Source: Candidatus Thiothrix anitrata
GTDB taxonomy: Bacteria > Pseudomonadota > Gammaproteobacteria > Thiotrichales > Thiotrichaceae
Length of the DNA stretch: 64,000 bases
Assembly: GCF_017901155.1 (NCBI RefSeq)
Contig: NZ_CP072800.1
Location: 957,283-1,021,282, forward strand
Direction: 5' to 3'
Shown: positions 1 to 64,000 of the stretch, piece after piece
Position numbering within the stretch: position 1 is the first letter of the stretch
How the letters are laid out: each line of letters starts with the position of its first letter
Made by a program: the position numbers and the translations under genes
The notes under the pieces: generated by a model
The model's input: only the letters and a program-made list of their open reading frames with translations
What the model was told of the DNA's origin: nothing
Databases searched by the model: none

Positions 1-1
1 A

Positions 2-343
2 TCCTTGCTGGCACAAGCCCTGTATAACCTCGTCGACAACGCTCTGAAATATTCCCGTGCTGCCGTCATCCTCAAACTGCGTTTTGCTGCCCCGTGGGTA
101 GAAATCACCGTGATGGATTACGGCGCAGGCATTCCCGAAACCTTGCGCCACAAAGTATTTGAATCGTTTTATTCCACCCGCAGCGGGGATAGCGGCGAAG
201 GCGGTACAGGCTTGGGCTTGACGGTTGCCGCTGGGATTATTCATGCGCATCAAGGTCACATCGACCTACTGCCTGCCACCGCACCGGATGTACCGTTTGC
301 TGTGCGTATCCGTTTACCTGCCGTCCCAGAGGAACAAGCCTAA
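2..343 (+). CDS. Sensor histidine kinase, C-terminal part (5' end outside window)
   Basis: Only the C-terminal ATP-binding part of a two-component sensor kinase is present; the reading frame is open to the window edge. The HATPase boxes are visible in order: N box (NLVDNALKYS), G1 (DYGAGIP), F box (FESFYST) and G2 (GGTGLGLTVA). This domain binds ATP for histidine autophosphorylation. The TAA stop overlaps the ATG of the next gene, a response regulator, by one base, so the two form a translationally coupled kinase/regulator pair. The potassium-transport genes downstream suggest a KdpDE-like osmotic or K+ sensing role, but the sensor domain cannot be seen, so the signal is unknown. Confidence 0.9.
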   Translation, partial: SLLAQALYNLVDNALKYSRAAVILKLRFAAPWVEITVMDYGAGIPETLRHKVFESFYSTRSGDSGEGGTGLGLTVAAGIIHAHQGHIDLLPATAPDVPFAVRIRLPAVPEEQA

Positions 344-1044
344 TGCAACAGCGTATTTTGCTCATTGATGATGAAGTGCAAATCCGGCGTTTCATGCGCA
401 TTTCGCTGCAAGCGGAAGGGTTTGTGTATCTGGAAGCCAGCACTGCCCGCCAAGGTATCGACATGATTGCGTTGGAAAGCCCTGATTTGGTGATCCTCGA
501 TTTGGGCTTGCCGGATGAAGACGGTTTCAAGGTCTTACAAACCTTGCGTTCTTGGAGCAACTTGCCGGTATTGGTACTCACCGCCCGCGATGCCGAAGAG
601 GAAAAGGTCAAATTGTTGGAAGGCGGCGCGAACGATTATTTGAGCAAACCGTTTGGGATTCGAGAATTGATTGCGCGAGTACGGGTGTTATTGCGCGATT
701 TAAAAGAGAGCAGCAGCGAGGAAACCACCCCAGCACGGCTGGTTTTCAATGAATTGGAAATTGATATTCCCAACCATCAGGTGTGGCATAAAGCGCAATT
801 GCTGACCTTATCCCGCAAGGAATTTGCCTTGCTGGTGATGTTGGCGCGGCATCCGGGGCGTTTGATTACCCAGCAACAATTGCTCACCAGCATCTGGGGT
901 AAAAGCCATGTGGAAGATACCCATTACCTGCGCATTTTTGTCAGCCAGTTGCGGAAAAAGCTTCAGGATAATGCCGATGACCCGACTTATATTTTAACCG
1001 AGCCGGGTATTGGCTACCGGTTTATCCCCTTACCGCTATGTTAA
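343..1044 (+). CDS. OmpR/KdpE-type response regulator
   Basis: A 233-residue DNA-binding response regulator. The receiver domain (about 1-120) carries the acidic pair D9/D10, phosphoacceptor D53 in VILDLGLPDEDG, T80 and K102 in the SKPF motif. A winged-helix trans_reg_C domain follows (about 135-230), with the RLRK-type recognition region and the GxGYRF ending. It should be phosphorylated by the kinase just upstream, whose stop codon it overlaps. The next gene, a TrkH-type K+ transporter, begins seven bases before this gene stops. Potassium uptake genes are therefore the obvious regulatory target. KdpE is the closest well-known relative by architecture, but no kdpABC is present here. Confidence 0.93.
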   Translation: MQQRILLIDDEVQIRRFMRISLQAEGFVYLEASTARQGIDMIALESPDLVILDLGLPDEDGFKVLQTLRSWSNLPVLVLTARDAEEEKVKLLEGGANDYLSKPFGIRELIARVRVLLRDLKESSSEETTPARLVFNELEIDIPNHQVWHKAQLLTLSRKEFALLVMLARHPGRLITQQQLLTSIWGKSHVEDTHYLRIFVSQLRKKLQDNADDPTYILTEPGIGYRFIPLPLC

Positions 1045-2489
1045 ATCTGGCGAATACCCTGCTGCTGCTGTCCGTGCCGGTGCTGTGGATGGGCGTGGTG
1101 CAATTGTGCTTTGGGCTGTTATCCCGCTGGGTGTTTGACGATGGGGTGGCACTGTTCTTTATGGAATCGGCTATCCCCATGATGATGCTGCCGTTGTTAT
1201 TGGTAGCACTGGCATGGAAACGCCGTTTGAATACCGTGTCATACCGCGATGCTTTGTTATTTGCCACCTTGACCTGGATTATAACCGGCATTTTGGGGGC
1301 ATTGCCGATCATGTTGATTGTGGAGGTGAGCTTCACCGATGCAGTATTCGAGTCGATTAGCGCCCTGACCACGACGGGCGCGACCATTTTGGTCGGCTTG
1401 GACACTATGCCACCGAGCTTTTTACTCTATCGCCAATTCTTGCAATGGATGGGCGGCTTGGGGGTGGTGATTTTCGTGGTGGCGGTGTTACCGATGTTGA
1501 ATGTGGGGGGAATGCGTTTATTGCGGGCAGAAACTCCGGGGCCGATTAAATATGACAAGCTTACCCCGCGTATTGCGAACACCTCGCATTACTTGTGGCT
1601 GGTGTATTTACTGATCACTTTGCTGTGCATATTGGCGTATTACTGGGGCGGCATGACGTTTTACGATGCGCTGGCGCATAGCTTTACCACCGTTTCAACC
1701 GGCGGGTTTTCCACCCACGATAGCAGTATGTGGTTTTACGAAAGCCATTTGCTGCTGGGTATTAGCAATATTTTTATGATCTTGGGGGCTGTGAGCTTTG
1801 TTTTGCATTTTGGCTTTTTGCGTACCGGACGTTTCAAGGTGTATTGGCACAATGAAGAAGCGCGAGTTTTTATGCTCATGGTGGTGTTTTTATCATTAGG
1901 CTTGGCAGTCTGGTTGTTTGCGCAAGGGCGTTATGGCATGGGCGAATCCGTCAGTTTTGCGTTTTTTCATGTGGTGTCGTTTATTACCAGTACCGGATTT
2001 GGCGCAGCGGATTTGAGCAGTTGGCCGCCGGGGACGGATTTGTTTCTCGTAACCGTGGCGTATTTAGGCGGCTGTGCGGGTTCGACAGCGGGTGGCAATA
2101 AGGTCATTCGCGATATTGTGGCGTTTAAAATCGTCTACCGGCAGTTGAAGTTATTGGTTCACCCTCGTGCGGTGTTGCCAATTCATTACAACGGTGAAGT
2201 CGTCGATGATGCGGTACGCAATGCAGTGATGGCGTTTCTGTTTTTTGCCGCGTTCAATGGCGTGGTATTCACCTTGTTACTGATGATGACGGGTTTGGAT
2301 GCCTGGTCAGCGTTTACCGCCGTGGCCGCCTGCATCAATGTGCTGGGGCCGGGGTTTGGTGAAGTGGGGAGCAATTTCCAACCGGTCAGTGATACGGGAA
2401 CGTGGATATTATCTGCTGCGATGATTATTGGGCGGCTGGAATACTTGACGGTGTTTGCGTTGTTGTTGCCTGCGTTTTGGCGTTATTGA
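1038..2489 (+). CDS. trkH: TrkH-family potassium uptake membrane subunit
   Basis: A 483-residue multi-pass inner-membrane protein of the Trk/Ktr K+ transporter superfamily. Four pore-loop glycine motifs can be read: TTTGATIL, STGGFS, STGFG and NVLGPGFGEVG. This is the fourfold M1-P-M2 arrangement of TrkH. The size matches TrkH (about 480 residues) rather than the shorter KtrB. It overlaps the response regulator by seven bases and is followed by a TrkA-like gating subunit after 26 bases. The assembled complex would take up K+ under control of the cytoplasmic nucleotide-binding ring. A second pore subunit lies two genes downstream. Confidence 0.93.
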   Translation: MLNLANTLLLLSVPVLWMGVVQLCFGLLSRWVFDDGVALFFMESAIPMMMLPLLLVALAWKRRLNTVSYRDALLFATLTWIITGILGALPIMLIVEVSFTDAVFESISALTTTGATILVGLDTMPPSFLLYRQFLQWMGGLGVVIFVVAVLPMLNVGGMRLLRAETPGPIKYDKLTPRIANTSHYLWLVYLLITLLCILAYYWGGMTFYDALAHSFTTVSTGGFSTHDSSMWFYESHLLLGISNIFMILGAVSFVLHFGFLRTGRFKVYWHNEEARVFMLMVVFLSLGLAVWLFAQGRYGMGESVSFAFFHVVSFITSTGFGAADLSSWPPGTDLFLVTVAYLGGCAGSTAGGNKVIRDIVAFKIVYRQLKLLVHPRAVLPIHYNGEVVDDAVRNAVMAFLFFAAFNGVVFTLLLMMTGLDAWSAFTAVAACINVLGPGFGEVGSNFQPVSDTGTWILSAAMIIGRLEYLTVFALLLPAFWRY

Positions 2490-2515
2490 GTGATTAACTA
2501 GAACAGGAGTGAACT

Positions 2516-3175
2516 GTGGAACGATTTTTGGTGATTGGCTTAGGGCGCTTTGGTACTGCGGTTGCAAAAGAATTAGTCAGGCTAAACAATATTGTCGTCG
2601 GGGTTGACAGCGATGCGAAGTTGGTTAACCGCTTGGCGGATTCCTTCACGGAAACATTGATTGCGGATGTCACCGATGAGCAAGCATTACACGAATTGAA
2701 TGTTACGCAATACGATGCCGTGGTCGTAGCGATTGGTAGCAGTTTGGAAACCAGCATCCTGTGTATTTTGCACCTGAAAACCTTGGGCGTGAAAAATATT
2801 TGGGTGAAAGCGGCTTCCAAGGCACACCACACGATTTTATCCAAGCTGGGTGTCACCCGCGTGATTCATCCCGAAGTGGAAATGGGTGTCCGTATCGCCC
2901 AAGCCTTAAACTACCCGATGATTAACCAGTTCATGCGCTTAGGTAATGGGATCTATCTGGTCGAAGTTGAAGTTAAACCCCAATGGCATAACAAAACCCT
3001 GCGTGAAATTTTCAGCCAACTTAATGAGGCTGATAGTGTGCAAGCTGTTACGGTAAGACGTAAAGCGGAGATAAAGACCGTGTTACCCAAGGATTTTGTC
3101 TTGCAGGAAGAAGATCGGCTGGTGTTGGCAGGCTCACAATCTGCTCTTAAATTATTGGCTAAACGGTGGTTTTAG
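2516..3175 (+). CDS. trkA: TrkA/KtrA-type NAD-binding K+ channel regulator
   Basis: A 219-residue cytoplasmic gating subunit with a GTG start preceded by an AGGAG ribosome site. The N-terminal RCK_N Rossmann fold (about 1-120) shows G8xG10xxG13 followed by an acidic cluster near VDSD. An RCK_C domain occupies about 135-219. At this length it is a single RCK_N/RCK_C unit like KtrA, not the doubled E. coli TrkA. Lying between two pore-subunit genes, it may gate one or both. Three bases separate its stop from the next start. Confidence 0.92.
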   Translation: MERFLVIGLGRFGTAVAKELVRLNNIVVGVDSDAKLVNRLADSFTETLIADVTDEQALHELNVTQYDAVVVAIGSSLETSILCILHLKTLGVKNIWVKAASKAHHTILSKLGVTRVIHPEVEMGVRIAQALNYPMINQFMRLGNGIYLVEVEVKPQWHNKTLREIFSQLNEADSVQAVTVRRKAEIKTVLPKDFVLQEEDRLVLAGSQSALKLLAKRWF

Positions 3176-3178
3176 CGC

Positions 3179-4543
3179 ATGAGAATCTGGCGTTTTTATC
3201 AGCGATTTTCGCGGGCTAAACCTAGGCGTGGGCGACTTATTCACCTCAGCCCACCGGCACTGCTGACGCTGGGTTTTTTACTGTTAATCGCCTTGGGTAG
3301 CGTATTGCTCAAACTGCCCATTGCCAGTCATGCACCGACCGCTTGGTTGGATGCGGTGTTTACCGCGACATCAGCCGTGACCGTGACTGGGCTAGTGGTG
3401 CTGGATACCGGCACGCACTTTACTCTGTTTGGGCAAGTGGTCATTGCCTTGCTGATCCAAGTCGGTGGCTTGGGTTTTATGACCTTTGCGGTAGTGGGCG
3501 CGATTATGCTGGGTACAAAAATCAGTTTTATCCAGCAACGGGTGGCACAGGAGGCGTTCAACCAAACCAGTCTGGATAAAGTGATGCAAACGGCTAAAGC
3601 GGTACTGATTTATTCGCTGTTGATTGAAGCCGTGGGTTTTATCTTGTTAACACTCACTTGGCAGTCAAGTTTAGGATGGCGACAAGCGAGTTGGGAAGCT
3701 TTTTTCTATACCATTTCGGCGTTCAACAATGCGGGGTTCGCCCTGAATGCTAATGGTCTAATCCCTTATGTGAGTGATTGGGGGGTTAATCTAATCATTA
3801 CGACTTTATTCATTATCGGCGGGATTGGTTTCACGGTATTGATGGATATTCGGCAGAAATGCCGCTGGCATCAATTTAGCACCAATACGCGCCTGATATT
3901 GCTGGCAACCTTGATAATCAATACGTTGGCGTTTTTGTTGATTTGGCTACTCGAAGCCAATAATCCGGCTACGTTGGGCAATCTGTCGTTATCGGATCAG
4001 GCACTTGCCGCTTGGTTTCAGGCGGTAACACCACGGACAGCGGGGTTTAATACGCTGGATATTGCGGCGATGACTAATGCCTCTATTGTGTTGATTTTAT
4101 TACTGATGTTTATTGGTGGCGGCTCATTGAGTACCGCGAGTGGGTTGAAAATTGGTACTTTCGTGGTGCTAATGATGGCGACTTATGCGTTTCTGCGCCA
4201 ACGTCAGGATGTCACCGTGCTAAAACGCACCATTCCGCTGGTACAGGTGATGAAGGCATTGTCCTTGGCGATGACTTCCATGCTGCTGATCTTTCTCGGC
4301 ATTTTTATTCTGGATGCCACTGAAAATGCCACTTTCCTAAATATCGTTTTTGAAGTGGTATCGGCAATGAGTACCGTCGGGCTATCGCTGGGCTTAACCG
4401 GGCAATTGAGTGAAGCGGGACGAGTGGTAGTCATTTTCCTCATGATTGCCGGACGCTTAGGGCCGCTAACCCTAGCCTATTTGGTCGCCCGCCCCCATAA
4501 AAGCCGTATTCGTTATGCCGATGCGAGTCTGCAAATTGGCTAA
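3179..4543 (+). CDS. TrkH/KtrB-family K+ (or Na+-coupled K+) uptake subunit
   Basis: A 454-residue multi-pass membrane protein, shorter than the upstream TrkH and closer to KtrB in length and layout. Pore-loop motifs are SAVTVTGLVV, SAFNNAGFAL, TPRTAGFNT and SAMSTVGLSLG, each with the filter glycine. The start follows the trkA stop after three bases, so it belongs to the same transcription unit. Its stop lies three bases from the end of the convergent MBL gene. KtrB proteins form dimers gated by a KtrA ring, so the neighbouring 219-residue RCK protein is a plausible partner. Two pore subunits with one regulator is less common than one of each. Confidence 0.92.
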   Translation: MRIWRFYQRFSRAKPRRGRLIHLSPPALLTLGFLLLIALGSVLLKLPIASHAPTAWLDAVFTATSAVTVTGLVVLDTGTHFTLFGQVVIALLIQVGGLGFMTFAVVGAIMLGTKISFIQQRVAQEAFNQTSLDKVMQTAKAVLIYSLLIEAVGFILLTLTWQSSLGWRQASWEAFFYTISAFNNAGFALNANGLIPYVSDWGVNLIITTLFIIGGIGFTVLMDIRQKCRWHQFSTNTRLILLATLIINTLAFLLIWLLEANNPATLGNLSLSDQALAAWFQAVTPRTAGFNTLDIAAMTNASIVLILLLMFIGGGSLSTASGLKIGTFVVLMMATYAFLRQRQDVTVLKRTIPLVQVMKALSLAMTSMLLIFLGIFILDATENATFLNIVFEVVSAMSTVGLSLGLTGQLSEAGRVVVIFLMIAGRLGPLTLAYLVARPHKSRIRYADASLQIG

Positions 4544-4546
4544 TGC

Positions 4547-5281
4547 TTACGTCCCACTCACATTACGCCGAATAATCTCTGCCATGCCTTCTGGCTGTGG
4601 CGGCAAATCTGCGAGAATTGCCGCCACAAACGCCGCTTTATCCACCAGCAACGTCGTATTAAACCGCTTTTCAAACGCAATCGTGGAAGACGGTTTGCCC
4701 GAAATCCCCGCGCCACACACACTACCCGCTTGCGCACCGGGGAAGATTTCAACGTGATCCGGCAAGGTCAGCAGTTTATTGAACAACGAATCGTGCAGCA
4801 AACCGCCCATGCGTTCTTCTTCACCGCGCAAATCCGGTCGTCCCGCACTGCCCACAAACAGCGTATGCCCACTCAACAAAAACCACGGTTCGGCACTGCG
4901 GCGCACGTCAGACACCAGCAAGCAAATGCTGTCAGAAGTATGCCCCGGTGTGTGTAGCACTTGCGCCGTCACATTGCCGATGGTCAGCACTTGCCCATCC
5001 TTGAGCGCAGTAAACGCAAATTGCGGCGTGGAACTTTCGTGCAAGCAATAGTCCCCGCCACAACGTTGCGCCAGTTCGCGCCCACCGGATACGTGGTCGG
5101 CATGGATGTGCGTGTCGATCACGTAATCAATCTTCACCGCCTGTTGCGCGGCTTGCTGCAAAAACCACTCTACATCTTCGGCATGGACATCGACCGCAAT
5201 AGCATGACCTTTGCCACCACAGCCAAACAGATAAGCAAGCGAAGAAGGGTTAGACGGTGCGGCACGTTGCAAGAAAAACAT
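4547..5281 (-). CDS. MBL-fold metallohydrolase, persulfide dioxygenase/ETHE1-like
   Basis: A 244-residue metallo-beta-lactamase-fold enzyme. The metal site is visible as H58-x-H60-x-D62-H63 (THIHADH), with a further histidine in TPGHTSDS and an SGH segment. ETHE1/Blh-type enzymes oxidise glutathione persulfide to sulfite and are usually encoded beside rhodaneses, as here. The start at 5281 is chosen because a strong AGGAGGA site lies seven bases upstream; an upstream in-frame ATG at 5329 lies inside the preceding gene. The ArsR-rhodanese gene stops 11 bases upstream, so the two are co-transcribed. A glyoxalase-II-like thioesterase cannot be excluded. Confidence 0.85.
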   Translation of the reverse strand: MFFLQRAAPSNPSSLAYLFGCGGKGHAIAVDVHAEDVEWFLQQAAQQAVKIDYVIDTHIHADHVSGGRELAQRCGGDYCLHESSTPQFAFTALKDGQVLTIGNVTAQVLHTPGHTSDSICLLVSDVRRSAEPWFLLSGHTLFVGSAGRPDLRGEEERMGGLLHDSLFNKLLTLPDHVEIFPGAQAGSVCGAGISGKPSSTIAFEKRFNTTLLVDKAAFVAAILADLPPQPEGMAEIIRRNVSGT

Positions 5282-5292
5282 GGGTAATCCTC

Positions 5293-5955
5293 CTAAACAG
5301 TTTGAACAGGTAATCCAGCGGCTTTCCATTCGGGCAAGCCATCGACAAGGCGCACGGCGTTAATGCCATGCCCACGCAAGGCTTGCACCATCTGGTAGGA
5401 ATACACGCAATACGGCCCACGGCAATACGCGACGATGGTTTTGCTGTCATCAAGTTCGTGCAGGCGTTCGGCAACTTCTTCCGGCAGCAGGTGGATCGCG
5501 CCGGGGATGTGTCCGGCGGCGTATTCGGCTTGTGGGCGCACATCCAGCACGGTGACTTCATCGCGTTGAATGCGGGTCAGCAATTCTTCCGCGCTAATGG
5601 CTTCCATCGCTTGTTTGTCGGTCAGGTAGGTGTGGGCAAGCCGTTCCACCTCCGCCAGATGTAATTCCGCCGTGCGTCGCAAGCTGGCAATCAATTGCAC
5701 CACGTCATTTCCTGCAAGGCGGTAGCAACGGCGTTTGCCGTCCGTGCGTACATTCACCAACGCGGCTTGTTTGAGGGTTTGCAAATGCCGCGAGGTATTG
5801 GCTACCGTGAGGTTAGCAAGCTGGCTAAGTTCTTCCACGCTACGCTCGGTTTGTGCGAGGTAGTCGAGGATTTCCAAGCGTTGCGGGGAGGCAAGTGCTT
5901 GCGCAATCAGGGCAAATTGGGCGTTAACGTGCTGTTTAAAACCGGCGACTGACAT
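5293..5955 (-). CDS. ArsR-family regulator fused to a rhodanese domain
   Basis: A 220-residue fusion. Residues about 15-90 form an ArsR winged helix (SPQRLEILDYLAQ, then a recognition helix around VANTSRHLQTLKQ). Residues about 118-220 form a rhodanese with active-site C178 in YCRGPYC and a second cysteine, C183, five residues later. The fusion suggests a repressor that senses or handles sulfane sulfur through its own sulfurtransferase domain. It is followed by the MBL hydrolase in the same operon. The ATG at 5955 begins at the natural N-terminus of ArsR proteins; a longer frame to 6027 would overlap the palindromic operator. A perfect inverted repeat lies ten bases upstream, consistent with autoregulation. 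Confidence 0.88.
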   Translation of the reverse strand: MSVAGFKQHVNAQFALIAQALASPQRLEILDYLAQTERSVEELSQLANLTVANTSRHLQTLKQAALVNVRTDGKRRCYRLAGNDVVQLIASLRRTAELHLAEVERLAHTYLTDKQAMEAISAEELLTRIQRDEVTVLDVRPQAEYAAGHIPGAIHLLPEEVAERLHELDDSKTIVAYCRGPYCVYSYQMVQALRGHGINAVRLVDGLPEWKAAGLPVQTV

Positions 5956-5965
5956 CAGGGATTTC

Positions 5966-5989
5966 TCATTCAATTGATAGCTTGAATGA
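5966..5989. promoter_or_regulatory. Palindromic operator between arsR-rhodanese and MFS genes
   Basis: A perfect inverted repeat with 8-base arms, TCATTCAA-N8-TTGAATGA, lies just upstream of the ArsR-rhodanese start and in the 83-base gap before the divergent MFS gene. ArsR-family dimers bind symmetric sites of this size, so it probably controls both directions. The arms are seen directly; the binding is inferred. Confidence 0.6.
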
Positions 5990-6038
5990 TTGCATGACAG
6001 TGGGTATCCTGCAAGTGTTTCCACCACAGGTTTTTTTC

Positions 6039-7337
6039 ATGCCCACGTTGCAACACGGTATTCACGCCAATCTCACACAAATCTTGCACCAGCTCCTGCA
6101 AGTGTTTCTGGTCGGTTTGACCATCGGCATGACCCGCACCGTCGTCCCTGGTTTGGCTGAAACCGAATTCGGGTTGGGCGGACAACAGTTCTTCTTACTA
6201 ACGACTTTCGTGGTGGTATTCGGCGCAGTCAAATCCGTGATGAACCTGTTTGCGGGGCGGTTTTCCGACCGTTTCGGGCGCAAGCGGGTATTGATTGCGG
6301 GGTGGATTGCCGCGTTACCGATTCCGTTCCTGCTGCTCTACGCCCCGAATTGGGGTTGGGTCGTTGCCGCCACCGCCTTACTCGGCATTAACCAAGGCTT
6401 GTGTTGGTCGATGACCTTGAACAGCAAACTCGACATGACCCACCTGAACCAGAAAGGGTTGGTCAATGGGCTGAATGAGTTTTCTGGTTATGCGGCAGTT
6501 GCGCTGGCGGGTGTTGTTACTGCGTGGTTGGTGGATGTTTATGGCGCACGGTTGGGCTTGTTTCTATCTGGCACAACGGTGATTGTGCTGGGCTTGGTGC
6601 TGGCGGTTCTTGTGGTGAAGGAAACACGACCATGGGCGTTGGCTCATGTGAAAGAAACCCCTCCTAACCTCCCCTTATCAGGGGAGGGACAAGAAACGGA
6701 TCACTCTCTTCGCTCCTCCCCTGATAAGGGGAGGCTGGGAGGGGTTTCTTCACCCTCACTAGGGCAAGCCTTCCTCTACGCCAGTTGGCAAAACCGCAAT
6801 CTATTAGCCCTAAACCAAGCCGGATTGGTGGAAAAATTCACCGACGCACTGGTGTGGATAATCCTCCCCGTCTGGTTCGTCTCACAAAATCTAACCCTCG
6901 TGCAAGCCAGTTCCATCATCGGTGTGTACGCGCTGGTGTGGGGTGCAAGCCAACTTATCACCGGCCCCGCCTCCGACCGTTTCGGACGCAAACCTTTGAT
7001 TGTCGGCGGCATGTGGTTGTGCGGTATCGGCGTATTGCTGCTGGTACTCACGGAATCAGTATGGCTGTGGACGCTGGAAGCCGGATTAATCGGTTTTGGC
7101 ATGGCCATGCTTTACCCCACACTGGGTGCGGCGGTCGCCGATGTCAGCCCACCTGCGCAACGCAGCACCTTGCTCGGTGTCTACCGTTTCTGGCGCGACT
7201 TTGGGTACGCGGTAGGTGCGCTGAGCATGGGCTTGCTGGCACAATGGGCGCAAGGCTTAGACCTAACCTTCTGGCTGGTCGGGGTAGCGATGCTGCTTTC
7301 CGGCGCGTGGGTGGCGCTGACATTTAACAAGGAGTAA
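6039..7337 (+). CDS. MFS transporter with an in-frame palindromic insertion
   Basis: A 432-residue major facilitator superfamily permease with about 12 membrane segments. MFS motif A occurs in both halves: GRFSDRFGRKRVLI after TM2 and GPASDRFGRKPLIV in the second half. The start at 6039 gives a normal cytoplasmic N-terminus; an earlier in-frame ATG at 5982 would overlap the operator. The central loop between the halves contains about 31 residues (near KETPPNLPLSGEG to RLGGV) encoded by a long hairpin repeat, see 6654-6748. The gene is divergent from the ArsR-rhodanese/MBL operon, suggesting a sulfur-related substrate, but the substrate cannot be read from sequence. Confidence 0.88.
   Translation: MPTLQHGIHANLTQILHQLLQVFLVGLTIGMTRTVVPGLAETEFGLGGQQFFLLTTFVVVFGAVKSVMNLFAGRFSDRFGRKRVLIAGWIAALPIPFLLLYAPNWGWVVAATALLGINQGLCWSMTLNSKLDMTHLNQKGLVNGLNEFSGYAAVALAGVVTAWLVDVYGARLGLFLSGTTVIVLGLVLAVLVVKETRPWALAHVKETPPNLPLSGEGQETDHSLRSSPDKGRLGGVSSPSLGQAFLYASWQNRNLLALNQAGLVEKFTDALVWIILPVWFVSQNLTLVQASSIIGVYALVWGASQLITGPASDRFGRKPLIVGGMWLCGIGVLLLVLTESVWLWTLEAGLIGFGMAMLYPTLGAAVADVSPPAQRSTLLGVYRFWRDFGYAVGALSMGLLAQWAQGLDLTFWLVGVAMLLSGAWVALTFNKE
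6654..6748. repeat. Family B palindrome inside the MFS gene
   Basis: Two arms of about 35 bases (6654-6689 and 6714-6748) are near-perfect reverse complements and share the core CCCCTTATCAGGGGAGG / CCTCCCCTGATAAGGGG. Length and phase keep the MFS frame open. Related elements occur at 11623-11672, 26387-26558 and 58304-58437. Confidence 0.85.
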
Positions 7338-7340
7338 TCC

Positions 7341-8303
7341 GTGCAAACCCAAACCGAATTTCTGCAACTACGTTCCCACCTCGAACAGGTGATCGTGGGG
7401 CAGTCCGCCCTGCTCGACCGTTTGATGATCGCGCTGCTCACGGGCGGACATATCCTGCTGGAAAGCCTGCCTGGCCTTGCGAAAACCACCGCTGTCACCA
7501 CGCTTGCCAGCGGTGTCCACGCCAGTTTCCAACGCATCCAGTTCACGCCGGATTTGATGCCGGGGGATTTGACCGGCACGGATATTTTCGAGCCGCAACA
7601 CGGCATGTTTCGCTTTATTCCGGGGCCGTTATTCCACGAAATCGTGCTGGCGGATGAGATCAACCGCGCTCCGCCCAAAGTGCAATCCGCGCTGCTCGAA
7701 GCCATGCAGGAACACCAGATTACCGTCGGCGGCGTGACTCGCCCCTTGCCCGAACTCTTCATCGTGATGGCGACGCAAAACCCGCTGGAACAAAGCGGCA
7801 CGTACCCCTTGCCCGAAGCACAACTTGACCGCTTTTTGCTACATGTGGTGCTGCAATACCCCACGGCTGACGACGAATTGCTGATTTTGCAACGTGACCG
7901 GGCACGGCATTACGGTGCGGATAAACCCGTACTGCATTCACCCTTGCACCCGCAGCAAGTCTTGCAGGCACGGCGCGAAGTGGCGGAAGTGCATGTTGCG
8001 CCGGAACTGGAGCGGTATATTGTTGCACTGGTCGGGGCTACCCGTGATTTGGGGCAGTTTGATGCGGCGTGGGCAGAGTATTTGCAGGTGGGTGCATCAC
8101 CGCGTGCGTCGATTGCATTGCTGCGAGCCAGCAGTGCCTTGGCGTATTTGCGTGGGCGTGAGTATGTCGTGCCGGACGACATTATCGACATTGCGCCGGA
8201 TGTGTTGCGCCATCGGTTGGTTCTGGGTTATGCGGCACGGGCGGCGGGTGTGGATGCGAATGCGATGGTGCGTAAGGTATTGGAAGGGGTGGCGATTCCG
8301 TGA
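7341..8303 (+). CDS. MoxR-family AAA+ ATPase
   Basis: A 320-residue AAA_3 ATPase starting at GTG three bases after the MFS stop, with GGAG upstream. Walker A is ESLPGLAKTT (K48/T49), the usual MoxR variant, and Walker B is VLADEINRAPPKVQ. Sensor motif ATQNP and a C-terminal lid domain follow. MoxR proteins act as chaperone-like ATPases with VWA-domain partners. Here the partners (DUF58, BatA, BatB) resume only at 10495, because two toxin-antitoxin modules separate them. The gene probably shares a promoter with the MFS gene or has one within it. Confidence 0.93.
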   Translation: MQTQTEFLQLRSHLEQVIVGQSALLDRLMIALLTGGHILLESLPGLAKTTAVTTLASGVHASFQRIQFTPDLMPGDLTGTDIFEPQHGMFRFIPGPLFHEIVLADEINRAPPKVQSALLEAMQEHQITVGGVTRPLPELFIVMATQNPLEQSGTYPLPEAQLDRFLLHVVLQYPTADDELLILQRDRARHYGADKPVLHSPLHPQQVLQARREVAEVHVAPELERYIVALVGATRDLGQFDAAWAEYLQVGASPRASIALLRASSALAYLRGREYVVPDDIIDIAPDVLRHRLVLGYAARAAGVDANAMVRKVLEGVAIP

Positions 8304-8314
8304 ACCCATGCTAA

Positions 8315-8326
8315 TATAGCTATAAT
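8315..8326 (+). promoter_or_regulatory. -10 box with overlapping palindrome before the MazEF-like pair
   Basis: A perfect 10-base palindrome, TATAGCTATA (8315-8324), overlaps a consensus TATAAT (8321-8326) just before the antitoxin start. A palindrome on the -10 element suits ribbon-helix-helix autorepression. The expected transcript start is near 8333, so the ATG at 8334 would be almost leaderless. No good -35 is visible. Confidence 0.5.
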
Positions 8327-8333
8327 CATCCAC

Positions 8334-8579
8334 ATGGAAACCACTATGCGAACCTTGCAAATGACCCTCGATGACGATCTGGTGGCTGAACTCGATCAGG
8401 TTGTTCAGGAAAGCCACACCAACCGCTCCGCCTTCACCCGCGAAGCCTTGCGGATGGCAATTGCGGTCTACCATCAACGCAAATTGGTAGAAAAACACCG
8501 TGCTGGCTACTTGCGTCACCCTGTTGCCCCCGACGAATTTTCAGTGTGGGAAGAAGAACAAGCGTGGGGTGATGAATGA
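8334..8579 (+). CDS. Ribbon-helix-helix antitoxin (MazE/CopG-like)
   Basis: An 81-residue protein. Residues about 5-50 read as a ribbon-helix-helix DNA-binding fold: beta strand MRTLQMTLDDDLVAEL, then helix A, turn and SAFTREALRMAI. The acidic, tryptophan-containing tail (FSVWEEEQAWGDE) is the kind that wraps the toxin. The next gene is a MazF/PemK toxin overlapping by four bases (ATGA), so this is a type II antitoxin. Two starts are possible, 8334 and 8346; the second restores the usual N-terminus and a short leader. Confidence 0.88.
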   Translation: METTMRTLQMTLDDDLVAELDQVVQESHTNRSAFTREALRMAIAVYHQRKLVEKHRAGYLRHPVAPDEFSVWEEEQAWGDE

Positions 8580-8905
8580 AGCGTGGTGAAATTCGTTGGT
8601 ACACGTTCAAAGAGCCGGATAAACGTCGCCCAGTAATGATTTTGCTGCGTTCTGACATTATCCCGTATTTGGGTGCGGTGACTATCGCGCCGATTACCAC
8701 CACGATCCGCGACATTCCCAGCGAAGTAGCATTGAGCGTGCAGGATGGTATGCCGCGTGAATGTGCTATCAACTTCGACCACATTCAAACAGTGCAAAAG
8801 GGTAAGTTGGGGGCTTTGATTACCATGCTGTCCAAGCACAAACTGGCGGAAGTGGATCAGGCTGTTAGCTTTGCGTTGAGCTTGAATGGTTTTGACGGGT
8901 TTTAA
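8576..8905 (+). CDS. MazF/PemK-family endoribonuclease toxin
   Basis: A 109-residue type II toxin. The N-terminal MKRGEIRWYTF, followed by KRRPVMILLRSD and APITTTIRDIPSEV, is the standard PemK/MazF beta-barrel pattern. The conserved arginine of the RxP segment and the T/S of the ITTT strand are present. MazF proteins cleave mRNA at short sequence motifs. It overlaps its antitoxin by ATGA. A hairpin that may end the transcript follows at 8933. Confidence 0.9.
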   Translation: MKRGEIRWYTFKEPDKRRPVMILLRSDIIPYLGAVTIAPITTTIRDIPSEVALSVQDGMPRECAINFDHIQTVQKGKLGALITMLSKHKLAEVDQAVSFALSLNGFDGF

Positions 8906-8932
8906 TGCCTCATTTTGAATTATCCATGCTTC

Positions 8933-8958
8933 AGAAAGTTGCTTATAGCAGACTTTCT
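8933..8958. terminator. Hairpin after the MazF-like toxin
   Basis: Inverted repeat AGAAAGT / ACTTTCT with inner TGC/GCA pairs and an AT-rich loop lies between the MazF-like gene and hipB. The T-run after it is interrupted, so termination would be weak. It could equally attenuate read-through into hipBA. Confidence 0.4.
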
Positions 8959-8984
8959 TGCTTTCACCGCCTTAGGAGGTTGCA

Positions 8985-9245
8985 ATGTCTGACATCAGCG
9001 ACATCACCAGCAAACGCCGCCGTCACGCCACCACGGGCAATAACCCCATGCTGCTGACCTTGGGCGAACAAGTGCGCACTACCCGCCTTGCCAACACCAT
9101 GACTCAGGAAGAACTCGCGCTCGTTTCCGGCGTGGGGCGCGAACTCGTCATCCAGCTTGAAAACGGCAAAGCAGGCGTAACGTTGGGCAAAGCGTGCCAA
9201 GTATTAGCCGCGTTAGGGCTGCAATTGACCGCACAGGTGCGCTGA
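8985..9245 (+). CDS. hipB: HipB-like XRE-family antitoxin
   Basis: An 86-residue helix-turn-helix protein with TAGGAGG eight bases before the ATG. Residues about 24-75 form the Cro/C1-type fold (TLGEQVRTTRLANTMTQEEL, VSGVGRELVIQLENGK), and the end continues as HipB does (TLGKACQVLAALGLQL). HipB represses its operon and neutralises HipA. Its stop lies two bases before hipA. The first 20 or so residues (SKRRRHATTG) look like a flexible extension. Confidence 0.9.
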   Translation: MSDISDITSKRRRHATTGNNPMLLTLGEQVRTTRLANTMTQEELALVSGVGRELVIQLENGKAGVTLGKACQVLAALGLQLTAQVR

Positions 9246-9247
9246 CT

Positions 9248-10498
9248 ATGTTACAAGTGCTGTATGGCAATGAAACTGTCGGGCAATTATGGAGCGAGTC
9301 GCGCACGTTATGCTTCCAATACGCCGCAAGCTGGGTGCAATCCCCCACCGCTTTTCCCCTGACACCTCATCTACCGTTGAGCCTGCAAGCATGGCGCGGC
9401 GATCACGTCCTATTCTTCTTCAGCAACCTGCTGCCAGAAGGTGCGGTATTAAACGCCATCCTAAAACTCAAACGCCTCCCGCGTGGCGATATTTACGCCC
9501 AACTCGCTGCCTTTGGTGAAGATGCCGCTGGTGCATTCGCGCTCGTGCCGGAAGGCGCAACCCAACACCGCCAAGCCGCGTACCAGCCTTACCCCACCGA
9601 ACAGATTCGCGCAGATTTAGTGCGCTTGGCAGACCATTTGCCACTTTTGTTCCAACACGGCGAATTGCGCCTGTCATTGGCAGGAGCGCAAGACAAGATT
9701 CCGGTACGTTATGCCGACGGCGCGTTTTGGTTGCCGATGGGTGGAGCGGCTTCCAGCCATATTCTCAAACCGGCGATTCAGCCAGAAAAGCAGTTTCCAG
9801 AGGCGGTATTCAATGAAGCCTTTTGCTTGCGACTGGCGCAGCATTGCGGGTTGGATGCAGTCAACGCCGCCATTGTGCGCTTACCCGAACCCGTCTTGCT
9901 GGTGGAACGCTATGACCGCGTGGCGCGTGATGGGCAATGGCAACGTTTGCACCAACTGGATTTCTGCCAACTAGCCGGATTACTGCCAGACCAGAAATAT
10001 ACCAAAGACGGTGGGGCTGATTTTGCCGAGATTTTCCGCCTGATCGACCAATACGCCGCAGTGCCGGGGCGGGAACGCTTGAAAGTGCTGGACTGGATCA
10101 TTTTCAATTACCTGATTGGCAATGCTGATGCCCACGCCAAAAATCTGGCGATGCTGATCACCGCAGGCAACCATTTGCGTATTGCTCCGTTGTATGACCT
10201 GTTGTGTACCAGCGTTTACCCAACACTGGATACCCGCATGGCAATGCCGATTGGTGGCGAATACCGTCCCGAATGGGTGCAACACCGTCACTGGCAACGT
10301 TTTGCTAATGAAATCGGCATTAACCCTATGCTACTGCAAAAACGCAGCATCGCCCTCAGTCAACGGGTAGTGGCAGGCATTCAACCCGTCATGCTGGCAT
10401 TAGGGCTGGAAAATAGCGCGTTACTGAGCGCGATTGCTGCCATCGTGCAGAAACGTGCGGGGTGGTTAACATCACGCCAAACGGGGAACGCGCCATGA
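9248..10498 (+). CDS. hipA: HipA-family serine/threonine kinase toxin
   Basis: A 416-residue HipA-like kinase. The N-terminal domain (about 1-100) includes NETVGQLW and FFSNLLPEG. Kinase features follow: glycine loop LSLAGAQDKIPV, lysine in SHILKP, catalytic NADAHAKN and metal-binding PLYDLLCTS. E. coli HipA inactivates glutamyl-tRNA synthetase; targets vary among homologues. The start at 9248 is taken over 9194 because the latter lies inside hipB. Its TGA overlaps the ATG of the DUF58 gene (ATGA), so a toxin gene is now translationally coupled to the moxR-bat operon. Confidence 0.93.
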   Translation: MLQVLYGNETVGQLWSESRTLCFQYAASWVQSPTAFPLTPHLPLSLQAWRGDHVLFFFSNLLPEGAVLNAILKLKRLPRGDIYAQLAAFGEDAAGAFALVPEGATQHRQAAYQPYPTEQIRADLVRLADHLPLLFQHGELRLSLAGAQDKIPVRYADGAFWLPMGGAASSHILKPAIQPEKQFPEAVFNEAFCLRLAQHCGLDAVNAAIVRLPEPVLLVERYDRVARDGQWQRLHQLDFCQLAGLLPDQKYTKDGGADFAEIFRLIDQYAAVPGRERLKVLDWIIFNYLIGNADAHAKNLAMLITAGNHLRIAPLYDLLCTSVYPTLDTRMAMPIGGEYRPEWVQHRHWQRFANEIGINPMLLQKRSIALSQRVVAGIQPVMLALGLENSALLSAIAAIVQKRAGWLTSRQTGNAP

Positions 10499-11406
10499 TC
10501 TTCCCCCCACTCCTCACCGAAACCGAACTACAAGCCCTCTACCAACGCGCCCGCAGTGCTGCTGCTGACGCTTCCCTGCAAAACCTGCTGGAACAACGCC
10601 AAGCCGGTGACGTAGCTTCGCGTTATCGCGGTGCAGGGCTGGATTACGCCGAAAGCCGCCCCTACCAACCCGGCGACGAACCGCGCTTCATGCACTGGAG
10701 CGTCACCGCTCGCACCGGCAAACCGCACGTCAAACAATTCCGCGAAGAACGCCGTCCCGCAGTGTTCATCGTCCTAGATCGGCGCAAAGCCATGCGTTTC
10801 GGCACACGGGTACGCCTCAAAGCCGCGCAAGCCGCCCGTGTTGCTGCACTCGCCGCTTTTGCTGCCACACAACAAGGCTGGGCAGTTTCCGGTGTAATCC
10901 TGGAAGCGCAACCCCACTGGTTTCTCGCCTCCACCGATACCCATGCGGTGTGGGAATTCGTGCGCCAGTGCGCAGCAACGTGCTCACCGTTACCGCCGAC
11001 GGCTGAACCCAACTTGGCAAATATATTGCCGCTCATCAATGCGCAATTGGTACGCGGCACACACGTCTATCTACTCAGCGATTTCGCCGATCTCGACGCG
11101 GCTTGTGAGGCACATATCCTGCAACTCCTCCAGCATCACCCGCTGTTCACGGTGCAAGTGCTGGACAGTGCCGAATGCGAATTACCCGCCGCCGGACGTT
11201 TAAGTCTGCAAGGGCTGGATGGTGTTACCCACCGCGTCAATCTGGCTGATCCGCTATTGCGTGAACAGTTTCGCCAGCAAGCAGCAGCATTGCATGAGGG
11301 GCAAGCGCAACGCCTGCGTGGTTGGGGCTGCCATTACTCGCAACTGCTGACAGACGTGGATGCACCCGAATTGGCAGTGCCATTACCGCATGGGATGGGC
11401 ACATGA
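10495..11406 (+). CDS. DUF58 domain protein (MoxR-associated)
   Basis: A 303-residue protein with the DUF58 signature DYAESRPYQPGDEPRFMHWSVTAR (about residues 45-70) followed by a VWA-like region beginning AVFIVLDRRKAM. DUF58 proteins are partners of MoxR ATPases. No clear membrane segment is present. The start overlaps the hipA stop, and the stop overlaps the next gene by ATGA. In uninterrupted operons this gene directly follows moxR; here four toxin-antitoxin genes lie between. Confidence 0.9.
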   Translation: MIFPPLLTETELQALYQRARSAAADASLQNLLEQRQAGDVASRYRGAGLDYAESRPYQPGDEPRFMHWSVTARTGKPHVKQFREERRPAVFIVLDRRKAMRFGTRVRLKAAQAARVAALAAFAATQQGWAVSGVILEAQPHWFLASTDTHAVWEFVRQCAATCSPLPPTAEPNLANILPLINAQLVRGTHVYLLSDFADLDAACEAHILQLLQHHPLFTVQVLDSAECELPAAGRLSLQGLDGVTHRVNLADPLLREQFRQQAAALHEGQAQRLRGWGCHYSQLLTDVDAPELAVPLPHGMGT

Positions 11407-11765
11407 ATATCAGTTTGCACGACCTCGAATTACCACCCGAAGCGTTGCCCATGATGGTGTGGTGGCTGATCGCATTCGCCATTTACTTATTGCTGGCAGG
11501 CGTATTCTGGTACTGGCGTAAACGCCAACACCCCGTGGCGCGGGCTTTGCGCAAGCTGGCAAAGTTGCCGGATGATCCTGCCAATCTGTCGCAACTGGTT
11601 GCGATAATGCGCGAAGCTCTTGCTCCCTTCCCTGATAAGGGGATGGCTGGGGAGGGGTTTCTTTCTCAACTAGACCACGCCCGCTTCGCCCCAACACCCT
11701 GCATCCCCGAAACCTTCGCCACCTTCAAACGCGAAGCCCGCGCCCTGTTGGAGCAAGCCCGATGA
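11403..11765 (+). CDS. DUF4381-like small membrane protein
   Basis: A 121-residue protein with one N-terminal membrane segment (about residues 17-36, WWLIAFAIYLLLAGVFWYW) and a basic helical tail, as in DUF4381 proteins found between DUF58 and BatA genes. Both ends overlap neighbours by ATGA. Residues around APFPDKGMAGEGF come from a half-copy of the family B repeat (11623-11672), so part of the cytoplasmic domain derives from a mobile palindrome. The probable role is assembly of the MoxR/Bat membrane complex; this is inferred from position only. Confidence 0.75.
   Translation: MNISLHDLELPPEALPMMVWWLIAFAIYLLLAGVFWYWRKRQHPVARALRKLAKLPDDPANLSQLVAIMREALAPFPDKGMAGEGFLSQLDHARFAPTPCIPETFATFKREARALLEQAR
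11623..11672. repeat. Family B half-element inside the DUF4381 gene
   Basis: The segment contains CCCTGATAAGGGG followed by a G-rich arm ending GGGGAGGGGTTTCTT, matching the right arm of the hairpin at 6714-6748. The left arm is missing. The frame stays open through it. Confidence 0.7.
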
Positions 11766-12763
11766 ACATCGACTGGCTCACCCCGTATCTCGCTCTAATT
11801 CCTGTGGTGTTATGGTTGGCTTCGACTTCGCTCAGCCAACGCACAGACCGTTCCCTGAGCGAAGTCGAAGGGAACATGAGGCAAGGCGGGATCTTTTTCC
11901 ACCCCCTAGCACACCTACTACCAACAACCAAAATCCCCACGTGGCAACGCCACCTCCAACACGCCGTCTTCGCATGGCTTTGGCTCTGCCTAACCATCGC
12001 CATCGCCCAACCCGTGCAACGCGGCGCAAAACTCCCCGACCTGCCGCCCGAACGCGACATCCTGCTACTGGTTGATGTATCCATCAGCATGACCCTCACC
12101 GACTACGCCCTCGACGGACAAAAACGCAGCCGCATGGACGTACTCAAAACCCTATTGCACGATTTCGCTAACCGTCTGCAAGGCGAACGCCTCGGCATGA
12201 TCGTCTTCGCCGAAAACCCCTACCTGCTCGTGCCGCTCACCCGCGACCCGACACTGGTACAACGCCAACTGCAACGCCTCACCCCAACCTTGGCAGGGCG
12301 TGTCAGTGCCGTTGGCGATGCCATCACCCTCGCGCTCAAAGAAGCAGGCAAACAACCGCAACGCAAACCCATTTTCGTGCTATTCACCGATGCGGACGAA
12401 TCCATCGGGCGCGTAGACCCCGAAGCCGCAGCAGCCCTAGCTGCCGAAAGCAAGATTCCGCTGTACACCATCGCGATTGGCTCCACCGCAGCGACAATGA
12501 CAGGCGACACCGGCGGATTAGTCTATCAACCCGTCAACCTTGCCCTGTTACAAACCCTGTCAGAACGCACGGGCGCGAAAACCTACCAAGCCGGTGATGC
12601 GCAAGCGGTGGAACAAGCCCTTGCTGACATTACCCGCCAACACCAAAACGCAGCGGAACAAACCCCGCGCTACGAACAGCAACCGCTCTACCACTGGCTA
12701 CTACTGGCTGGCTTATTGCCGCTCATGTTGTGGCAACTCTGGCAACGGCGGGCAAACGCATGA
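11762..12763 (+). CDS. BatA-like VWA-domain membrane protein
   Basis: A 333-residue protein with an N-terminal membrane segment, a second near the AWLWLCLTIAIAQ stretch, a VWA domain (about 95-270) and a C-terminal anchor (HWLLLAGLLPLMLW). The MIDAS motif is DVSIS (LLVDVSISMTL), with T and D partners downstream in VLFTDADES. Bat proteins are implicated in aerotolerance and envelope stress. Residues about 20-37 (STSLSQRTDRSLSEVEG) come from a family A palindrome. Both ends overlap neighbours by ATGA. Confidence 0.9.
   Translation: MNIDWLTPYLALIPVVLWLASTSLSQRTDRSLSEVEGNMRQGGIFFHPLAHLLPTTKIPTWQRHLQHAVFAWLWLCLTIAIAQPVQRGAKLPDLPPERDILLLVDVSISMTLTDYALDGQKRSRMDVLKTLLHDFANRLQGERLGMIVFAENPYLLVPLTRDPTLVQRQLQRLTPTLAGRVSAVGDAITLALKEAGKQPQRKPIFVLFTDADESIGRVDPEAAAALAAESKIPLYTIAIGSTAATMTGDTGGLVYQPVNLALLQTLSERTGAKTYQAGDAQAVEQALADITRQHQNAAEQTPRYEQQPLYHWLLLAGLLPLMLWQLWQRRANA
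11820..11870. repeat. Family A palindrome inside batA
   Basis: Perfect 16-base arms, CTTCGACTTCGCTCAG at 11820-11835 and CTGAGCGAAGTCGAAG at 11855-11870, with a 19-base loop. It sits between the first membrane segment and the next hydrophobic stretch of BatA. The same element occurs three more times, whole or partial, in hsdR. Confidence 0.9.
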
Positions 12764-13776
12764 CGTTCTGGCAAGCTTTACACTGGCGCGAACCCCTGTG
12801 GCTGTTACTGGCACTGTTCCCGCTACTCCTTGCTGCATGGGGATATTTCCAGCAACGTCGCCAAGCGCAAACCTACGCCGATCCGCATTTATTGCCGTGG
12901 GTGCAAGTGATCGCCAACCAGCACAGTTGGCGCAAGTGGCTTTCACCGCAAACACTGTGGGCGATTGCGTGGGTACTGTTCGCCATCAGCCTTGCCGGGC
13001 CGCGCATTCCGCAAACTCAACCCGATGACCTGCGCCCTGCCCAATTCGACGTGCTGGTGGTGCTGGACATTTCGCGCTCGATGCAAGCCACCGACCTTGC
13101 CCCCAACCGTTTGCAACGCGCCGCGCTGGAATTACACGAACTCCTCGGTCTTGCCCAAGGAAGCCGCGTCGGGATTGTGGTGTATGGCGCACGCCCGCAC
13201 CTGTTCGCGCCGCTGACCAACGATGCCAACGCCGTGCGCTTTTACTTGCAACATCTGGAAACGCTGGTGCTGCCGACGTTGGGTACGGATCACGCCGCCG
13301 CGCTCGATTTTGCCCAGCAAGAACTCGCGGCGCGTGAACAAGCGTTACCCGCCGCCGTGCTGTGGATTACCGATGGCGATATTCCTGCCGACCAACACGC
13401 TGCCTTGCAAACCCGTGTGCAAATTTTGCAAACGGCTGGCATTCCACTCTACAGCCTTGGCGTTGGTACAGAAGACGGCGAAGCCATCCCGCTTCCCGGC
13501 GGCAAATGGTTGGAACATGACGGGCAAGCGGTGCGTTCACGCCACGACAGTGCTTTGCTGCAAAACCTGAGCGCACAAGCGGGAGGAGCGTACAGCGCGG
13601 TGAAAGACGATGCCAGCGATTGGCAGATGTTGTATACCAAGGGGATTGCACAAGCGTTTCCAGCGCAAGCCGAAGCTGGGCAACAGTGGCGGGAGTTGTA
13701 TGTGTGGACGTTGTTAGCGGCAATGGGGTTGCTGTTTGTCTGGCTAGCGACGCTACAAAAAACGCTCTTGCGGTAA
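12760..13776 (+). CDS. BatB-like VWA-domain membrane protein
   Basis: A 338-residue VWA protein with membrane segments near residues 10-27 and 62-80 and a C-terminal anchor (LYVWTLLAAMGLLFVWLATL). MIDAS is DISRS (VVLDISRSMQATDL), with ITDGD later. It overlaps batA by ATGA. Its last 24 bases overlap the end of the convergent JetD gene, the junction of a large insertion. The next operon member, a TPR protein, starts only at 20806. Confidence 0.9.
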   Translation: MTFWQALHWREPLWLLLALFPLLLAAWGYFQQRRQAQTYADPHLLPWVQVIANQHSWRKWLSPQTLWAIAWVLFAISLAGPRIPQTQPDDLRPAQFDVLVVLDISRSMQATDLAPNRLQRAALELHELLGLAQGSRVGIVVYGARPHLFAPLTNDANAVRFYLQHLETLVLPTLGTDHAAALDFAQQELAAREQALPAAVLWITDGDIPADQHAALQTRVQILQTAGIPLYSLGVGTEDGEAIPLPGGKWLEHDGQAVRSRHDSALLQNLSAQAGGAYSAVKDDASDWQMLYTKGIAQAFPAQAEAGQQWRELYVWTLLAAMGLLFVWLATLQKTLLR

Positions 13777-14583
13777 TGCCACCCCATAATGTTTCAGCAT
13801 CTCCCATGCCTTGGCAATGGTAGCATGTTGTGACGAGTCTAGGGCTTGCGCTGTTTGTGGTAATTGCTTCTGGTAGCGTTCATGGTTGGTACATGCCTGT
13901 AAATGGCTTTCCAGCACGGTCATTGGTGGCAAGATAGTATCCTGAAAACAGGGTAAACTTTGCGCCAACATCAGTCCTGCCGGATCAAAATCGACAAAGG
14001 CAAACACAGGACGTTGCAAGGCTTCCAACAATGCGATGGTGTGATCTTGCTGATAAACCGGGCTGCCCCGAAATACCACCAAGGGATTTTTCCCGGCAAG
14101 GGAGAAATCCAGTTGTGCCTGATGAATGCGCTCGAAGGCTTCCCAGTTTTCCACCACCAGTACCGTATCGTGTTGGCTTTGTTGCACGATTGTTTGCCAA
14201 TTCACATCCAGATTGCTGCCTTCCGGTAAGACCAGCCGTGATCCACCGAGTAACAAAGCTTGTTGTGGCAGGTGTTTGATGGCAACCCGTTGTTGACGCA
14301 CTGCCGAGTGGGTGAGTTTTTCATTGCTGCCCAGTGCCAGACTCTCCGTGCGACTCAGACCGTCCCATTGGGTCGGGTCGGTTGTGTCTGCATCAATGCT
14401 TTCGGTGTTCAACAGCAAAGCACGAATCTGGCTTTTGTCGTGTGGCGAAAAGTGCAGGCTTGCGCCCATGACCGTACCAATATTGTAATCCTGCTGAAAC
14501 TGGTTCAAGCCTTTGCTGCGGGTAAAACGCGCTTCAGCACTTTGGCAGATCTGGAGCAGGCGTTTGATCAGGTTTTTTTCCAC
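13753..14583 (-). CDS. jetD: Wadjet JetD/MksG-like Toprim nuclease subunit
   Basis: A 276-residue protein whose C-terminal half reads as a Toprim-like DUF2220 domain: the glutamate of VVENWEAF, then FVDFDPAGL, the D-x-D pair. In Wadjet systems JetD cleaves DNA after the SMC-like complex has extruded a plasmid loop. A GTG start at 14583 is chosen because the frame overlaps the end of JetA by 16 bases and then reads VEKNLIKRL; the longer frame to 14724 lies within JetA. It is shorter than the roughly 400 residues usual for JetD, so the N-terminal DUF3322-type part is reduced. Its stop lies inside batB. Confidence 0.8.
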   Translation of the reverse strand: MEKNLIKRLLQICQSAEARFTRSKGLNQFQQDYNIGTVMGASLHFSPHDKSQIRALLLNTESIDADTTDPTQWDGLSRTESLALGSNEKLTHSAVRQQRVAIKHLPQQALLLGGSRLVLPEGSNLDVNWQTIVQQSQHDTVLVVENWEAFERIHQAQLDFSLAGKNPLVVFRGSPVYQQDHTIALLEALQRPVFAFVDFDPAGLMLAQSLPCFQDTILPPMTVLESHLQACTNHERYQKQLPQTAQALDSSQHATIAKAWEMLKHYGVALPQERFL

Positions 14584-15812
14584 AATTGAATATCCATGAC
14601 CACAATGTTGCCGGAATAACGGTGTGCCAGCGGTGCTTCGACCCGTTGCATGACGAGGGTGTTGGCGAGGTTGGCATCGTTGGTAAACAAGACTTGCGCA
14701 GCATGAAGCACATACATGACCCACGCTTCTGCTGCGGGCAGCTCAGTACTGGTTTGCTGGTGTAGCCAGTGCAAGGCGGACAGCGGTTGCAATGACTCAC
14801 GTGCCGCGTGCAAATAACGCTGAAAAGCAAGCTGTATCGGTTTCGGCTGGAGGGTAATCACCGTTTTGGCATCACTACCTGCGATTAATTGCCCTGCCGC
14901 CCGTTCCCGCGTGATCTTGACCGCCGTGGCAGGAATGGTGCGGGCAATGTCAGCCAACTCTTCCCGTATTGTATTGCGTGACAAATCGGGGTGCGTGTGG
15001 ATGGTGATGCCGGTAAAACGTTGCGCCCATACGGGCAATTGTTGCGGCAGGTCTTCCACCTCCGGCGGCTGGTAATCGGGATTACGCTTGAGGAAATGTG
15101 CAAAATTGCGCAGGCGTTTGGCTTCCGGCTCAATCTGGCGCAAGCGGTACAGGTAATTGCGCAAGGTGGCGGTAATATCCAGCAGGCTTGCCCGCCATTC
15201 ATCCAGCGGGGCTAACAATTGGTGCTGGTAGACGCGCAACAGTGGTGCAAGCAGGCTGGAGCCATTCAGCAACTCCACCACCCCGGTGACTTGCAATGAC
15301 AATAGCGCATCCCCCAGTTTCTCGGCCTGCTTGATGTAGTAGGCATTTTGCCGCTGCTTTTCTGCCAGCGTGCCAACATGGGCAAAACGGTTATCGGTCA
15401 AAGTGCGTAACAACAACAAACCAGAGGCAATGCTTTCGCCCAGTTCAAACACACCAGTGTCAAAGTCCGCTTCGTAATTGTCGCGGTCATCGCTACGGTT
15501 TTCGTGGCTGGCTTTCTGGTATTCGTCAGCCAGATGCAGTAACCGGTTGAATTGTTCCTCAAAGTTGCTGCTGATGGCGTAGTTGCGTTGCCGCTGGAAT
15601 ACCTCATCCAGATGGCGAGTCAGGCTGGGCGCGAGGCGGAATTCGTCTTGCAGATACGGCGACAAAATACGCTGCTGCTGCAACTGGCGGATCGCACGTT
15701 GGTTCTCATCCGTCAGGGTAATGCTGTTGCGGTGGTAGGTTTCCGCAATCAGTTCGCGGTGCGTGTGCAGTACATGCAGGTAGGCAACAATGCCGTCAGT
15801 GGTGGCAGTCAC
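14568..15812 (-). CDS. jetA: Wadjet JetA/MksF-like kleisin subunit
   Basis: A 414-residue protein of the DUF3375/MksF type, assigned by length, helix-rich composition and its position beside an SMC-like ATPase, a MukE-like protein and a Toprim nuclease. An N-terminal winged-helix-like region precedes long helices with LLHLADEYQK and a C-terminal domain. Kleisins bridge the SMC heads. It overlaps the JetB gene by ATGA and the JetD gene by 16 bases, so the four-gene set is tightly coupled. No motif alone proves the assignment. Confidence 0.75.
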   Translation of the reverse strand: MTATTDGIVAYLHVLHTHRELIAETYHRNSITLTDENQRAIRQLQQQRILSPYLQDEFRLAPSLTRHLDEVFQRQRNYAISSNFEEQFNRLLHLADEYQKASHENRSDDRDNYEADFDTGVFELGESIASGLLLLRTLTDNRFAHVGTLAEKQRQNAYYIKQAEKLGDALLSLQVTGVVELLNGSSLLAPLLRVYQHQLLAPLDEWRASLLDITATLRNYLYRLRQIEPEAKRLRNFAHFLKRNPDYQPPEVEDLPQQLPVWAQRFTGITIHTHPDLSRNTIREELADIARTIPATAVKITRERAAGQLIAGSDAKTVITLQPKPIQLAFQRYLHAARESLQPLSALHWLHQQTSTELPAAEAWVMYVLHAAQVLFTNDANLANTLVMQRVEAPLAHRYSGNIVVMDIQLWKKT

Positions 15813-16426
15813 AGCAATGCTCCCTGCGGTATTTCAGTTTCCTCCACATCACTGACGGCTTCGTGTTCCATCAGGAATTCAATCACTTCCATGATGTATT
15901 CAATTTTGCCGGTCACACGGTAAATCTCCCGTTCGGGGTTAACCAGCACCAGATAACCTTGCTTGCAAAAATCGCTGAGTATTTTCACCAAACGGCTGCG
16001 GTCGGTGTTTTCGGCGCGTAGCCCTGCCTGATTGGTGAGCGATTGCAAGTCGTTGCGTAGGCTGGGGTTGGCATCAATCACGGTCATGATTTGATGGGTT
16101 TCAAGAATAGTGCCTGCGGTGAGGATGTCGTCCTGCTGGGTAATCCGCATCAGTAATTCGAGGAAGGTGACGATGGGGCGCAGGGTTTGCTTGATCTCCT
16201 TGAAGGTTTTCTGTGCTGACTTTTTAGCATCAGCATCCATCTCAAAGTGAGTGCAGAAAAACGCGCCACCGTGGCGTGTTTGTACCAGTTTCAGCCCGAT
16301 TTTTTCCAGATAGGCATCGACACTAGTCTGGTGGTTGGGGTCACTCAGATAAGCATGGGCGGTTTGCTGGGTAAAGGGGCAAATGAATTCGCCTGCCAAT
16401 AATAGCGGGATAATCTGCTTAAACAT
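15809..16426 (-). CDS. jetB: Wadjet JetB/MksE-like subunit
   Basis: A 205-residue protein of DUF4194/MukE-like size, reading as tandem winged helices (LVKILSDFCKQGYLVLVNPEREIYRVTGKIEYIMEVIEFL). The start at 16426 overlaps the JetC end by eight bases; the upstream continuation of this frame is a shadow of JetC. MksE/JetB binds the kleisin and the SMC heads. Its ending (SDVEETEIPQ) is acidic. The function rests mainly on neighbours and size. Confidence 0.75.
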   Translation of the reverse strand: MFKQIIPLLLAGEFICPFTQQTAHAYLSDPNHQTSVDAYLEKIGLKLVQTRHGGAFFCTHFEMDADAKKSAQKTFKEIKQTLRPIVTFLELLMRITQQDDILTAGTILETHQIMTVIDANPSLRNDLQSLTNQAGLRAENTDRSRLVKILSDFCKQGYLVLVNPEREIYRVTGKIEYIMEVIEFLMEHEAVSDVEETEIPQGALL

Positions 16427-19400
16427 GGGGCAATACCTCGTTATCAGCCAGTGCGTCACCGGTGCCAATGCGCACTTCAGCCAAACGCCGGTCAGGTTCA
16501 ACCGTAAAACGGTGCTTGAACAGCGACAAGGTTTCGGGGTCGGGGTCAGGGAAGGCGGAAACCAAAGTGATGTTATTGCGAGCCAACAACTCCAGGAGTG
16601 CGGGAATATTGCCGCTGTCCAGATCCTTGAGCTCGTCCAGTGCCCAGACAATATTGACCTGCGCATGACGGCGGATACGGTTGATGAAGGCCACGAAAAT
16701 AATCACCAGTACCAGATACGACAAGCCGTTGGAAGACACCGCTTCTAGATCAGAAGCACGGTGAAAGGTGCGGCGGTTGCCGTTTTCGGTCACTTCACCC
16801 TGCAAACGGATCAGGTGTTTGAGGTCGGCGCGGATACCGGATTTGACTTCCCAATGTTCCAGCAAACGCCCGATGGTTTGCGCAAATTCGACCGGTGGCA
16901 GCTCCTGCGTTAGTCCTATCATCCACGGGCGGTTGGTTTCCACCATGTCGCAAATCGCAGGCCAGTATTGCAGTTCCTTGATGGTGGAAATGACTTCGAC
17001 ATGTACCTTGCTAATGCTGTCGAAGACCGTGTTATTGTCGAGGTTGGCTTGCAGTTCACGGTTGAATTGCAGCACTTTGAGGTGGAATGCTTCCATGTCC
17101 TGATGAAATTTTAGGATACCACTGGCGATGGCACGGGCATCTACCAGCAGCAGGCGTTGGGTGTCGGTATGTGCGGTAGTGAACCATTCCTTGAAAACGG
17201 GCAGCCATTCGCGCCACGCATACGGCAGCAAATCGCGCTGGTGGGTGGAGAGGAATTGTTCCGGTGGTGTGCCGGAAGCCGTGTTGAATCCGCGTTGCAG
17301 GCTGGTGATATGCCGTTTCAGTTCTTTACCCTGCTGCGTTTCAATATCACGCTGCTGGTTAGCCCGCAGGGTGAGGGTATCGAGCGTCCATGTAGGGTCA
17401 TAATCGGGCGTTGGGCTGTCGGGGTACTGTTGCAGGCTTTCCCATTGTTGGCGCACGGTTTTGCATTGGTCTTCCAACCCCCCCAGTTGTTTGTCCAACC
17501 GTTCCAGTTCAGTCTTAAGCTCTTGCTGGCGTTTTGTCCACTGGCGTTGATGTTCGTTCAAGGCTTCTGTGTGTGTTTTTTCGTTGTTACGGTGCTGGGT
17601 GGCGGTTTGGGTGTAGGTTTCGTGTTGCTCCCAGTCATGTTTGAGCCAGTGTTTCCAAGCGTTAATCAAATCGGCATCACGCCGAATCGCTGCCAACGTT
17701 TGGGTCACTTGCGTTAAGCCATTTTCAAGCACTTGCAGTTTGTCGGTATCCACACCTTCGTTGCGCAGGGCGGCATTGCGCTCACTATCGTATTCGCGTT
17801 GTTTGGTTTTTAGTTCCTGTTCTGCCATGTCCAGCCGTATTTTCAGAGCCTGCAACTGGGTATCACGTTGGGTTTGGCGTGTTTTGCGCCTGCTTTGGTA
17901 GTCGGCTTGGCGTTGCAATGTGGCAGCACGGATTTCGTTATCAAACTGGTTTAGGGTTTCGCGGTGTTGCTGCAAAGTGGCTTGAGCGGATTGCAGGGCA
18001 AGGTCTGCTTGCGCTTTGGCATGATTGCGGCTGTGTTCGAGTTGGCGATTGGCTTCGGCGACTTCGACTTTGGCTTGCTCAAGGTGGGTTTTGGCTTGCA
18101 ACACGGTTTGCCGTTGGGTTTGGTAGGCGGTGTCAGTAGCTTCACGCGCCTTGTTGAGTTTTTCCCATAATGTTTGCTTGGTTTCAAGGGTCGCTTTGGC
18201 AGCTTGGCATTGGGCTTCAGCTTGGGCAATGGCTTGCAATGCTGCTTGCGGGTCTGCCAGACGGTGGGCATCCAGTTTGTCCAAATCCAAAGCCAGACCG
18301 TAAAGCGATGGGGTGGAGTCCAGCAAACTGGGGCTGAGGTCGGTACGGGTGAAAATGTCGGGGCGGATCACTTTGGCAATGTCCCGTGTCCATTCGGGGT
18401 GTTCCTGACGCAAAAAATGCAGCAGTGTGCCCGTTTCCGGTTGGTGGAAACGTTGGGTATCAGCCAGCTCCTTGTTTGCCTGTTCGAGTGCTTGCTTTGC
18501 CATACTGACCTGCCGCTCCTGATCATCCACAGCTTGTTTGGCCTGGCGGTAAGCGGTGTCCAGTTTTGTCAGTTGCTGTTCTTGCAGGTCTTTTTCTTGT
18601 TGGCGTTTGTCCTGTTGCTGGCGTTTCTCTTGCAGGTGCTGGACAATGGCTGGGTCAGGTTGCGGGTGCTTGGCATCCCGCTGGCACGCACCGACGTTGG
18701 CACTGGCGGTTTCCACAGCTTGTTGCAGGGGAGTACGTTCAGTCGCATGGTGATTGGCAAGCTGTTGTTCCTGTTGGTTAAAACTGTTTTCCAGCTCCAG
18801 TAAATCCGCTTCGCAGGTTTTGGCAAGGCTTTCACGCTGTTGCTGGATGTCTTCGCGCTGGCTGTCAAAGTGTTCTTTCAGTGCGTCTTTCAGTTGTTTA
18901 TAGGCGGCATCAATTTCGCTTTGCTTGCCCAGCAGGGCAGTTTTGCGTTGTTGTAAGTTGGTTTGTTCCAGTTTGAAATCGGCTTCGCACTCTGCCAGCG
19001 CGGCTTTTTGTTCCACCGATTGTTGAGCGTAGTGGTCACGTTGCTGTGCTAATGCGTGGGCTTTTTTCTCGGCAAACTCGGCTTCCTGACGAGCTTTGCG
19101 CTGTTGGTCGACTAAGGCAATACGTTTCTCTTCATGCGTCGCATATTCCTGATCGGCTTGCACTTTTTGCTGGGCGTGTTGGCTACGGATGCTTTGCTGG
19201 GTGGCATCCAGATGTTCATAGAGGCTGCGATATTGGGCGCGGATTTCGCCCAGTGCCTGTTCGGCTGCTACGAGGTGTTGGTGGGCAGTGTCGGCAGCCT
19301 CCAGAGTAGGGGCAAGTGCCATCACTGACTGGTAGGCTTGGTAATGCTGTGGCCAGCTTTCGATTTTGCGCCGATCACCGGACAGTGACAGGGTACTGTC

Positions 19401-20117
19401 TTGTTCGGCAATGCAGTCCACCACCATGCTTTGCAAATCTTCAAAGTTGGTCTTGCGTCGGAACATGCCACTGACGATTTTTTCGATTTGCGTGAGCGGG
19501 CGGTTACTGTGGGTAAACGCATAGTCGGCAATCAGAGCGCGTAACAGTTTCTGACGTTCCCGGTCACGTGTGCCGCTGTGGGTGGCTTGAATAATCGCCC
19601 GGTATTCAGCCAGTGACTCGATTTGGTCGCTGCATTGATAGCCGTTTGTGTTCAAATGCTTTTTAAGGTCTGGTGCCTGGATGATTCCCCCTGCCACGTC
19701 AATAAACTGTTGCAAGGCATATTCAGCACGGACAAACCGGAAAAAGACCCGTTCCCCGTTACGGTCAGCATAGGCGACCGCTAGGCGCTTTTGCCCATCG
19801 TAGCGTTGGTATTCGTACACAAGGTAGGATGTCGTATGTGGCAGGTAATAGCCGGTGAACGATTTGCGCCCTGCTTCGGTGGTGACAATGCGGTTAGGGC
19901 TTTCGCCGTAAAACAGCAGCAACAATTGCAGCAGGGAAGTCTTGCCGCGCCCGTTACGTCCTGTGAGGACAGACCCGCCATCCAGTGCCATGTCGACGAT
20001 GCGCCCTGAACTCAGGGAGTCGATCAGGATCAGGCGCAGGAGTTGGAAACTGGTTGCTGATGTTTGTTGTTGTGTTATGTCATTAGTTTGCATTTGCGGC
20101 TCGCCAGAAAACTTCAT
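16419..20117 (-). CDS. jetC: Wadjet JetC/MksB-like SMC ATPase
   Basis: A protein of up to 1232 residues with SMC architecture. Walker A is GRNGRGKTSLLQL near residue 53, long Gln/Glu/Lys-rich coiled coils run from about 270 to 930, and a C-terminal ATPase lobe carries the SSNGLSYLVLV signature and ALDELKDLD Walker B-like segment. JetC extrudes DNA loops to find small circular plasmids. Two starts are possible: 20117, or 20093 (MQTND), which would leave room for a TATACAAT-like promoter box at the upstream edge. The gene is divergent from vapB and followed by jetB, jetA, jetD. The order C-B-A-D differs from the usual JetABCD. Confidence 0.85.
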   Translation of the reverse strand: MKFSGEPQMQTNDITQQQTSATSFQLLRLILIDSLSSGRIVDMALDGGSVLTGRNGRGKTSLLQLLLLFYGESPNRIVTTEAGRKSFTGYYLPHTTSYLVYEYQRYDGQKRLAVAYADRNGERVFFRFVRAEYALQQFIDVAGGIIQAPDLKKHLNTNGYQCSDQIESLAEYRAIIQATHSGTRDRERQKLLRALIADYAFTHSNRPLTQIEKIVSGMFRRKTNFEDLQSMVVDCIAEQDSTLSLSGDRRKIESWPQHYQAYQSVMALAPTLEAADTAHQHLVAAEQALGEIRAQYRSLYEHLDATQQSIRSQHAQQKVQADQEYATHEEKRIALVDQQRKARQEAEFAEKKAHALAQQRDHYAQQSVEQKAALAECEADFKLEQTNLQQRKTALLGKQSEIDAAYKQLKDALKEHFDSQREDIQQQRESLAKTCEADLLELENSFNQQEQQLANHHATERTPLQQAVETASANVGACQRDAKHPQPDPAIVQHLQEKRQQQDKRQQEKDLQEQQLTKLDTAYRQAKQAVDDQERQVSMAKQALEQANKELADTQRFHQPETGTLLHFLRQEHPEWTRDIAKVIRPDIFTRTDLSPSLLDSTPSLYGLALDLDKLDAHRLADPQAALQAIAQAEAQCQAAKATLETKQTLWEKLNKAREATDTAYQTQRQTVLQAKTHLEQAKVEVAEANRQLEHSRNHAKAQADLALQSAQATLQQHRETLNQFDNEIRAATLQRQADYQSRRKTRQTQRDTQLQALKIRLDMAEQELKTKQREYDSERNAALRNEGVDTDKLQVLENGLTQVTQTLAAIRRDADLINAWKHWLKHDWEQHETYTQTATQHRNNEKTHTEALNEHQRQWTKRQQELKTELERLDKQLGGLEDQCKTVRQQWESLQQYPDSPTPDYDPTWTLDTLTLRANQQRDIETQQGKELKRHITSLQRGFNTASGTPPEQFLSTHQRDLLPYAWREWLPVFKEWFTTAHTDTQRLLLVDARAIASGILKFHQDMEAFHLKVLQFNRELQANLDNNTVFDSISKVHVEVISTIKELQYWPAICDMVETNRPWMIGLTQELPPVEFAQTIGRLLEHWEVKSGIRADLKHLIRLQGEVTENGNRRTFHRASDLEAVSSNGLSYLVLVIIFVAFINRIRRHAQVNIVWALDELKDLDSGNIPALLELLARNNITLVSAFPDPDPETLSLFKHRFTVEPDRRLAEVRIGTGDALADNEVLPHV

Positions 20118-20139
20118 ACAATTGTATAACGCATTGTAT
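20116..20139. promoter_or_regulatory. Divergent promoter/operator between jetC and vapB
   Basis: A perfect 12-base palindrome, ATACAATTGTAT (20116-20127), is followed by a second ATTGTAT half-site at 20133-20139. It contains -10-like elements on both strands and lies between the Wadjet operon and vapBC. This is a plausible VapB operator that could also repress jetC. Binding is inferred. Confidence 0.5.
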
Positions 20140-20160
20140 TACAGCCGGAGTTGCCTTGTC

Positions 20161-20412
20161 ATGAGCCTGTCCATCCGTCTCGACAAAACCCTCGAAGAAT
20201 CCCTGCGGCGACGTTTGCAGGTTGACGGGATTTCGTTATCCGATTTCATCCGCGAGGCTATCCGCGACAAACTGTCCAAAGAGGATGCTAAACCCGGCGC
20301 GTATGCCTTGGGACAGCATCTGTTCGGGCGTTACGGCAGCGGGCGCGATGATCTCAGCACCAACCGTAAGGCACTGTTACGGGAGAAGCTGAATGCGAAA
20401 CATCGTCGTTGA
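20161..20412 (+). CDS. vapB: VapB-type ribbon-helix-helix antitoxin
   Basis: An 83-residue protein. Residues 2-45 (MSLSIRLDKTLEESL, then SLSDFIREAIRDKL) form a ribbon-helix-helix fold, and the charged tail (STNRKALLREKLNAKHRR) would bind the toxin. It overlaps the PIN-domain gene by 20 bases, the usual vapBC arrangement. CCGGAG upstream is the likely ribosome site. It probably represses its own promoter through the repeated ATTGTAT sites upstream. Confidence 0.88.
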   Translation: MSLSIRLDKTLEESLRRRLQVDGISLSDFIREAIRDKLSKEDAKPGAYALGQHLFGRYGSGRDDLSTNRKALLREKLNAKHRR

Positions 20413-20809
20413 TAGCGGTGTCTTCATTGCCCTGTTTGACAAAAGTGACCGTCATCATGCGCAAGCAAAACAGTTTATCCGCAACGTGCAGGGGCGTTTG
20501 CACACCAATCTGGCGGTGATTACTGAGGTGGTACATATGCTGGATTTTTCCCAGCAGGCACAGCAGGACTTTCTGTTTTGGGTGCAACAGGCCGTGCAAA
20601 TTGATGAATGTACCGTTGGGGACTGGGGGCGCATCCTCGCCTTGCTGGAGAAATACGCCGATCTGCCCGCTGATTTTGCCGATACTTCGTTGATTACATT
20701 ATGCGAACGCTTGCACACACGCATGGTTGCCAGTGTAGATAGCGATTTCACGGTTTACCGCGATTATGCCCGCCAACATTTTACCAATGTGTTCTGGGGT
20801 GAATCCTGA
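20393..20809 (+). CDS. vapC: VapC-type PIN-domain ribonuclease toxin
   Basis: A 138-residue PIN-domain protein. The acidic residues for Mg2+ are D7 (VVDSGVFIALFD), E45 (VITEVVHML), D97 (DFADTSL) and D116 (SVDSDF). VapC toxins cleave tRNA or rRNA. It overlaps vapB at the 5' end. Its TGA overlaps the probable CTG start of the TPR gene (CTGA), so the restored bat operon is coupled to a toxin gene a second time. Confidence 0.9.
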   Translation: MRNIVVDSGVFIALFDKSDRHHAQAKQFIRNVQGRLHTNLAVITEVVHMLDFSQQAQQDFLFWVQQAVQIDECTVGDWGRILALLEKYADLPADFADTSLITLCERLHTRMVASVDSDFTVYRDYARQHFTNVFWGES

Positions 20810-21516
20810 AGCGTCATCTACTGCCGTTATTGCTATGCTTGACGTTTCCTGTCTTGGCGGATGCAACTGACCTACACAACGGCATCGAAGCTTACCGCGC
20901 AGAACAATACGTCACAGCCACCCAACATTTCACCGCCGCCGTCTTCGCCGCCCGCGACGACACCGAACGCGCTCGCGCCCTGCATAACCTCGGCAACAGC
21001 TATTTCCAACAAGGCGATTACGCTGCCGCCGCGCAAGTGTTCCGCGATGCGCTCACCTATCGCCCTGAACACCTTGCCACCGAACAAAATCTCGAACTTG
21101 CTGCCGAATTGCAAGCCGAACTCGAACGCCGCCTCGCCGCCGCCAACCGCGCTGCCGCCGATAATGCGAGTACTGGCGCACGCCGCGAACGCGATACCAA
21201 TACCCTCGACTGGGATCAAGCCAGCACCCTCACCCTAGGCGAAGGCAAAGACGCACCGGTAAACGCCCCACCGCCCGATTTACCCCCGGATTTCAACCAA
21301 CTGATCGCCAAAGGCATGGCACGCTTAGCCGAAACTGGCGCAACTGACCCGCAAACTTGGCGTAAAAGCCAACAGTCGCTCGACGATGCCCGCATTGCTT
21401 TGCAACAACTGGATGACGACCCCGCCGCCTTGTGGAAACGCTTGTTTGAAGTCGAAGAAGGCTACCCCGCGCCCCAAACCCAACCCAACGCATTACCGGG
21501 AGTTCTGCCGTGGTAG
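20806..21516 (+). CDS. BatC-like TPR protein
   Basis: A periplasmic tetratricopeptide protein of about 236 residues. The frame extends upstream to a CTG at 20806, giving a signal peptide (basic KRH, then LLPLLLCLTFPVLADA), with GGGGTGA before it. No ATG is available; a TTG at 20830 is an alternative that would cut most of the signal. TPR repeats span about 18-110 (HNLGNSYFQQGDYAAAAQVF, a clear unit), followed by a Gln/Glu-rich linker. In Bat operons this protein works with BatB and BatD; here it follows vapC. Confidence 0.82.
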   Translation: MKRHLLPLLLCLTFPVLADATDLHNGIEAYRAEQYVTATQHFTAAVFAARDDTERARALHNLGNSYFQQGDYAAAAQVFRDALTYRPEHLATEQNLELAAELQAELERRLAAANRAAADNASTGARRERDTNTLDWDQASTLTLGEGKDAPVNAPPPDLPPDFNQLIAKGMARLAETGATDPQTWRKSQQSLDDARIALQQLDDDPAALWKRLFEVEEGYPAPQTQPNALPGVLPW

Positions 21517-22523
21517 CCGATTTGCCTTGGACAATCCAACTGGAAGACGCGCAAGTCTGGCAGCGCGAACGCACCACGCTTACCGTAGAAGTACAATCCA
21601 CCGACCGTTTCGCTACGCTCGAAGCCAGTGTGCCGCGCATCGAAGGTGTCGATGTGCAAGCCTTGCCTGCCACCAATGAAGCGGGTGCTGATGGTAAACG
21701 TGTCTTGCGCCTGAGCTGGCAATTGTCCGCGCATACCCCCGGTACACAAACCCTTCAGCTTCCCGTCATCCGCTACAACCTCAACGGGCGCGATGCGGCG
21801 CAATGGCAACCGCCGCTGCAAACGCTGGAGGTGCAAGCCTTGCCGCCCTATTTGCCGCCCACAACTCCCGTCGGTAAGGTACAAATCGAATCCCACATCG
21901 AACCCAGTGGCGTGTTGCAACCGCAGCATCTGGCGTATTGGCATGTCAGTTTGCACAGCGATACGGTAAACACGGCACAATTTCCGCCGATTCTCAAACA
22001 GGTAAAAAACACGCATGGTGTGGAGATTTTTCCAGCGACCGTCAGGGCGGTTCGTGAACCGCCCCTACAGCGGTTGGATTATCGTATTCCGTTCAAGGCG
22101 CAGGGCAGTGGCACGCTGGATTTGCCGACCTTGCAATGGCATTGGTTTGACCCCGCAACGGGACGTTTGGAGCAGGTTAAATATTCACCGCCGCGCCCGT
22201 GGGTATTGGGTTGGGTATGGCGTGGTGTAAGCGGTGTGTTTAGTCTGCTGGCAGTGTTGGCTGGCTTAGGGTTTGGCGTAAAGCTGGCGGGGAAGCATTG
22301 GCGGCGTTGGCGTAGCAAACAGCGTATGTTGCAGGCATTACAACCACCGGATTCCCCACAAAAGGTACGCAACGCCATGCGTGACTGTGCGGCTGCCCAC
22401 GGTTGGGCAGAAAACCTCAGCTTGGCGCAATGGTTAAGCTGCTGGGAACAGCATTACGGAGCGGCGTATCACTTGCGTATTCAGCTACAAGCATTGGAAC
22501 GTTCACGGTTTGCGTCGCTATGA
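21510..22523 (+). CDS. BatD-like oxygen-tolerance protein
   Basis: A 337-residue protein with a GTG start overlapping the BatC stop. Beta-sandwich repeats fill the first 230 residues (for example RTTLTVEVQSTDRFATLEAS), followed by a membrane segment near residues 235-256 and a cytoplasmic tail (KVRNAMRDCAAAHGW). BatD is normally exported; no signal peptide is visible before VADLPWTIQLE, and extending upstream does not supply one. Residues TVRAVREPPLQRL come from a small palindrome (22045-22064). It is the last gene of the operon. Confidence 0.82.
   Translation: MVADLPWTIQLEDAQVWQRERTTLTVEVQSTDRFATLEASVPRIEGVDVQALPATNEAGADGKRVLRLSWQLSAHTPGTQTLQLPVIRYNLNGRDAAQWQPPLQTLEVQALPPYLPPTTPVGKVQIESHIEPSGVLQPQHLAYWHVSLHSDTVNTAQFPPILKQVKNTHGVEIFPATVRAVREPPLQRLDYRIPFKAQGSGTLDLPTLQWHWFDPATGRLEQVKYSPPRPWVLGWVWRGVSGVFSLLAVLAGLGFGVKLAGKHWRRWRSKQRMLQALQPPDSPQKVRNAMRDCAAAHGWAENLSLAQWLSCWEQHYGAAYHLRIQLQALERSRFASL
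22045..22064. repeat. Family C palindrome inside batD
   Basis: Nine-base arms GGGCGGTTC and GAACCGCCC around a two-base centre, followed by CCTACAG. The element sits in-frame in the BatD gene. Only one copy was found in this window. Confidence 0.7.
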
Positions 22524-22534
22524 ATATATTCGCA

Positions 22535-22564
22535 TAGACATATATATAGCGGTGCGCGTATAGT
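22535..22564 (+). promoter_or_regulatory. Promoter of the periplasmic rhodanese gene
   Basis: A near-consensus sigma-70 pair: TAGACA at 22535-22540 and TATAGT at 22559-22564, 18 bases apart. AAGGAGG lies shortly before the ATG at 22601. This gives the rhodanese its own transcription start after the bat operon. Confidence 0.55.
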
Positions 22565-22600
22565 TTCCTACTCATCATAAGCACTGAAGGAGGAAACCCA

Positions 22601-23542
22601 ATGACATTATTCCTGAAACGTATCAGCAGCGTCGTGCTGCTTCTGAGCCTGATAATGCTGTCACCCGCCTGGGCAGAAGGTCGCGATTTTCTGGTCGATG
22701 CCGATTGGCTGACCGAACAAAAAGAAAGCAACAAGGACTTGGTGATTCTGGAAGTGCGCTATCACCCACACCGTTATCACACCGTCGGGCATATTGAAGG
22801 GGCGGTACAAGTGCAACGTTTTACCGACTTGGGCGACAATCTTGCCAAGCCGATCATGCGCTTTCCCAGCAAGGAAAAATTCGAGCAAACGCTGCGTTCA
22901 TGGGGCGTGAATAACGATTCCACCATTGTGATGTACGACGATTCCAGCACTGCTTTGGTGTCCCGTTTGTATGGCATGTTGGAGCTGTTCGGTTACGACA
23001 TGAGCAAGGTGAAAATTCTCGACGGCGGCACGATTGGCTGGACAGGTTTCAACGAACTCACCAAAGAGCCAACCCCAGCACCGAAAGAGGGTAACGTGAC
23101 CCTCAAAGAAGCCAACCCCCAATTAATGGTGGAATGGATGGACATTTACGCTGATGTTGTTGCTAACCGCAAAGAAAACATCGTGTTAGTTGATGCGCGT
23201 CCTCTCGATATGTATACCGGTGAAACCATCCGCCACGCGGTGCAAGGTGGTCACATCCCCGGTGCAATCAATATCGTTAGTCTCGACGGCGTGGAAGGGC
23301 AAAGCCAGACTTGGCGTTCTGCTGAAGAACTCGAAGCCATGTACAAAGACATTCCCAAAGATAAAACCGTATACCTGTATTGCCACGACGGTTTCCGCAT
23401 GAGCTTGGGCTGGTTGCAATTGAAAAGCCTTGGTTACAAAGACATCCGCTTCATGAACGGTGGCTGGCCTGCATGGGATGGCGCAATGACCCTGCCGATC
23501 GTGCAAGGCGACAAGCCGTATGACGACGACTTTTCACTGTAA
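22601..23542 (+). CDS. Periplasmic double-rhodanese sulfurtransferase
   Basis: A 313-residue exported protein. A signal peptide (VVLLLSLIMLSPAWA) ends near residue 25. Two rhodanese domains follow: the first (about 30-150) has Asp in place of the catalytic Cys (MYDDSS, D113), the second (about 175-300) keeps active-site C261 in YCHDGFR. This is the classical thiosulfate/mercaptopyruvate sulfurtransferase arrangement, with an inactive N-terminal domain. It would move sulfane sulfur from thiosulfate in the periplasm. A strong AAGGAGG precedes the start. Confidence 0.9.
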   Translation: MTLFLKRISSVVLLLSLIMLSPAWAEGRDFLVDADWLTEQKESNKDLVILEVRYHPHRYHTVGHIEGAVQVQRFTDLGDNLAKPIMRFPSKEKFEQTLRSWGVNNDSTIVMYDDSSTALVSRLYGMLELFGYDMSKVKILDGGTIGWTGFNELTKEPTPAPKEGNVTLKEANPQLMVEWMDIYADVVANRKENIVLVDARPLDMYTGETIRHAVQGGHIPGAINIVSLDGVEGQSQTWRSAEELEAMYKDIPKDKTVYLYCHDGFRMSLGWLQLKSLGYKDIRFMNGGWPAWDGAMTLPIVQGDKPYDDDFSL

Positions 23543-23566
23543 AACAGCAAAATTGGAGATAGCTTG

Positions 23567-23875
23567 ATGAGTGAAACACCACCCTTACATTCCTCCATCG
23601 TCGCGCTGGTGTCGCTGGCGGCTGGCATTGCCGCAAAACACCCGGCAATGGGGCTGTGCCAAGTGCAACGCCTGCGCTCCTTGGGCGTGTCGGAAGATCA
23701 CATTCAAACGGCGGTAGAAATTGCCCGCCATATTCGTGACGAAGCCGCGCAAAAGTTGGATGCGGCGTTTGATGAGCAAGCCGCCCCACCAACAGCGGAC
23801 AGTGTGGCTGACACTTCCCTAGTTAGCGGCGGAGCTTGCTGTACGCCAACAGCATCTGGGCAGGCTTGCTGTTAA
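23567..23875 (+). CDS. Small protein with paired-cysteine tail, unknown function
   Basis: A 102-residue protein, not recognised with certainty. The first 70 residues are helical and resemble the carboxymuconolactone decarboxylase/AhpD-like fold only loosely (LVSLAAGIAAKHPAMGLCQ, then SEDHIQTAVEIARHIRDEA). The end carries two Cys-Cys pairs (GGACC and QACC), suggesting metal binding or sulfur handling. It starts 24 bases after the rhodanese stop with GGAG upstream, so the two are likely co-expressed and ended by the hairpin at 23899. A similar CC tail ends the unrelated thioredoxin at 34638. Confidence 0.72.
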   Translation: MSETPPLHSSIVALVSLAAGIAAKHPAMGLCQVQRLRSLGVSEDHIQTAVEIARHIRDEAAQKLDAAFDEQAAPPTADSVADTSLVSGGACCTPTASGQACC

Positions 23876-23898
23876 CCATTGCATAGAAAACTGCATAG

Positions 23899-23925
23899 AA
23901 AAGGGCGTATGCCATACACCCTTTT
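23899..23925 (+). terminator. Rho-independent terminator after the rhodanese operon
   Basis: A hairpin with arms AAAAGGGCGTAT / ATACACCCTTTT (one mismatch) and a short loop is followed by a T-run. It would end the rhodanese/small-protein transcript. The gene after it, hsdM, starts at 23987. Confidence 0.75.
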
Positions 23926-23986
23926 TGCTTTGCCTGTTGCTGGCAAGCTGCTAGGGTAGCAGTCCACGCAATACTTAGGGAAAGTC

Positions 23987-26350
23987 ATGGATCACAGCGT
24001 ACACAACAAACTCATTTCCTTTATCTGGGCTATCGCCGACGACTGTTTACGCGATGTGTATGTACGCGGCAAATACCGCGATGTGATTTTACCGATGGTG
24101 GTGTTACGCCGTATCGACACCCTGTTGGAAACCACCAAACAGGCGGTACTGGATGAGGTCAACTTCCAGCGCGAGGAGATGCACGCCACCGAACTGGACG
24201 ATGAGCCATTGAAAGCCGCCTCCGGTTACGTGTTCTACAACACGTCGCGCTGGACGCTGAAAACGCTGTTCAGTACTGCCACCAATAACCAGCAAATCCT
24301 GCTGGCAAATTTTGAAGAATACCTGTTGGGCTTCAGCGCAAACGTCAAAGAAATCATTGGGCGTTTCAACCTGAAAGCGCAAATCCGCCACATGGCTGCC
24401 AAGCAAGTGCTGCTGGATGTGGTGGAAAAGTTTGTCTCGCCCTATATCAACCTCACGCCCGACATTGCCGAAGACCCCGACGGCAACAAACTCCCCGCGC
24501 TCACCAATCTCGGCATGGGCTACGTGTTTGAGGAACTGATCCGCAAATTCAACGAAGAAAACAACGAAGAGGCAGGCGAACACTTTACCCCGCGTGAAGT
24601 GATTGAGTTGATGACCCACTTGGTATTTGACCCGATCAAAGCCGATTTGCCGCTGACGCTAAGTATCTACGACCCTGCGTGTGGTAGCGGCGGGATGCTC
24701 ACCGAATCGCAGAATTTTATCGAAGAAAAGTACCCCAGCAGCAAACAGCGCGACATTCATTTATTCGGCAAGGAAATCAACGACGAAACCTACGCCATCT
24801 GCAAATCCGACATGATGATCAAGGGCAATAACCCCGAAAACATCAAAGTCGGCTCGACGCTTTCCACCGACGAATTCGCCGCTGACCGTTTCGACTTTAT
24901 GCTCTCCAACCCTCCTTACGGCAAAAGCTGGGCTTCGGAACAAAAGAATATTAAAGACGGTGCGGACGTGATTGACCCGCGTTTCAAGGTGACGCTGTAC
25001 GATTATTGGGGCAAGCCGGAAGTGGCGGATGCCACGCCGCGTTCCAGTGACGGGCAATTGCTGTTTTTGATGGAAATGGTTAGCAAGATGAAAACAGGGG
25101 GGAGCCGCATTGCTTCGGTGCATAACGGTTCTAGCTTGTTTACGGGTGATGCTGGCGGTGGAGAAAGCAATATCCGCCGTTACATTATCGAAAACGATTG
25201 GCTCGACGCGATTGTGCAATTGCCGAATAACCTGTTCTACAACACCGGCATTACCACCTACATCTGGCTGTTAAATAACAACAAGCCCAAGGAACGCAAA
25301 GGCAAAGTGCAATTGTTGGATGCCAGTCTGTTATTCCGCAAGTTGCGCAAAAATCTGGGCAATAAAAACTGTGAGTTTGCGCCGGAACACATTCAGCAAA
25401 TTACCCAAACCTATCTGGATTGTGCCGCGATTGAGCGCGAACTCGATGCCAACGGCGACCCTATCGGCATTGCCAGCAAAGTGTTCCGCAATCAGGATTT
25501 CGGTTATTACAAAGTCACCATTGAACGCCCGGATCGGCGTAAAGCGCGGTTTTCCGCTGATGCGATTGCGCCGTTGCGCTTCGACAAATCGTTGGCGGAA
25601 GTGATGGAACACCTTTACACCACGCACGGCGACAAGGTGTATGAATCCGCCTTTTTGAAAGCGCAGGAAAAAACCATTCTCGGCTGGTGCGAAGATAACG
25701 ACATCAGCCTCAACAGCAAAGCGAAAGCCAAACTGCTCGACGTGAAGTATTGGGCAGGCTTGAAACAGCTATTCGAGACTGCGCAGCGACTCATGGCTGA
25801 GTTGGGTGAGGTGGAATTTGACGACTTCAACGTGTTCAAGGAACAAGTGGATGCTGCGCTGAAAACTCGTGCTATCAAGCTATCTGCTTCTGAAAAGAAC
25901 GCCATTTTGAACGCGGTGAGTTGGTATGACGAAACCGCCGCCAAAGTGGTGAAAAAGGTGGTGAAACTGGCGGGTAAGGAATTGGATGACTTGCTGGAAC
26001 GCTATGATTGTGTGGTGGAGGACTTGCCGGATTTTGGGTATTACCCGACGGGCAAAAAGGGCGAATACCTCACCTATGAAACTAGCGCGGATTTGCGCGA
26101 CAGCGAGTCGATTCCACTCAAAGACAGCATTTACCAATATTTCCTTGATGAGGTGAAACCGCACGTTGCCGAGGCGTGGCTGAATATGGAATCGGTGAAA
26201 ATTGGCTATGAAATCAGCTTTAACAAGTATTTCTACCGTCACAAACCGTTGCGTTCGCTGGAAGCGGTGGCGGCGGATATTCTGAGGTTGGAACAGCAGG
26301 CAGATGGGTTGATTGCGGATATACTGGGTTTGAAGGAGTTACCAGCGTGA
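23987..26350 (+). CDS. hsdM: Type I restriction-modification methyltransferase, HsdM
   Basis: A 787-residue N6-adenine methyltransferase of type I systems. An N-terminal helical HsdM domain (about 1-150) is followed by the SAM-binding motif DPACGSGGM (from residue 229) and catalytic NPPYG (from residue 308). The C-terminal 250 residues are longer than in classical HsdM (about 500-530) and include coiled helices near the end. It would methylate host DNA with HsdS and support restriction with HsdR. hsdS, a Fic gene and hsdR follow on the same strand. Confidence 0.94.
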   Translation: MDHSVHNKLISFIWAIADDCLRDVYVRGKYRDVILPMVVLRRIDTLLETTKQAVLDEVNFQREEMHATELDDEPLKAASGYVFYNTSRWTLKTLFSTATNNQQILLANFEEYLLGFSANVKEIIGRFNLKAQIRHMAAKQVLLDVVEKFVSPYINLTPDIAEDPDGNKLPALTNLGMGYVFEELIRKFNEENNEEAGEHFTPREVIELMTHLVFDPIKADLPLTLSIYDPACGSGGMLTESQNFIEEKYPSSKQRDIHLFGKEINDETYAICKSDMMIKGNNPENIKVGSTLSTDEFAADRFDFMLSNPPYGKSWASEQKNIKDGADVIDPRFKVTLYDYWGKPEVADATPRSSDGQLLFLMEMVSKMKTGGSRIASVHNGSSLFTGDAGGGESNIRRYIIENDWLDAIVQLPNNLFYNTGITTYIWLLNNNKPKERKGKVQLLDASLLFRKLRKNLGNKNCEFAPEHIQQITQTYLDCAAIERELDANGDPIGIASKVFRNQDFGYYKVTIERPDRRKARFSADAIAPLRFDKSLAEVMEHLYTTHGDKVYESAFLKAQEKTILGWCEDNDISLNSKAKAKLLDVKYWAGLKQLFETAQRLMAELGEVEFDDFNVFKEQVDAALKTRAIKLSASEKNAILNAVSWYDETAAKVVKKVVKLAGKELDDLLERYDCVVEDLPDFGYYPTGKKGEYLTYETSADLRDSESIPLKDSIYQYFLDEVKPHVAEAWLNMESVKIGYEISFNKYFYRHKPLRSLEAVAADILRLEQQADGLIADILGLKELPA

Positions 26351-26386
26351 GTAAGATGTTGCCAAAGAAACCTCTCCCCAACCCTG

Positions 26387-26558
26387 TTGCGGCTGCGCCG
26401 TTCCCCCCATCCCCAACCCCTTCCCCCGCAAGGGGGGCAGGGGCTAAGAAGCGCGGTTTGTACCTAGCAACGGCAAAATTTCACACAGAATCTCCCTCTT
26501 GCTCCCTTCACCCCTTGCGGGGGAAGGGCTGGGGATGGGGGGAACGGCGCAGCCGCAA
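26387..26558. repeat. Long family B inverted repeat between hsdM and hsdS
   Basis: Arms of about 48 bases (26387-26435 and 26511-26558) pair almost perfectly; both contain the GTTCCCCCCATCCCC / GGGGATGGGGGGAAC motif and a CCCGCAAGGGG / CCCCTTGCGGG core. The repeat lies just upstream of the hsdS ribosome site. A small ORF across it has no other sign of coding. Confidence 0.85.
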
Positions 26559-26579
26559 CGTGTTAGGAGGAATTCCTGC

Positions 26580-27884
26580 ATGAATACCTTCCCCAAATAC
26601 GAAACCTACAAAAACTCCGGCATCGAATGGCTCGGCAAAATCCCCGATTCATGGGAGCTAACGAAGTTAGGAACTTGTCTCACGCTAGTTTCTAAGAAAA
26701 ACAGGGCTGATTTGCCTTTGCTTTCCATTACAAGGGAACAGGGCGTTATCGAACGTGACATAGAAGATGCAGAAAGTAATCATAATTTCATTCCTGATGA
26801 TTTGAGCGGCTACAAAGTGCTTGAACAAGGTCAGTTTGGAATGAACAAAATGAAGGCATGGCAAGGTTCTTATGGTGTATCGAAACACACGGGTATTGTT
26901 AGTCCAGCTTATTTTGTTTTTGATTTTGCGAAAGTGATTGATCCAATTTTTTTCAACTGGGCAATTCGTAGTAAACTTTATGTATCTTATTTCGGGAGTG
27001 CATCTGATGGTGTGCGGATTGGGCAATGGGATTTATCCAAATCTCGAATGAAGGCTATCCCATTTTTGTTGCCATCACCAGAAGAACAAACCGCTATCGC
27101 CCATTTCCTCGACCAAAAAACCGCGCAAATCGACGCAGCCATTGTCATTAAAGAACAGCAAATCGCCTTATTGAAAGAGCGCAAGCAAATCCTTATCCAA
27201 CAAGCTGTTACCCAAGGCTTAGACCCGACTGTGCCGATGAAAGACTCTGGGGTGGAGTGGATTGAGGAAATTCCGGCGCATTGGGAGATGAAGAAAGTTA
27301 AGCATCTTTTTAGAATGATAATGGAGTCATCTGAAAAGAATAATAATCATGAGTTACTCTCTGTCTACACCGATATAGGGGTAAAGCCAAGACGAGAGCT
27401 TGAAGAAAGAGGAAATAAAGCATCAACAACTGATGGTTACTGGTTTGTAAAGAAAGGAGATATTGTAGTCAACAAGCTACTTGCATGGATGGGAGCAATT
27501 GGACTTTCTGAATATGATGGCGTTACCAGCCCAGCATACGATATTCTCAGGCCAAAAGTAGAAATGAATGGATATTTTTATCACTTCTTATTTAGATCCG
27601 ATTTTTGTTCATCTGAACTAAAACGCCACTCACGTGGAATCATGGATATGCGACTAAGGTTGTATTTCGATAAGTTCGGTCTTGTAGAAGTTCCATACCC
27701 ATCAGCTACAGAGCAAAACAAGATTATTGACTTTTTAAATATTAATTTAATTAAAATGGATGAAGGCATTGATCTGATAAAGCAGCAGATCGAGAAGTTG
27801 CGGGAGTATAAAACCACGCTGATTAACAGCGCGGTGACGGGTAAGATTAGGGTGACAAATAACGCAGTGGATGTGTCGATATGA
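26580..27884 (+). CDS. hsdS: Type I restriction specificity subunit, HsdS
   Basis: A 434-residue specificity subunit with two target-recognition domains. Each is introduced by the typical pattern (KNSGIEWLGKIPDSWE near residue 10; KDSGVEWIEEIPAHWE near 220) and ends in a conserved helix (EEQTAIAHFLDQKTAQIDAA; EQNKIIDFLNINLIKMDEG). The halves set the two parts of the recognition sequence. TAGGAGG lies nine bases before the ATG at 26580; the upstream frame is repeat sequence. Its DNA is more AT-rich than its neighbours, usual for recombining specificity genes. ATGA overlap with the Fic gene. Confidence 0.93.
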   Translation: MNTFPKYETYKNSGIEWLGKIPDSWELTKLGTCLTLVSKKNRADLPLLSITREQGVIERDIEDAESNHNFIPDDLSGYKVLEQGQFGMNKMKAWQGSYGVSKHTGIVSPAYFVFDFAKVIDPIFFNWAIRSKLYVSYFGSASDGVRIGQWDLSKSRMKAIPFLLPSPEEQTAIAHFLDQKTAQIDAAIVIKEQQIALLKERKQILIQQAVTQGLDPTVPMKDSGVEWIEEIPAHWEMKKVKHLFRMIMESSEKNNNHELLSVYTDIGVKPRRELEERGNKASTTDGYWFVKKGDIVVNKLLAWMGAIGLSEYDGVTSPAYDILRPKVEMNGYFYHFLFRSDFCSSELKRHSRGIMDMRLRLYFDKFGLVEVPYPSATEQNKIIDFLNINLIKMDEGIDLIKQQIEKLREYKTTLINSAVTGKIRVTNNAVDVSI

Positions 27885-28882
27885 CGAATAAGAATACAAT
27901 CGAAATTTATCAAACTAATGATGGTAAGACTTGTGTTGATGTCTACTTTGAACAAAACACCGTCTGGTTGACCCAAGGACAGATAGTCGAATTATTTGAT
28001 AAAAATAAACGCACAATCTCAGAACACATTCGTAATATTTTCAAAGAGGGTGAGTTGCAGGAAGATTCAGTTGTCCGGCAATCCCGGATAACTGCGGCGG
28101 ATGGTAAGTCTTACAACGTCAATCACTACAATTTGGATGTCATTATTTCGGTTGGTTATCGCGTCAAATCCCAGCAAGGCACGCAATTTCGCATTTGGGC
28201 GACCGAACGTCTCCGCGAATACCTTATACAAGGCTACGCGCTCAACCAGCAACGCTTTGACCAAAACGCCGCCGAACTCCAACAAGCCATCGCGCTCATT
28301 CGCAAAGCCGCCCAAGCCCCCGACATTAACGCTACCACGGGGCGCGGCTTAGTCGAAATCGTCAGCCGCTACACCCAAACCTTCCTTTGGCTGCAACGCT
28401 ACGACGAAGGCTTGCTAAACGACCCACAAGGGCAAACAGGCGGCGATTTGCCCGCGCCTGAAATCGCCATGCAAGCCCTGCAACAACTCAAGCAAGTGCT
28501 GATGGCACGCGGCGAAGCCACCGCCTTATTCGCCCACCCACGAGAAGACGGCTTAAGTGCCATTTTCGGCAACCTCAATCAAAGCGTCTTTGGCGAATCC
28601 GCCTACCCCACGATTGAAAGCAAAGCTGCTCACTTGCTGTATTTTGTCGTCAAAAACCACCCGTTTTCCGATGGCAATAAACGCAGCGGCGCATTCTTGT
28701 TTGTGGACTTCCTGCACCGCAACCAACGCTTGTTGAATGAACGCGGCGAACCTGTCATCAACGACACGGGATTAGCCGCACTAACCCTCTTGGTTGCTGA
28801 GTCCGATGCCAAACAAAAAGAAACCCTGATCCGCTTGATCATGCACATGCTGGCGAGACCTTGCACAACACCCCTGAATTAA
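27881..28882 (+). CDS. RhuM-Fic domain protein in the type I restriction operon
   Basis: A 333-residue protein with two parts. Residues about 5-120 match the RhuM virulence-protein domain (VWLTQGQIVELFDKNKRTISEH, VIISVGYRVKSQQGTQFR). Residues about 210-330 form a Fic/Doc-like domain with HPFSDGNKRSG from H260. Fic proteins usually transfer AMP or other groups to target proteins. Its position between hsdS and hsdR, sharing an ATGA overlap with hsdS, suggests a linked toxin, guard or modulator. No N-terminal or C-terminal inhibitory Fic helix was recognised. Confidence 0.85.
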   Translation: MTNKNTIEIYQTNDGKTCVDVYFEQNTVWLTQGQIVELFDKNKRTISEHIRNIFKEGELQEDSVVRQSRITAADGKSYNVNHYNLDVIISVGYRVKSQQGTQFRIWATERLREYLIQGYALNQQRFDQNAAELQQAIALIRKAAQAPDINATTGRGLVEIVSRYTQTFLWLQRYDEGLLNDPQGQTGGDLPAPEIAMQALQQLKQVLMARGEATALFAHPREDGLSAIFGNLNQSVFGESAYPTIESKAAHLLYFVVKNHPFSDGNKRSGAFLFVDFLHRNQRLLNERGEPVINDTGLAALTLLVAESDAKQKETLIRLIMHMLARPCTTPLN

Positions 28883-28929
28883 CGATGATGCAGCAACGGT
28901 AAATAGGGCAAGCAACGACAGGGGCAAAC

Positions 28930-31900
28930 ATGGCAAGTCAAACCAATGAACAGGCATTTGAAGCTGCGATCGAAAAACACCTGTGCGGCATTTCTTCGGA
29001 AGAATGGAAGAAGCTGGGTGAAACCGCCGGTCTGTACAATGTTGGCTTCGACTCCGCTCAGCCAGCGAGCACGATCCGTTCCCTGAGCGGAGTCGAAGGG
29101 AACAACACCGCCCGCTACCACCTCGGCAACCCCGCCAAATTCAACAAACAGGTTGCCCTCGACGAACAATTTTTCTGGCAATTCCTGCAAGCCACCCAAG
29201 CCGATGAACTGGCAAAACTCCAAAAGCACAGCCCCAGCGATTGGCAGCGCAAAATCGTGGAGCGTTTCGACCGCCTGATTAAAAAGCACGGTTTGTTGCA
29301 CCTGCTGAAAAAAGGCTTGGGCGTGGATGATGCCCACTTCCACCTGATGTACCCCGCGCCGTTGGCAAGCAGCAGTGCGAAGGTGAAACAACAGTTTGCC
29401 GCCAATCTGTTCAGTTGCACCCGTCAGATACGCTATTCCAACAGCAACCCGCTGCAAGAAATCGACATGGTGCTGTTCCTCAACGGCTTGCCGCTGATCA
29501 CGTTGGAGCTGAAAAACCCGTGGACAGGGCAAACCGCCCGCTACCACGGGCAAAAGCAATACCGCGAAGACCGCGACACCACCCAGCCCTTATTGCAGTT
29601 CGGGCGTTGTCTGGTACACATGGCGGTGGATACTGATGAAGTCTACATGACCACCAAACTGGCGGGCAAAGACACGTTTTTCCTGCCGTTCAACAAAGGT
29701 CACGCCGAAGGGCAAGGCAACCCACCCAATCCACGCGGGCATAAAACCGCCTACCTGTGGGAAGAAATCTTCACGCGGGAAAGCCTCACCAATATCATCC
29801 AGCATTTCGTGCGCCTCGATGGCACAAGCAAAGACGCGCTGGACAAACGCACCTTGTATTTCCCGCGCTATCACCAACTCGATGTGGTGCGTAAGCTCAT
29901 TAGCCATGCCGCCACGCACGGGGCTGGGCAAACCTATCTGATTCAACATTCCGCTGGTTCGGGTAAATCCAACTCGATTACCTGGGCAGCGTATCAGTTG
30001 ATTGAGGTTTATCCTGCCGCCCGTGTTCCCTTCGACTCCGCTCAGGGAACGGATCGTGCCCGTTGGCTGAGCGAAGTCGAAGCCAAAGCCAACACCCCAC
30101 GCCCCTTATTCGATTCCGTGATCGTGGTGACAGACCGTCGTCTGCTGGACAAACAACTGCGTGACAACATCAAAGAATTTTCCGAAGTCAAAAACATCAT
30201 TGCCCCCGCCCACAAGTCATCTGACCTGAAAGCGGCACTGGAAAACGGCAAGAAGATCATTATCACCACCATCCAGAAATTCCCGTTCATCATTGATGGC
30301 ATTGCCGACCTCAGCGACAAGCGTTTCGCGGTCATTATCGACGAAGCGCACAGTTCCCAATCCGGTTCAGCGCACGACAATATGAATCGCGCAATGGGAT
30401 CGGTGGCTGAGCGAAGTCGAAGCCAAGAGGACGAAATCGAAGACACACAAGACAAAATCCTGCAAGCGATGCGTTCCCGCAAAATGCGCGGCAATGCCTC
30501 CTACTTGGCATTCACAGCCACCCCAAAAAACACCACCTTGGAAAAATTCGGGCAGCAGCAACCCGACGGCTCATTCCAACCTTTCCACCTGTACTCGATG
30601 AAACAGGCGATTGAAGAAGGCTTCATTCTGGATGTACTCGCCAATTACACCACCTACAAAAGCTATTACGAAATCCAGAAATCCATCGACGACAACCCGC
30701 TGTTTGACACCAAAAAGGCGCAGCAAAAGCTCCGTGCTTACGTCGAGCGTTCGCAGCACACCATTGATACCAAAGCCGAGATCATGCTGGAGCATTTCAT
30801 CCCGCAGGTCGTGGCAGCCAAAAAGCTCAAAGGCAAAGCCAAGGGCATGGTGGTCACGCAAAACATTGAAACCGCGATCCGTTACTACCAAGCGATTACC
30901 CGCTTGCTGGCAAAACAAGGCAACCCGTTCAAAGCCCTGCTGGCATTTTCGGGCAGCAAAACCGTGGATGGCGTGGAATACACCGAAGCGGATGTGAATG
31001 GTTTTGCCGAAACCGATACCAAGGACAAATTCGATACCGATGAATACCGTCTGCTGGTGGTGGCGAACAAATACCTGACGGGTTTCGACCAGCCCAAGCT
31101 GTGCGCCATGTACGTGGACAAGAAACTCGCCAGTGTGTTGTGTGTGCAAACCCTGTCGCGCCTCAACCGTTCCGCACCCAAGTGGGGCAAGAAAACCGAA
31201 GACCTGTTCGTGCTGGATTTCTTCAATAGCGTGGACGACATCAAAACCGCATTCGACCCGTTTTACACCTCCACGTCCTTGTCAGCCGCCACCGACATAA
31301 ACGTCCTGCACGAGCTGAAAGACGCGCTGGATGAAGTCGGCGTGTACGAATGGCAGGAAGTCGAAAACTTTGTGACGCGCTACTTCAACAACGAAGACGC
31401 ACAAACCTTGAGTGGCGTGATTGATGTGGCGGCGGCGCGTTTCAACCACGAGTTGGAACTCGACAATGCTGCTAAAGTGGATTTCAAGATCAAAGCCAAA
31501 CAGTTCGTGAAAATCTACGGGCAAATGGCGGCGATCATGCCCTATGAAATGGTGATGTGGGAAAAGCTGTTCTGGTTCTTGAAATTTCTGATTCCGAAAC
31601 TAAAAGTCGCTGACCCTGACGCGGAATTGCTGGATGAGTTGCTGAACTCAGTGGATTTAAGCACTTACGGCTTGCAACGGGTGAAACTGAATCATGCGAT
31701 TGCGCTGGATGATGCCGCCTCAGAACTTGACCCGCAAAACCCCAATCCACGCGGAGCGCACGACACAGAAAGCGAAGCTGACCCGTTGGATGAGATTATT
31801 CGCACCTTCAACGAGCGTTGGTTTCAGGGCTGGAGTGCCACACCAGAAGAACAGCGGGTGCGTTTACTCAGCATGGCGGAATCCATTAAGTCGCACCCCG

Positions 31901-32085
31901 ATTTTCACGACAAGTACCAAAACGAACACGATCCGCATAACCAGCATCTGGCGTTTGAAAAGCTCTTCAAGGAGGTTATGTTGCAACGACGTAAAGATGA
32001 TTTGGAATTCTACAAGCTGTTCGCGGGTGATACAGCGTTCAAAACGTCGCTGATGCAGAGTATGCAGCGCATGGTGGCAGCGTAA
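28930..32085 (+). CDS. hsdR: Type I restriction endonuclease subunit, HsdR, with in-frame palindromes
   Basis: A 1051-residue HsdR. The N-terminal PD-(D/E)xK nuclease region contains ELKNPWTGQ; the SF2 helicase follows, with Walker A HSAGSGKS near residue 340 and DEAH (IIDEAHSSQSG) near 470, then motifs VVANKYLTGFDQP and LSRLNR. Residues FDSAQPASTIRSLSGVEG, FDSAQGTDRARWLSEVEA and AERSRSQ come from palindromic elements at 29046, 30030 and 30407. The insertions lie between conserved blocks. The enzyme would translocate and cut unmodified DNA with the HsdM/HsdS encoded upstream. Confidence 0.93.
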   Translation: MASQTNEQAFEAAIEKHLCGISSEEWKKLGETAGLYNVGFDSAQPASTIRSLSGVEGNNTARYHLGNPAKFNKQVALDEQFFWQFLQATQADELAKLQKHSPSDWQRKIVERFDRLIKKHGLLHLLKKGLGVDDAHFHLMYPAPLASSSAKVKQQFAANLFSCTRQIRYSNSNPLQEIDMVLFLNGLPLITLELKNPWTGQTARYHGQKQYREDRDTTQPLLQFGRCLVHMAVDTDEVYMTTKLAGKDTFFLPFNKGHAEGQGNPPNPRGHKTAYLWEEIFTRESLTNIIQHFVRLDGTSKDALDKRTLYFPRYHQLDVVRKLISHAATHGAGQTYLIQHSAGSGKSNSITWAAYQLIEVYPAARVPFDSAQGTDRARWLSEVEAKANTPRPLFDSVIVVTDRRLLDKQLRDNIKEFSEVKNIIAPAHKSSDLKAALENGKKIIITTIQKFPFIIDGIADLSDKRFAVIIDEAHSSQSGSAHDNMNRAMGSVAERSRSQEDEIEDTQDKILQAMRSRKMRGNASYLAFTATPKNTTLEKFGQQQPDGSFQPFHLYSMKQAIEEGFILDVLANYTTYKSYYEIQKSIDDNPLFDTKKAQQKLRAYVERSQHTIDTKAEIMLEHFIPQVVAAKKLKGKAKGMVVTQNIETAIRYYQAITRLLAKQGNPFKALLAFSGSKTVDGVEYTEADVNGFAETDTKDKFDTDEYRLLVVANKYLTGFDQPKLCAMYVDKKLASVLCVQTLSRLNRSAPKWGKKTEDLFVLDFFNSVDDIKTAFDPFYTSTSLSAATDINVLHELKDALDEVGVYEWQEVENFVTRYFNNEDAQTLSGVIDVAAARFNHELELDNAAKVDFKIKAKQFVKIYGQMAAIMPYEMVMWEKLFWFLKFLIPKLKVADPDAELLDELLNSVDLSTYGLQRVKLNHAIALDDAASELDPQNPNPRGAHDTESEADPLDEIIRTFNERWFQGWSATPEEQRVRLLSMAESIKSHPDFHDKYQNEHDPHNQHLAFEKLFKEVMLQRRKDDLEFYKLFAGDTAFKTSLMQSMQRMVAA
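29046..29098. repeat. Family A palindrome inside hsdR, first copy
   Basis: Perfect 16-base arms CTTCGACTCCGCTCAG (29046-29061) and CTGAGCGGAGTCGAAG (29083-29098), 21-base loop. It is read in-frame as about 18 HsdR residues near residue 45. Confidence 0.9.
30030..30082. repeat. Family A palindrome inside hsdR, second copy
   Basis: Arms CTTCGACTCCGCTCAG (30030-30045) and CTGAGCGAAGTCGAAG (30067-30082), one mismatch. It sits between helicase motifs I and II, read in-frame. Confidence 0.9.
30407..30422. repeat. Family A half-element inside hsdR, third site
   Basis: Only the right arm, CTGAGCGAAGTCGAAG, is present. It is translated in a different frame (VAERSRSQ) from the second copy (WLSEVEA), close after the DEAH motif. 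Confidence 0.75.
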
Positions 32086-32150
32086 GCCTCAACGCTGATA
32101 GGTGTGTTGCTTTGATTCTGAAATATTAAATCTGTTCTTCTAAAAACGTC

Positions 32151-32156
32151 TATAAT
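32151..32156 (+). promoter_or_regulatory. -10 box before the DUF4143 ATPase gene
   Basis: A consensus TATAAT lies 39 bases before the ATG at 32195, followed by AGAAGGAAAG as ribosome site. No good -35 is visible. It separates this gene from the hsd operon. Confidence 0.45.
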
Positions 32157-32194
32157 CCATAGATACTGTTCTTTTTCAGAAGGAAAGAAACGCC

Positions 32195-33469
32195 ATGCAA
32201 GCACTTTTCCAGCGGCTCATTACCGATTTTCAGGATGCACCACCCAAACAGGTGATTGCGCGTGAGCAAGTGATCCCCGTGGATAGCCGCAAGATCATTT
32301 CGCTGATCGGGGTGCGCCGCTGCGGTAAAACCTACTTGCTGTATGGGCTGATTAATCAACTACGCGCCAGCGTTGACCCGCGTAATATCATCTACTTGAA
32401 TTTTGAGGATGACCGCCTGCATCCCTTAACCTTGCAAGATTTAGACAGTCTGATGGAAGGTTATTACGCGCTCTACCCCGATAAGCGCAGCGAAAAGGTC
32501 TACCTGTTCCTTGATGAAATTCAGAACATTCCCGAATGGGAACGTTACGTGCGGCGCATCCACGATACCTTGAATGTGCAGTTATTTGTGACGGGTTCAT
32601 CGTCACGCCTGTTGAGCCAAGAAATTGCTACCAGTTTGCGCGGGCGAACCTTGACGTATGAAGTCTTCCCGTTTTCCTTCCGTGAATATCTGGCTTATCA
32701 CCAGATTGACGTTAACCTGCATTCATCCCATAGCCGCAGCTACATTCAACACGCTTTCAACAATTATTTGCATCAGGGCGGGTTTGCGGAAACCTTTGGG
32801 GAAACGCCCGATATTCAGCAACGCACTTGGCGTGATTATCTGGATTTAATCATCTACCGCGACTTGATCGAACGTTATGACATCAAAAATACCGCGTTAT
32901 TGCGTCATTTGATTCGCTACGCGATGAGCAATATTGGCACACTGATTAGCGTTAACAAGCTGTTTAATGAATACAAAGAGCTGGGGCATAAAGTCAGCAA
33001 AGAAACGTTGTATCTCTATCTGGGCTATCTGGAAGATGCCTATACCCTGTTCAATGTGCCGATTTTTCGCAACTCAGTCCGCGAGGAACAGCATCACCCT
33101 CGTAAGATTTATGCGGTGGATAATGGTTTCAAAACCTTGTTACACACCTCCCTGTCACCGGATTACAGCAAGTTGTATGAGAATCTGGTGTTCCTGCATT
33201 TACGCCGCCAAAGCCGCGAAGTGTATTACTACAAACAAACGCAGGAAGTGGATTTTTACGTACCGGGCAAACCTTCCCAACTGGTCAATGTGAGTGTGGA
33301 TATACGCACGCCCGCGACACTGGAACGTGAAATCAATGGCTTGCTGGAAGGGATGCGTTATACCGGCTTGGAGGAAGCAACGCTGGTCACGCAAGAACGT
33401 GCAGACATGCTGACGATTGAAGGAAAGCACATTACTATCGTACCTGCATGGCAATATTTGCTTCAGTAG
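32195..33469 (+). CDS. AAA ATPase with DUF4143 domain
   Basis: A 424-residue P-loop ATPase of the AAA_14/DUF4143 type. Walker A is GVRRCGKTYLL (near residue 37) and Walker B is LFLDEIQNIPEWE. DUF4143 follows from about 190 (GGFAETF, then the winged-helix part KVSKETLYLYLGYLEDAY), and the end has nuclease-like DFYVPGK. These proteins are common accessory genes of unknown role, often near restriction systems and mobile DNA. It has its own -10 box and is followed by a permease after 93 bases. A defence role is a guess from location. Confidence 0.9.
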   Translation: MQALFQRLITDFQDAPPKQVIAREQVIPVDSRKIISLIGVRRCGKTYLLYGLINQLRASVDPRNIIYLNFEDDRLHPLTLQDLDSLMEGYYALYPDKRSEKVYLFLDEIQNIPEWERYVRRIHDTLNVQLFVTGSSSRLLSQEIATSLRGRTLTYEVFPFSFREYLAYHQIDVNLHSSHSRSYIQHAFNNYLHQGGFAETFGETPDIQQRTWRDYLDLIIYRDLIERYDIKNTALLRHLIRYAMSNIGTLISVNKLFNEYKELGHKVSKETLYLYLGYLEDAYTLFNVPIFRNSVREEQHHPRKIYAVDNGFKTLLHTSLSPDYSKLYENLVFLHLRRQSREVYYYKQTQEVDFYVPGKPSQLVNVSVDIRTPATLEREINGLLEGMRYTGLEEATLVTQERADMLTIEGKHITIVPAWQYLLQ

Positions 33470-33525
33470 CAGGGTATTTTTATGCTGAGGCTGCATCCTT
33501 TTCTGCATACATTCGTCTATCCGTA

Positions 33526-33531
33526 TATAAT
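33526..33531 (+). promoter_or_regulatory. -10 box before the ArsP-like permease
   Basis: TATAAT at 33526-33531 lies 31 bases before the ATG; TAGGAG is the ribosome site. Three CTGCAT/TGCAT copies upstream may bind a regulator. Confidence 0.4.
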
Positions 33532-33562
33532 GCATAACTGCTGACGCTTTAGGAGACGACCG

Positions 33563-34612
33563 ATGCAAGCTATCCAACAATTACGACGCTTTCCCGCGCA
33601 ACAACCGCTGCTGTTCCTGCTGCTGGCGGTGATGGTGTGGTTTTTGTTGTACCGTTCGCTGATTCCAGCATCGGAAGCATTGGTTGCCGCACTGCCGGTA
33701 GAGCGTGATAGCCACCTTGGTGGGGCATTGCAATTCTTTTTCTACGACACGCCAAAAGTGTTGCTGCTACTGATTGGCATTGTGTTTGTGATGGGCATTA
33801 TTCACACCTTCGTGTCGCCGGAACGTACCCGTGCGATGCTCTCCGGCAAGCGGTTGGGTGTGGGGAATACGATGGCTGCCGGTTTGGGAGTTGTCACCCC
33901 GTTTTGCTCGTGTTCCGCAGTGCCGCTGTTTATCGGTTTTTTGCAAGCAGGTGTGCCGTTGGGGGTGACGTTCTCGTTCCTGATTGCCGCGCCGATGGTG
34001 AATGAAGTCGCCTTGATCCTGCTGTTCGGCTTGTTTGGCTGGCAAGTCGCCGCGCTGTATCTGGTGATGGGTTTGCTGATTGCGATTTTCGCCGGAATGC
34101 TGATCGGCAAACTGAACATGGAAGATCACCTCGAAGACTGGGTACGCAAGATGCAAAACACCCAATCCGCTGGCAATGTTGGCGCAAGCGTAATGACGTG
34201 GGGGGAACGCATCCAGCACGGTTTCGGGCATGTGCGTGAAATTGTTGGCAAGGTTTGGCCTTACATCGTCATCGGTGTGGGCTTGGGTGCGCTGATCCAC
34301 GGCTATGTGCCGGAAGATTTCATGGCATCTTTCATGGGTAAGGACGTGTGGTGGGCAGTGCCTGCGGCGGTATTGCTGGGTGTGCCGATGTATACCAATG
34401 CTGCCGGAGTCATTCCGATCGTACAGGCATTGCTGGCGAAAGGTGCGGCATTGGGAACAGTGCTGGCATTCATGATGAGTGTGATTGCGCTGTCTTTGCC
34501 GGAAATGATCATTTTGCGCAAGGTGCTGAAACCGCGCTTAATCGCCACATTCATTGGCGTGGTAGCGACAGGTATTTTGTTGGTCGGGTATATTTTTAAT
34601 CTCGTTTTGTAA
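33563..34612 (+). CDS. ArsP/DUF318-family permease
   Basis: A 349-residue integral membrane protein with about eight to ten segments. The signature TPFCSCSAVPLFIGFL and a second half with GVPMYTNAAGVIP mark the ArsP_1 (formerly DUF318, YraQ-like) permease family. Some members export methylated arsenicals; many are uncharacterised. The CSC cysteines could bind a thiophilic substrate. The next gene, 25 bases on, is a small thioredoxin-like protein that often accompanies these permeases. An arsenosugar-type cluster in the same window (56.6 kb) makes an arsenic role worth considering, but it is not shown. Confidence 0.85.
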   Translation: MQAIQQLRRFPAQQPLLFLLLAVMVWFLLYRSLIPASEALVAALPVERDSHLGGALQFFFYDTPKVLLLLIGIVFVMGIIHTFVSPERTRAMLSGKRLGVGNTMAAGLGVVTPFCSCSAVPLFIGFLQAGVPLGVTFSFLIAAPMVNEVALILLFGLFGWQVAALYLVMGLLIAIFAGMLIGKLNMEDHLEDWVRKMQNTQSAGNVGASVMTWGERIQHGFGHVREIVGKVWPYIVIGVGLGALIHGYVPEDFMASFMGKDVWWAVPAAVLLGVPMYTNAAGVIPIVQALLAKGAALGTVLAFMMSVIALSLPEMIILRKVLKPRLIATFIGVVATGILLVGYIFNLVL

Positions 34613-34637
34613 CGTTTACGAAAACAAGGAGCCTTTC

Positions 34638-34925
34638 ATGCAAATCAAAGTTCTCGGCACGGGTTGTGCCAACTGCAAAACCACCTTCAAGCTGATCGAA
34701 GATGCTGCTAAAGAAAAAGGCGTGGCGGTGGAATTGGAGAAGGTCGAAGACCTGCCTTCCATTATGGGCTACGGCGTAATGTCTACCCCCGGCGTGGTAG
34801 TGGATGACAAAGTGGTTCATGCGGGCGGAATCCCGTCCAAAGCCTCGATTGATGGCTGGTTGGCAGGTGCGACAGCCGCAGCACCAGCAGCGGCTGGTTG
34901 TTGCAGCGGCGGCAAGTGCTGCTAA
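34638..34925 (+). CDS. Small thioredoxin-like redox protein with Cys tail
   Basis: A 95-residue glutaredoxin/thioredoxin_3-like protein. The N-terminal MQIKVLGTGCANCKT holds the CxxC active site (C10, C13) and MSTPGVVVDDKVV supplies the cis-proline segment. After an Ala-rich linker it ends CCSGGKCC. The start follows AAGGAG. It is the usual partner of ArsP/DUF318 permeases and may deliver electrons or bind metal. The double CC tail is probably a metal or sulfane-sulfur site. Confidence 0.88.
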   Translation: MQIKVLGTGCANCKTTFKLIEDAAKEKGVAVELEKVEDLPSIMGYGVMSTPGVVVDDKVVHAGGIPSKASIDGWLAGATAAAPAAAGCCSGGKCC

Positions 34926-34956
34926 GGATTCACGCGCTGTTTCGGGATTCTGCACC

Positions 34957-35295
34957 TTACTTCTGCTGATCCACAAACCACACTGCCGCTTCCACCCGCG
35001 AACGCAGGTTGAGTTTGCGTAGTAAATGTTTGACGTGGACTTTGACCGTGCCTTCGGTAATGCCCAGTTCCCGCGCTACCAGCTTATTGCTTTTTCCTGC
35101 TGCGACCCGTTCCAAAATGCGTTGTTCCTGTTCAGTCAAACCCGTATCAGAACTGGTTTTGGGGTGGGCGGCATCGTGGCGCATCGCGTGTGCCAGTAAG
35201 TTGATCAGGCGTTCGGTGAGGGTAATGCGCCCCGCCGCTGCTTCCGCCAGTTTTGCGACCAAATCTTCGGGTTCCATTTCTGGTTCTAGGATCAT
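34957..35295 (-). CDS. NarL-type DNA-binding protein lacking its receiver domain
   Basis: A 112-residue protein matching only the C-terminal half of NarL. It starts MILEPEMEPEDL, joining the receiver-HTH linker of NarL, and continues through LTEQEQRILERVAAGKSNK and TVKVHVKHLLRKL, the LuxR helix-turn-helix. The whole phosphorylation domain is absent, and the divergent gene begins 50 bases away. It may be a constitutive binder, a competitor of a full NarL, or a decaying fragment. No good ribosome site precedes the ATG. Confidence 0.75.
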   Translation of the reverse strand: MILEPEMEPEDLVAKLAEAAAGRITLTERLINLLAHAMRHDAAHPKTSSDTGLTEQEQRILERVAAGKSNKLVARELGITEGTVKVHVKHLLRKLNLRSRVEAAVWFVDQQK

Positions 35296-35345
35296 GCTGC
35301 ATTTGATATATACTCATCTTCATATCCACGCAAGCTATTCAGGTC

Positions 35346-36353
35346 ATGAACACCCAAAATCCTATTGAAAAACTGACTATTCGGGGCTTCAAGTCCATCC
35401 GCCAGTTGGAGCAATTCCCGCTAACCGATTTAAACGTCCTGATTGGCGCGAATGGTTCGGGTAAAAGCAATTTTGTTTCGTACTTCCGCATGTTGGGCGA
35501 GTTGGTGGAAATGCGTTTGCATAGCTGGGTACGCAAACAGGGTGGTGCTGACCGCATTCTCAGCTTTGGGGTGAAGGAAACCAGCAAACTTGAATCCGTG
35601 ATCATGTTTCAACAAGGTCACTACCATTTTATGCTGGAAGCCACGGTGGATGACGGGGTTGTGTTTACGCCTATTGAACAGACAGGCAATGCTCACACAG
35701 CTATTTCCAGTTGGAAAGTTTTCCACTTTCACGACACCAGCGAGACTGCGGGCGTAAAACGGTTGTGTTCGCTGCACGACAACGAATATTTGCGTCAAGA
35801 TGCATCCAATTTAGCGGCATTTCTCTACCGTATGAAAGCCGAACATCCCGATGTGTATCAGCAAATTTGTAAAACTATCCGGTTGGCAGTGCCTTTCTTC
35901 GATGACTTCGTGTTGAAACCACACAAATTGCCGACAGAAGAAGAGCAACTTCGCTTGCTGTGGCGGCAACAAGACAGCGATTACGCGCTATGGCCTAGCC
36001 AGTTATCGGATGGCTCAATTCGTTTCATTTGTCTGGTGACGGCGTTGCTGCAACCTGATCCACCTTCCACCATCATTATTGATGAGCCAGAACTGGGCTT
36101 GCACCCTTACGCTATTACGTTATTGGGATCATTGTTGCGTTCGGCTTCCAAACGGATGCAGGTGATTATTTCCACGCAATCTGTGCCACTGGTGAATGAA
36201 TTTACCGTCGAAGATTTGGTAATTGTGGAACGTGAACAAGGCGCGACAGTATTCAAACGCTTGGATGCGCAAGATCTGCAATTATGGTTGGATGAGTATT
36301 CGGTCGGCGAATTATGGGAGAAAAATATTCTGGGTGGGAGACCGCACAAATGA
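35346..36353 (+). CDS. AAA ATPase of a two-gene putative defence pair
   Basis: A 335-residue ABC/OLD-type AAA_21 ATPase. Walker A is GANGSGKSNF near residue 36, the signature is QLSDGSIRFI near 220 and Walker B is IIIDEPELGLHPYAI near 245; a D-loop/His region follows (ISTQSVPLVNEF). There is no nuclease domain in this protein. It overlaps the DUF4276 gene by ATGA. ATPase plus Toprim-like partner resembles the split OLD/PARIS logic of anti-phage systems, but no characterised system is claimed. Confidence 0.9.
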   Translation: MNTQNPIEKLTIRGFKSIRQLEQFPLTDLNVLIGANGSGKSNFVSYFRMLGELVEMRLHSWVRKQGGADRILSFGVKETSKLESVIMFQQGHYHFMLEATVDDGVVFTPIEQTGNAHTAISSWKVFHFHDTSETAGVKRLCSLHDNEYLRQDASNLAAFLYRMKAEHPDVYQQICKTIRLAVPFFDDFVLKPHKLPTEEEQLRLLWRQQDSDYALWPSQLSDGSIRFICLVTALLQPDPPSTIIIDEPELGLHPYAITLLGSLLRSASKRMQVIISTQSVPLVNEFTVEDLVIVEREQGATVFKRLDAQDLQLWLDEYSVGELWEKNILGGRPHK

Positions 36354-37018
36354 TTCGTGTCCATATCATTTGCGAAGGGCAAACCGAGGAAATGTTCGTC
36401 AACGAAGTGTTGGCGGAAAGTTTCGCGGTTCAGGGTGTTTACCTGATTCCCTCCTTGATTGGCAAACCGGGGCATAAAGGCGGCAACTTCCGCTTCGAGC
36501 GGTTACTGACCGATGTCCGCGTGCGTTTGTTGGAGGATGCCCGTGCTTATTGCACTACCTTCTTTGATTTTTACGGTCTACCGGCGGACTTTCCCGGCAA
36601 AAACGAAGCAATGCAATATACGCTGAATGCAGACAAAGCCCATTGCATCACGCAGGCAATGACCGCACGGCTACAGGCGTTGTTGGGTGCTGAAGCCATG
36701 CGCCGTTTCATCCCTTACGTGCAAATGTACGAGTTTGAAGGTTTGCTGTTTAGCGATACCAGCGGTTTGGCTCAAGGCATTAATCAACCGGCGTTGGCAG
36801 ATGATTTTGAAGCGATTCGGCTGGCTTTTGCCTCGCCTGAAATGATTAATGACAGCCCTGAAACCGCGCCCAGCAAGCGGCTGCTGGCAATGTTTGAAGC
36901 GTATGACAAGCCGTTGCATGGCTCATTGGCTGCGTTGGAAATCGGCTTGGGAAGTATCCGGCGGGAATGCCCATTGTTTAATGCGTGGTTGGAAAGACTT
37001 GGACAATTGGCAGCATAA
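36350..37018 (+). CDS. DUF4276 Toprim-like partner of the AAA ATPase
   Basis: A 222-residue DUF4276 protein. The first motif IICEGQTEEMFVNEVL gives the Toprim-type glutamate, and YVQMYEFEGLLFSD supplies the second conserved block; FFDFYG lies between. DUF4276 proteins nearly always accompany an ATPase like the one upstream. The start at 36350 is chosen for the ATGA overlap; the longer frame to 36314 lies in the upstream gene. The likely role is effector nuclease, by analogy with Toprim effectors. Confidence 0.85.
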   Translation: MIRVHIICEGQTEEMFVNEVLAESFAVQGVYLIPSLIGKPGHKGGNFRFERLLTDVRVRLLEDARAYCTTFFDFYGLPADFPGKNEAMQYTLNADKAHCITQAMTARLQALLGAEAMRRFIPYVQMYEFEGLLFSDTSGLAQGINQPALADDFEAIRLAFASPEMINDSPETAPSKRLLAMFEAYDKPLHGSLAALEIGLGSIRRECPLFNAWLERLGQLAA

Positions 37019-37055
37019 TTTAAAGAGGCGTATCTTGTGCGCACCATTAAGGTGA

Positions 37056-37172
37056 TCAACCCGCCGCAAAGTAGTGTTCCAGCATCGAAATGAACAGGCT
37101 TTTACCAAAACGGCGCGGGCGCAACAGGAAGTGATAGCTGCCATGCTCTTCCAGCTTGGCGATGTAAGCTGT
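37056..37172 (-). pseudogene. Remnant of a DUF1703-type AAA-ATPase gene
   Basis: The minus strand reads TAYIAKLEEHGSYHFLLRP followed by RRFGKSLFISMLEHYF and a stop. This is the N-terminal part of the AAA-ATPase-like (PD-(D/E)XK fused) family, including the RRFGKS P-loop. No rest of the gene is present and the upstream frame is broken, so it is a fragment. It occupies part of the 270-base gap between the DUF4276 and antitoxin genes. Confidence 0.75.
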
Positions 37173-37288
37173 TCCACCAGCGCGGTGCTGTAATTGCCAT
37201 GCCGCGCTGCTTCGTAGTCCAAAATCCAAAATTGCAAATCCATCAGGCGTGGACTACAGTGAGTGTACTATCTAAAGAGGTGCAACTT

Positions 37289-37627
37289 ATGTACGCCACT
37301 AATGTCCGCGACTTGAAAAAAAATCCATCCGCCGCTTTGCGCCATGCACGCGATGAGCCGGTACTCATCCTCAAAGGTAATCAACCCGACGCGGTTTTGC
37401 TGCATCTGGAATCAACGTTGGGTGACACGCTGCTGACATTGCGCCCTGCATTGGCTTCTGTCCTATTTCGTGACGGGGTGCTGTCCTTGGGGGCGGCTGC
37501 CAAACTTAGCGGTTTGCCATTGGTGGATTTCATCCAACACCTTAGCAGCCTCGATATTGAAATCGTCAAAGCCGATGAAACCGTTGCCCAAGAAGCGAAG
37601 GATATGAGTGCATGGCTCAAGTCGTAA
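37289..37627 (+). CDS. Phd-like/UPF0175 fusion antitoxin
   Basis: A 112-residue protein. Residues 1-45 look like a Phd-type antitoxin N-terminus (NVRDLKKNPSAALRHARDEPVLIL). Residues about 55-100 match UPF0175 (RPALASVLFRDGVLSLGAAAKLSGL, then FIQHLSSLDIEIV). AAAGAGG precedes the ATG at 37289. It overlaps the DUF3368 gene by 16 bases. UPF0175 and DUF3368 form a type II toxin-antitoxin pair, so this is the antitoxin, with an added DNA-binding-like N-terminus. Confidence 0.85.
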   Translation: MYATNVRDLKKNPSAALRHARDEPVLILKGNQPDAVLLHLESTLGDTLLTLRPALASVLFRDGVLSLGAAAKLSGLPLVDFIQHLSSLDIEIVKADETVAQEAKDMSAWLKS

Positions 37628-38088
37628 TTGCTGATGCTGGACCTTTGCTTGCTTTGGCAAAACTGGATTGTTTACACCTGTTAGAAAAACTGTTTGGCAC
37701 AGTATTGATACCAGAAGCCGTGCAGCGGGAATGTCTGGCAAAGTCTGGTGAAGATAGCCAGCGCATCCAGCAAGCGATGGATAGCCAACACTTACAAGTC
37801 ATTTCCAGTGATGCCGTACCTTTTATGGTTTTGCCCCGTAGCTTAGGTGATGGTGAAAAAGAAGCCATTTGTCTGGCAATTCAACATGAACATTCCCTGC
37901 TGATCGTGGATGACCAGTTAGCGCGTCGGCAAGCAGCGAAATTAGGGCTGACATTTATTGGTTTGGTGCGTTTGCTAGCGATTGCTGAACAGCAAGGTTT
38001 GCTCGATAGCGCGGAACAGGCGGTGGAAACCGTAAGGCTGGCGGGTTATCGGGTTTCCCTCAATATCTTACGGCAGATTTATTCATAG
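37612..38088 (+). CDS. DUF3368 PIN-like toxin
   Basis: A 158-residue DUF3368 protein of the PIN superfamily. The acidic set reads IADAGPLLALAKL (D8), the DGEKEA block (E residues) and LIVDDQLARR. DUF3368 toxins pair with UPF0175 antitoxins, as here, overlapping by 16 bases. The predicted activity is metal-dependent RNA cleavage. The reading frame is intact and ends at 38088. Confidence 0.88.
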   Translation: MAQVVIADAGPLLALAKLDCLHLLEKLFGTVLIPEAVQRECLAKSGEDSQRIQQAMDSQHLQVISSDAVPFMVLPRSLGDGEKEAICLAIQHEHSLLIVDDQLARRQAAKLGLTFIGLVRLLAIAEQQGLLDSAEQAVETVRLAGYRVSLNILRQIYS

Positions 38089-38097
38089 GGTGCGTTG

Positions 38098-38274
38098 TAC
38101 CTGTGTTTGGGGCAGGAACATAGCGTGGCATTGTGTCCGTTATTGCGGGCGGTGATTGGCGATGTGGCGTTGCAAGCGACCATTCGCAAGGCGTTGTGGT
38201 TGAAGCCGCTGGCGCATAACTTCAACCAAGCGCAAACGCAGGTGTTGCGGTTTATGTCGATAACGGGGGGATGA
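38098..38274 (+). pseudogene. Unrecognised gene fragment
   Basis: An open frame of about 58 codons with protein-like composition (KALWLKPLAHNFNQAQTQVL) ends at a TGA at 38272. No start codon with a ribosome site is visible, and it sits between a toxin gene and a damaged methyltransferase. It looks like the tail of a lost gene. I do not recognise the family. Confidence 0.35.
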
Positions 38275-38390
38275 GGTCTTGACCTAGGTTTTGATGTTGC
38301 TTAGCCTGTTCTTTTGTCGACTTCAAAGAGGTAACTATGGACTAGCAAGACCATTGGGAAGCCGTTTACCAAGCCAAAGCGACAACGCAG

Positions 38391-38954
38391 GTGAGTTGGT
38401 ATGCGCCACATCTCGACACTTCCTTACAATTGATTCAGCAGCTTGCGCCCAACCACGATTCGGCTATTTTGGATATTGGTTCAGGTGCTGCAACGCTGGC
38501 GGATGATTTGTTGGCAACAGGCTACGCCAACGTGAGCCTATTGGACATTTCAGCGCACGCTTTGGCGATTACCCAGCAACGCTTAGGGGTGAATGTCAGC
38601 CAAATCCAGTGGCTAGTTGGTAATGTGCTGGAGGTGGATTTGCCGCCAAACCATTACGATGTTTGGCATGACCGTGCCGTGTTTCATTTCCTGACCGAAG
38701 AAGCTGATCGCCAACGTTATGTGCAACAAGTGTTACGGGCGCTTAAACCGGCTGGACATGTGATTATGGCGACTTTTGGTGAACACGGGCCAACACAATG
38801 CAGCGGCTTGGATGTCATACGTTACGACGCAACAGCCTTGCACGGTGAGTTCGGGCGTTCTTTTCGGCTACTCGACAGCTTAACCATTAACCACGAAACC
38901 CCAGCCGGAGCTGTGCAACAATTTTTATATTGCTATTGCCGGGTGGAGGGTTGA
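38391..38954 (+). CDS. Class I SAM methyltransferase with a premature amber codon upstream
   Basis: A 187-residue SAM-dependent methyltransferase read from GTG at 38391. The SAM motif ILDIGSGAATLADDLL and the DVWHDRAVFHFL block are intact. In this family the protein normally begins earlier: an ATG at 38337 with AAAGAGG upstream reads M-D-TAG, and the frame after the stop continues QDHWEAVYQAK in perfect family style. So either codon 3 has mutated to amber, or translation now starts at the internal GTG and loses 18 residues. The rest of the frame is undamaged. Confidence 0.8.
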   Translation: MSWYAPHLDTSLQLIQQLAPNHDSAILDIGSGAATLADDLLATGYANVSLLDISAHALAITQQRLGVNVSQIQWLVGNVLEVDLPPNHYDVWHDRAVFHFLTEEADRQRYVQQVLRALKPAGHVIMATFGEHGPTQCSGLDVIRYDATALHGEFGRSFRLLDSLTINHETPAGAVQQFLYCYCRVEG

Positions 38955-38972
38955 GGCGAGGGATGATCTGTC

Positions 38973-39287
38973 TCATTTGGCTTCCACCTTGCCGCCAGCC
39001 GCTTTCAACCCTTCAATGCCGCCCTCGATAAAGCGGGCTTGCACCCCTTCCGCTTGCAGTCGATCAACCACGCTGTTGCTGACACCACCACCACGCACAC
39101 AATAAATCACCACCTCATGCTTGCGCGGTATGGCTTCGATCCATTGCTCAATCTGGGTCGGATCTTTCCAGATCGCAAACGGCACGGTTTCGTTGGAAGC
39201 AGCACGGTCTTCCAAGCGGCGCACGTCCAGCACCATTGCAGTGTCTGCAATTGCAGCAAAATCTTCCGGTTTAATAGTACGTTCCAT
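38973..39287 (-). CDS. Single-domain rhodanese
   Basis: A 104-residue rhodanese. The loop YCVRGGGVSNS contains the catalytic cysteine (near residue 65) and the start VLDVRRLEDRAAS fits the fold. The start at 39287 begins two bases after the chrA stop, so both are read in one operon (DUF4395, ChrA, rhodanese). Rhodanese-ChrA pairs are common; a role in thiol or sulfur balance alongside chromate or sulfate transport is inferred. Confidence 0.85.
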   Translation of the reverse strand: MERTIKPEDFAAIADTAMVLDVRRLEDRAASNETVPFAIWKDPTQIEQWIEAIPRKHEVVIYCVRGGGVSNSVVDRLQAEGVQARFIEGGIEGLKAAGGKVEAK

Positions 39288-39289
39288 AC

Positions 39290-40639
39290 TCACATTGCTC
39301 CCATAGCCAGTGTATAAGCCAATCCCAATACGGCGCACACGCCGATCACTTTCATCACATCCACCTTGTATTTCCACAGCGCAATAAATGCACCGATTGC
39401 CACCATCACTGCGAACCATTCAAACGGTGCAACAAACGGGGTAGCATCGGTCGCTTTCGGCCAAAACGTATGCCACGCGAAAAACACCGCCAGATTCATA
39501 ATCACACCCACCACTGCCGCCGTCACACCGGTCAGCGGTGCGGTAAATTTGAGGTCATTACGCGAGCTTTCTACCATCGGCCCTGCTGCGAGAATGAACA
39601 GGAATGACGGTAAAAACGTGAAAAAGGTTGCCACTGCTGCCCCAGCAAAACCCGCTGTAATGGGGTTGGCAAACACCTCTTTGCTAACACCGCCCAGATA
39701 GCCCACCCAAGTGACCACCATGATTAACGGCCCCGGCGTGGTTTCGCCCAATGCCAACCCATCAATCATTTGCGGCCCGGTTAACCAGCCGAACTGTTCC
39801 ACCCCACCTTGGTAAACGTAGGGTAATACCGCATACGCTCCGCCAATGGTCAGGAATGCCGCTTTGGTGAAGAAATCGCCCATCTCGCTCAAGGCTTGAT
39901 TGCCACCCAGCGCGAACATGGCGACTGCCCAAATACCGATGAAAGCAACAACGGTAATGCCGAGTTTTACCCACGAAAATTTTGCATGATTTGGCGTTGG
40001 GGTATGGTCATCAATCACCGCCGCGCCGTATTGCTTATCTGATGCGCCATGCCCGCCACCGCCTTTGAACTTGTCCGGCATGACTTTGCCACCAATCACA
40101 CCCAACAACGCGGCTGCCAACACAATCCACGGGAAACCGACATCAAACACAAAAATGGCAACAAACGCGGCGGCAGCAATGCCCCACAAGACGCTGTTTT
40201 TTAGTGCCTTCGATCCAATCCGCCAGGCGGCAAACAGCACAATCGCCACGACCGCCGGTTTTATGCCGTAGAACAAGCCTTGCATCAGCGGCACATCACC
40301 CCACGCCAGATACACCCCCGCCAACACGGAAAGCAGCAAAAACGCAGGCATAAAGAACAACACGCCTGCCATGATTGCGCCCACCGTACCGTGCATCAGC
40401 CAGCTAATGTAGATGGCTAACTGAATCGCTTCCGGCCCCGGTAAAATCATGCAGAAATTCAGCGCGTGTAAAAAGCGGTGTTCGGAAATCCAGCGTTTCT
40501 TTTCCACCAGATCGGTGTGCATCATGGCGATCTGCCCCATCGGGCCGCCAAAGCTGATGAAGCCGAGTTTCAGCCAGTAGAAAAATGCCTGCCCCAAGGT
40601 TGGAGCTTGTGGCGCAGCCTGTTGTAAACCATTAGACAT
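39290..40639 (-). CDS. chrA: ChrA-family chromate transporter
   Basis: A 449-residue long-chain ChrA with two homologous halves. The N-terminal half has FISFGGPMGQIAMMH and LPGPEAIQLAIYISW; the second half has FLTIGGAYAVLPYVYQGGVEQ and LGETTPGPLIMVVTWVGYLGG. About ten membrane segments. ChrA exports chromate and may move sulfate-like anions. The start at 40639 is favoured over 40651 because GGAG precedes it. It overlaps the DUF4395 gene by eight bases and is followed directly by the rhodanese. Confidence 0.93.
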   Translation of the reverse strand: MSNGLQQAAPQAPTLGQAFFYWLKLGFISFGGPMGQIAMMHTDLVEKKRWISEHRFLHALNFCMILPGPEAIQLAIYISWLMHGTVGAIMAGVLFFMPAFLLLSVLAGVYLAWGDVPLMQGLFYGIKPAVVAIVLFAAWRIGSKALKNSVLWGIAAAAFVAIFVFDVGFPWIVLAAALLGVIGGKVMPDKFKGGGGHGASDKQYGAAVIDDHTPTPNHAKFSWVKLGITVVAFIGIWAVAMFALGGNQALSEMGDFFTKAAFLTIGGAYAVLPYVYQGGVEQFGWLTGPQMIDGLALGETTPGPLIMVVTWVGYLGGVSKEVFANPITAGFAGAAVATFFTFLPSFLFILAAGPMVESSRNDLKFTAPLTGVTAAVVGVIMNLAVFFAWHTFWPKATDATPFVAPFEWFAVMVAIGAFIALWKYKVDVMKVIGVCAVLGLAYTLAMGAM

Positions 40640-41240
40640 AAACAGCTCCATAAAGAAAGATACCAGCGATGCCCAAGGCTAACACGGCAATGGTTGCCTG
40701 TATTGGGTTAATGCGTTGAATCTCTTCTTTTTGGCGCACTTCGCACACCCCGCCGGGGCAGAGTGTCGGCGGGGTTTTGCGGATCAAGTTGTGCAACGAA
40801 CAGCCAATGCAAATGCCAAAAGCGGTCTCGCTAAACAGCAAAATCAGGCAAGTGACGCAAATGTAAATCTTGATCGGTGTCATCATTTCCGCCACCACGA
40901 CCAACCAAAACATAATGATCGACAACACCAAGCCAATGCTCCACGCAAACCGCTTTTGTGCAGCCCCGACGTATTCGGGTTGTTGCCGTGAAACAAAGAA
41001 ACGCCCGACGATCAGGCTGGGCGCGTATTTAGGGTTCACCAAGACGCGGATGAAGAAATCCACCATAAAAAACGTGATGAAAATGCTGGTGTAGCGAAAA
41101 TCCATCGTGCGATACGCATACAAAAACGACAAAATCGCAAACACAAATAACAGCCCCGCTGCGGCACGGGCTTCGCGTTCATTCAATACACGCACGGCAT
41201 AGCCATCCACCACTTCGCCAAAATAGAAATGCTTGTTCAT
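40632..41240 (-). CDS. DUF4395 membrane protein
   Basis: A 202-residue membrane protein of the DUF4395 family. Segments are FAILSFLYAYR, SIFITFFMVDFFIRVL, FAWSIGLVLSIIMFWLVV and ICVTCLILLFSETAFGICIGC. The ending adds a further hydrophobic helix. Conserved cysteines (CIGC and LCPGGVC) may bind metal or redox groups. It is the first gene of the operon and overlaps chrA by eight bases. DUF4395 proteins are frequently linked to rhodanese and thioredoxin genes, but the function is unknown. Confidence 0.82.
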   Translation of the reverse strand: MNKHFYFGEVVDGYAVRVLNEREARAAAGLLFVFAILSFLYAYRTMDFRYTSIFITFFMVDFFIRVLVNPKYAPSLIVGRFFVSRQQPEYVGAAQKRFAWSIGLVLSIIMFWLVVVAEMMTPIKIYICVTCLILLFSETAFGICIGCSLHNLIRKTPPTLCPGGVCEVRQKEEIQRINPIQATIAVLALGIAGIFLYGAVYV

Positions 41241-41323
41241 AGAGAAGTTTCCCGTTAATTCAGGCAATGTGCTTACGCATGGTGCAAGACTCTAGCAAAA
41301 GCCTATTTGCCATGCAAAAAGGC

Positions 41324-42352
41324 TTAATGACGCCACCATGTGCGTACCAAACCCAGCAACACCAAACACCACACCGCAAAACCCACCCACACGATCAGCA
41401 GTGCAATCCACTGCAACGGCGGAAATTCCGCTGCCAAACCCAGCCGGAAACTCGCAACCGCATACATGCCCAGCGGAAACACCATGCTCCACATTGTCGG
41501 TTCGTAGTGCAGCGGGTAATGTCGTACTCCGTGTTTCCACACCCCAAAGATCACCAGCATTGGAATCCACCAAGTTGCCCACGACCACAACAGCATTGCC
41601 ACCCCATCAATAAACGGGTGCAAGGCTTGTAAAAAGTGCAGGCTAGGCGATGATTCCAACAATACCGTTCCGGCATTTACCCCTGATGCGGCCGCACCCA
41701 TAATGACCCACATCAAGGGCGAGGTATCTTCGGGTTGAAATCGCTTGAAGAAAATCCGGTAGCAAAATAAGGTGACAAAAATTCCGTATAACACCAGCCC
41801 CAGCAGCCACAGTAAATGCACTTCCACCAGCATGTAATCGGTGTAAATGCCCAAATCCGGCGCAACCATCACCCCCAGCAACACCAGTGATTGCGTGGCA
41901 ATAATCGAGGTCAACCAATCGCCATGCACCACATTCACGGTATGCGGATGCGTCAAAAATGTCAGCACGCTAAAACTCAGGTACAACAGCAACGACCACA
42001 CCACAAACGCGAATGCCCAACACGCCAATGCCAATTGCGGGTAGCCGTGTTGATGCAGCAAAATCCCCACCACATTGGTCGATACCACCAGCGTAAAAAA
42101 CGCAAATACCCGGCGGATATTCAGCAAGTCGATTTTCACCGCTTGCGGAAAACGCCATAGCCGCCACGCGCTCAAGCCCAGCATCGTGACCCACGCCAGC
42201 AACGCTGCCATGAATAGCCCCTCCACCAGCAGCGTTTGCCCGATCATGTCAAACGCAATGCTCAAAATGCCGCTCGCCATTGCTACTGCGAAGTAGCCCG
42301 GCGGCAAGCCTTCCAGCCATCGGAGTGTGTTGTCAGATGTATGCTGCGTCAT
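41324..42352 (-). CDS. TDT-family anion transporter (TehA/SLAC1-like), copy 1
   Basis: A 342-residue transporter of the TDT (TehA/SLAC1) family with about ten helices; LRWLEGLPPGYFAVAMASGILSIA is the usual start. The family conducts anions, and SLAC1-type members include sulfite exporters (SSU1, TauE-independent). The gene directly follows the DsrC-like gene (7 bases apart), supporting a sulfur anion substrate such as sulfite. A nearly identical copy lies at 47893-48933; this one ends differently (TWWRH). Confidence 0.9.
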   Translation of the reverse strand: MTQHTSDNTLRWLEGLPPGYFAVAMASGILSIAFDMIGQTLLVEGLFMAALLAWVTMLGLSAWRLWRFPQAVKIDLLNIRRVFAFFTLVVSTNVVGILLHQHGYPQLALACWAFAFVVWSLLLYLSFSVLTFLTHPHTVNVVHGDWLTSIIATQSLVLLGVMVAPDLGIYTDYMLVEVHLLWLLGLVLYGIFVTLFCYRIFFKRFQPEDTSPLMWVIMGAAASGVNAGTVLLESSPSLHFLQALHPFIDGVAMLLWSWATWWIPMLVIFGVWKHGVRHYPLHYEPTMWSMVFPLGMYAVASFRLGLAAEFPPLQWIALLIVWVGFAVWCLVLLGLVRTWWRH

Positions 42353-42359
42353 GGATAAA

Positions 42360-42692
42360 CTAGCCAGTACTCCACGCACGCGGGCGTTGCATTCCGGCAA
42401 TTTTGCAGGTTTGTTTCACATAGCCATAAGGGAACAGGTGGAACAATTGCTGCTTGGCGGCTTTTTTGTCGATTCCTTGCTGTTTTGCCATGAAATCGGT
42501 GACGTGGCGGATGTCGGGGGTGATTTTGTGTTCCTCCCAATAATCACGCACGTATTGCAACACGACCCAGTAATCATCGGTCAATTCGATGTTTTCTTCG
42601 GCGGAGAAAGCGTGGGCAATGTCTGGATTCCAATCTTCGGGGTTAACGAGATAGCCTTCGGCATCGCGTTCAACGTTTAGTTCTGTGGACAT
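42360..42692 (-). CDS. DsrC/TusE-family sulfur carrier-like protein lacking the terminal Cys
   Basis: A 110-residue DsrC/TusE-like protein. The body has EGYLVNPEDWNPDIAHAFSAEE and DDYWVVLQYVRDYWEEH. The tail reads GYVKQTCKIAGMQRPRAWSTG. DsrC proteins carry CysA as the penultimate residue and CysB about ten residues before; here the inner cysteine is present and the terminal one is missing. TusE keeps only CysA. A strong AGGAGG precedes the ATG at 42692. It heads the DsrC-like/TDT operon and is divergent from a LysR gene. Confidence 0.9.
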   Translation of the reverse strand: MSTELNVERDAEGYLVNPEDWNPDIAHAFSAEENIELTDDYWVVLQYVRDYWEEHKITPDIRHVTDFMAKQQGIDKKAAKQQLFHLFPYGYVKQTCKIAGMQRPRAWSTG

Positions 42693-42740
42693 GGTGTGCC
42701 TCCTATTCCTACTAAAATGTTCAGATTTAAGCATACGCAT

Positions 42741-42797
42741 AAGCATTAGTGCTTACATAACGATATTTTTTGCTGTCTAATATCGAAATTGTCGATA
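42741..42797. promoter_or_regulatory. LysR-type control region between dsrC-like and lysR genes
   Basis: Two dyads lie in the divergent gap. TATCG-N7-CGATA (42781-42797) has the T-N11-A layout of a LysR box next to the lysR start. AAGCAttagTGCTT (42741-42754) is closer to the dsrC-like side. The second TDT copy keeps a degenerate version of this region. Confidence 0.5.
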
Positions 42798-42811
42798 GTA
42801 AAGAATACCGC

Positions 42812-43657
42812 ATGGATACCGAACAAGCCCGTACTTTCCTCGCGATTGCTGCCCAGGGCAGTTTTATTGCCGCTGCCAGCCAGCTACACCTCACGCAATC
42901 CACCGTGAGTGCGCGGATTCAACGGCTGGAGGAAACCTTGAATGCGCGGCTGTTCGTGCGCAATCGCTCCGGCGCGAGCCTGACACCCGCAGGGCGACGC
43001 TTTCTGGAATACGCCAAACGGCTGGTTTTTACCGCAGAACAGGCGATTCACGACGTGGGTTCCTCCAGCCGTTACCGCGCTACGCTGCGTGTCGGGGGGC
43101 GCATTGCGTTATGGGAAGGCTTTTTGCCGCAATGGGTCGGGTGGATGCGCCGCACCAATCCCGATGTGGCCATGCGCACGGAAATCGGCTTTGAAGATGA
43201 CCTGATGCGCCATTTGATTGAGGGCACGCTCGACATGGGTTTGATGTACACGCCCAGCCACCAACCGGGGTTAATCGTTGAACATTTATTCGACGAACGT
43301 TTGATTCTGGTCAGCAGTCGCCCCGATGTTCACGAACCGGGTGCGGGGTACGTCCATGTCGATTGGGGCGCAAGTTTTCATGCGCAACACCGCCAAAGTT
43401 TCCCGCAAATGGAAACGCCTGCGTTGGTGGCGAATATTGGCTGGCTGGCAATTCAACTGGTGCTGGCGAATGGCGGCTGCTGTTTTTTGCCGGTGCGTTT
43501 GGCACAGCCGTTTTTGATGACGGGGCAATTGTTTCGGGTGTTGGGTGCGCCGGAATACGACCATCCGGCGTACATGGTTTATCCGCAAAAAGCCGAGAGC
43601 ATGGTGCTGGAACAGGCAGTGCAGGGTTTGCGGGAAGTGGCGAAGCAGCAGCGTTAA
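42812..43657 (+). CDS. LysR-family transcriptional regulator
   Basis: A 281-residue LysR regulator. The helix-turn-helix is in residues 1-60 (ARTFLAIAAQGSFIAAASQLHLTQSTVSARIQRLEE), followed by a PBP2-type effector domain. It starts at 42812 and is divergent from the DsrC-like/TDT operon, with a LysR-type box just upstream. It is the likely activator of that operon. A shrunken remnant of the same gene lies beside the second TDT copy at 49021. The 3' end overlaps the opposing ABC ATPase gene by four bases. Confidence 0.9.
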   Translation: MDTEQARTFLAIAAQGSFIAAASQLHLTQSTVSARIQRLEETLNARLFVRNRSGASLTPAGRRFLEYAKRLVFTAEQAIHDVGSSSRYRATLRVGGRIALWEGFLPQWVGWMRRTNPDVAMRTEIGFEDDLMRHLIEGTLDMGLMYTPSHQPGLIVEHLFDERLILVSSRPDVHEPGAGYVHVDWGASFHAQHRQSFPQMETPALVANIGWLAIQLVLANGGCCFLPVRLAQPFLMTGQLFRVLGAPEYDHPAYMVYPQKAESMVLEQAVQGLREVAKQQR

Positions 43658-44352
43658 CCCACACTTTCCTCATACGTCTTGCCATCGCGAATATGATATA
43701 GCCGCTTAAAGGTCGGAATAATCTTCTCATCATGCGTGACCACAATAATCGCGGTTTGATGCTGTTGCGCCATGTCGTTGAGGATTTTCACCACTGCTAA
43801 TGCCCGTTCGCCATCCAGCGGCGCGGTGGGTTCGTCGGCAAGAATTACTGGCGGATTATTTGCCAATGCCCGCGCAATCGACACGCGCTGTTGTTCGCCA
43901 CCGGAGAGCAGTGCCGGATTAGATTTGGCACGATGGGCAACGTCGAGGGCTTCGAGCAATTCCAGTGCCCGCCGCCGCGCTTCCTTGTTGGATTTGCCCG
44001 CCAGCATCGGCAACAGCGCCACATTGTCAGTCACGTCCAGAAACGGGATCAGATACGGGGCCTGGAACACAAAGCCGATGCGGTCACGGCGTAAGGTGCG
44101 TAAATCTTTCACCTTCCATACCCCATCGAAAATCGCTTCCCCGCCCAAAAACATTTGCCCTGCGGTGGGGTCAATGACCGCGCCCAGACATTTCAGCAAG
44201 GTGCTTTTGCCCGAACCGCTGGGACCAACCAACCCGACCACTTCGCCGGGGGCAATGCGCATATCCACGCCCTTGAGCGCGTCCACCGCCGTGTCGCCGC
44301 TGCCGTAGCGTTTGCATAAGCCGCGCAGTTCAATGGCCGGAGTGGTGTTCAT
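43654..44352 (-). CDS. MacB/LolD-type ABC transporter ATPase
   Basis: A 232-residue ABC ATPase. Walker A is GPSGSGKST (near residue 39), the signature is LSGGEQQRVSIARAL and Walker B is VILADEPTAPLDGE (proline-threonine-alanine rather than SSLD, as in MacB/LolD). It energises the FtsX-like permease encoded upstream on the same strand. Last gene of the TetR-adaptor-permease-DnrO-like-ATPase operon, overlapping the preceding gene by ATGA. Confidence 0.92.
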   Translation of the reverse strand: MNTTPAIELRGLCKRYGSGDTAVDALKGVDMRIAPGEVVGLVGPSGSGKSTLLKCLGAVIDPTAGQMFLGGEAIFDGVWKVKDLRTLRRDRIGFVFQAPYLIPFLDVTDNVALLPMLAGKSNKEARRRALELLEALDVAHRAKSNPALLSGGEQQRVSIARALANNPPVILADEPTAPLDGERALAVVKILNDMAQQHQTAIIVVTHDEKIIPTFKRLYHIRDGKTYEESVG

Positions 44353-44801
44353 GGCTGCCAGCCGGGGTGATTAAACAGTTCGGGGTATTGTTGCAAAGCG
44401 TGCTGGATGCGTTCCACACCATCGGGCGCATCAGGGGCTTTGTTGAGCATATCTGCCCCCGTCAATAACTGGCTGATAATGCCATGTAATGCCGCATCCG
44501 CTTGTGAATCCAGTTTGCAGTGGGTAATCATATAATCCACTTTTGCCTTGGTGGTGCTTGCCAAAGCCGCACCTTGTTGTTGGCTGGCTGCGTCGCGAAT
44601 TTGCAGCATACTGGTGCGTAAGGCTTCATCGGTTTCCCAGCGTTGCCCGTTTACCAGTGGTGGAGCGGCGGTGTCGTGTGCATGAGCGGCGTGTGCCTCA
44701 TGATCGGTATGATTTTCATGGGAATGGTGCAACCACGCATACACACCACCACCCACTAACAGCGCAACGGCAATCACGGTCACTAAGGTTTTACTGTTCA
44801 T
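44349..44801 (-). CDS. Membrane-anchored His-rich DnrO-like protein
   Basis: A 150-residue protein with one N-terminal membrane helix (LVTVIAVALLVGGGVYAWL) and a His-rich linker (HHSHENHTDHEAHAAHAHD) that could bind metal. The helical domain after it (ALRTSMLQIRDAASQQQ) resembles DnrO-type proteins. It is placed between permease and ATPase genes, which suggests an accessory metal-binding subunit of this exporter. Exact function is not known. Confidence 0.75.
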   Translation of the reverse strand: MNSKTLVTVIAVALLVGGGVYAWLHHSHENHTDHEAHAAHAHDTAAPPLVNGQRWETDEALRTSMLQIRDAASQQQGAALASTTKAKVDYMITHCKLDSQADAALHGIISQLLTGADMLNKAPDAPDGVERIQHALQQYPELFNHPGWQP

Positions 44802-44805
44802 TTCA

Positions 44806-45999
44806 TTAGCCTCCTATGGCTTCAGCGGGATCAACTTTTAACGCGGCGCGAATCGCCATGACGCTCGCCAGCGTACACACCACCACGATCACCAGCAGCC
44901 CTAGCACGGCATCCAGCGGTAACAGCAAGACGTATTTGGGGAAAACAGGTGCCCACAAGGTCGCCACCGTTTTGCCGATAATGAAACCCACCAGCCCCAA
45001 GCCGAGGGATTCCTGCAAAATCATCCACGAAATCGTGCTATTGCGCGTGCCGATCAGCTTCAACACCGCAATTTCGCGGATTTTGCCCAGCGTCATGGTG
45101 TAGATAATGAACGACACAATCGCAGTGCTGACAATGGTAAGAATGACGAGAAACAACCCGATTTGCTTGGCGGACGTGGCAATCAGTTTTTTCACCGAAA
45201 TCTCTTCCATGTCGGCGTAGGTGTAGGCTTGCAAGTGTTTCCAGCGTTGGATGTCTGCCGCCAATTGTGCCGCATCCCACCCCGCTCGCACTTGCACCAG
45301 CACGGCATTGACGTTGTGGCTGGTGGTTTGGCTCATCTGCACCGCTTCCAGCAAACCCGGCACGTTGGGGCGGTTGAAAGCGGGGTTGGCGGCGGTACGT
45401 TCACGCCCGCTCACAATCGCGTCGTTGTCTTTCTGGAACTGCGCCGCCTGCGCATCCGCCAGCGGGATAAACACCATCGGGTCGCCGCCGGATGACACGG
45501 TGCGCTGGCTCAAGCCGACAATGGTGTATTCGTTGCGGCGAATGCGGATTTTTTCGCCCAGCTTGAAACCGGCTTTCACATCCGCCACGGCTTCGTAGTG
45601 CGAACGGGTCACGTGCCGACCGGCAATCAGCGACGGTGGCGCACCCGGTTGCCCCGACTCGAAACCGACTACCATGACGCGGGTATCCTTGCCCTGATGC
45701 TGCACTTGCATGGTGAAATAGGTGACATTGGCGGCCTGTTGCACCCCCGGCATTCCCAAAATGCTGCGGTACACATCGTCGGGCAGGCTGGACGATTCGG
45801 CGTAAGGCCCTTGGGTATCTTTTTGCACCACCCATACATCCGCCTGACTGTTGCGCAATAACACCTGCGCGTCGTCCACCATGCCGCGAAAAATCCCCGC
45901 CATCGACAGCGTGACCCCAATCAGCAAGCCCAAACCAATGCCGGTGAGGACGTATTTTGACCACGAATGCACAATGTCACGAGCGGCAAGGCTGATCAT
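44806..45999 (-). CDS. MacB/FtsX-like ABC transporter permease
   Basis: A 397-residue permease. One membrane helix at the N-terminus (VLTGIGLGLLIGVTLSMAG), a large periplasmic MacB_PCD-like domain (about 40-260), and a C-terminal FtsX domain with three helices (LFLVILTIVSTAIVSFII and so on). It overlaps the adaptor gene by four bases. With the ATPase and HlyD-type adaptor it would form a tripartite exporter; the outer-membrane channel is not in this window. Confidence 0.9.
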   Translation of the reverse strand: MISLAARDIVHSWSKYVLTGIGLGLLIGVTLSMAGIFRGMVDDAQVLLRNSQADVWVVQKDTQGPYAESSSLPDDVYRSILGMPGVQQAANVTYFTMQVQHQGKDTRVMVVGFESGQPGAPPSLIAGRHVTRSHYEAVADVKAGFKLGEKIRIRRNEYTIVGLSQRTVSSGGDPMVFIPLADAQAAQFQKDNDAIVSGRERTAANPAFNRPNVPGLLEAVQMSQTTSHNVNAVLVQVRAGWDAAQLAADIQRWKHLQAYTYADMEEISVKKLIATSAKQIGLFLVILTIVSTAIVSFIIYTMTLGKIREIAVLKLIGTRNSTISWMILQESLGLGLVGFIIGKTVATLWAPVFPKYVLLLPLDAVLGLLVIVVVCTLASVMAIRAALKVDPAEAIGG

Positions 46000-47168
46000 A
46001 GTTTCTCTACCACTTTGATTTTGCTATCAGCATTGAGGGCACTGCTGGTGTAGACCACGATGGTGTCATCCGCCTGCAAGCCGCTGAGGATTTCTATTTG
46101 ACCGTCGAGCGAATGGATGCCGGTTTGTACGGGGGTGAATTGCAGGCTGTTGTCAGGGTTGAGTTTCCATACGCCGGATTGCCCCGTTTGTTGCTGAATG
46201 GCGGCGTTGGGAATCACCAGCGCGGAATCTTTTTGTCCGGTTTGCAGGGTGACTTCCGCCAGTTCGCCAGAGGATAACGCGGGGGGAACAGGAGTGAACG
46301 CGATACCGACAAGGCGTTCTTCGGTGACGCTATCGCTTAACGGTTCGATGCGTATCAGCTTGCCGGGTAAGGCTTGTTGCGGGGCAGAACGCAGGGTGAT
46401 GCTTGCCGTTTGATCCGCTTGTAAACCCAAGGCAAGGCTTTGGTCGATGCGAGCTTTGACCCAGTAGCTTTGTGGGTCAGCGAGGGTGAGAACCGCCTGA
46501 CCTGCAACCAGCGTTGTGCCCGGTTCGGCATCGCGGCTGGTGATCATGCCTGCAACGGGCGCGGTCAGGGTGAGGTTGGCTTGTTGCTGGCGCAAGGCTT
46601 GTTGTTCGGCTTGCAGGCGTTGCTGTTCTTTTTTGGCGACAGCGGCGGCGGCATGGCTGGCTTCCACAGCGGCGTTGGCAACGGCTAAATCTTGCTGACG
46701 GGCATCGCTGCTGCTTTGACTGACGAGGGATTTGGCGGCAAGGCTTTGCTGCCGCTGGGCTTCGTGCTGGGCAAGGGTGAAGCGGGCGTTCGCTTCCTTG
46801 GTTTGCGCGTTGGCACTGGCGATGCTGGCAGTGGCGCGTTCGGCGGCTAAACCAGCGGCTTGAATGCGGGAATCGAGGTCAACCGCATCCATGATTGCCA
46901 AGGTTTGCCCCGCTTGCACGCTGTCACCGACATCCACCAACACTTGCTGGACGCGCCCCGCAGCCGTGGGGCCGATGCGGTAGTTGTAACGCGCTTCCAC
47001 CGTGCCAATGCCAAACACGCTGGCACTGATGGCTTGGTTTGTCACCGTCGCTACCGTGATGCGAGTAGCTGCCATTGGCCCTTGTTGGGTCACGACCCAG
47101 CCAAAACCACCCAGCACCACCACGACAATCAGCGGTAACAGGATTTTTTTCAATAACGGCGATGTCAT
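45996..47168 (-). CDS. HlyD/MacA-type periplasmic adaptor
   Basis: A 390-residue membrane fusion protein. The N-terminal anchor (LLKKILLPLIVVVVLGGFGWVV) is followed by a biotinyl-lipoyl half, a coiled-coil hairpin rich in Ala/Gln (about 90-190), and the beta-barrel domain. The start at 47168 is preceded by AGGAGG; the frame upstream is TetR sequence. It overlaps the tetR stop (ATGA). It links the permease to an outer-membrane channel. Confidence 0.92.
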   Translation of the reverse strand: MTSPLLKKILLPLIVVVVLGGFGWVVTQQGPMAATRITVATVTNQAISASVFGIGTVEARYNYRIGPTAAGRVQQVLVDVGDSVQAGQTLAIMDAVDLDSRIQAAGLAAERATASIASANAQTKEANARFTLAQHEAQRQQSLAAKSLVSQSSSDARQQDLAVANAAVEASHAAAAVAKKEQQRLQAEQQALRQQQANLTLTAPVAGMITSRDAEPGTTLVAGQAVLTLADPQSYWVKARIDQSLALGLQADQTASITLRSAPQQALPGKLIRIEPLSDSVTEERLVGIAFTPVPPALSSGELAEVTLQTGQKDSALVIPNAAIQQQTGQSGVWKLNPDNSLQFTPVQTGIHSLDGQIEILSGLQADDTIVVYTSSALNADSKIKVVEKL

Positions 47169-47785
47169 GGCGCAACCTCCTGACGGATAGCACTTAAATA
47201 CAATGCCCACACGCCCGCCATCATGGGCTGAATGCTGGTGCTTGAACCCAGCAACATGGCTTGCATCACCAAGCCCTGAATCGAGCCGATGAATAAGGTG
47301 GCAGCACTGCGTTCATCCAGACTTGGCGAGACTTGCCCGGCGGTTTTGGCTTGCTGGAGTACGCGGATCAGAATGCCGCTGTAGGTTTGCAACATCGCCG
47401 CGACTTGTTGCTTGACGGGGGAATCAGCGGGTCGTTGCAGCTCGTTGAAAATGAAGCGCGGCACGCCGGGGTTTTCCTGCACAAATTGCAGGTGGGCGTG
47501 GAAAATATTGTCCAGACTGGTCAGCGGGTCGGGGGATGACTGCGCCGCCGTTTGCACCAATGGCAGCAAGGTAGCTTCTAGCCATTGCGCTACATTCAGC
47601 CAAATCGCCTGTTTATTAGGAAAGTGACGAAAGACTGCGCCTTGGCTCAAGCCGACCGCTTTGGCAATGTCGGTGGTGGTAATGCTGGCGGGTTCTTGCT
47701 GGGCTGCCAGACACAGCACAGCTTGCACCATTTCGGCTTGGCGGGCTTCGGCTGGTTGGCGTAGGGAAACGGTGGCTGCATTCAT
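47165..47785 (-). CDS. TetR-family repressor of the ABC exporter operon
   Basis: A 206-residue TetR regulator. The N-terminal HTH reads ASITTTDIAKAVGLSQGAVFRHFPNK, and the C-terminal half is a ligand-binding domain. It is the first gene of the operon and overlaps the adaptor by ATGA, so it likely represses its own operon. The ligand is unknown. The 107-base gap to the second TDT gene contains only an AT-rich stretch with imperfect repeats. Confidence 0.9.
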   Translation of the reverse strand: MNAATVSLRQPAEARQAEMVQAVLCLAAQQEPASITTTDIAKAVGLSQGAVFRHFPNKQAIWLNVAQWLEATLLPLVQTAAQSSPDPLTSLDNIFHAHLQFVQENPGVPRFIFNELQRPADSPVKQQVAAMLQTYSGILIRVLQQAKTAGQVSPSLDERSAATLFIGSIQGLVMQAMLLGSSTSIQPMMAGVWALYLSAIRQEVAP

Positions 47786-47892
47786 GGCAGGTATTCCAAT
47801 GTTTATGTTAGCGAGTACTTACTAACATAATACGGCGGATGATTAGATAACACAAGTCGAGAGTAAAATTGATGGAAACACTAGGATAATCG

Positions 47893-48933
47893 TTATTTCT
47901 TGGTGCCAAAAAACATGAATAAAATCAAACCTAACAACACCAAACACCACACCGCAAAACCCACCCACACGATCAGCAATGCAATCCACTGCAACGGTGG
48001 AAATTCCGCTGCCAAACCCAGCCGGAAACTCGCAACCGCATACATGCCCAGCGGAAACACCATGCTCCACATCGCTGGTTCGTAGCGCAATGGGTAATGT
48101 CGTACTCCGTGTTTCCACACCCCAAAGATCACCAGCATTGGAATCCACCAAGTTGCCCACGACCACAACAGCATTGCCACCCCATCAATAAACGGGTGCA
48201 AGGCTTGTAAAAAGTGCAGGCTAGGCGATGATTCCAACAATACCGTTCCGGCATTCACCCCTGATGCGGCCGCACCCATAATGACCCACATCAAGGGCGA
48301 GGTATCTTCGGGTTGAAATCGCTTGAAGAAAATCCGATAGCAAAATAAGGTGACAAAAATCCCGTATAACACCAGCCCCAGCAGCCACAGTAAATGCACT
48401 TCCACCAGCATGTAATCGGTGTAAATGCCCAAATCCGGCGCAATCATCACCCCCAGCAACACCAGCGATTGCGTGGCAATAATCGAGGTCAACCAATCGC
48501 CATGCACCACATTCACGGTATGCGGATGCGTCAAAAACGTCAGCACACTAAAACTCAGGTACAACAGCAATGACCACACCACAAACGCGATTGCCCAACA
48601 CGCCAATGCCAATTGCGGGTAGCCGTGTTGATGCAGCAAAATCCCCACCACATTGGTCGATACCACCAGCGTAAAAAACGCAAATACCCGGCGGATATTC
48701 AGCAAGTCGATTTTCACCGCTTGCGGAAAACGCCATAGCCGCCACGCGCTCAAGCCCAGCATCACCACCCACGCCAGCAAGGTGGCGGCGAATAAACCTT
48801 CAGCCAGCACCGTTTGCCCGATCATATCGAAGGCAATGCTCAAAATGCCGCTCGCCATTGCTACCGCAAAATAGCCGGGTGGCAAACCTTCCAGCCAGCG
48901 TAGCGCGTTATCGTTTGAAATGGATTGCGTCAA
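47893..48933 (-). CDS. TDT-family anion transporter, copy 2
   Basis: A 346-residue near-duplicate of the transporter at 41324-42352, with almost the same DNA over about 1 kb. The C-terminus differs (LILFMFFGTKK instead of LVRTWWRH), so recombination or decay ended at that point. It lacks a DsrC-like gene in front: the upstream control region common to both copies now abuts this gene directly. It is intact and may respond to the same regulator as copy 1. Confidence 0.88.
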   Translation of the reverse strand: MTQSISNDNALRWLEGLPPGYFAVAMASGILSIAFDMIGQTVLAEGLFAATLLAWVVMLGLSAWRLWRFPQAVKIDLLNIRRVFAFFTLVVSTNVVGILLHQHGYPQLALACWAIAFVVWSLLLYLSFSVLTFLTHPHTVNVVHGDWLTSIIATQSLVLLGVMIAPDLGIYTDYMLVEVHLLWLLGLVLYGIFVTLFCYRIFFKRFQPEDTSPLMWVIMGAAASGVNAGTVLLESSPSLHFLQALHPFIDGVAMLLWSWATWWIPMLVIFGVWKHGVRHYPLRYEPAMWSMVFPLGMYAVASFRLGLAAEFPPLQWIALLIVWVGFAVWCLVLLGLILFMFFGTKK

Positions 48934-49020
48934 AACTTGTTCCTACTTTTCCCACTAAAATATTAAGTTTTAAAGCATAGCGATAAGCCTTAATCCTTAC
49001 ATAACGGTATTTTGTGCTGT

Positions 49021-49055
49021 ACATCTCACGCAATCCACCTTTTCTGGAATACGCC
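49021..49055 (+). pseudogene. Remnant of a duplicated LysR gene
   Basis: Two short matches to the LysR gene at 42812, joined by deletion: the CTCACGCAATCCACC stretch and TTCTGGAATACGCC. The upstream DNA also matches the copy 1 control region. This shows the TDT duplication originally carried the LysR gene too. Confidence 0.7.
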
Positions 49056-49118
49056 GGTGAATAGGCTTGCGTTTGCGGCGATTCCGATGAAATGGATACA
49101 CTGGGGTTTTCGTTTCAG

Positions 49119-49379
49119 ATGGAAGCCAGTTTGAATGCGCTGACCAATTTCGAGGGCTAGTTGAATACCTCAAAATACGCGACCTTGGCGAAATGCTCGA
49201 ATGATACGGCATTGCGCGATATTGCAGCGTTATTGGCGTGGGGCGTATTGGTGCAGAATCCGGCGAAAGGGCGCAGTACCAGTTACCGGCTGGTGACGGC
49301 GGCGGAGCTACCATCACAATCGCAGTTGCGAAAACGCCCGTCCAGCTTGCACGGCTTTACGCTCAATGTCAGCGGCTGA
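49119..49379 (+). pseudogene. Remnant of a Fic-family gene
   Basis: The frame reads NALTNFEG, a TAG stop, then LNTSKYATLAKCSNDTALRD and GVLVQNPAKGRSTSYRLV. This matches the C-terminal winged-helix part of Fic proteins (KYAKLAKCSxDTALRDI pattern). Only the tail exists and it carries an internal stop, so it is a decayed gene. Confidence 0.6.
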
Positions 49380-49538
49380 AGCCAGCAAACCTCGTTGCTC
49401 CAGAAATTGCAGGAAAGCACGGGTGCTGATTTTGTGGCAGTGGTCGGGCAGCTTTCCTTTGCCTCCGTATCCACCTATAATCCTCACCTTCTTACGATTA
49501 GCCCTCATTTTGCCGACTCTGGCAATGGAATTTGAACC

Positions 49539-51011
49539 ATGAAATCCCTCCAACAAGATTGGGTCGGTAATGTCAAAAATGACCTGCTTGCCGGACTCGT
49601 CGTCGCTTTGGCGTTGATTCCCGAAGCTATTGCCTTTTCGATTATTGCGGGCGTTGACCCGAAAGTGGGGCTGTATGCCTCGTTCAGCATGGCGGTGGTG
49701 ATTGCGATTGCCGGTGGTCGTCCGGGGATGATTTCCGCAGCTACCGGAGCGATGGCTTTGGTCATGGTGATGCTGGTGAAAGATCACGGCTTGCAATATT
49801 TGCTGGCGGCTACCTTGCTGACTGGCGTGCTGCAAATCATTGCCGGAATGCTACGGCTGGATTTGCTGATGCGTTTCGTGTCACGGGCGGTGATTGTCGG
49901 CTTTGTGAATGCGCTGGCGATTTTGATTTTCATGGCGCAATTGCCGGAACTGGTCGGCATGGGCTGGACGGTTTATATAATGGTGGCTGCGGGTTTGGGA
50001 ATTATTTACCTATTGCCGTATGTGACTAAAGCCATTCCGTCACCGCTGGTGGCAATTGTGGTGTTGACGATAGTGGCGATTACGCTGGGTCTGGATATTC
50101 GTACTGTCGGTGATATGGGTGAGTTGCCGGATAGTTTGCCGATATTTCTGTTACCGGATGTGCCGTTGAACTTTGAAACTTTGGCGATCATTTTCCCGGT
50201 GTCGTTGACCTTGGCAGTGGTCGGCTTATTGGAGTCGTTGATGACAGCCACGATTGTGGATGATTTGACTGATTCCGCCAGCGATAAAAAGCGCGAATGT
50301 GTGGGGCAAGGGGTAGCCAATATTGCCACTGGTTTCCTCGGTGGCATGGCTGGCTGCGCGATGATCGGGCAATCGGTAATCAATGTGAAATCCGGCGGAC
50401 GCGGGCGGCTGTCGACCTTGGCGGCGGGCGTATTCCTATTGTTAATGATTGTGTTCATTGGCGATTGGGTGGCACAAATCCCAATGGCGGCACTGGTGGC
50501 GGTGATGATCATGGTGTCGATTGGCACGTTTAACTGGGATTCGGTACGCAAACTGCGTGAACACCCGAAAAGTTTCAATACCGTGATGATTGCCACGGTA
50601 GCAGTGGTGGTGGCAACCCACGATCTGGCGCAAGGTGTACTGGTCGGGGTGTTGCTGTCCGGTTTCTTTTTTGCCAACAAGATCGGGCGTTATATGTACG
50701 TGCGTTCACGTTCGGAAGATGAAGGGCGGATGCGTGTTTATGAAGTGGTTGGGCAGGTGTTTTTTGCTTCAGCCGATGCGTTTATTGCGTCGTTTGATTT
50801 CAAGGATGTGTTGGAAAAGGTGCAGATTGATGTCAGCCGTGCGCATTTCTGGGATTTGACCGCCGTGGGTGCGCTCGACAAGGTGGTGGTGAAATTCCGC
50901 CGTGAAGGCACGGAAGTGGAAGTAGTCGGTTTGAATGAAGCCAGTGCCACCCTGATTGACCGTTTTGGTACGCACGACAAGGCAGGCGACGACTTGTTGG
51001 CTGGACACTAA
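49539..51011 (+). CDS. SulP-family anion transporter with STAS domain
   Basis: A 490-residue SulP transporter. About 12 helices occupy residues 1-390 ([21 protein letters not shown] is the typical start, [15 protein letters not shown] lies in the conserved core), and a STAS domain ends the protein (about 400-480, [14 protein letters not shown]). SulP proteins carry sulfate, bicarbonate or other anions; the short USP-coupled type is often a bicarbonate or sulfate permease. A universal stress protein follows after 13 bases, the usual partner. Confidence 0.9.
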
Positions 51012-51024
51012 AGGAAGCACCCCC

Positions 51025-51891
51025 ATGAAACCTGAAAACAAGATTCTCGCTTGCGTTGACCAGTCACATTACGCCGATCATGTGGCGGATTATGCCGCGT
51101 GGGTGGCTACCCGTATGGAACTGCCGTTGGAGTTTCTGCACATTCTTGACCGTCACCCGGAGCGTTCCCGGCATAATCAGGATCACAGCGGCGCGATTGG
51201 TTTCGATGCGCAAAAAGTGTTGATGGATGAGTTGTCCAAAGAGGATGAGGATTTCAGCAAGCAAGCGCGGGAAAGCGGGCGGCTGTTCCTCAACCGCTTG
51301 CGTGAACGCGCCATTGTCGCCGGGGTGGAAGCCCCCGATGTGCGTCAGCGTCACGGTGCGCTGGTGGATACGCTGATTGAGCAGGAGGAAGGGGTGCGCA
51401 TGTTCATCCTCGGTCGACGCGGGCAATCAGCGGAAACCACTCAGCGTGATTTGGGGCGCAATGTCGAAAACGTGGTGCGTTCTCTGCACAGCCCGATTCT
51501 GACAATTACCGACGATTTCAAAGCACCGCAACGGGTGATGATCGCGTTCGATGGCGGCAGCGTGTCCCGCAAAGGCGTGGAGCTGATTGCCGCTTGCCCG
51601 CTGTTTGTGGGGTTGCCGATTCATGTGATTACTTCCGGCGAACCGGGCAAAGGTTTGCGCAAGCAATTGGAGTGGGCGAAAACCACGCTGGAAGCGGTAG
51701 GGTTTGAAACCCATACCGCGCTGCTTTCTGGCGACCCGGAAACGGTGATTGCCAGTCAGGTGAAGCAACGTAGCATTGACATGCTGATCATGGGTTCGTA
51801 CACGCATTCATCGTTGCGTAGTTGGCTGTTTGGCAGCACGACGAATGGTTTGTTGCGGGCAGCGACGATTCCGACACTGCTACTGCGTTGA
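51025..51891 (+). CDS. Tandem universal stress protein
   Basis: A 288-residue protein with two UspA domains. The second keeps the ATP-binding G-2x-G-9x-G-(S/T) motif (MGSYTHSSLRSWLFGSTTNG). The first half has ILACVDQSHYADHVADYAAW and LGRRGQ. AAAGGAAG precedes the ATG at 51025. It is probably co-transcribed with the SulP gene and may regulate its activity by nucleotide binding; this is inferred from frequent pairing. Confidence 0.9.
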   Translation: MKPENKILACVDQSHYADHVADYAAWVATRMELPLEFLHILDRHPERSRHNQDHSGAIGFDAQKVLMDELSKEDEDFSKQARESGRLFLNRLRERAIVAGVEAPDVRQRHGALVDTLIEQEEGVRMFILGRRGQSAETTQRDLGRNVENVVRSLHSPILTITDDFKAPQRVMIAFDGGSVSRKGVELIAACPLFVGLPIHVITSGEPGKGLRKQLEWAKTTLEAVGFETHTALLSGDPETVIASQVKQRSIDMLIMGSYTHSSLRSWLFGSTTNGLLRAATIPTLLLR

Positions 51892-51958
51892 ATATATGAT
51901 GTATCGTGTAGATGCAGGCAAACGGAAATCTGTCTACAATCGGCTTTCCTGTGTGGCG

Positions 51959-51988
51959 TGCATCCAACAGCCGCCAACCGACGTATAA
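51959..51988 (+). promoter_or_regulatory. Putative ECF promoter of the sigma/anti-sigma operon
   Basis: TGCATCC (51959-51965), a 16-base spacer and CGTATAA (51982-51988) lie 15 bases before the sigma gene. The same pair with identical spacing occurs before the DUF3047 gene at 53707. The layout is typical of ECF promoters, and autoregulation is usual for ECF sigma factors. Confidence 0.6.
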
Positions 51989-52003
51989 GAACATAGAAGG
52001 ATC

Positions 52004-52549
52004 ATGATGGAAGCACTGAACGAACTGTTGCAGCGCAGCGGTCAGGGTGATGCAACTGCTTTCCGGCAACTGTATGACGCGGCTTCCCCGCGCCTGTTCG
52101 CCCTATGCAAACGCCTGCTGCGGGATGAGGCACTCGCCGAAGATGTCTTGCAGGAAGGCTTTGTGAAAATTTGGCATCACGCCGCGCAATTTGCCGCCAG
52201 CAAAGCCAGTGCCATGACCTGGATGACCACGGTTGTGCGCAATCAGGCACTCGACAAACTGCGCCAAGGGCACAGCCGCCCGGCGATTGCTGGGGATGTG
52301 GAATACGAAACGCTGGAATTTGCCTCGCTTGAACCGGGGCCAGATGCCTTGCAACAAATGGGAGAAGATGCCCAACAATTGATGCACTGCTTGGAACAGC
52401 TTAAACCGGAACAGCGCGAATGCATCCTGCAAGCCTTCTATCACGGGCAAACTCATGAGGAGCTTGCCCACTCTTTGGCAAAACCGCTAGGCACAGTGAA
52501 AGCGTGGATACGGCGTGGATTGGAACAGTTAAGGGGGTGCTTGCAATGA
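52004..52549 (+). CDS. ECF-family RNA polymerase sigma factor
   Basis: A 181-residue ECF sigma factor. Region 2 spans about 15-85 (ATAFRQLYDAASPRLFALCKRLL, DEALAEDVLQEGFVKIW) and region 4 about 125-178 (LKPEQRECILQAFYHGQTHEELAHSLAKPLGTVKAWIRRGLEQL). It starts at 52004 or 52007, after AAGGAT. It overlaps the anti-sigma gene by ATGA. An own-motif promoter lies directly upstream. Confidence 0.93.
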   Translation: MMEALNELLQRSGQGDATAFRQLYDAASPRLFALCKRLLRDEALAEDVLQEGFVKIWHHAAQFAASKASAMTWMTTVVRNQALDKLRQGHSRPAIAGDVEYETLEFASLEPGPDALQQMGEDAQQLMHCLEQLKPEQRECILQAFYHGQTHEELAHSLAKPLGTVKAWIRRGLEQLRGCLQ

Positions 52550-53253
52550 GGCGTTACCAAAACCCGGACATTTTTGAACATTTGGCGATATCCTACGCAT
52601 TAGGCACTTTGCAGGGCAAGGCACGCCTGCGCTTTGAGAAATTGATGGGCAAACATCTTTACCTGCGGGCTGTTACCCATGCTTACCAGCAACAATTTGC
52701 CCCACTAGCCAACTTATTGCCAGCGGAACAACCACCGGCACGGGTGTGGAATGCCATCAGCAAGGAGTTGCAGTTAGGTAAAACCGCTGCCCCGCGCAAA
52801 AGCTGGCTGGCAAATGTGTGGAGCTATGTGCCGGTAGCCGCTTTTGCCTCGATTGCGGCATCGGTGGCGACGGTCTTGTTACTGAACCTTAGTAACCAGC
52901 CCAATGTTTACATGGCGAATATGAAAACCCCAATCCAGCAGGACAAAATGATGGTGGCGATGGTCTACCATGACACGATGGAAATAGCCTTCGACATGCC
53001 CGCTGGAGCATTGCCCATCAAAGATGACATGATGCCGACGGTATGGTGCATTCACAAAGACAGCGACAAGCCGCCTATGCGCATGGGTACACTGACCGCT
53101 AAAGGTGAAAATCGGATGCCAATCGATAAGGCAACTTGGAAGGAAATGGCGAATGTCAGCCAGTTTGCCATCAGCCTCGAACCGATGGATAAACCACCCA
53201 GCGATACCCCATTAGGCGAAGTCATTTTCAACGGCAAGCTTGCCGCGCTGTAG
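52546..53253 (+). CDS. RskA-like anti-sigma factor
   Basis: A 235-residue membrane anti-sigma factor. Residues about 1-60 are the cytoplasmic sigma-binding part (ISYALGTLQGKARLRFEKLM), one membrane helix lies near residues 92-112 (YVPVAAFASIAASVATVLLLNL), and the periplasmic RskA domain follows (MEIAFDMPAGALP). No zinc-binding HxxxCxxC is seen. The signal that releases the sigma factor is unknown. A hairpin follows the stop. Confidence 0.88.
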   Translation: MRRYQNPDIFEHLAISYALGTLQGKARLRFEKLMGKHLYLRAVTHAYQQQFAPLANLLPAEQPPARVWNAISKELQLGKTAAPRKSWLANVWSYVPVAAFASIAASVATVLLLNLSNQPNVYMANMKTPIQQDKMMVAMVYHDTMEIAFDMPAGALPIKDDMMPTVWCIHKDSDKPPMRMGTLTAKGENRMPIDKATWKEMANVSQFAISLEPMDKPPSDTPLGEVIFNGKLAAL

Positions 53254-53265
53254 GATAAACGCTGA

Positions 53266-53296
53266 CCGCTCTGGCAGGCTTGCCAGCGGCGGTTTT
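53266..53296 (+). terminator. Terminator-like hairpin after the anti-sigma gene
   Basis: CTGGCA-ggct-TGCCAG flanked by CCG/CGG is followed by a short TTTT. It would end the sigma operon. The T-run is short, so efficiency may be limited. Confidence 0.5.
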
Positions 53297-53328
53297 GCTA
53301 ATCAACCTCGAATGGCAAATACAAGCCG

Positions 53329-53580
53329 TTAATGGTCGATTCGCTTTAAATAAGCCACCCGAACTAATTTTAACAATAAGACAATCCAAGGCGTGGCATG
53401 AAACAGCAAATCAAAGATGTCGATCGGCTTGCTCAGTGTGCCTGCGCCGAGCATTTTTAACTTTTCCCACAAGTGTGGCTCAGGAACAAAGGGGGCTAAA
53501 CCAAGCGTCAGGGCGACCAGCAGTAGCAGGACAACAGGTATATTATCAATCAGGTGCAAAATTTTAGTCATCATAAGCAT
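53329..53580 (-). CDS. Small two-helix membrane protein
   Basis: An 83-residue protein with two hydrophobic stretches (IPVVLLLLVALTLGLAPF and DLLFHATPWIVLLLKLV) joined by PEPHLWEKLKMLGAGTLSKPIDIF. This small family is often annotated as an RND-transporter-related protein, but the name carries no known function. Several Met codons make the start uncertain (53580, 53574 or 53571). It is on the opposite strand to its neighbours. Confidence 0.65.
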   Translation of the reverse strand: MLMMTKILHLIDNIPVVLLLLVALTLGLAPFVPEPHLWEKLKMLGAGTLSKPIDIFDLLFHATPWIVLLLKLVRVAYLKRIDH

Positions 53581-53706
53581 CAAAAATCATAAAAATCCAA
53601 GAGGTCAGGCGCGATTTGACTCCATGTTCCACACAAGTCGCACACTGGGCATTATCTGCTGGGCATACTACCAAGATTCAAAACGGTCTTCATTACACGT
53701 TTGCGC

Positions 53707-53737
53707 TGCATCCAAACTAGCACCTGTGACGTATTAA
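53707..53737 (+). promoter_or_regulatory. Putative ECF promoter of the arsenosugar-type operon
   Basis: TGCATCC (53707-53713), a 16-base spacer and CGTATTAA (53730-53737) match the motif before the sigma gene. AGGAAGG precedes the ATG at 53768. This places the following genes in the ECF regulon. Confidence 0.6.
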
Positions 53738-53767
53738 TCAGTACATAGCTTAACAGGAAGGTTAATA

Positions 53768-54430
53768 ATGAACACATGGCAACGCAACGTATATAAAACA
53801 TTGATTATTTTAGGTGTTATGGCGAGCCACCCGCTAATGGCAGCAGACAATGTACCCGTGGGTGACTTTTCCCAACAGCAGCTTACTGACTGGAAACCAC
53901 AAGTGTTTAGCGGTAAGACCGCTTATGAATTCGAGCAACAAGGCAAGGAAACCGTGCTAACCGCTACCAGTCAAGCGAGTGCTTCTGGTTTGGTGCGCCG
54001 TATCCGTGTCGATTTACAGGCAACGCCTTTTCTGAATTGGTCATGGCAAATTCAAAATCAACTGCCCGACCTGAATGAGCAAACCAAAGCGGGCGATGAT
54101 TACGCCGCAAGGGTTTATGTGGTTGTTGATGGCGGTTTGCTAAAATGGAACAGTAAAGCCGTCAATTATGTCTGGGCAAGCAATACGCAGCGTGGTCAAA
54201 GCTGGGGCAATGCCTTTTTGCCGAATAATGCCAAAATGCTGGCGGTGCGTGGCACGCAAGATAAACCGCTGACCATGGTTAAGGAAAAGCGCAATGTCGC
54301 TGCCGATTTCAAACAGTTATTCGGCACTGAGGTGCGTTACATTGATGCGGTAGCGATTATGACCGATACCGATAACAGTAAAGGAGAGGCGCAAGCTGCT
54401 TACGGTGATATTTTCTTTTCCAGCAAATAA
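53768..54430 (+). CDS. Exported DUF3047 protein
   Basis: A 220-residue DUF3047 protein with an N-terminal signal peptide (TLIILGVMASHPLMA). The beta-rich body includes WSWQIQNQLPDLNEQTKAGDDYAARVYVV and the ending AYGDIFFSSK, both typical of the family. Function is unknown; it is predicted periplasmic. It is the first gene of the five-gene set and has the ECF-type promoter upstream. The next gene starts 25 bases later. Confidence 0.85.
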   Translation: MNTWQRNVYKTLIILGVMASHPLMAADNVPVGDFSQQQLTDWKPQVFSGKTAYEFEQQGKETVLTATSQASASGLVRRIRVDLQATPFLNWSWQIQNQLPDLNEQTKAGDDYAARVYVVVDGGLLKWNSKAVNYVWASNTQRGQSWGNAFLPNNAKMLAVRGTQDKPLTMVKEKRNVAADFKQLFGTEVRYIDAVAIMTDTDNSKGEAQAAYGDIFFSSK

Positions 54431-54455
54431 ACACTCATAATAAAAGGCTCACCCC

Positions 54456-56588
54456 ATGAACCAGAAAACCCTGCTCATTACGGCACTGCTTAGTGCTGTC
54501 GCTGCTTTTTTCATCTTTGATTTGCAGCAGTATTTTTCGCTGGATTACATTAAAGCCCAGCAGGCTGCCTTTGCTGCGCACTACGCGGCAAACACGGTCA
54601 GTACTTTGCTCATTTTTTTCGTGATCTACCTGGCAGTGACGGCTTTATCCCTGCCCGGTGCGGCGATTATGACGGTGCTGGCGGGGGCATTGTTTGGCTT
54701 GGTGACAGGGGTAATCATGGTGTCATTCGCCAGCACGCTCGGTGCTACGCTGGCTTTTCTGGTGTCGCGCTATGTATTGCGGGATAGTTTGCGTGCCCGC
54801 TACCCCGATAAATTGCAAGCCATTAACGCCGGTATTGCCAAAGAAGGGGCTTTATACCTGTTTGCGTTGCGCTTGGTTCCCCTATTCCCGTTTTTCCTGA
54901 TCAACTTGCTGATGGGGATTACTAACTTCCGTACTAGGACATTCTATTGGGTGAGCCAATTGGGGATGTTGGCGGGTACGATTGTGTATGTTTACGCCGG
55001 TACGCAGTTGGCACAATTGGACTCGTTGGCAGGGATTTTGTCACCCGGTATTATTGTTGCCTTCGTGTTATTAGGCACGTTCCCGCTAGTGGCGAAGAAA
55101 ATCATGGATCGGATTCGTGCCAATAAAATCCTTGCTCCATTTAATAAGCCGAAATCATTCGATAATAATCTGATTGTGATTGGGGCGGGTTCGGGCGGTT
55201 TGGTTTCTGCTTACATTGCCGCCGCAGTGAAAGCCAAAGTCACTTTAATTGAAAAACATAAAATGGGGGGCGATTGCTTAAACACCGGCTGTGTTCCCAG
55301 CAAGGCGTTAATTCGCACCGCCAAGGCATTGAGCGAAGCCAAGCATTCTGCACAATACGGCATTAAACGCATGGAAGCCGAATTTGATTTTGCTGAAGTC
55401 ATGGCACGGGTGAAACAGGTCATTAGCAAAATCGAACCGCATGATTCCATCGAGCGTTATACCGGCTTGGGGGTGAAGGTGATCGAAGGTGCGGCGCGGA
55501 TTATTGACCCTTACCGAGTTGAGGTGAATGGTGAGACGCTGACCACGCGCAATATCATTATCGCCACCGGAGCGCGACCACTGATTCCACCGATTAAGGG
55601 GTTGGACAGCGTAGACTACTTGACCAGTGATACGCTCTGGGCGTTGCAGGAACAACCCAGGCGCTTATTGGTGCTGGGCGGTGGGCCAATCGGTTGTGAG
55701 CTGGCACAGGCGTTTGCTCGCTTGGGCAGTCAAGTCACCTTGGTCGAAATGGCTCCGCAAATTTTGATTCGTGAAGATGATGAGGTTGCCGCGCAGGTAC
55801 GCCAACAGTTTGCAGCCGATGGCATCACGGTGTTGACCGGGCATAAAGCCTTGGAATTCCGCCGCGAAAAAGACCAGCAGCTCATGGTGTGTGAAGCGCA
55901 AGGGCAAACCAAACAACTGGTGTTCGATAAGGTGTTATTGGCGTTAGGGCGGCAAGCGAATGTGAGCGGCTTTGGTTTGGAAACCTTGGGGGTGGAGCTG
56001 ACCGCGCGCGGCACGGTGGCAGCCAATGAATTTCTGGCGACCAATTTCCCGAATATTCATGTGGTCGGTGATGTGACCGGCCCTTATCAATTTACCCATG
56101 TTGCCGCGCATCAGGCATGGTTTGCCAGTGTGAATGCCTTGTTCGGCAGTGTGAAACGTTTCAAGGTGGATTATCGGGTAATTCCTTGGGCGACGTTTAC
56201 TGACCCGGAAGTGGCACGGGTCGGCTTAAATGAAAAAGAGGCAACACAGCAGGGCATTGCTTATGAAGTCACCACCTACGGTATTGATGATTTGGATCGA
56301 GCCATTGCCGACAGTGCTGATCATGGTTTGGTGAAAGTCCTCACCGTACCGGGGAAGGATACGATTCTTGGGGTCACGATCATGGGCAAGGGTGCGGGGG
56401 ATTTAATCCCAGAGTTTGTACTGGCGATGAAATACAAACTCGGTCTGAATAAAATTCTCGGCACGATTCATATTTACCCGACCATGAGTGAAGCCAATAA
56501 ATACGCGGCAGGGAACTGGAAGCGGGCACATGCCCCCGCAACGGTGCTGAACTGGCTGGAAAAATTCCATACTTGGAGAAGACATTAA
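54456..56588 (+). CDS. TVP38/TMEM64 membrane domain fused to a disulfide reductase
   Basis: A 710-residue fusion. Residues about 1-215 form a TVP38/TMEM64 (DedA-like) membrane domain (SLPGAAIMTVLAGALFG, LFALRLVPLFPFFLINLLMG). Residues about 230-700 are a pyridine nucleotide-disulfide oxidoreductase: FAD motif VIGAGSGGLVSAY, redox pair C274-C279 (GGDCLNTGCVPS), NAD motif LVLGGGPIGCELA and dimerisation end HIYPTMSEANKYAAG. It resembles mercuric reductase without its N-terminal metal domain or C-terminal CC. It may reduce a substrate at the membrane. Confidence 0.88.
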   Translation: MNQKTLLITALLSAVAAFFIFDLQQYFSLDYIKAQQAAFAAHYAANTVSTLLIFFVIYLAVTALSLPGAAIMTVLAGALFGLVTGVIMVSFASTLGATLAFLVSRYVLRDSLRARYPDKLQAINAGIAKEGALYLFALRLVPLFPFFLINLLMGITNFRTRTFYWVSQLGMLAGTIVYVYAGTQLAQLDSLAGILSPGIIVAFVLLGTFPLVAKKIMDRIRANKILAPFNKPKSFDNNLIVIGAGSGGLVSAYIAAAVKAKVTLIEKHKMGGDCLNTGCVPSKALIRTAKALSEAKHSAQYGIKRMEAEFDFAEVMARVKQVISKIEPHDSIERYTGLGVKVIEGAARIIDPYRVEVNGETLTTRNIIIATGARPLIPPIKGLDSVDYLTSDTLWALQEQPRRLLVLGGGPIGCELAQAFARLGSQVTLVEMAPQILIREDDEVAAQVRQQFAADGITVLTGHKALEFRREKDQQLMVCEAQGQTKQLVFDKVLLALGRQANVSGFGLETLGVELTARGTVAANEFLATNFPNIHVVGDVTGPYQFTHVAAHQAWFASVNALFGSVKRFKVDYRVIPWATFTDPEVARVGLNEKEATQQGIAYEVTTYGIDDLDRAIADSADHGLVKVLTVPGKDTILGVTIMGKGAGDLIPEFVLAMKYKLGLNKILGTIHIYPTMSEANKYAAGNWKRAHAPATVLNWLEKFHTWRRH

Positions 56589-57548
56589 ATGCAACCGAAT
56601 GCTTTTGCACAACGCTTAGCGGCAGAAAATCTGCCATTAAAACGCCCCAACATCACCACGCTGCAAGTGAATATTGGCAAACGTTGCAATCAGGCTTGCC
56701 ACCATTGCCATGTCGAGGCAGGCCCCAAACACCCCGACAATATGGCATTGCCCACCTTGGAACGTTTGTTGGATTTATTGCTTACCGCACCGGCTGTACA
56801 CACCGTGGATATTACCGGCGGCGCACCGGAATTGAATCCGCATTTTCGTTATTTTGTGTCTGAAATCCGCAAGCTGGGGCGCAAGGTCATCGACCGTTGC
56901 AATCTGACGGTGTTGTATGAAGAAGGTCAGGAAGATACGGCTGAATTTCTGGCACAACAAGGGGTAGAGATTGTGGCATCGCTGCCCTGCTATACCAAAG
57001 AAAACGTGGAAGCGCAGCGCGGGCGTTTTGTTTTCGATAAAAGCATTCAGGGCTTACGGCTACTGAATAGCTTGGGTTACGGTAAAGCAGGCAGTGGTCT
57101 GGTGTTGAATCTGGTGTATAACCCCGGCGGTCATTTCCTGCCACCGGATCAACATGCCTTGCAGCATGACTACAAACAGCGTCTGCTGGATGACTTTGGC
57201 ATTGAATTTAATCAGTTGTTTACCATTACCAATATGCCAATCAAACGCTACCGCCATGTATTGGAACGTGATGGTGAGTTGGCGGCGTATATGCAGTTAT
57301 TGTTGGATAATTTTAACCTGAGCGCGGCACAGGGGGTCATGTGTACGAACCTAATTTCGGTCGGTTTTGACGGGCAAATTTATGATTGTGATTTTAACCA
57401 AATGCTGGAAATGCCGGTATCTGGGCAGGCGCGTCAGGTGATGGATATTAGCCATCTGGATGAGATTACCCAGGATATTGTGGTGGCGAATCATTGCTTT
57501 GGTTGTACGGCGGGCGCGGGGAGTTCCTGCGGTGGGTCGTTGCTTTGA
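56589..57548 (+). CDS. arsS: ArsS-like radical SAM protein
   Basis: A 319-residue radical SAM enzyme. The [4Fe-4S] motif is C-x3-C-x2-C (CNQACHHC near residue 33), followed by TGGAPE. The C-terminal region holds cysteines of an auxiliary cluster (GVMCTNL, YDCDF, CFGCTAGAGSSC). This matches the arsenosugar biosynthesis radical SAM protein ArsS, which acts after arsenic methylation. The start directly follows the fusion gene's stop. Neighbours are two TIGR04282/04283 glycosyltransferases usual for this pathway. No ArsM methyltransferase is visible in this window. Confidence 0.87.
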   Translation: MQPNAFAQRLAAENLPLKRPNITTLQVNIGKRCNQACHHCHVEAGPKHPDNMALPTLERLLDLLLTAPAVHTVDITGGAPELNPHFRYFVSEIRKLGRKVIDRCNLTVLYEEGQEDTAEFLAQQGVEIVASLPCYTKENVEAQRGRFVFDKSIQGLRLLNSLGYGKAGSGLVLNLVYNPGGHFLPPDQHALQHDYKQRLLDDFGIEFNQLFTITNMPIKRYRHVLERDGELAAYMQLLLDNFNLSAAQGVMCTNLISVGFDGQIYDCDFNQMLEMPVSGQARQVMDISHLDEITQDIVVANHCFGCTAGAGSSCGGSLL

Positions 57549-58273
57549 TGTCAATGGGCAAGCTATCCATCATCATACCGCTAGCCCCCGCTGATACGAG
57601 CTGGCAGGTGTTGCTGGAAGATCTGGCAGCATTGGCAGCGCAAGCGACGTTAACGGATAGTGAAATCCTGTTCCTGGCGGCGGCTGCGTCCGACTTGACG
57701 GCGATCAACCAGCAGTTAAGTGCTTATTCGACCACCTTGCAGCAGCAAGTTCGCACGGTGCAGGCGGGGCATAGCCGCGCCACCGCGATGAATGCGGGGG
57801 CAAGTGTGGCGCAGGGCGAATACCTGTGGTTTGTTCATGCCGATTCACGCTTGCAAGTGCAGCATGTGGCTTCCCTGCTGAAGTCGATGCAACGCTTTCC
57901 CCAAGCCTTGCATTATTTCAACTTGCGCTTTTATGGTCATCCGCTGATGGGATTAAACGCCATCGGGGTGTGGATACGCTCGCACTGGCTGCGTAATCCG
58001 TTTGGTGATCAGGCACTGTGTCTGCGACAACAAGATTTTATCCGCATCGGTGCTTATCCCGAAGATGTGCGCATGGGCGAAGATCATGTGCTGGTTTGGC
58101 ACGCCTTGCAGCAGGGGATGCAACTCAAATGTACCGGCACGGCACTCCTGACCAGCGCCCGCAAGTACGCGCAACACGGCTGGCTGAAAACCACCGCACT
58201 GCACGTTTCCCTCTGGGCAAAACAGGCATGGCCAGAATTTAAGACGCTGTTAAAACAACGCCGCCGGACATAA
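57548..58273 (+). CDS. TIGR04283-type family 2 glycosyltransferase
   Basis: A 241-residue GT-A glycosyltransferase. The N-terminus KLSIIIPLAPADT is the nucleotide fold, and FVHADSRLQ supplies the DxD-like pair; FGDQALCLRQQDF and MGEDHVLVWHAL follow. This subfamily is typically next to ArsS. The start at 57548 shares one base with the arsS stop; 57554 is an alternative. The sugar donor and acceptor are unknown. Confidence 0.85.
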   Translation: MSMGKLSIIIPLAPADTSWQVLLEDLAALAAQATLTDSEILFLAAAASDLTAINQQLSAYSTTLQQQVRTVQAGHSRATAMNAGASVAQGEYLWFVHADSRLQVQHVASLLKSMQRFPQALHYFNLRFYGHPLMGLNAIGVWIRSHWLRNPFGDQALCLRQQDFIRIGAYPEDVRMGEDHVLVWHALQQGMQLKCTGTALLTSARKYAQHGWLKTTALHVSLWAKQAWPEFKTLLKQRRRT

Positions 58274-58303
58274 ACTAGACCTTGCCGAGATTTGAATATT
58301 CTT

Positions 58304-58437
58304 ACTCCGAACCCTCCCCCCCATCCCCAACCCTTCCCCCGCAAGGGGTGAAGGGAGCAAGAATGATACGAACCAAGTATCTTGTCCCCTCCACCCCTTG
58401 CGGGGGGAGGGTTAGGGAGGGGGGGTAAGTTCGGAGT
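58304..58437. repeat. Family B inverted repeat between the two glycosyltransferase genes
   Basis: Outer arms ACTCCGAAC / GTTCGGAGT and inner C-rich/G-rich arms with CCCGCAAGGGG-type cores form a long imperfect hairpin across the 209-base gap. It could end transcription or act as a mobile palindrome. The rest of the gap shows nothing else. Confidence 0.8.
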
Positions 58438-58482
58438 GAGTTCAAGAATAAGTCTGCTTTAAGACGATGTTTGGTATAAACG

Positions 58483-59163
58483 ATGAAAGTTGCCATTGCT
58501 GTTTTCGTGAAAACCCCCGACCTGTCACCGGTCAAGACCCGGCTGGCAGCCACTTTGGGGCGGGTGCAAGCCGACACTTTTTTTCAGTTGGCGAAAGCGG
58601 CGAATGAAGCGTTGTTGGCGCAGGCAGTACCCGATTTTGCGGCGCAGGGGATCAGCTTATCCGCTTATTGGGCAGTCGGTGAACAGCAGGGACTGGCGCA
58701 TCCGCTGTGGCAAAGCCGTTTCATGCAACGCTTACATACCGGTGAGGGTGGGCTGGGTGAGCGTATGCATCAGGTGTACAGCACACTGTTACACACGCAT
58801 GATGCGGTGCTGTTGGTGGGGATGGATAGCCCACAGAATTCGGTGAGTAATTTGCGGGATGCCGCACAATGCTTGTGCCAACCGCAGTGCTTAGTGATTG
58901 GGCCAGCACGGGATGGTGGCTTTTATTTGTTTGGTGGCAATACGCCCGTGCCACTTAGCCGCTGGACAGCCGTGCAATACGGTCAGGACGACACGTTGCA
59001 ACAGTGGGTAGCGGCATTGCACGGTTATGACATCCATTACTTGAATGCCATGACCGATGTGGATACCGAAGCTAATCTGCACCCGATGGTGGCTGAGATG
59101 CAGGGCGAGTTATTGCCGGAGCAGTTGGCGTTGCTGGCGTTTGTGCAAGGCTTATCACGCTAG
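58483..59163 (+). CDS. TIGR04282-type glycosyltransferase (DUF2064)
   Basis: A 226-residue nucleotidyltransferase-fold glycosyltransferase. The N-terminus MKVAIAVFVKTPDLSPVKTRLA is the DUF2064/TIGR04282 start, and LLVGMDSPQ plus GPARDGGFYLFG supply the active-site blocks. It normally works with the TIGR04283 enzyme. A family B repeat separates it from the upstream partner. It is the last gene of the set. Confidence 0.87.
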   Translation: MKVAIAVFVKTPDLSPVKTRLAATLGRVQADTFFQLAKAANEALLAQAVPDFAAQGISLSAYWAVGEQQGLAHPLWQSRFMQRLHTGEGGLGERMHQVYSTLLHTHDAVLLVGMDSPQNSVSNLRDAAQCLCQPQCLVIGPARDGGFYLFGGNTPVPLSRWTAVQYGQDDTLQQWVAALHGYDIHYLNAMTDVDTEANLHPMVAEMQGELLPEQLALLAFVQGLSR

Positions 59164-59207
59164 GCGATGGCAGTGAGTTGACGGTTAAGTGTCGATTGCA
59201 AATATGT

Positions 59208-60299
59208 TTACGTCAGTTTATCCAGCTCACGCTGCAATTCTTGCTGCAATTGTTCTTCTGTCGGTAAGTGCAGTTGGTAGCGACTGGCGAAGATTTGCTG
59301 GTTGTGATCGCCTAATACATAGCGCACCACAGCATCATTTTTCTCACTGCACAGAATCAAGCCAATCGTGGGGTTGTCATCCGCGTTGGCAATGTCGTGG
59401 TCGTAATAATTCACATAGAGCTGCATCTGCCCTAAGTCTGCATGATTTAACTTGCCCAGTTTCAGGTCAATAACGACGTAACATTTCAGTTTGACGTGGT
59501 AAAACACCATATCGGGGTAGAAATGGTCGCCATCCAGCGTTAGGCGTACTTGCCGCCCGACGAAGGCAAAACCGCTGCCGAGTTCCAGCAAGAAATTCTG
59601 CAATTGCGACAACAAGGCTTGTTCCAGTTGGCTTTCCTGCCATTGGTGGGCTTCGGGTAAGTCGAGAAATTCCAGCACATACGGGTCTTTGATTACATCG
59701 AGTGGGCGGGTGGCAAGCAAGCCTTGATTCGCCAGTTGCATGACTCCTTCTTTGTCACGGCTTTTGAGTAAGCGATCGAACAGTAGGGAGCTGATTTGGC
59801 GTTCCAGTTGCCGTGCTGACCAACCGTTACGGATGGTTTCGATTTCATAAAACTGGCGGGCTTCCTGACGTTCAACTTTGATAAGGGTACGGTAGTGAGT
59901 CCAAGATAACCCGCCATGTAATTGCCCCGGTTGCCAGTCGGTCGTATTGATTACTGGCAATTGGTCACGCAGTGCGTGACTTTTTCCGAGTAAGTCGGGA
60001 TAAGTGAGAAAAAACAACCGCATGTATTTCAGGGAGGACTCTGAAAACCCGCTGCCGTATTCGTCCGTCAGTTGTTGGGAGAGGGATTTCAACAGGGCTT
60101 TGCCATAGGTTGCCCGCTGTTCGCCGCCCTGTTCGGCTTCGACAATCTGCTTGCCGATTAGCCAGTTGGCGCACACATGAGCCGAGTTAACGGAACGGAT
60201 GGCTTGTTGGCGTGAGGCTTCCCAAATGTCACGGATACGCGCCATCAAATCGGTGTCAGGAATGGTCGTGGTTTGTACTGGGTGGTTTTGCTTATCCAT
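59208..60299 (-). CDS. DUF1016/YhcG-type PDDEXK nuclease
   Basis: A 363-residue protein. The N-terminal DUF1016_N domain (about 15-170) includes YGKALLKSLSQQLTDEYGSGFSESSLKYMRLFF; the C-terminal PD-(D/E)xK fold has DMVFYHVKLKCYVVIDLKLGKLNHADLGQMQLYVNYY. It resembles E. coli YhcG, a Holliday-junction-related nuclease family found with restriction systems. It lies downstream of hsdR on the same strand and probably belongs to this second restriction locus. Confidence 0.88.
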   Translation of the reverse strand: MDKQNHPVQTTTIPDTDLMARIRDIWEASRQQAIRSVNSAHVCANWLIGKQIVEAEQGGEQRATYGKALLKSLSQQLTDEYGSGFSESSLKYMRLFFLTYPDLLGKSHALRDQLPVINTTDWQPGQLHGGLSWTHYRTLIKVERQEARQFYEIETIRNGWSARQLERQISSLLFDRLLKSRDKEGVMQLANQGLLATRPLDVIKDPYVLEFLDLPEAHQWQESQLEQALLSQLQNFLLELGSGFAFVGRQVRLTLDGDHFYPDMVFYHVKLKCYVVIDLKLGKLNHADLGQMQLYVNYYDHDIANADDNPTIGLILCSEKNDAVVRYVLGDHNQQIFASRYQLHLPTEEQLQQELQRELDKLT

Positions 60300-60407
60300 G
60301 TCATGCCTCTGCTGTTTCGGAATACAGGTTTTTTTGTGCCTTCACATACCTTTTGAACAACAAGTTATCCTCAGAATCAGGGCTAAGCAAGGAAATTAGA
60401 ATAGCGC

Positions 60408-63400
60408 TTAACCTGCCGCCGCCCACTTCTGACCATTAGCCGCTAGTGTTAGCGTCAGTTGGTACACGTTATCGCATTTTTCCTTAAACAGCAGGCGGTC
60501 GTAACTGGGGGGAAGATCGTTGTCTAGCACATTTTCAATGGTGGACTTAACCGTTAATTGCGTTTGGGTATCCTCCCACCAGCGATTCACCAACACTTTG
60601 GGCTGCTCATCCACTAAACGCTGTAATAAGTGTTTAGCGGCTGATTTTACGGCTTGTTCTTCCGCTTGAGTCATTTTTTCTTTGCGCAATAAGTCGTATA
60701 GCTCCAGCTCATCTTGACTCAGACCTTCGCGTAGATGACGCTGCTCCTCTTCTTGTAAGGCTTGAATAAAAACTACTAGCTCCTCAAAGTAATTTTCTGT
60801 TGACGATGCACCGGAATTATAACGCTCGATAATCGACTGTAAACGGGTAGCAAAATCGGCGCGTTGGCTGTTTTCAGCCAGCATTTGTTGCAGTTTCTTT
60901 TCTAAAAAAGCACGCATATCGCTAATCTCAATATGCTTATAAGGGGTTTCCTTAAATTCCTCACGCAGCGAGTCAAAGTCAATTTTGCTTAAATCCCACG
61001 TTTTGCCACGCTGGATAAATTGGTATTCTGCCTGAAACTCGCGTGCCTTTAGGCTTTCATCCTCATCCACCAAAATGCTCTGATCCAGTAAGGTACTCAC
61101 TTTAGGGTCAATCACTGACAAATCAATCTCGACAATTTTTCCTTCCAGTACCCCGCGCAAGTAGCGAATAGCCGCAATGTCTTCGCGATAACCGCGTTCG
61201 TGTATTTCAGGTTTACAGGCAGCGTATAAAGACGAGACGGTATTTTCATAAACATTGAAGCTTTTGCGCCAGGTTTCGTTACTGAGCAAGTGATCGGCAA
61301 ATGCAGTGAAATGTTCTAACTGTTTAAAGGTATCCCCTGTTTGGAAGACTTTGGTGAAGTCGATCCCAATGTCAGCACAAAACGTCACCGTTTGCACGAC
61401 AGCCTCATTCAGCAAGACAAACAATTGATCTTTATTTTGCACCGTGGCACTGCTGTCATCGTCACTATCGCCCTGACCATACGCTTTAAGGGCTTTTTTC
61501 ATATTCCGAAACACATTGTAATAGTCGATAATTTCGCCATTACACTTTTCCACTAACTCACCATTAAGAGCGCTAATACGGTAATCGGTGACGCGATTAG
61601 CACGGGCAATGGTTTGCATTAAGGTGTGACCTTTCATGGGTTTATCCAAATACAAGGTTGACACGGTGGGCGCATCAAAGCCGGTGAGCCACATGGCACA
61701 CACAAACACGAGTTGTAAGGGATGCTCTGGGTCTTTGAAATTATGTTCAATATCGTGACCGGCTGCATCAATACGATTTAAACGCTCGATATGGGGCTTC
61801 AGGCTTAAACCGAGTTTTTGAAACTTATCTTCATCAGCACTAGGGTCACTAATGACTACCGCCATTTCCACCCCTTCCATAAACTTAATCAGGCGCTTGG
61901 TATTTTGTTTTTCGACATCATTGGGGGAATGCGCTAAGGTTTTGCGTAAGCGCTTCATTTCCTCCTGCCATTCCTGCTGCACTTTTTCATGCATTTTGAC
62001 GGCGGTGAATTTATCCACGCTAATCACCATCGCTTTACCTAAATAGCCACGGCGCGGAAAGTGATACACAATGTCTTTGGCAATGGTGGTTAAACGATCA
62101 TCCCGCTTAATCACTTCGAGTTCAGTGGAATATTTACGCTCTAACTTTTCGCGCTGGGCATCCGTTAGCTCCTCATCTTCCAGCAATTGGCAAAACTCTT
62201 CATTGAGTTCATCTTTGAGAATTAAAACCTTGGGCACACGCTTTTCATAAAACAGCGGCACGGTTGCCCTATCTTCCATCGCCTGCTGAAAGTTATATTC
62301 CGACACATAGCTGCCAAACCATTTATTGGTTTTGCGTTGTTGGGTGGCACGATCCCGTTGCAATAAAGGTGTGCCGGTAAACGCCATAAAATGAGCGCCT
62401 TGCAAGCCTGCTTTCATGTTTTCGGCTAAGTCTTCGTATTGGCTACGGTGCGCTTCATCAATCATCACAATGATCTCGCGCCCTTCTTTTTCAGGGTCAA
62501 ATAAGCGCGGGTAGTGTTTGCCTTTGGGATAATGAAACTTTTGAATCAGGGTAAAAATCAACTTCTTGTTTTGCCCGATATACTCACGCAACTGCTCGGC
62601 ACTCTGTGGCATCGCTTTGTCTTTGTCATGCAAAACGCCTGCTTTCAGAAAGTTACGGTAAATTTGCTTATTTAAGTCTTGGCGGTCGGTGACAATCACA
62701 AAGCTAAAGTTGCCAGTGACTTTGCGTAAAATTTTACGCACATAAAACACCATTGAATAGCTTTTGCCTGAGCCTTGGGTATGCCAGAAAACGCCTAGCT
62801 GGTGATTATTCTGCTCGCGCTCTAAAAAGCGTTGATACGCATTATTCACCCCTAAAAACTGGTGATTTTGCGCAATGATCTTGATTTTATCCTGCTCAAA
62901 CAGAATAAAGTTTTCCACATAATCCAGTAAGCGCTGCGGCTCGGCTAAGCCTTCAATCGCGTATTGAATCGAAATGCCTTGAGCTTCTATCGCCTCACGG
63001 TCAACCACTTGCTTCTCATCGGTGGGGCGTAGCCATTGAAAGAAATATTCCCAGCCCGCATTAAAAGCCCCCACACGGGTGTTAATGCCATTGGATAATA
63101 AGCAAAACGCATTCGCTTGAAAGAGTTGGGGGATGTCGTGAATATACTCTTGTAGGTTGATGTCAAACGCATTTTTCAAGGCGATATTGGAGTTTTTGAG
63201 TTCAATAAACACCAGCGGCAAGCCATTCACATACAAAATCACATCAGGGCGGCGGTACTGTGCTTTGGGCGCAGCGGCGGTGGATTTAATCCACAATTGG
63301 GAAACGGCGAGGAATTGGTTGTGTCGTGGCTGTTTGAGGTTAATCAGTGTGAGGGTTTCGTGCTGTTTTTTGCCTTGGGGATTGTCAAATTCGACGGGTA

Positions 63401-63710
63401 TGCCTTCGCGGATTTGCTGATAGAGGCTTTGGTTGTGCTTGAATAGGGTGGTGGTTTGTTGGGTGGTGCGTGCCAGTAGTTTGTCGATTTCTTGTTGGAT
63501 AATATTGCGGGGGATTTGTGGATTCAGGGTTTCGCAGGCGTTTTGTAGGCGCTTGGCGAGTATGACGTGGCGTTTGTCGCTGCGTTCGCTGCCGTCGTTG
63601 AGTTGTTCTGGGTTGGCGGTGTAGGCGTTGAGCAATTCGTAGCCGTAATTCTGCTGGAGTTTTTGCAGCAAGCTTTGTTCGATCTGGTCTTCGGAGATGA
63701 AATTCGCCAT
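60408..63710 (-). CDS. hsdR: Type I restriction endonuclease subunit, HsdR (second system)
   Basis: A 1100-residue HsdR unrelated in detail to the one at 28930. The N-terminal nuclease part has VILYVNGLPLVFIELKN; the helicase has Walker A HTQGSGKSYS near residue 313, DEAHRSQYEDLA near 415, and FVCAMWLTGFDAP with TIARANRV later. The C-terminal part is helical. More AT-rich than much of the window. HsdS lies upstream (partial) and the DUF1016 gene downstream; hsdM must be outside the window. Confidence 0.93.
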   Translation of the reverse strand: MANFISEDQIEQSLLQKLQQNYGYELLNAYTANPEQLNDGSERSDKRHVILAKRLQNACETLNPQIPRNIIQQEIDKLLARTTQQTTTLFKHNQSLYQQIREGIPVEFDNPQGKKQHETLTLINLKQPRHNQFLAVSQLWIKSTAAAPKAQYRRPDVILYVNGLPLVFIELKNSNIALKNAFDINLQEYIHDIPQLFQANAFCLLSNGINTRVGAFNAGWEYFFQWLRPTDEKQVVDREAIEAQGISIQYAIEGLAEPQRLLDYVENFILFEQDKIKIIAQNHQFLGVNNAYQRFLEREQNNHQLGVFWHTQGSGKSYSMVFYVRKILRKVTGNFSFVIVTDRQDLNKQIYRNFLKAGVLHDKDKAMPQSAEQLREYIGQNKKLIFTLIQKFHYPKGKHYPRLFDPEKEGREIIVMIDEAHRSQYEDLAENMKAGLQGAHFMAFTGTPLLQRDRATQQRKTNKWFGSYVSEYNFQQAMEDRATVPLFYEKRVPKVLILKDELNEEFCQLLEDEELTDAQREKLERKYSTELEVIKRDDRLTTIAKDIVYHFPRRGYLGKAMVISVDKFTAVKMHEKVQQEWQEEMKRLRKTLAHSPNDVEKQNTKRLIKFMEGVEMAVVISDPSADEDKFQKLGLSLKPHIERLNRIDAAGHDIEHNFKDPEHPLQLVFVCAMWLTGFDAPTVSTLYLDKPMKGHTLMQTIARANRVTDYRISALNGELVEKCNGEIIDYYNVFRNMKKALKAYGQGDSDDDSSATVQNKDQLFVLLNEAVVQTVTFCADIGIDFTKVFQTGDTFKQLEHFTAFADHLLSNETWRKSFNVYENTVSSLYAACKPEIHERGYREDIAAIRYLRGVLEGKIVEIDLSVIDPKVSTLLDQSILVDEDESLKAREFQAEYQFIQRGKTWDLSKIDFDSLREEFKETPYKHIEISDMRAFLEKKLQQMLAENSQRADFATRLQSIIERYNSGASSTENYFEELVVFIQALQEEEQRHLREGLSQDELELYDLLRKEKMTQAEEQAVKSAAKHLLQRLVDEQPKVLVNRWWEDTQTQLTVKSTIENVLDNDLPPSYDRLLFKEKCDNVYQLTLTLAANGQKWAAAG

Positions 63711-63773
63711 GTGGATGCCCTGATTTGCACGATGTTTGATTTTAACGCAAATCAGGGTGGTAATTCATGGTTT

Positions 63774-64000
63774 TTATGCCAGTTTTTGCGGAGTTGGCGG
63801 TGTTTGGATGTCGAGTTGATCAACAGGCAGTTTTCCCGAAATTAAACGAGGAAGCAGCATGTTTTTCGTTTTAGCTAAGTTCTTATTAGCATCAAACAAT
63901 GAAGCAATTTGCTTATCTATTTTTTGTGCGTAATTTTCAAATTCATTGATTAAATCAGCTTGTGGTAAAAGTAAAGAAAACTTTAGCAGTTCATCTTTGC
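63774..64000 (-). CDS. hsdS: HsdS specificity subunit, C-terminal end (5' part outside window)
   Basis: The minus strand from the window edge to a TAA at 63774 reads about 75 residues, including the conserved HsdS helix (KNLAKTKNMLLPRLISGKL) and a Pro/Thr tail. It ends 64 bases before the hsdR start, so both are in one operon. Only the last conserved helix is visible; recognition domains lie outside the window. Confidence 0.85.
   Translation of the reverse strand, partial: KDELLKFSLLLPQADLINEFENYAQKIDKQIASLFDANKNLAKTKNMLLPRLISGKLPVDQLDIQTPPTPQKLA

Follow-up and report, generated by a model that had tools for sequence, protein, structure and literature searches.

A promoter motif shared by a SigK-like sigma factor gene and a DUF3047 operon in Candidatus Thiothrix anitrata suggests an envelope copper and oxidant regulon

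Results

The 64-kb stretch of Candidatus Thiothrix anitrata DNA analysed here (the window) contains an ECF sigma factor gene, a gene for an RskA-type anti-sigma factor and, downstream of these, a compact set of four genes that starts with a DUF3047 gene (Table 1). The nearest solved structure for the sigma factor is SigK (PDB 4NQW, E 6.8e-28), and its cysteine pair is aligned: two of its cysteines fall on SigK cysteines near C133/C183 (residue numbering approximate), which form the cysteine pair of M. tuberculosis SigK (PMC7509140). In one of the related loci (L130) the first of the two is a tyrosine. The closest named sigma loci are from Thiothrix and are 85–92% identical. The genome to which the window belongs encodes seven Sigma70_r2 proteins, read as RpoD, RpoS, RpoH, RpoE and three further ECFs.

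The genes of the DUF3047 operon (53768–58273) are separated by gaps of at most 25 nt. The gene of the fused VTT-FAD reductase starts 25 nt past the DUF3047 gene, the ArsS gene begins immediately at the end of the reductase stop codon, and the start of the glycosyltransferase gene overlaps the ArsS stop codon. The 46-nt inverted repeat that follows may end the transcript, and membership of the TIGR04282-like gene in the operon is uncertain.

Table 1. Features of the sigma factor and DUF3047 locus, in window coordinates.
Feature	Position	Strand	Evidence
ECF promoter motif, sigma gene	51959..51986	+	Gapped pattern, matrix, distance to start
ECF sigma factor, SigK-like, 181 aa	52004..52549	+	Sigma-70 regions 2 and 4 (profile search); PDB 4NQW best match
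RskA-type anti-sigma factor	52546..53253	+	PF10099 36.9 bits (cut-off 29.4); start overlaps sigma stop (ATGA)
ECF promoter motif, DUF3047 operon	53707..53734	+	Gapped pattern, matrix, distance to start
DUF3047 protein, 220 aa, signal peptide by eye	53768..54430	+	PF11249 187.4 bits (cut-off 27)
VTT (TVP38-type) membrane domain fused to MerA/lipoamide-dehydrogenase-like FAD disulphide reductase, 710 aa	54456..56588	+	PF09335, PF07992, PF02852
ArsS-family radical SAM protein, 319 aa	56589..57548	+	TIGR04167 438.7 bits (cut-off 300)
TIGR04283-like glycosyltransferase, 241 aa	57548..58273	+	148.7 bits, under cut-off 182
46-nt inverted repeat, 17 nt between arms	58317..58425	.	Between the operon and the TIGR04282-like gene
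TIGR04282-like (DUF2064) protein	58483..59163	+	115.8 bits, under cut-off 134; PF09837 66.5 bits

A reading of the sequence alone had described one promoter motif, with equal 16-base spacing, upstream of both the sigma gene and the DUF3047 gene. The two sites are TGCATCC-N16-CGTAT(AA), or TGCATCCAACAGCCGCCAACCGACGTAT, 5' of the sigma gene, and TGCATCC-N16-CGTAT(TAA), or TGCATCCAAACTAGCACCTGTGACGTAT, 5' of the DUF3047 gene. The gapped pattern has exactly two matches in the window compared with 0.04 expected from 100 shuffles, and two matches occurred in no shuffle. From the end of the CGTA element to the called start there are 21 nt for the sigma gene (counted to its second ATG, at 52007) and 34 nt for the DUF3047 gene. 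A position matrix trained solely on N16 sigma promoters of other genomes (11 distinct sites) assigns the two sites 29.5 and 29.2 bits, ranks 1 and 2 in the window. The third site of the window (44908, within a gene on the opposite strand) scores 19.4 bits and the fourth 11.1 bits; in 20 shuffled versions of the window the best score was 21.8, and 29.2 was attained in none. The pair of sites thus holds up by count and by score. Scans for sigma-70 promoters and terminators gave matches at shuffle level only.

The exact pattern TGCATCCA-N15-CGTA occurs at seven sites in the T. anitrata genome. We call a site promoter-placed when it lies 15–110 nt before a called start, in the right direction; genes were called with a simple script, not a gene finder, and target labels were assigned from protein starts. 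By this definition six of the seven sites are promoter-placed and the seventh lies within a gene. The targets are the sigma gene, the DUF3047 gene, an MNIO gene paired with a DUF2063-like gene, a bufferin operon (DUF2282/MNIO/DUF2063/DoxX), MsrP-MsrQ and the gene of a periplasmic thioredoxin. PF10048, PF05114 and PF09836 were found in the bufferin operon, at 1037 kb. At the other MNIO locus, at 1029 kb, PF05114 was found and the DUF2063-like gene was recognized by eye; opposite this MNIO gene, a TGCATCT variant of the motif lies 5' of the gene of a peptide with DGSCGAKK repeats.

Sixteen congeneric genomes contain 78 exact sites, and the reversed pattern contributes none. Each of these sites was judged in its own genome, and 66 of the 78 are promoter-placed, compared with about 5% of positions (108 kb of the T. 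anitrata genome). For the six of seven sites in T. anitrata the probability is about 1e-7, with the 5% background taken from the window and four loci; this is the only one of the two fractions that can be read as a probability because related species have sites in common, which do not count as independent. Placement at a chance rate is therefore not borne out. Promoter-placed sites were found before MsrP genes in 14 of the 16 genomes, before EGKCG/bufferin-type genes in nine, before the sigma gene in seven, before BufA genes and an FAD/CFA operon in six each, and before MNIO genes in four. Further targets are thioredoxin (four genomes), DsbC (three), DsbD (two), DoxX and DUF3047 (one each) and others (six). 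By eye, a fifth genome (G005) was seen to belong with the thioredoxin group. One example each of BufA, MNIO, DUF2063, DoxX, thioredoxin, MsrP-type, DsbD and DsbC proteins was checked against Pfam, as was the FAD oxidase. The remaining 12 of the 78 exact sites fall outside promoter placement by the script calls, several of them within genes; one, in G001, precedes a thioredoxin gene of truncated appearance.

Of the seven Sigma70_r2 genes in T. anitrata, the sigma gene behind the 51959 site alone has the motif within 70 nt upstream. By regular expression, the same motif or a variant precedes the sigma gene in 18 of 80 named loci, comprising 16 of the 19 closest and two of the other 61 (one Rheinheimera and one Polaromonas). 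Some sigma genes have a variant in place of the exact motif, namely TGAATCC (G004, G005) or CACATCC and AGCATCC (G007, G010). No motif was seen upstream of the paralogous sigma genes of G012 and G014, nor upstream of the sigma orthologue of G046, where the anti-sigma gene was likewise not called. Many Pseudoalteromonas sigma loci carry a near variant with CGTT (recognized by eye, and by pattern in L214), and in two loci (L214, L238) the motif is additionally found 5' of an adjacent DUF4331-type gene.

Thirteen of the 16 congeners have an orthologue of the sigma factor (identity 53% or more). The motif occurs in every one of these, compared with one of the three congeners that lack the orthologue (p = 0.025 by Fisher's exact test). 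The exception is G003: its msrP, a bufferin-type gene and its FAD/CFA operon have the motif upstream, and its best sigma match (E 1.4e-23) is not a close orthologue; the motif is absent from G002 and G011. G003 has a different ECF, with a cupin-like-looking partner and, by eye, a similar promoter. The motif is therefore not strictly private to this sigma factor, and overlapping specificity is possible. One could go further and accept the shared motif as genuine while assigning its recognition to a different ECF, or to more than one ECF of overlapping specificity; this would also accommodate two family DUF3047 genes that bear TGATCC-N16-CGTA instead. We consider this rather unlikely, given that only one of the seven Sigma70_r2 genes in T. 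anitrata is itself preceded by the motif and that the motif or a variant stands 5' of most close sigma orthologues.

The sequence-only reading had associated the operon with an organoarsenic response. The arsenosugar name derives from the ArsS family and two glycosyltransferase-type matches, both under their cut-offs. Among the 16 congeneric genomes, ArsS over the cut-off is found in T. anitrata only, whereas the motif is present in 14, that is, in 13 of the 15 others, all of which are without ArsS over the cut-off. No ArsM-type methyltransferase over the cut-off was found in the T. anitrata genome (best 65 bits, cut-off 263, with NF008823, which we take to be the ArsM model), and to that extent arsenic is unsupported. 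Methyltransferases other than ArsM could act. If the sigma factor sensed arsenic and the ArsS operon produced arsenosugars, the ArsS match and the two TIGR04282/04283-like proteins would find a natural place; yet the weakness of the latter two matches, the lack of ArsM over the cut-off and the occurrence of the motif in congeners without ArsS all speak against such a scheme, and bufferin, MsrPQ, Dsb and thioredoxin genes also stand behind this promoter, so that its remaining targets are copper, methionine-sulfoxide (MetSO) and thiol genes. The organoarsenic proposal is weakened accordingly, and we regard arsenic sensing as quite improbable. The "arsenosugar" genes more likely belong to a copper or oxidation response because the promoter they share with these genes precedes functions of copper-binding peptides and of the repair of oxidised envelope proteins.

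DUF3047 occurs in 14 of 60 family genomes, in one of 13 sampled congeners (T. anitrata itself) and in 91 of 321 class genomes. Its link with the motif was assessed by matching a single regular expression to the 420 nt upstream of the domain, without gene calls, and loci running off contig ends may be slightly misread; the class side consists of the 30 best-scoring loci among the 91 gene-bearing class genomes. A motif-like site lies 5' of DUF3047, in the right direction, in 9 of 15 family loci compared with 1 of 30 class loci (p = 5e-5), and in 8 of 14 family loci when T. anitrata is left out (p = 1.3e-4). Two of the nine are the TGATCC variants mentioned above. Counting either strand, 11 of the 15 family loci have a site, which in two of them points at the VTT-FAD gene. 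Among control genes from these loci, 3 of 32 in the family and 1 of 59 in the class have a site. The difference between family and class indicates that this promoter type accompanies DUF3047/VTT-FAD within Thiotrichaceae, also beyond the neighbourhood of the sigma gene. A class-wide link was rejected, the sole match among the 30 best class loci being a weak one (CGATCC, in L295). Membership of the operon in the regulon rests on one Thiothrix site together with the DUF3047 sites in other genera, because no other sampled congener has DUF3047 or ArsS over the cut-off. That the 53707 site is a chance match or a local duplicate of the sigma promoter, without regulatory meaning, is hardly credible: the two sites are 1.7 kb apart, but their 16-base spacers differ, no shuffle attained the score, and DUF3047 genes in other family genomes have motif-like sites with no sigma gene in the stretch examined.

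The anti-sigma factor has one predicted transmembrane segment and an RskA_C domain. With PF10099, four methionine-rich relatives score 31.6–37.7 bits (cut-off 29.4) and two methionine-poor ones 69.0 and 73.8 bits. In the domain behind the membrane segment 14 of 122 residues (11.5%) are methionine; the proportion is 2.1% in the N-terminal part and 2.3% in the proteins of the window. When the 415 proteins of the fetched loci are ranked by methionine in any 122-residue stretch, anti-sigma factors account for ten of the top twelve, and two small membrane proteins outscore them. Methionine in this domain ranges from 4.9 to 15% over the family loci and drops to about 5–9% outside Thiothrix. Most RskA proteins of Pseudoalteromonas and Rhodobacteraceae are near 1%, with a few at 2.5–4.2%. 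Methionine-rich RskA also occurs at seven loci outside the family (5.2–8.7%), there without the C168/M180 set, and home-made profiles found neither bufferin nor Msr genes at distances of up to 6 kb from these.

Over the 19 rows formed by the closest named loci together with the window, M145, C168 and M180 are kept throughout and M162 is kept in 18. Aligned methionine-poor RskA proteins mostly have methionine in place of C168 and leucine in place of M180. The predicted structure of the anti-sigma factor shows a beta domain modelled with confidence, starting near residue 121 (block means 83–96; overall pTM 0.51). A fold search with this model against the PDB returned no match at E ≤ 0.001, and the weak matches at E > 0.03 (C2-domain, Cu,Zn-SOD and fibronectin-like folds) were not used; a PDB sequence search with the anti-sigma profile gave no useful match. 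The composition of the domain leads us to infer that the anti-sigma factor may sense directly, by Cu(I) binding or methionine oxidation.

Discussion

Most of the genes behind the motif have counterparts in the regulon of SigF of Caulobacter crescentus. Copper induces Caulobacter SigF, whose targets are DUF2282, DUF692 and DoxX genes, a further DUF692 cluster, MsrPQ and its own sigma operon; disruption of SigF leads to copper sensitivity (PMC8224329). The Thiothrix set, assigned here by motif only, has DUF2282 and DUF692 genes (today called bufferin genes), DoxX, MsrPQ and the sigma operon in common with SigF-NrsF (ECF16) (PMC8224329). Unlike in SigF-NrsF, the anti-sigma factor is of RskA type, and NrsF over the cut-off was found in none of 60 family genomes (one sub-threshold match in G023; Caulobacter control positive). 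The promoter also differs, being TGCATCC-N16-CGTA here and (T/C)GTAAC-N17-CGAA for ECF16 (PMC8315932), and the Thiothrix set has additional DUF3047/VTT-FAD/ArsS, Dsb and thioredoxin genes. Of these, DUF3047, the VTT-FAD reductase and ArsS are absent from the part of the Caulobacter SigF target table considered here (PMC8224329). The SigF-like targets and the lack of NrsF over the cut-off in the family point to a regulon of a known kind under a different sigma/anti-sigma pair and promoter. The earlier supposition that no such ECF regulon is known is thus too broad for most of the genes (PMC8224329), and survives for the sigma/anti-sigma pair, which differs in kind.

The pair itself is closer to SigK-RskA of Mycobacterium, in the sequence of the sigma factor and in the RskA_C domain. 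SigK-RskA belongs to the ECF18/ECF19 families and has MPT70 and MPT83 as targets (PMC7509140); the Thiothrix targets are others, and the periplasmic domain of the Thiothrix anti-sigma factor differs in being methionine-rich, with C168/M180. SigK-RskA systems of Pseudoalteromonas and Rheinheimera that lie beside DUF4331 (PF14224 in L214) have a very similar promoter 5' of the sigma gene and of the adjoining gene, but differ in this neighbour and in a methionine-poor RskA (about 1%). MetSO reductases are a further common element with two SigF-like (ECF16) systems, both oxidant-responsive: in Bradyrhizobium, EcfF-OsrA governs MetSO reductases together with a DsbD-like protein and a thioredoxin (PMC3420878), and in Brucella, BcrS-AbcS controls MsrPQ homologues that HOCl induces (PMC8315932). 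These differ in a DUF1109 anti-sigma factor (stated for OsrA) and an ECF16-type promoter, and neither ArsS nor DUF3047 appeared in the passages considered here. With arsenosugar gene sets (TIGR04167/04282/04283) the operon shares membership of the ArsS family; it differs in having no ArsM over the cut-off, a fused VTT-FAD reductase, DUF3047 and an ECF promoter.

Bufferin clusters with sigma and NrsF genes have been described (PMC12452194). Neisseria sigma-E has DoxX and MsrAB among its targets, and was rejected as a parallel on account of different -35 and -10 elements (PMC2893595). A copper-responsive ECF of Acinetobacter has a different promoter and targets (PMC12153292). In the open-licence literature we found no paper that joins an ECF sigma factor with arsenosugar, which within that scope is weak evidence, and for methionine-rich anti-sigma factors and copper no RskA-type case appeared by title among the matches listed. 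As far as these searches go, the type of sigma/anti-sigma pair in charge, the methionine-rich anti-sigma domain and the membership of DUF3047/VTT-FAD/ArsS would be new.

What has been observed is the motif with its placement and conservation, the set of target genes and the composition of the anti-sigma factor. Judged from the sequences, the sigma factor probably controls its own gene and the DUF3047/VTT-FAD reductase/ArsS/glycosyltransferase operon, as the sequence-only reading had proposed; its "redox" alternative also fits, while its organoarsenic alternative is not supported. We think it likely that the genes form an envelope copper and oxidant regulon, governed by a SigK-like ECF with an RskA-type anti-sigma factor, and that the DUF3047 operon is part of it. 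Under this proposal the membrane-bound anti-sigma factor would keep the sigma factor inactive, and the released sigma factor would read TGCATCC-N16-CGTA promoters. In T. anitrata these would be the promoters of the sigma operon, the DUF3047 operon, two loci for bufferins (copper-binding peptides), MsrPQ and the periplasmic thioredoxin. The output would be copper binding and the repair of methionine and thiols, with MsrPQ as the periplasmic methionine-sulfoxide repair system, which could also reset the anti-sigma sensor. The DUF3047/ArsS operon may serve as an envelope redox module, and the signal and the sensing chemistry would be of the kind suggested by the composition of the anti-sigma factor.

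These results lead us to speculate on a more specific scenario, which we hold tentatively and with some doubt. SigK/RskA of Thiotrichaceae might have taken over the copper/MetSO regulon of SigF/NrsF, and the anti-sigma factor, with its methionine-rich periplasmic beta domain and residues M145, M162, C168 and M180, might have been rebuilt as a direct sensor of Cu(I) or methionine oxidation, reset by its own target MsrPQ. ArsS, DUF3047 and the VTT-FAD reductase would then act in the protection of the envelope against copper and thiol damage, not in arsenosugar synthesis.

The likely regulon would provide a testable case of one stress regulon, combining copper-binding peptides with methionine-sulfoxide repair, that is under different types of sigma and anti-sigma factors across bacteria. 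It would also suggest, in concrete terms, how an RskA-type anti-sigma factor might act as a sensor, and would place DUF3047, the VTT-FAD reductases and the "arsenosugar" radical SAM protein in a stress setting different from arsenic.

Further genes and sigma factors associated with the motif

The conserved motif also lies 36–38 nt upstream of a FAD amine-oxidase-like gene in six congeners (loci L135, L176, L177, L184, L320 and L352), and in L135 and L184 this gene is followed by one read as CFA-type. A search of the window's genome with the exact pattern gave no match before a FAD amine-oxidase-like gene. The opposed motifs of L168 and L169 (see table) may represent a single near-palindromic stretch that serves both directions.

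Coordinates of features in the window and in loci of relatives
Feature	Location	Remarks
Two overlapping motifs, opposite directions	L168 5158-5193; L169 5270-5305	Between DUF3047 and FAD reductase gene
Paralogous sigma	L112 8105-8644; L119 11800-12339	71-72% identical
ECF and partner	L178 4399-5456 (G003)	Partner cupin-like by eye
Small membrane protein, 83 aa	Window 53329-53580, minus strand	Convergent with anti-sigma gene
Long C/G-rich inverted repeat	Window 58317-58425	Between operon and TIGR04282-like gene

The paralogous sigma factor is paired with its own anti-sigma factor, and the motif is absent upstream of it in both L112 and L119; a spondin-like/MBL pair comes next after it in these loci, and the motif is present at this pair. 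The ECF of genome G003 adjoins a gene with a DUF4331-like protein start (by eye), and the promoters of its locus are CAATCC-N17-CGTATTA-like, near the SigK-type motif. Within the window, an arm of the inverted repeat has no second match when up to three mismatches are allowed.

An additional sigma/anti-sigma copy is found in genome G013 on a separate 151 kb contig (C1; L114-L117), where bufferin, DoxX, thioredoxin/CcdA-like and DUF302 genes lie near the motif. Judged by eye, this contig also carries genes of conjugation-like type, which points to possible plasmid-borne transfer of the regulon.
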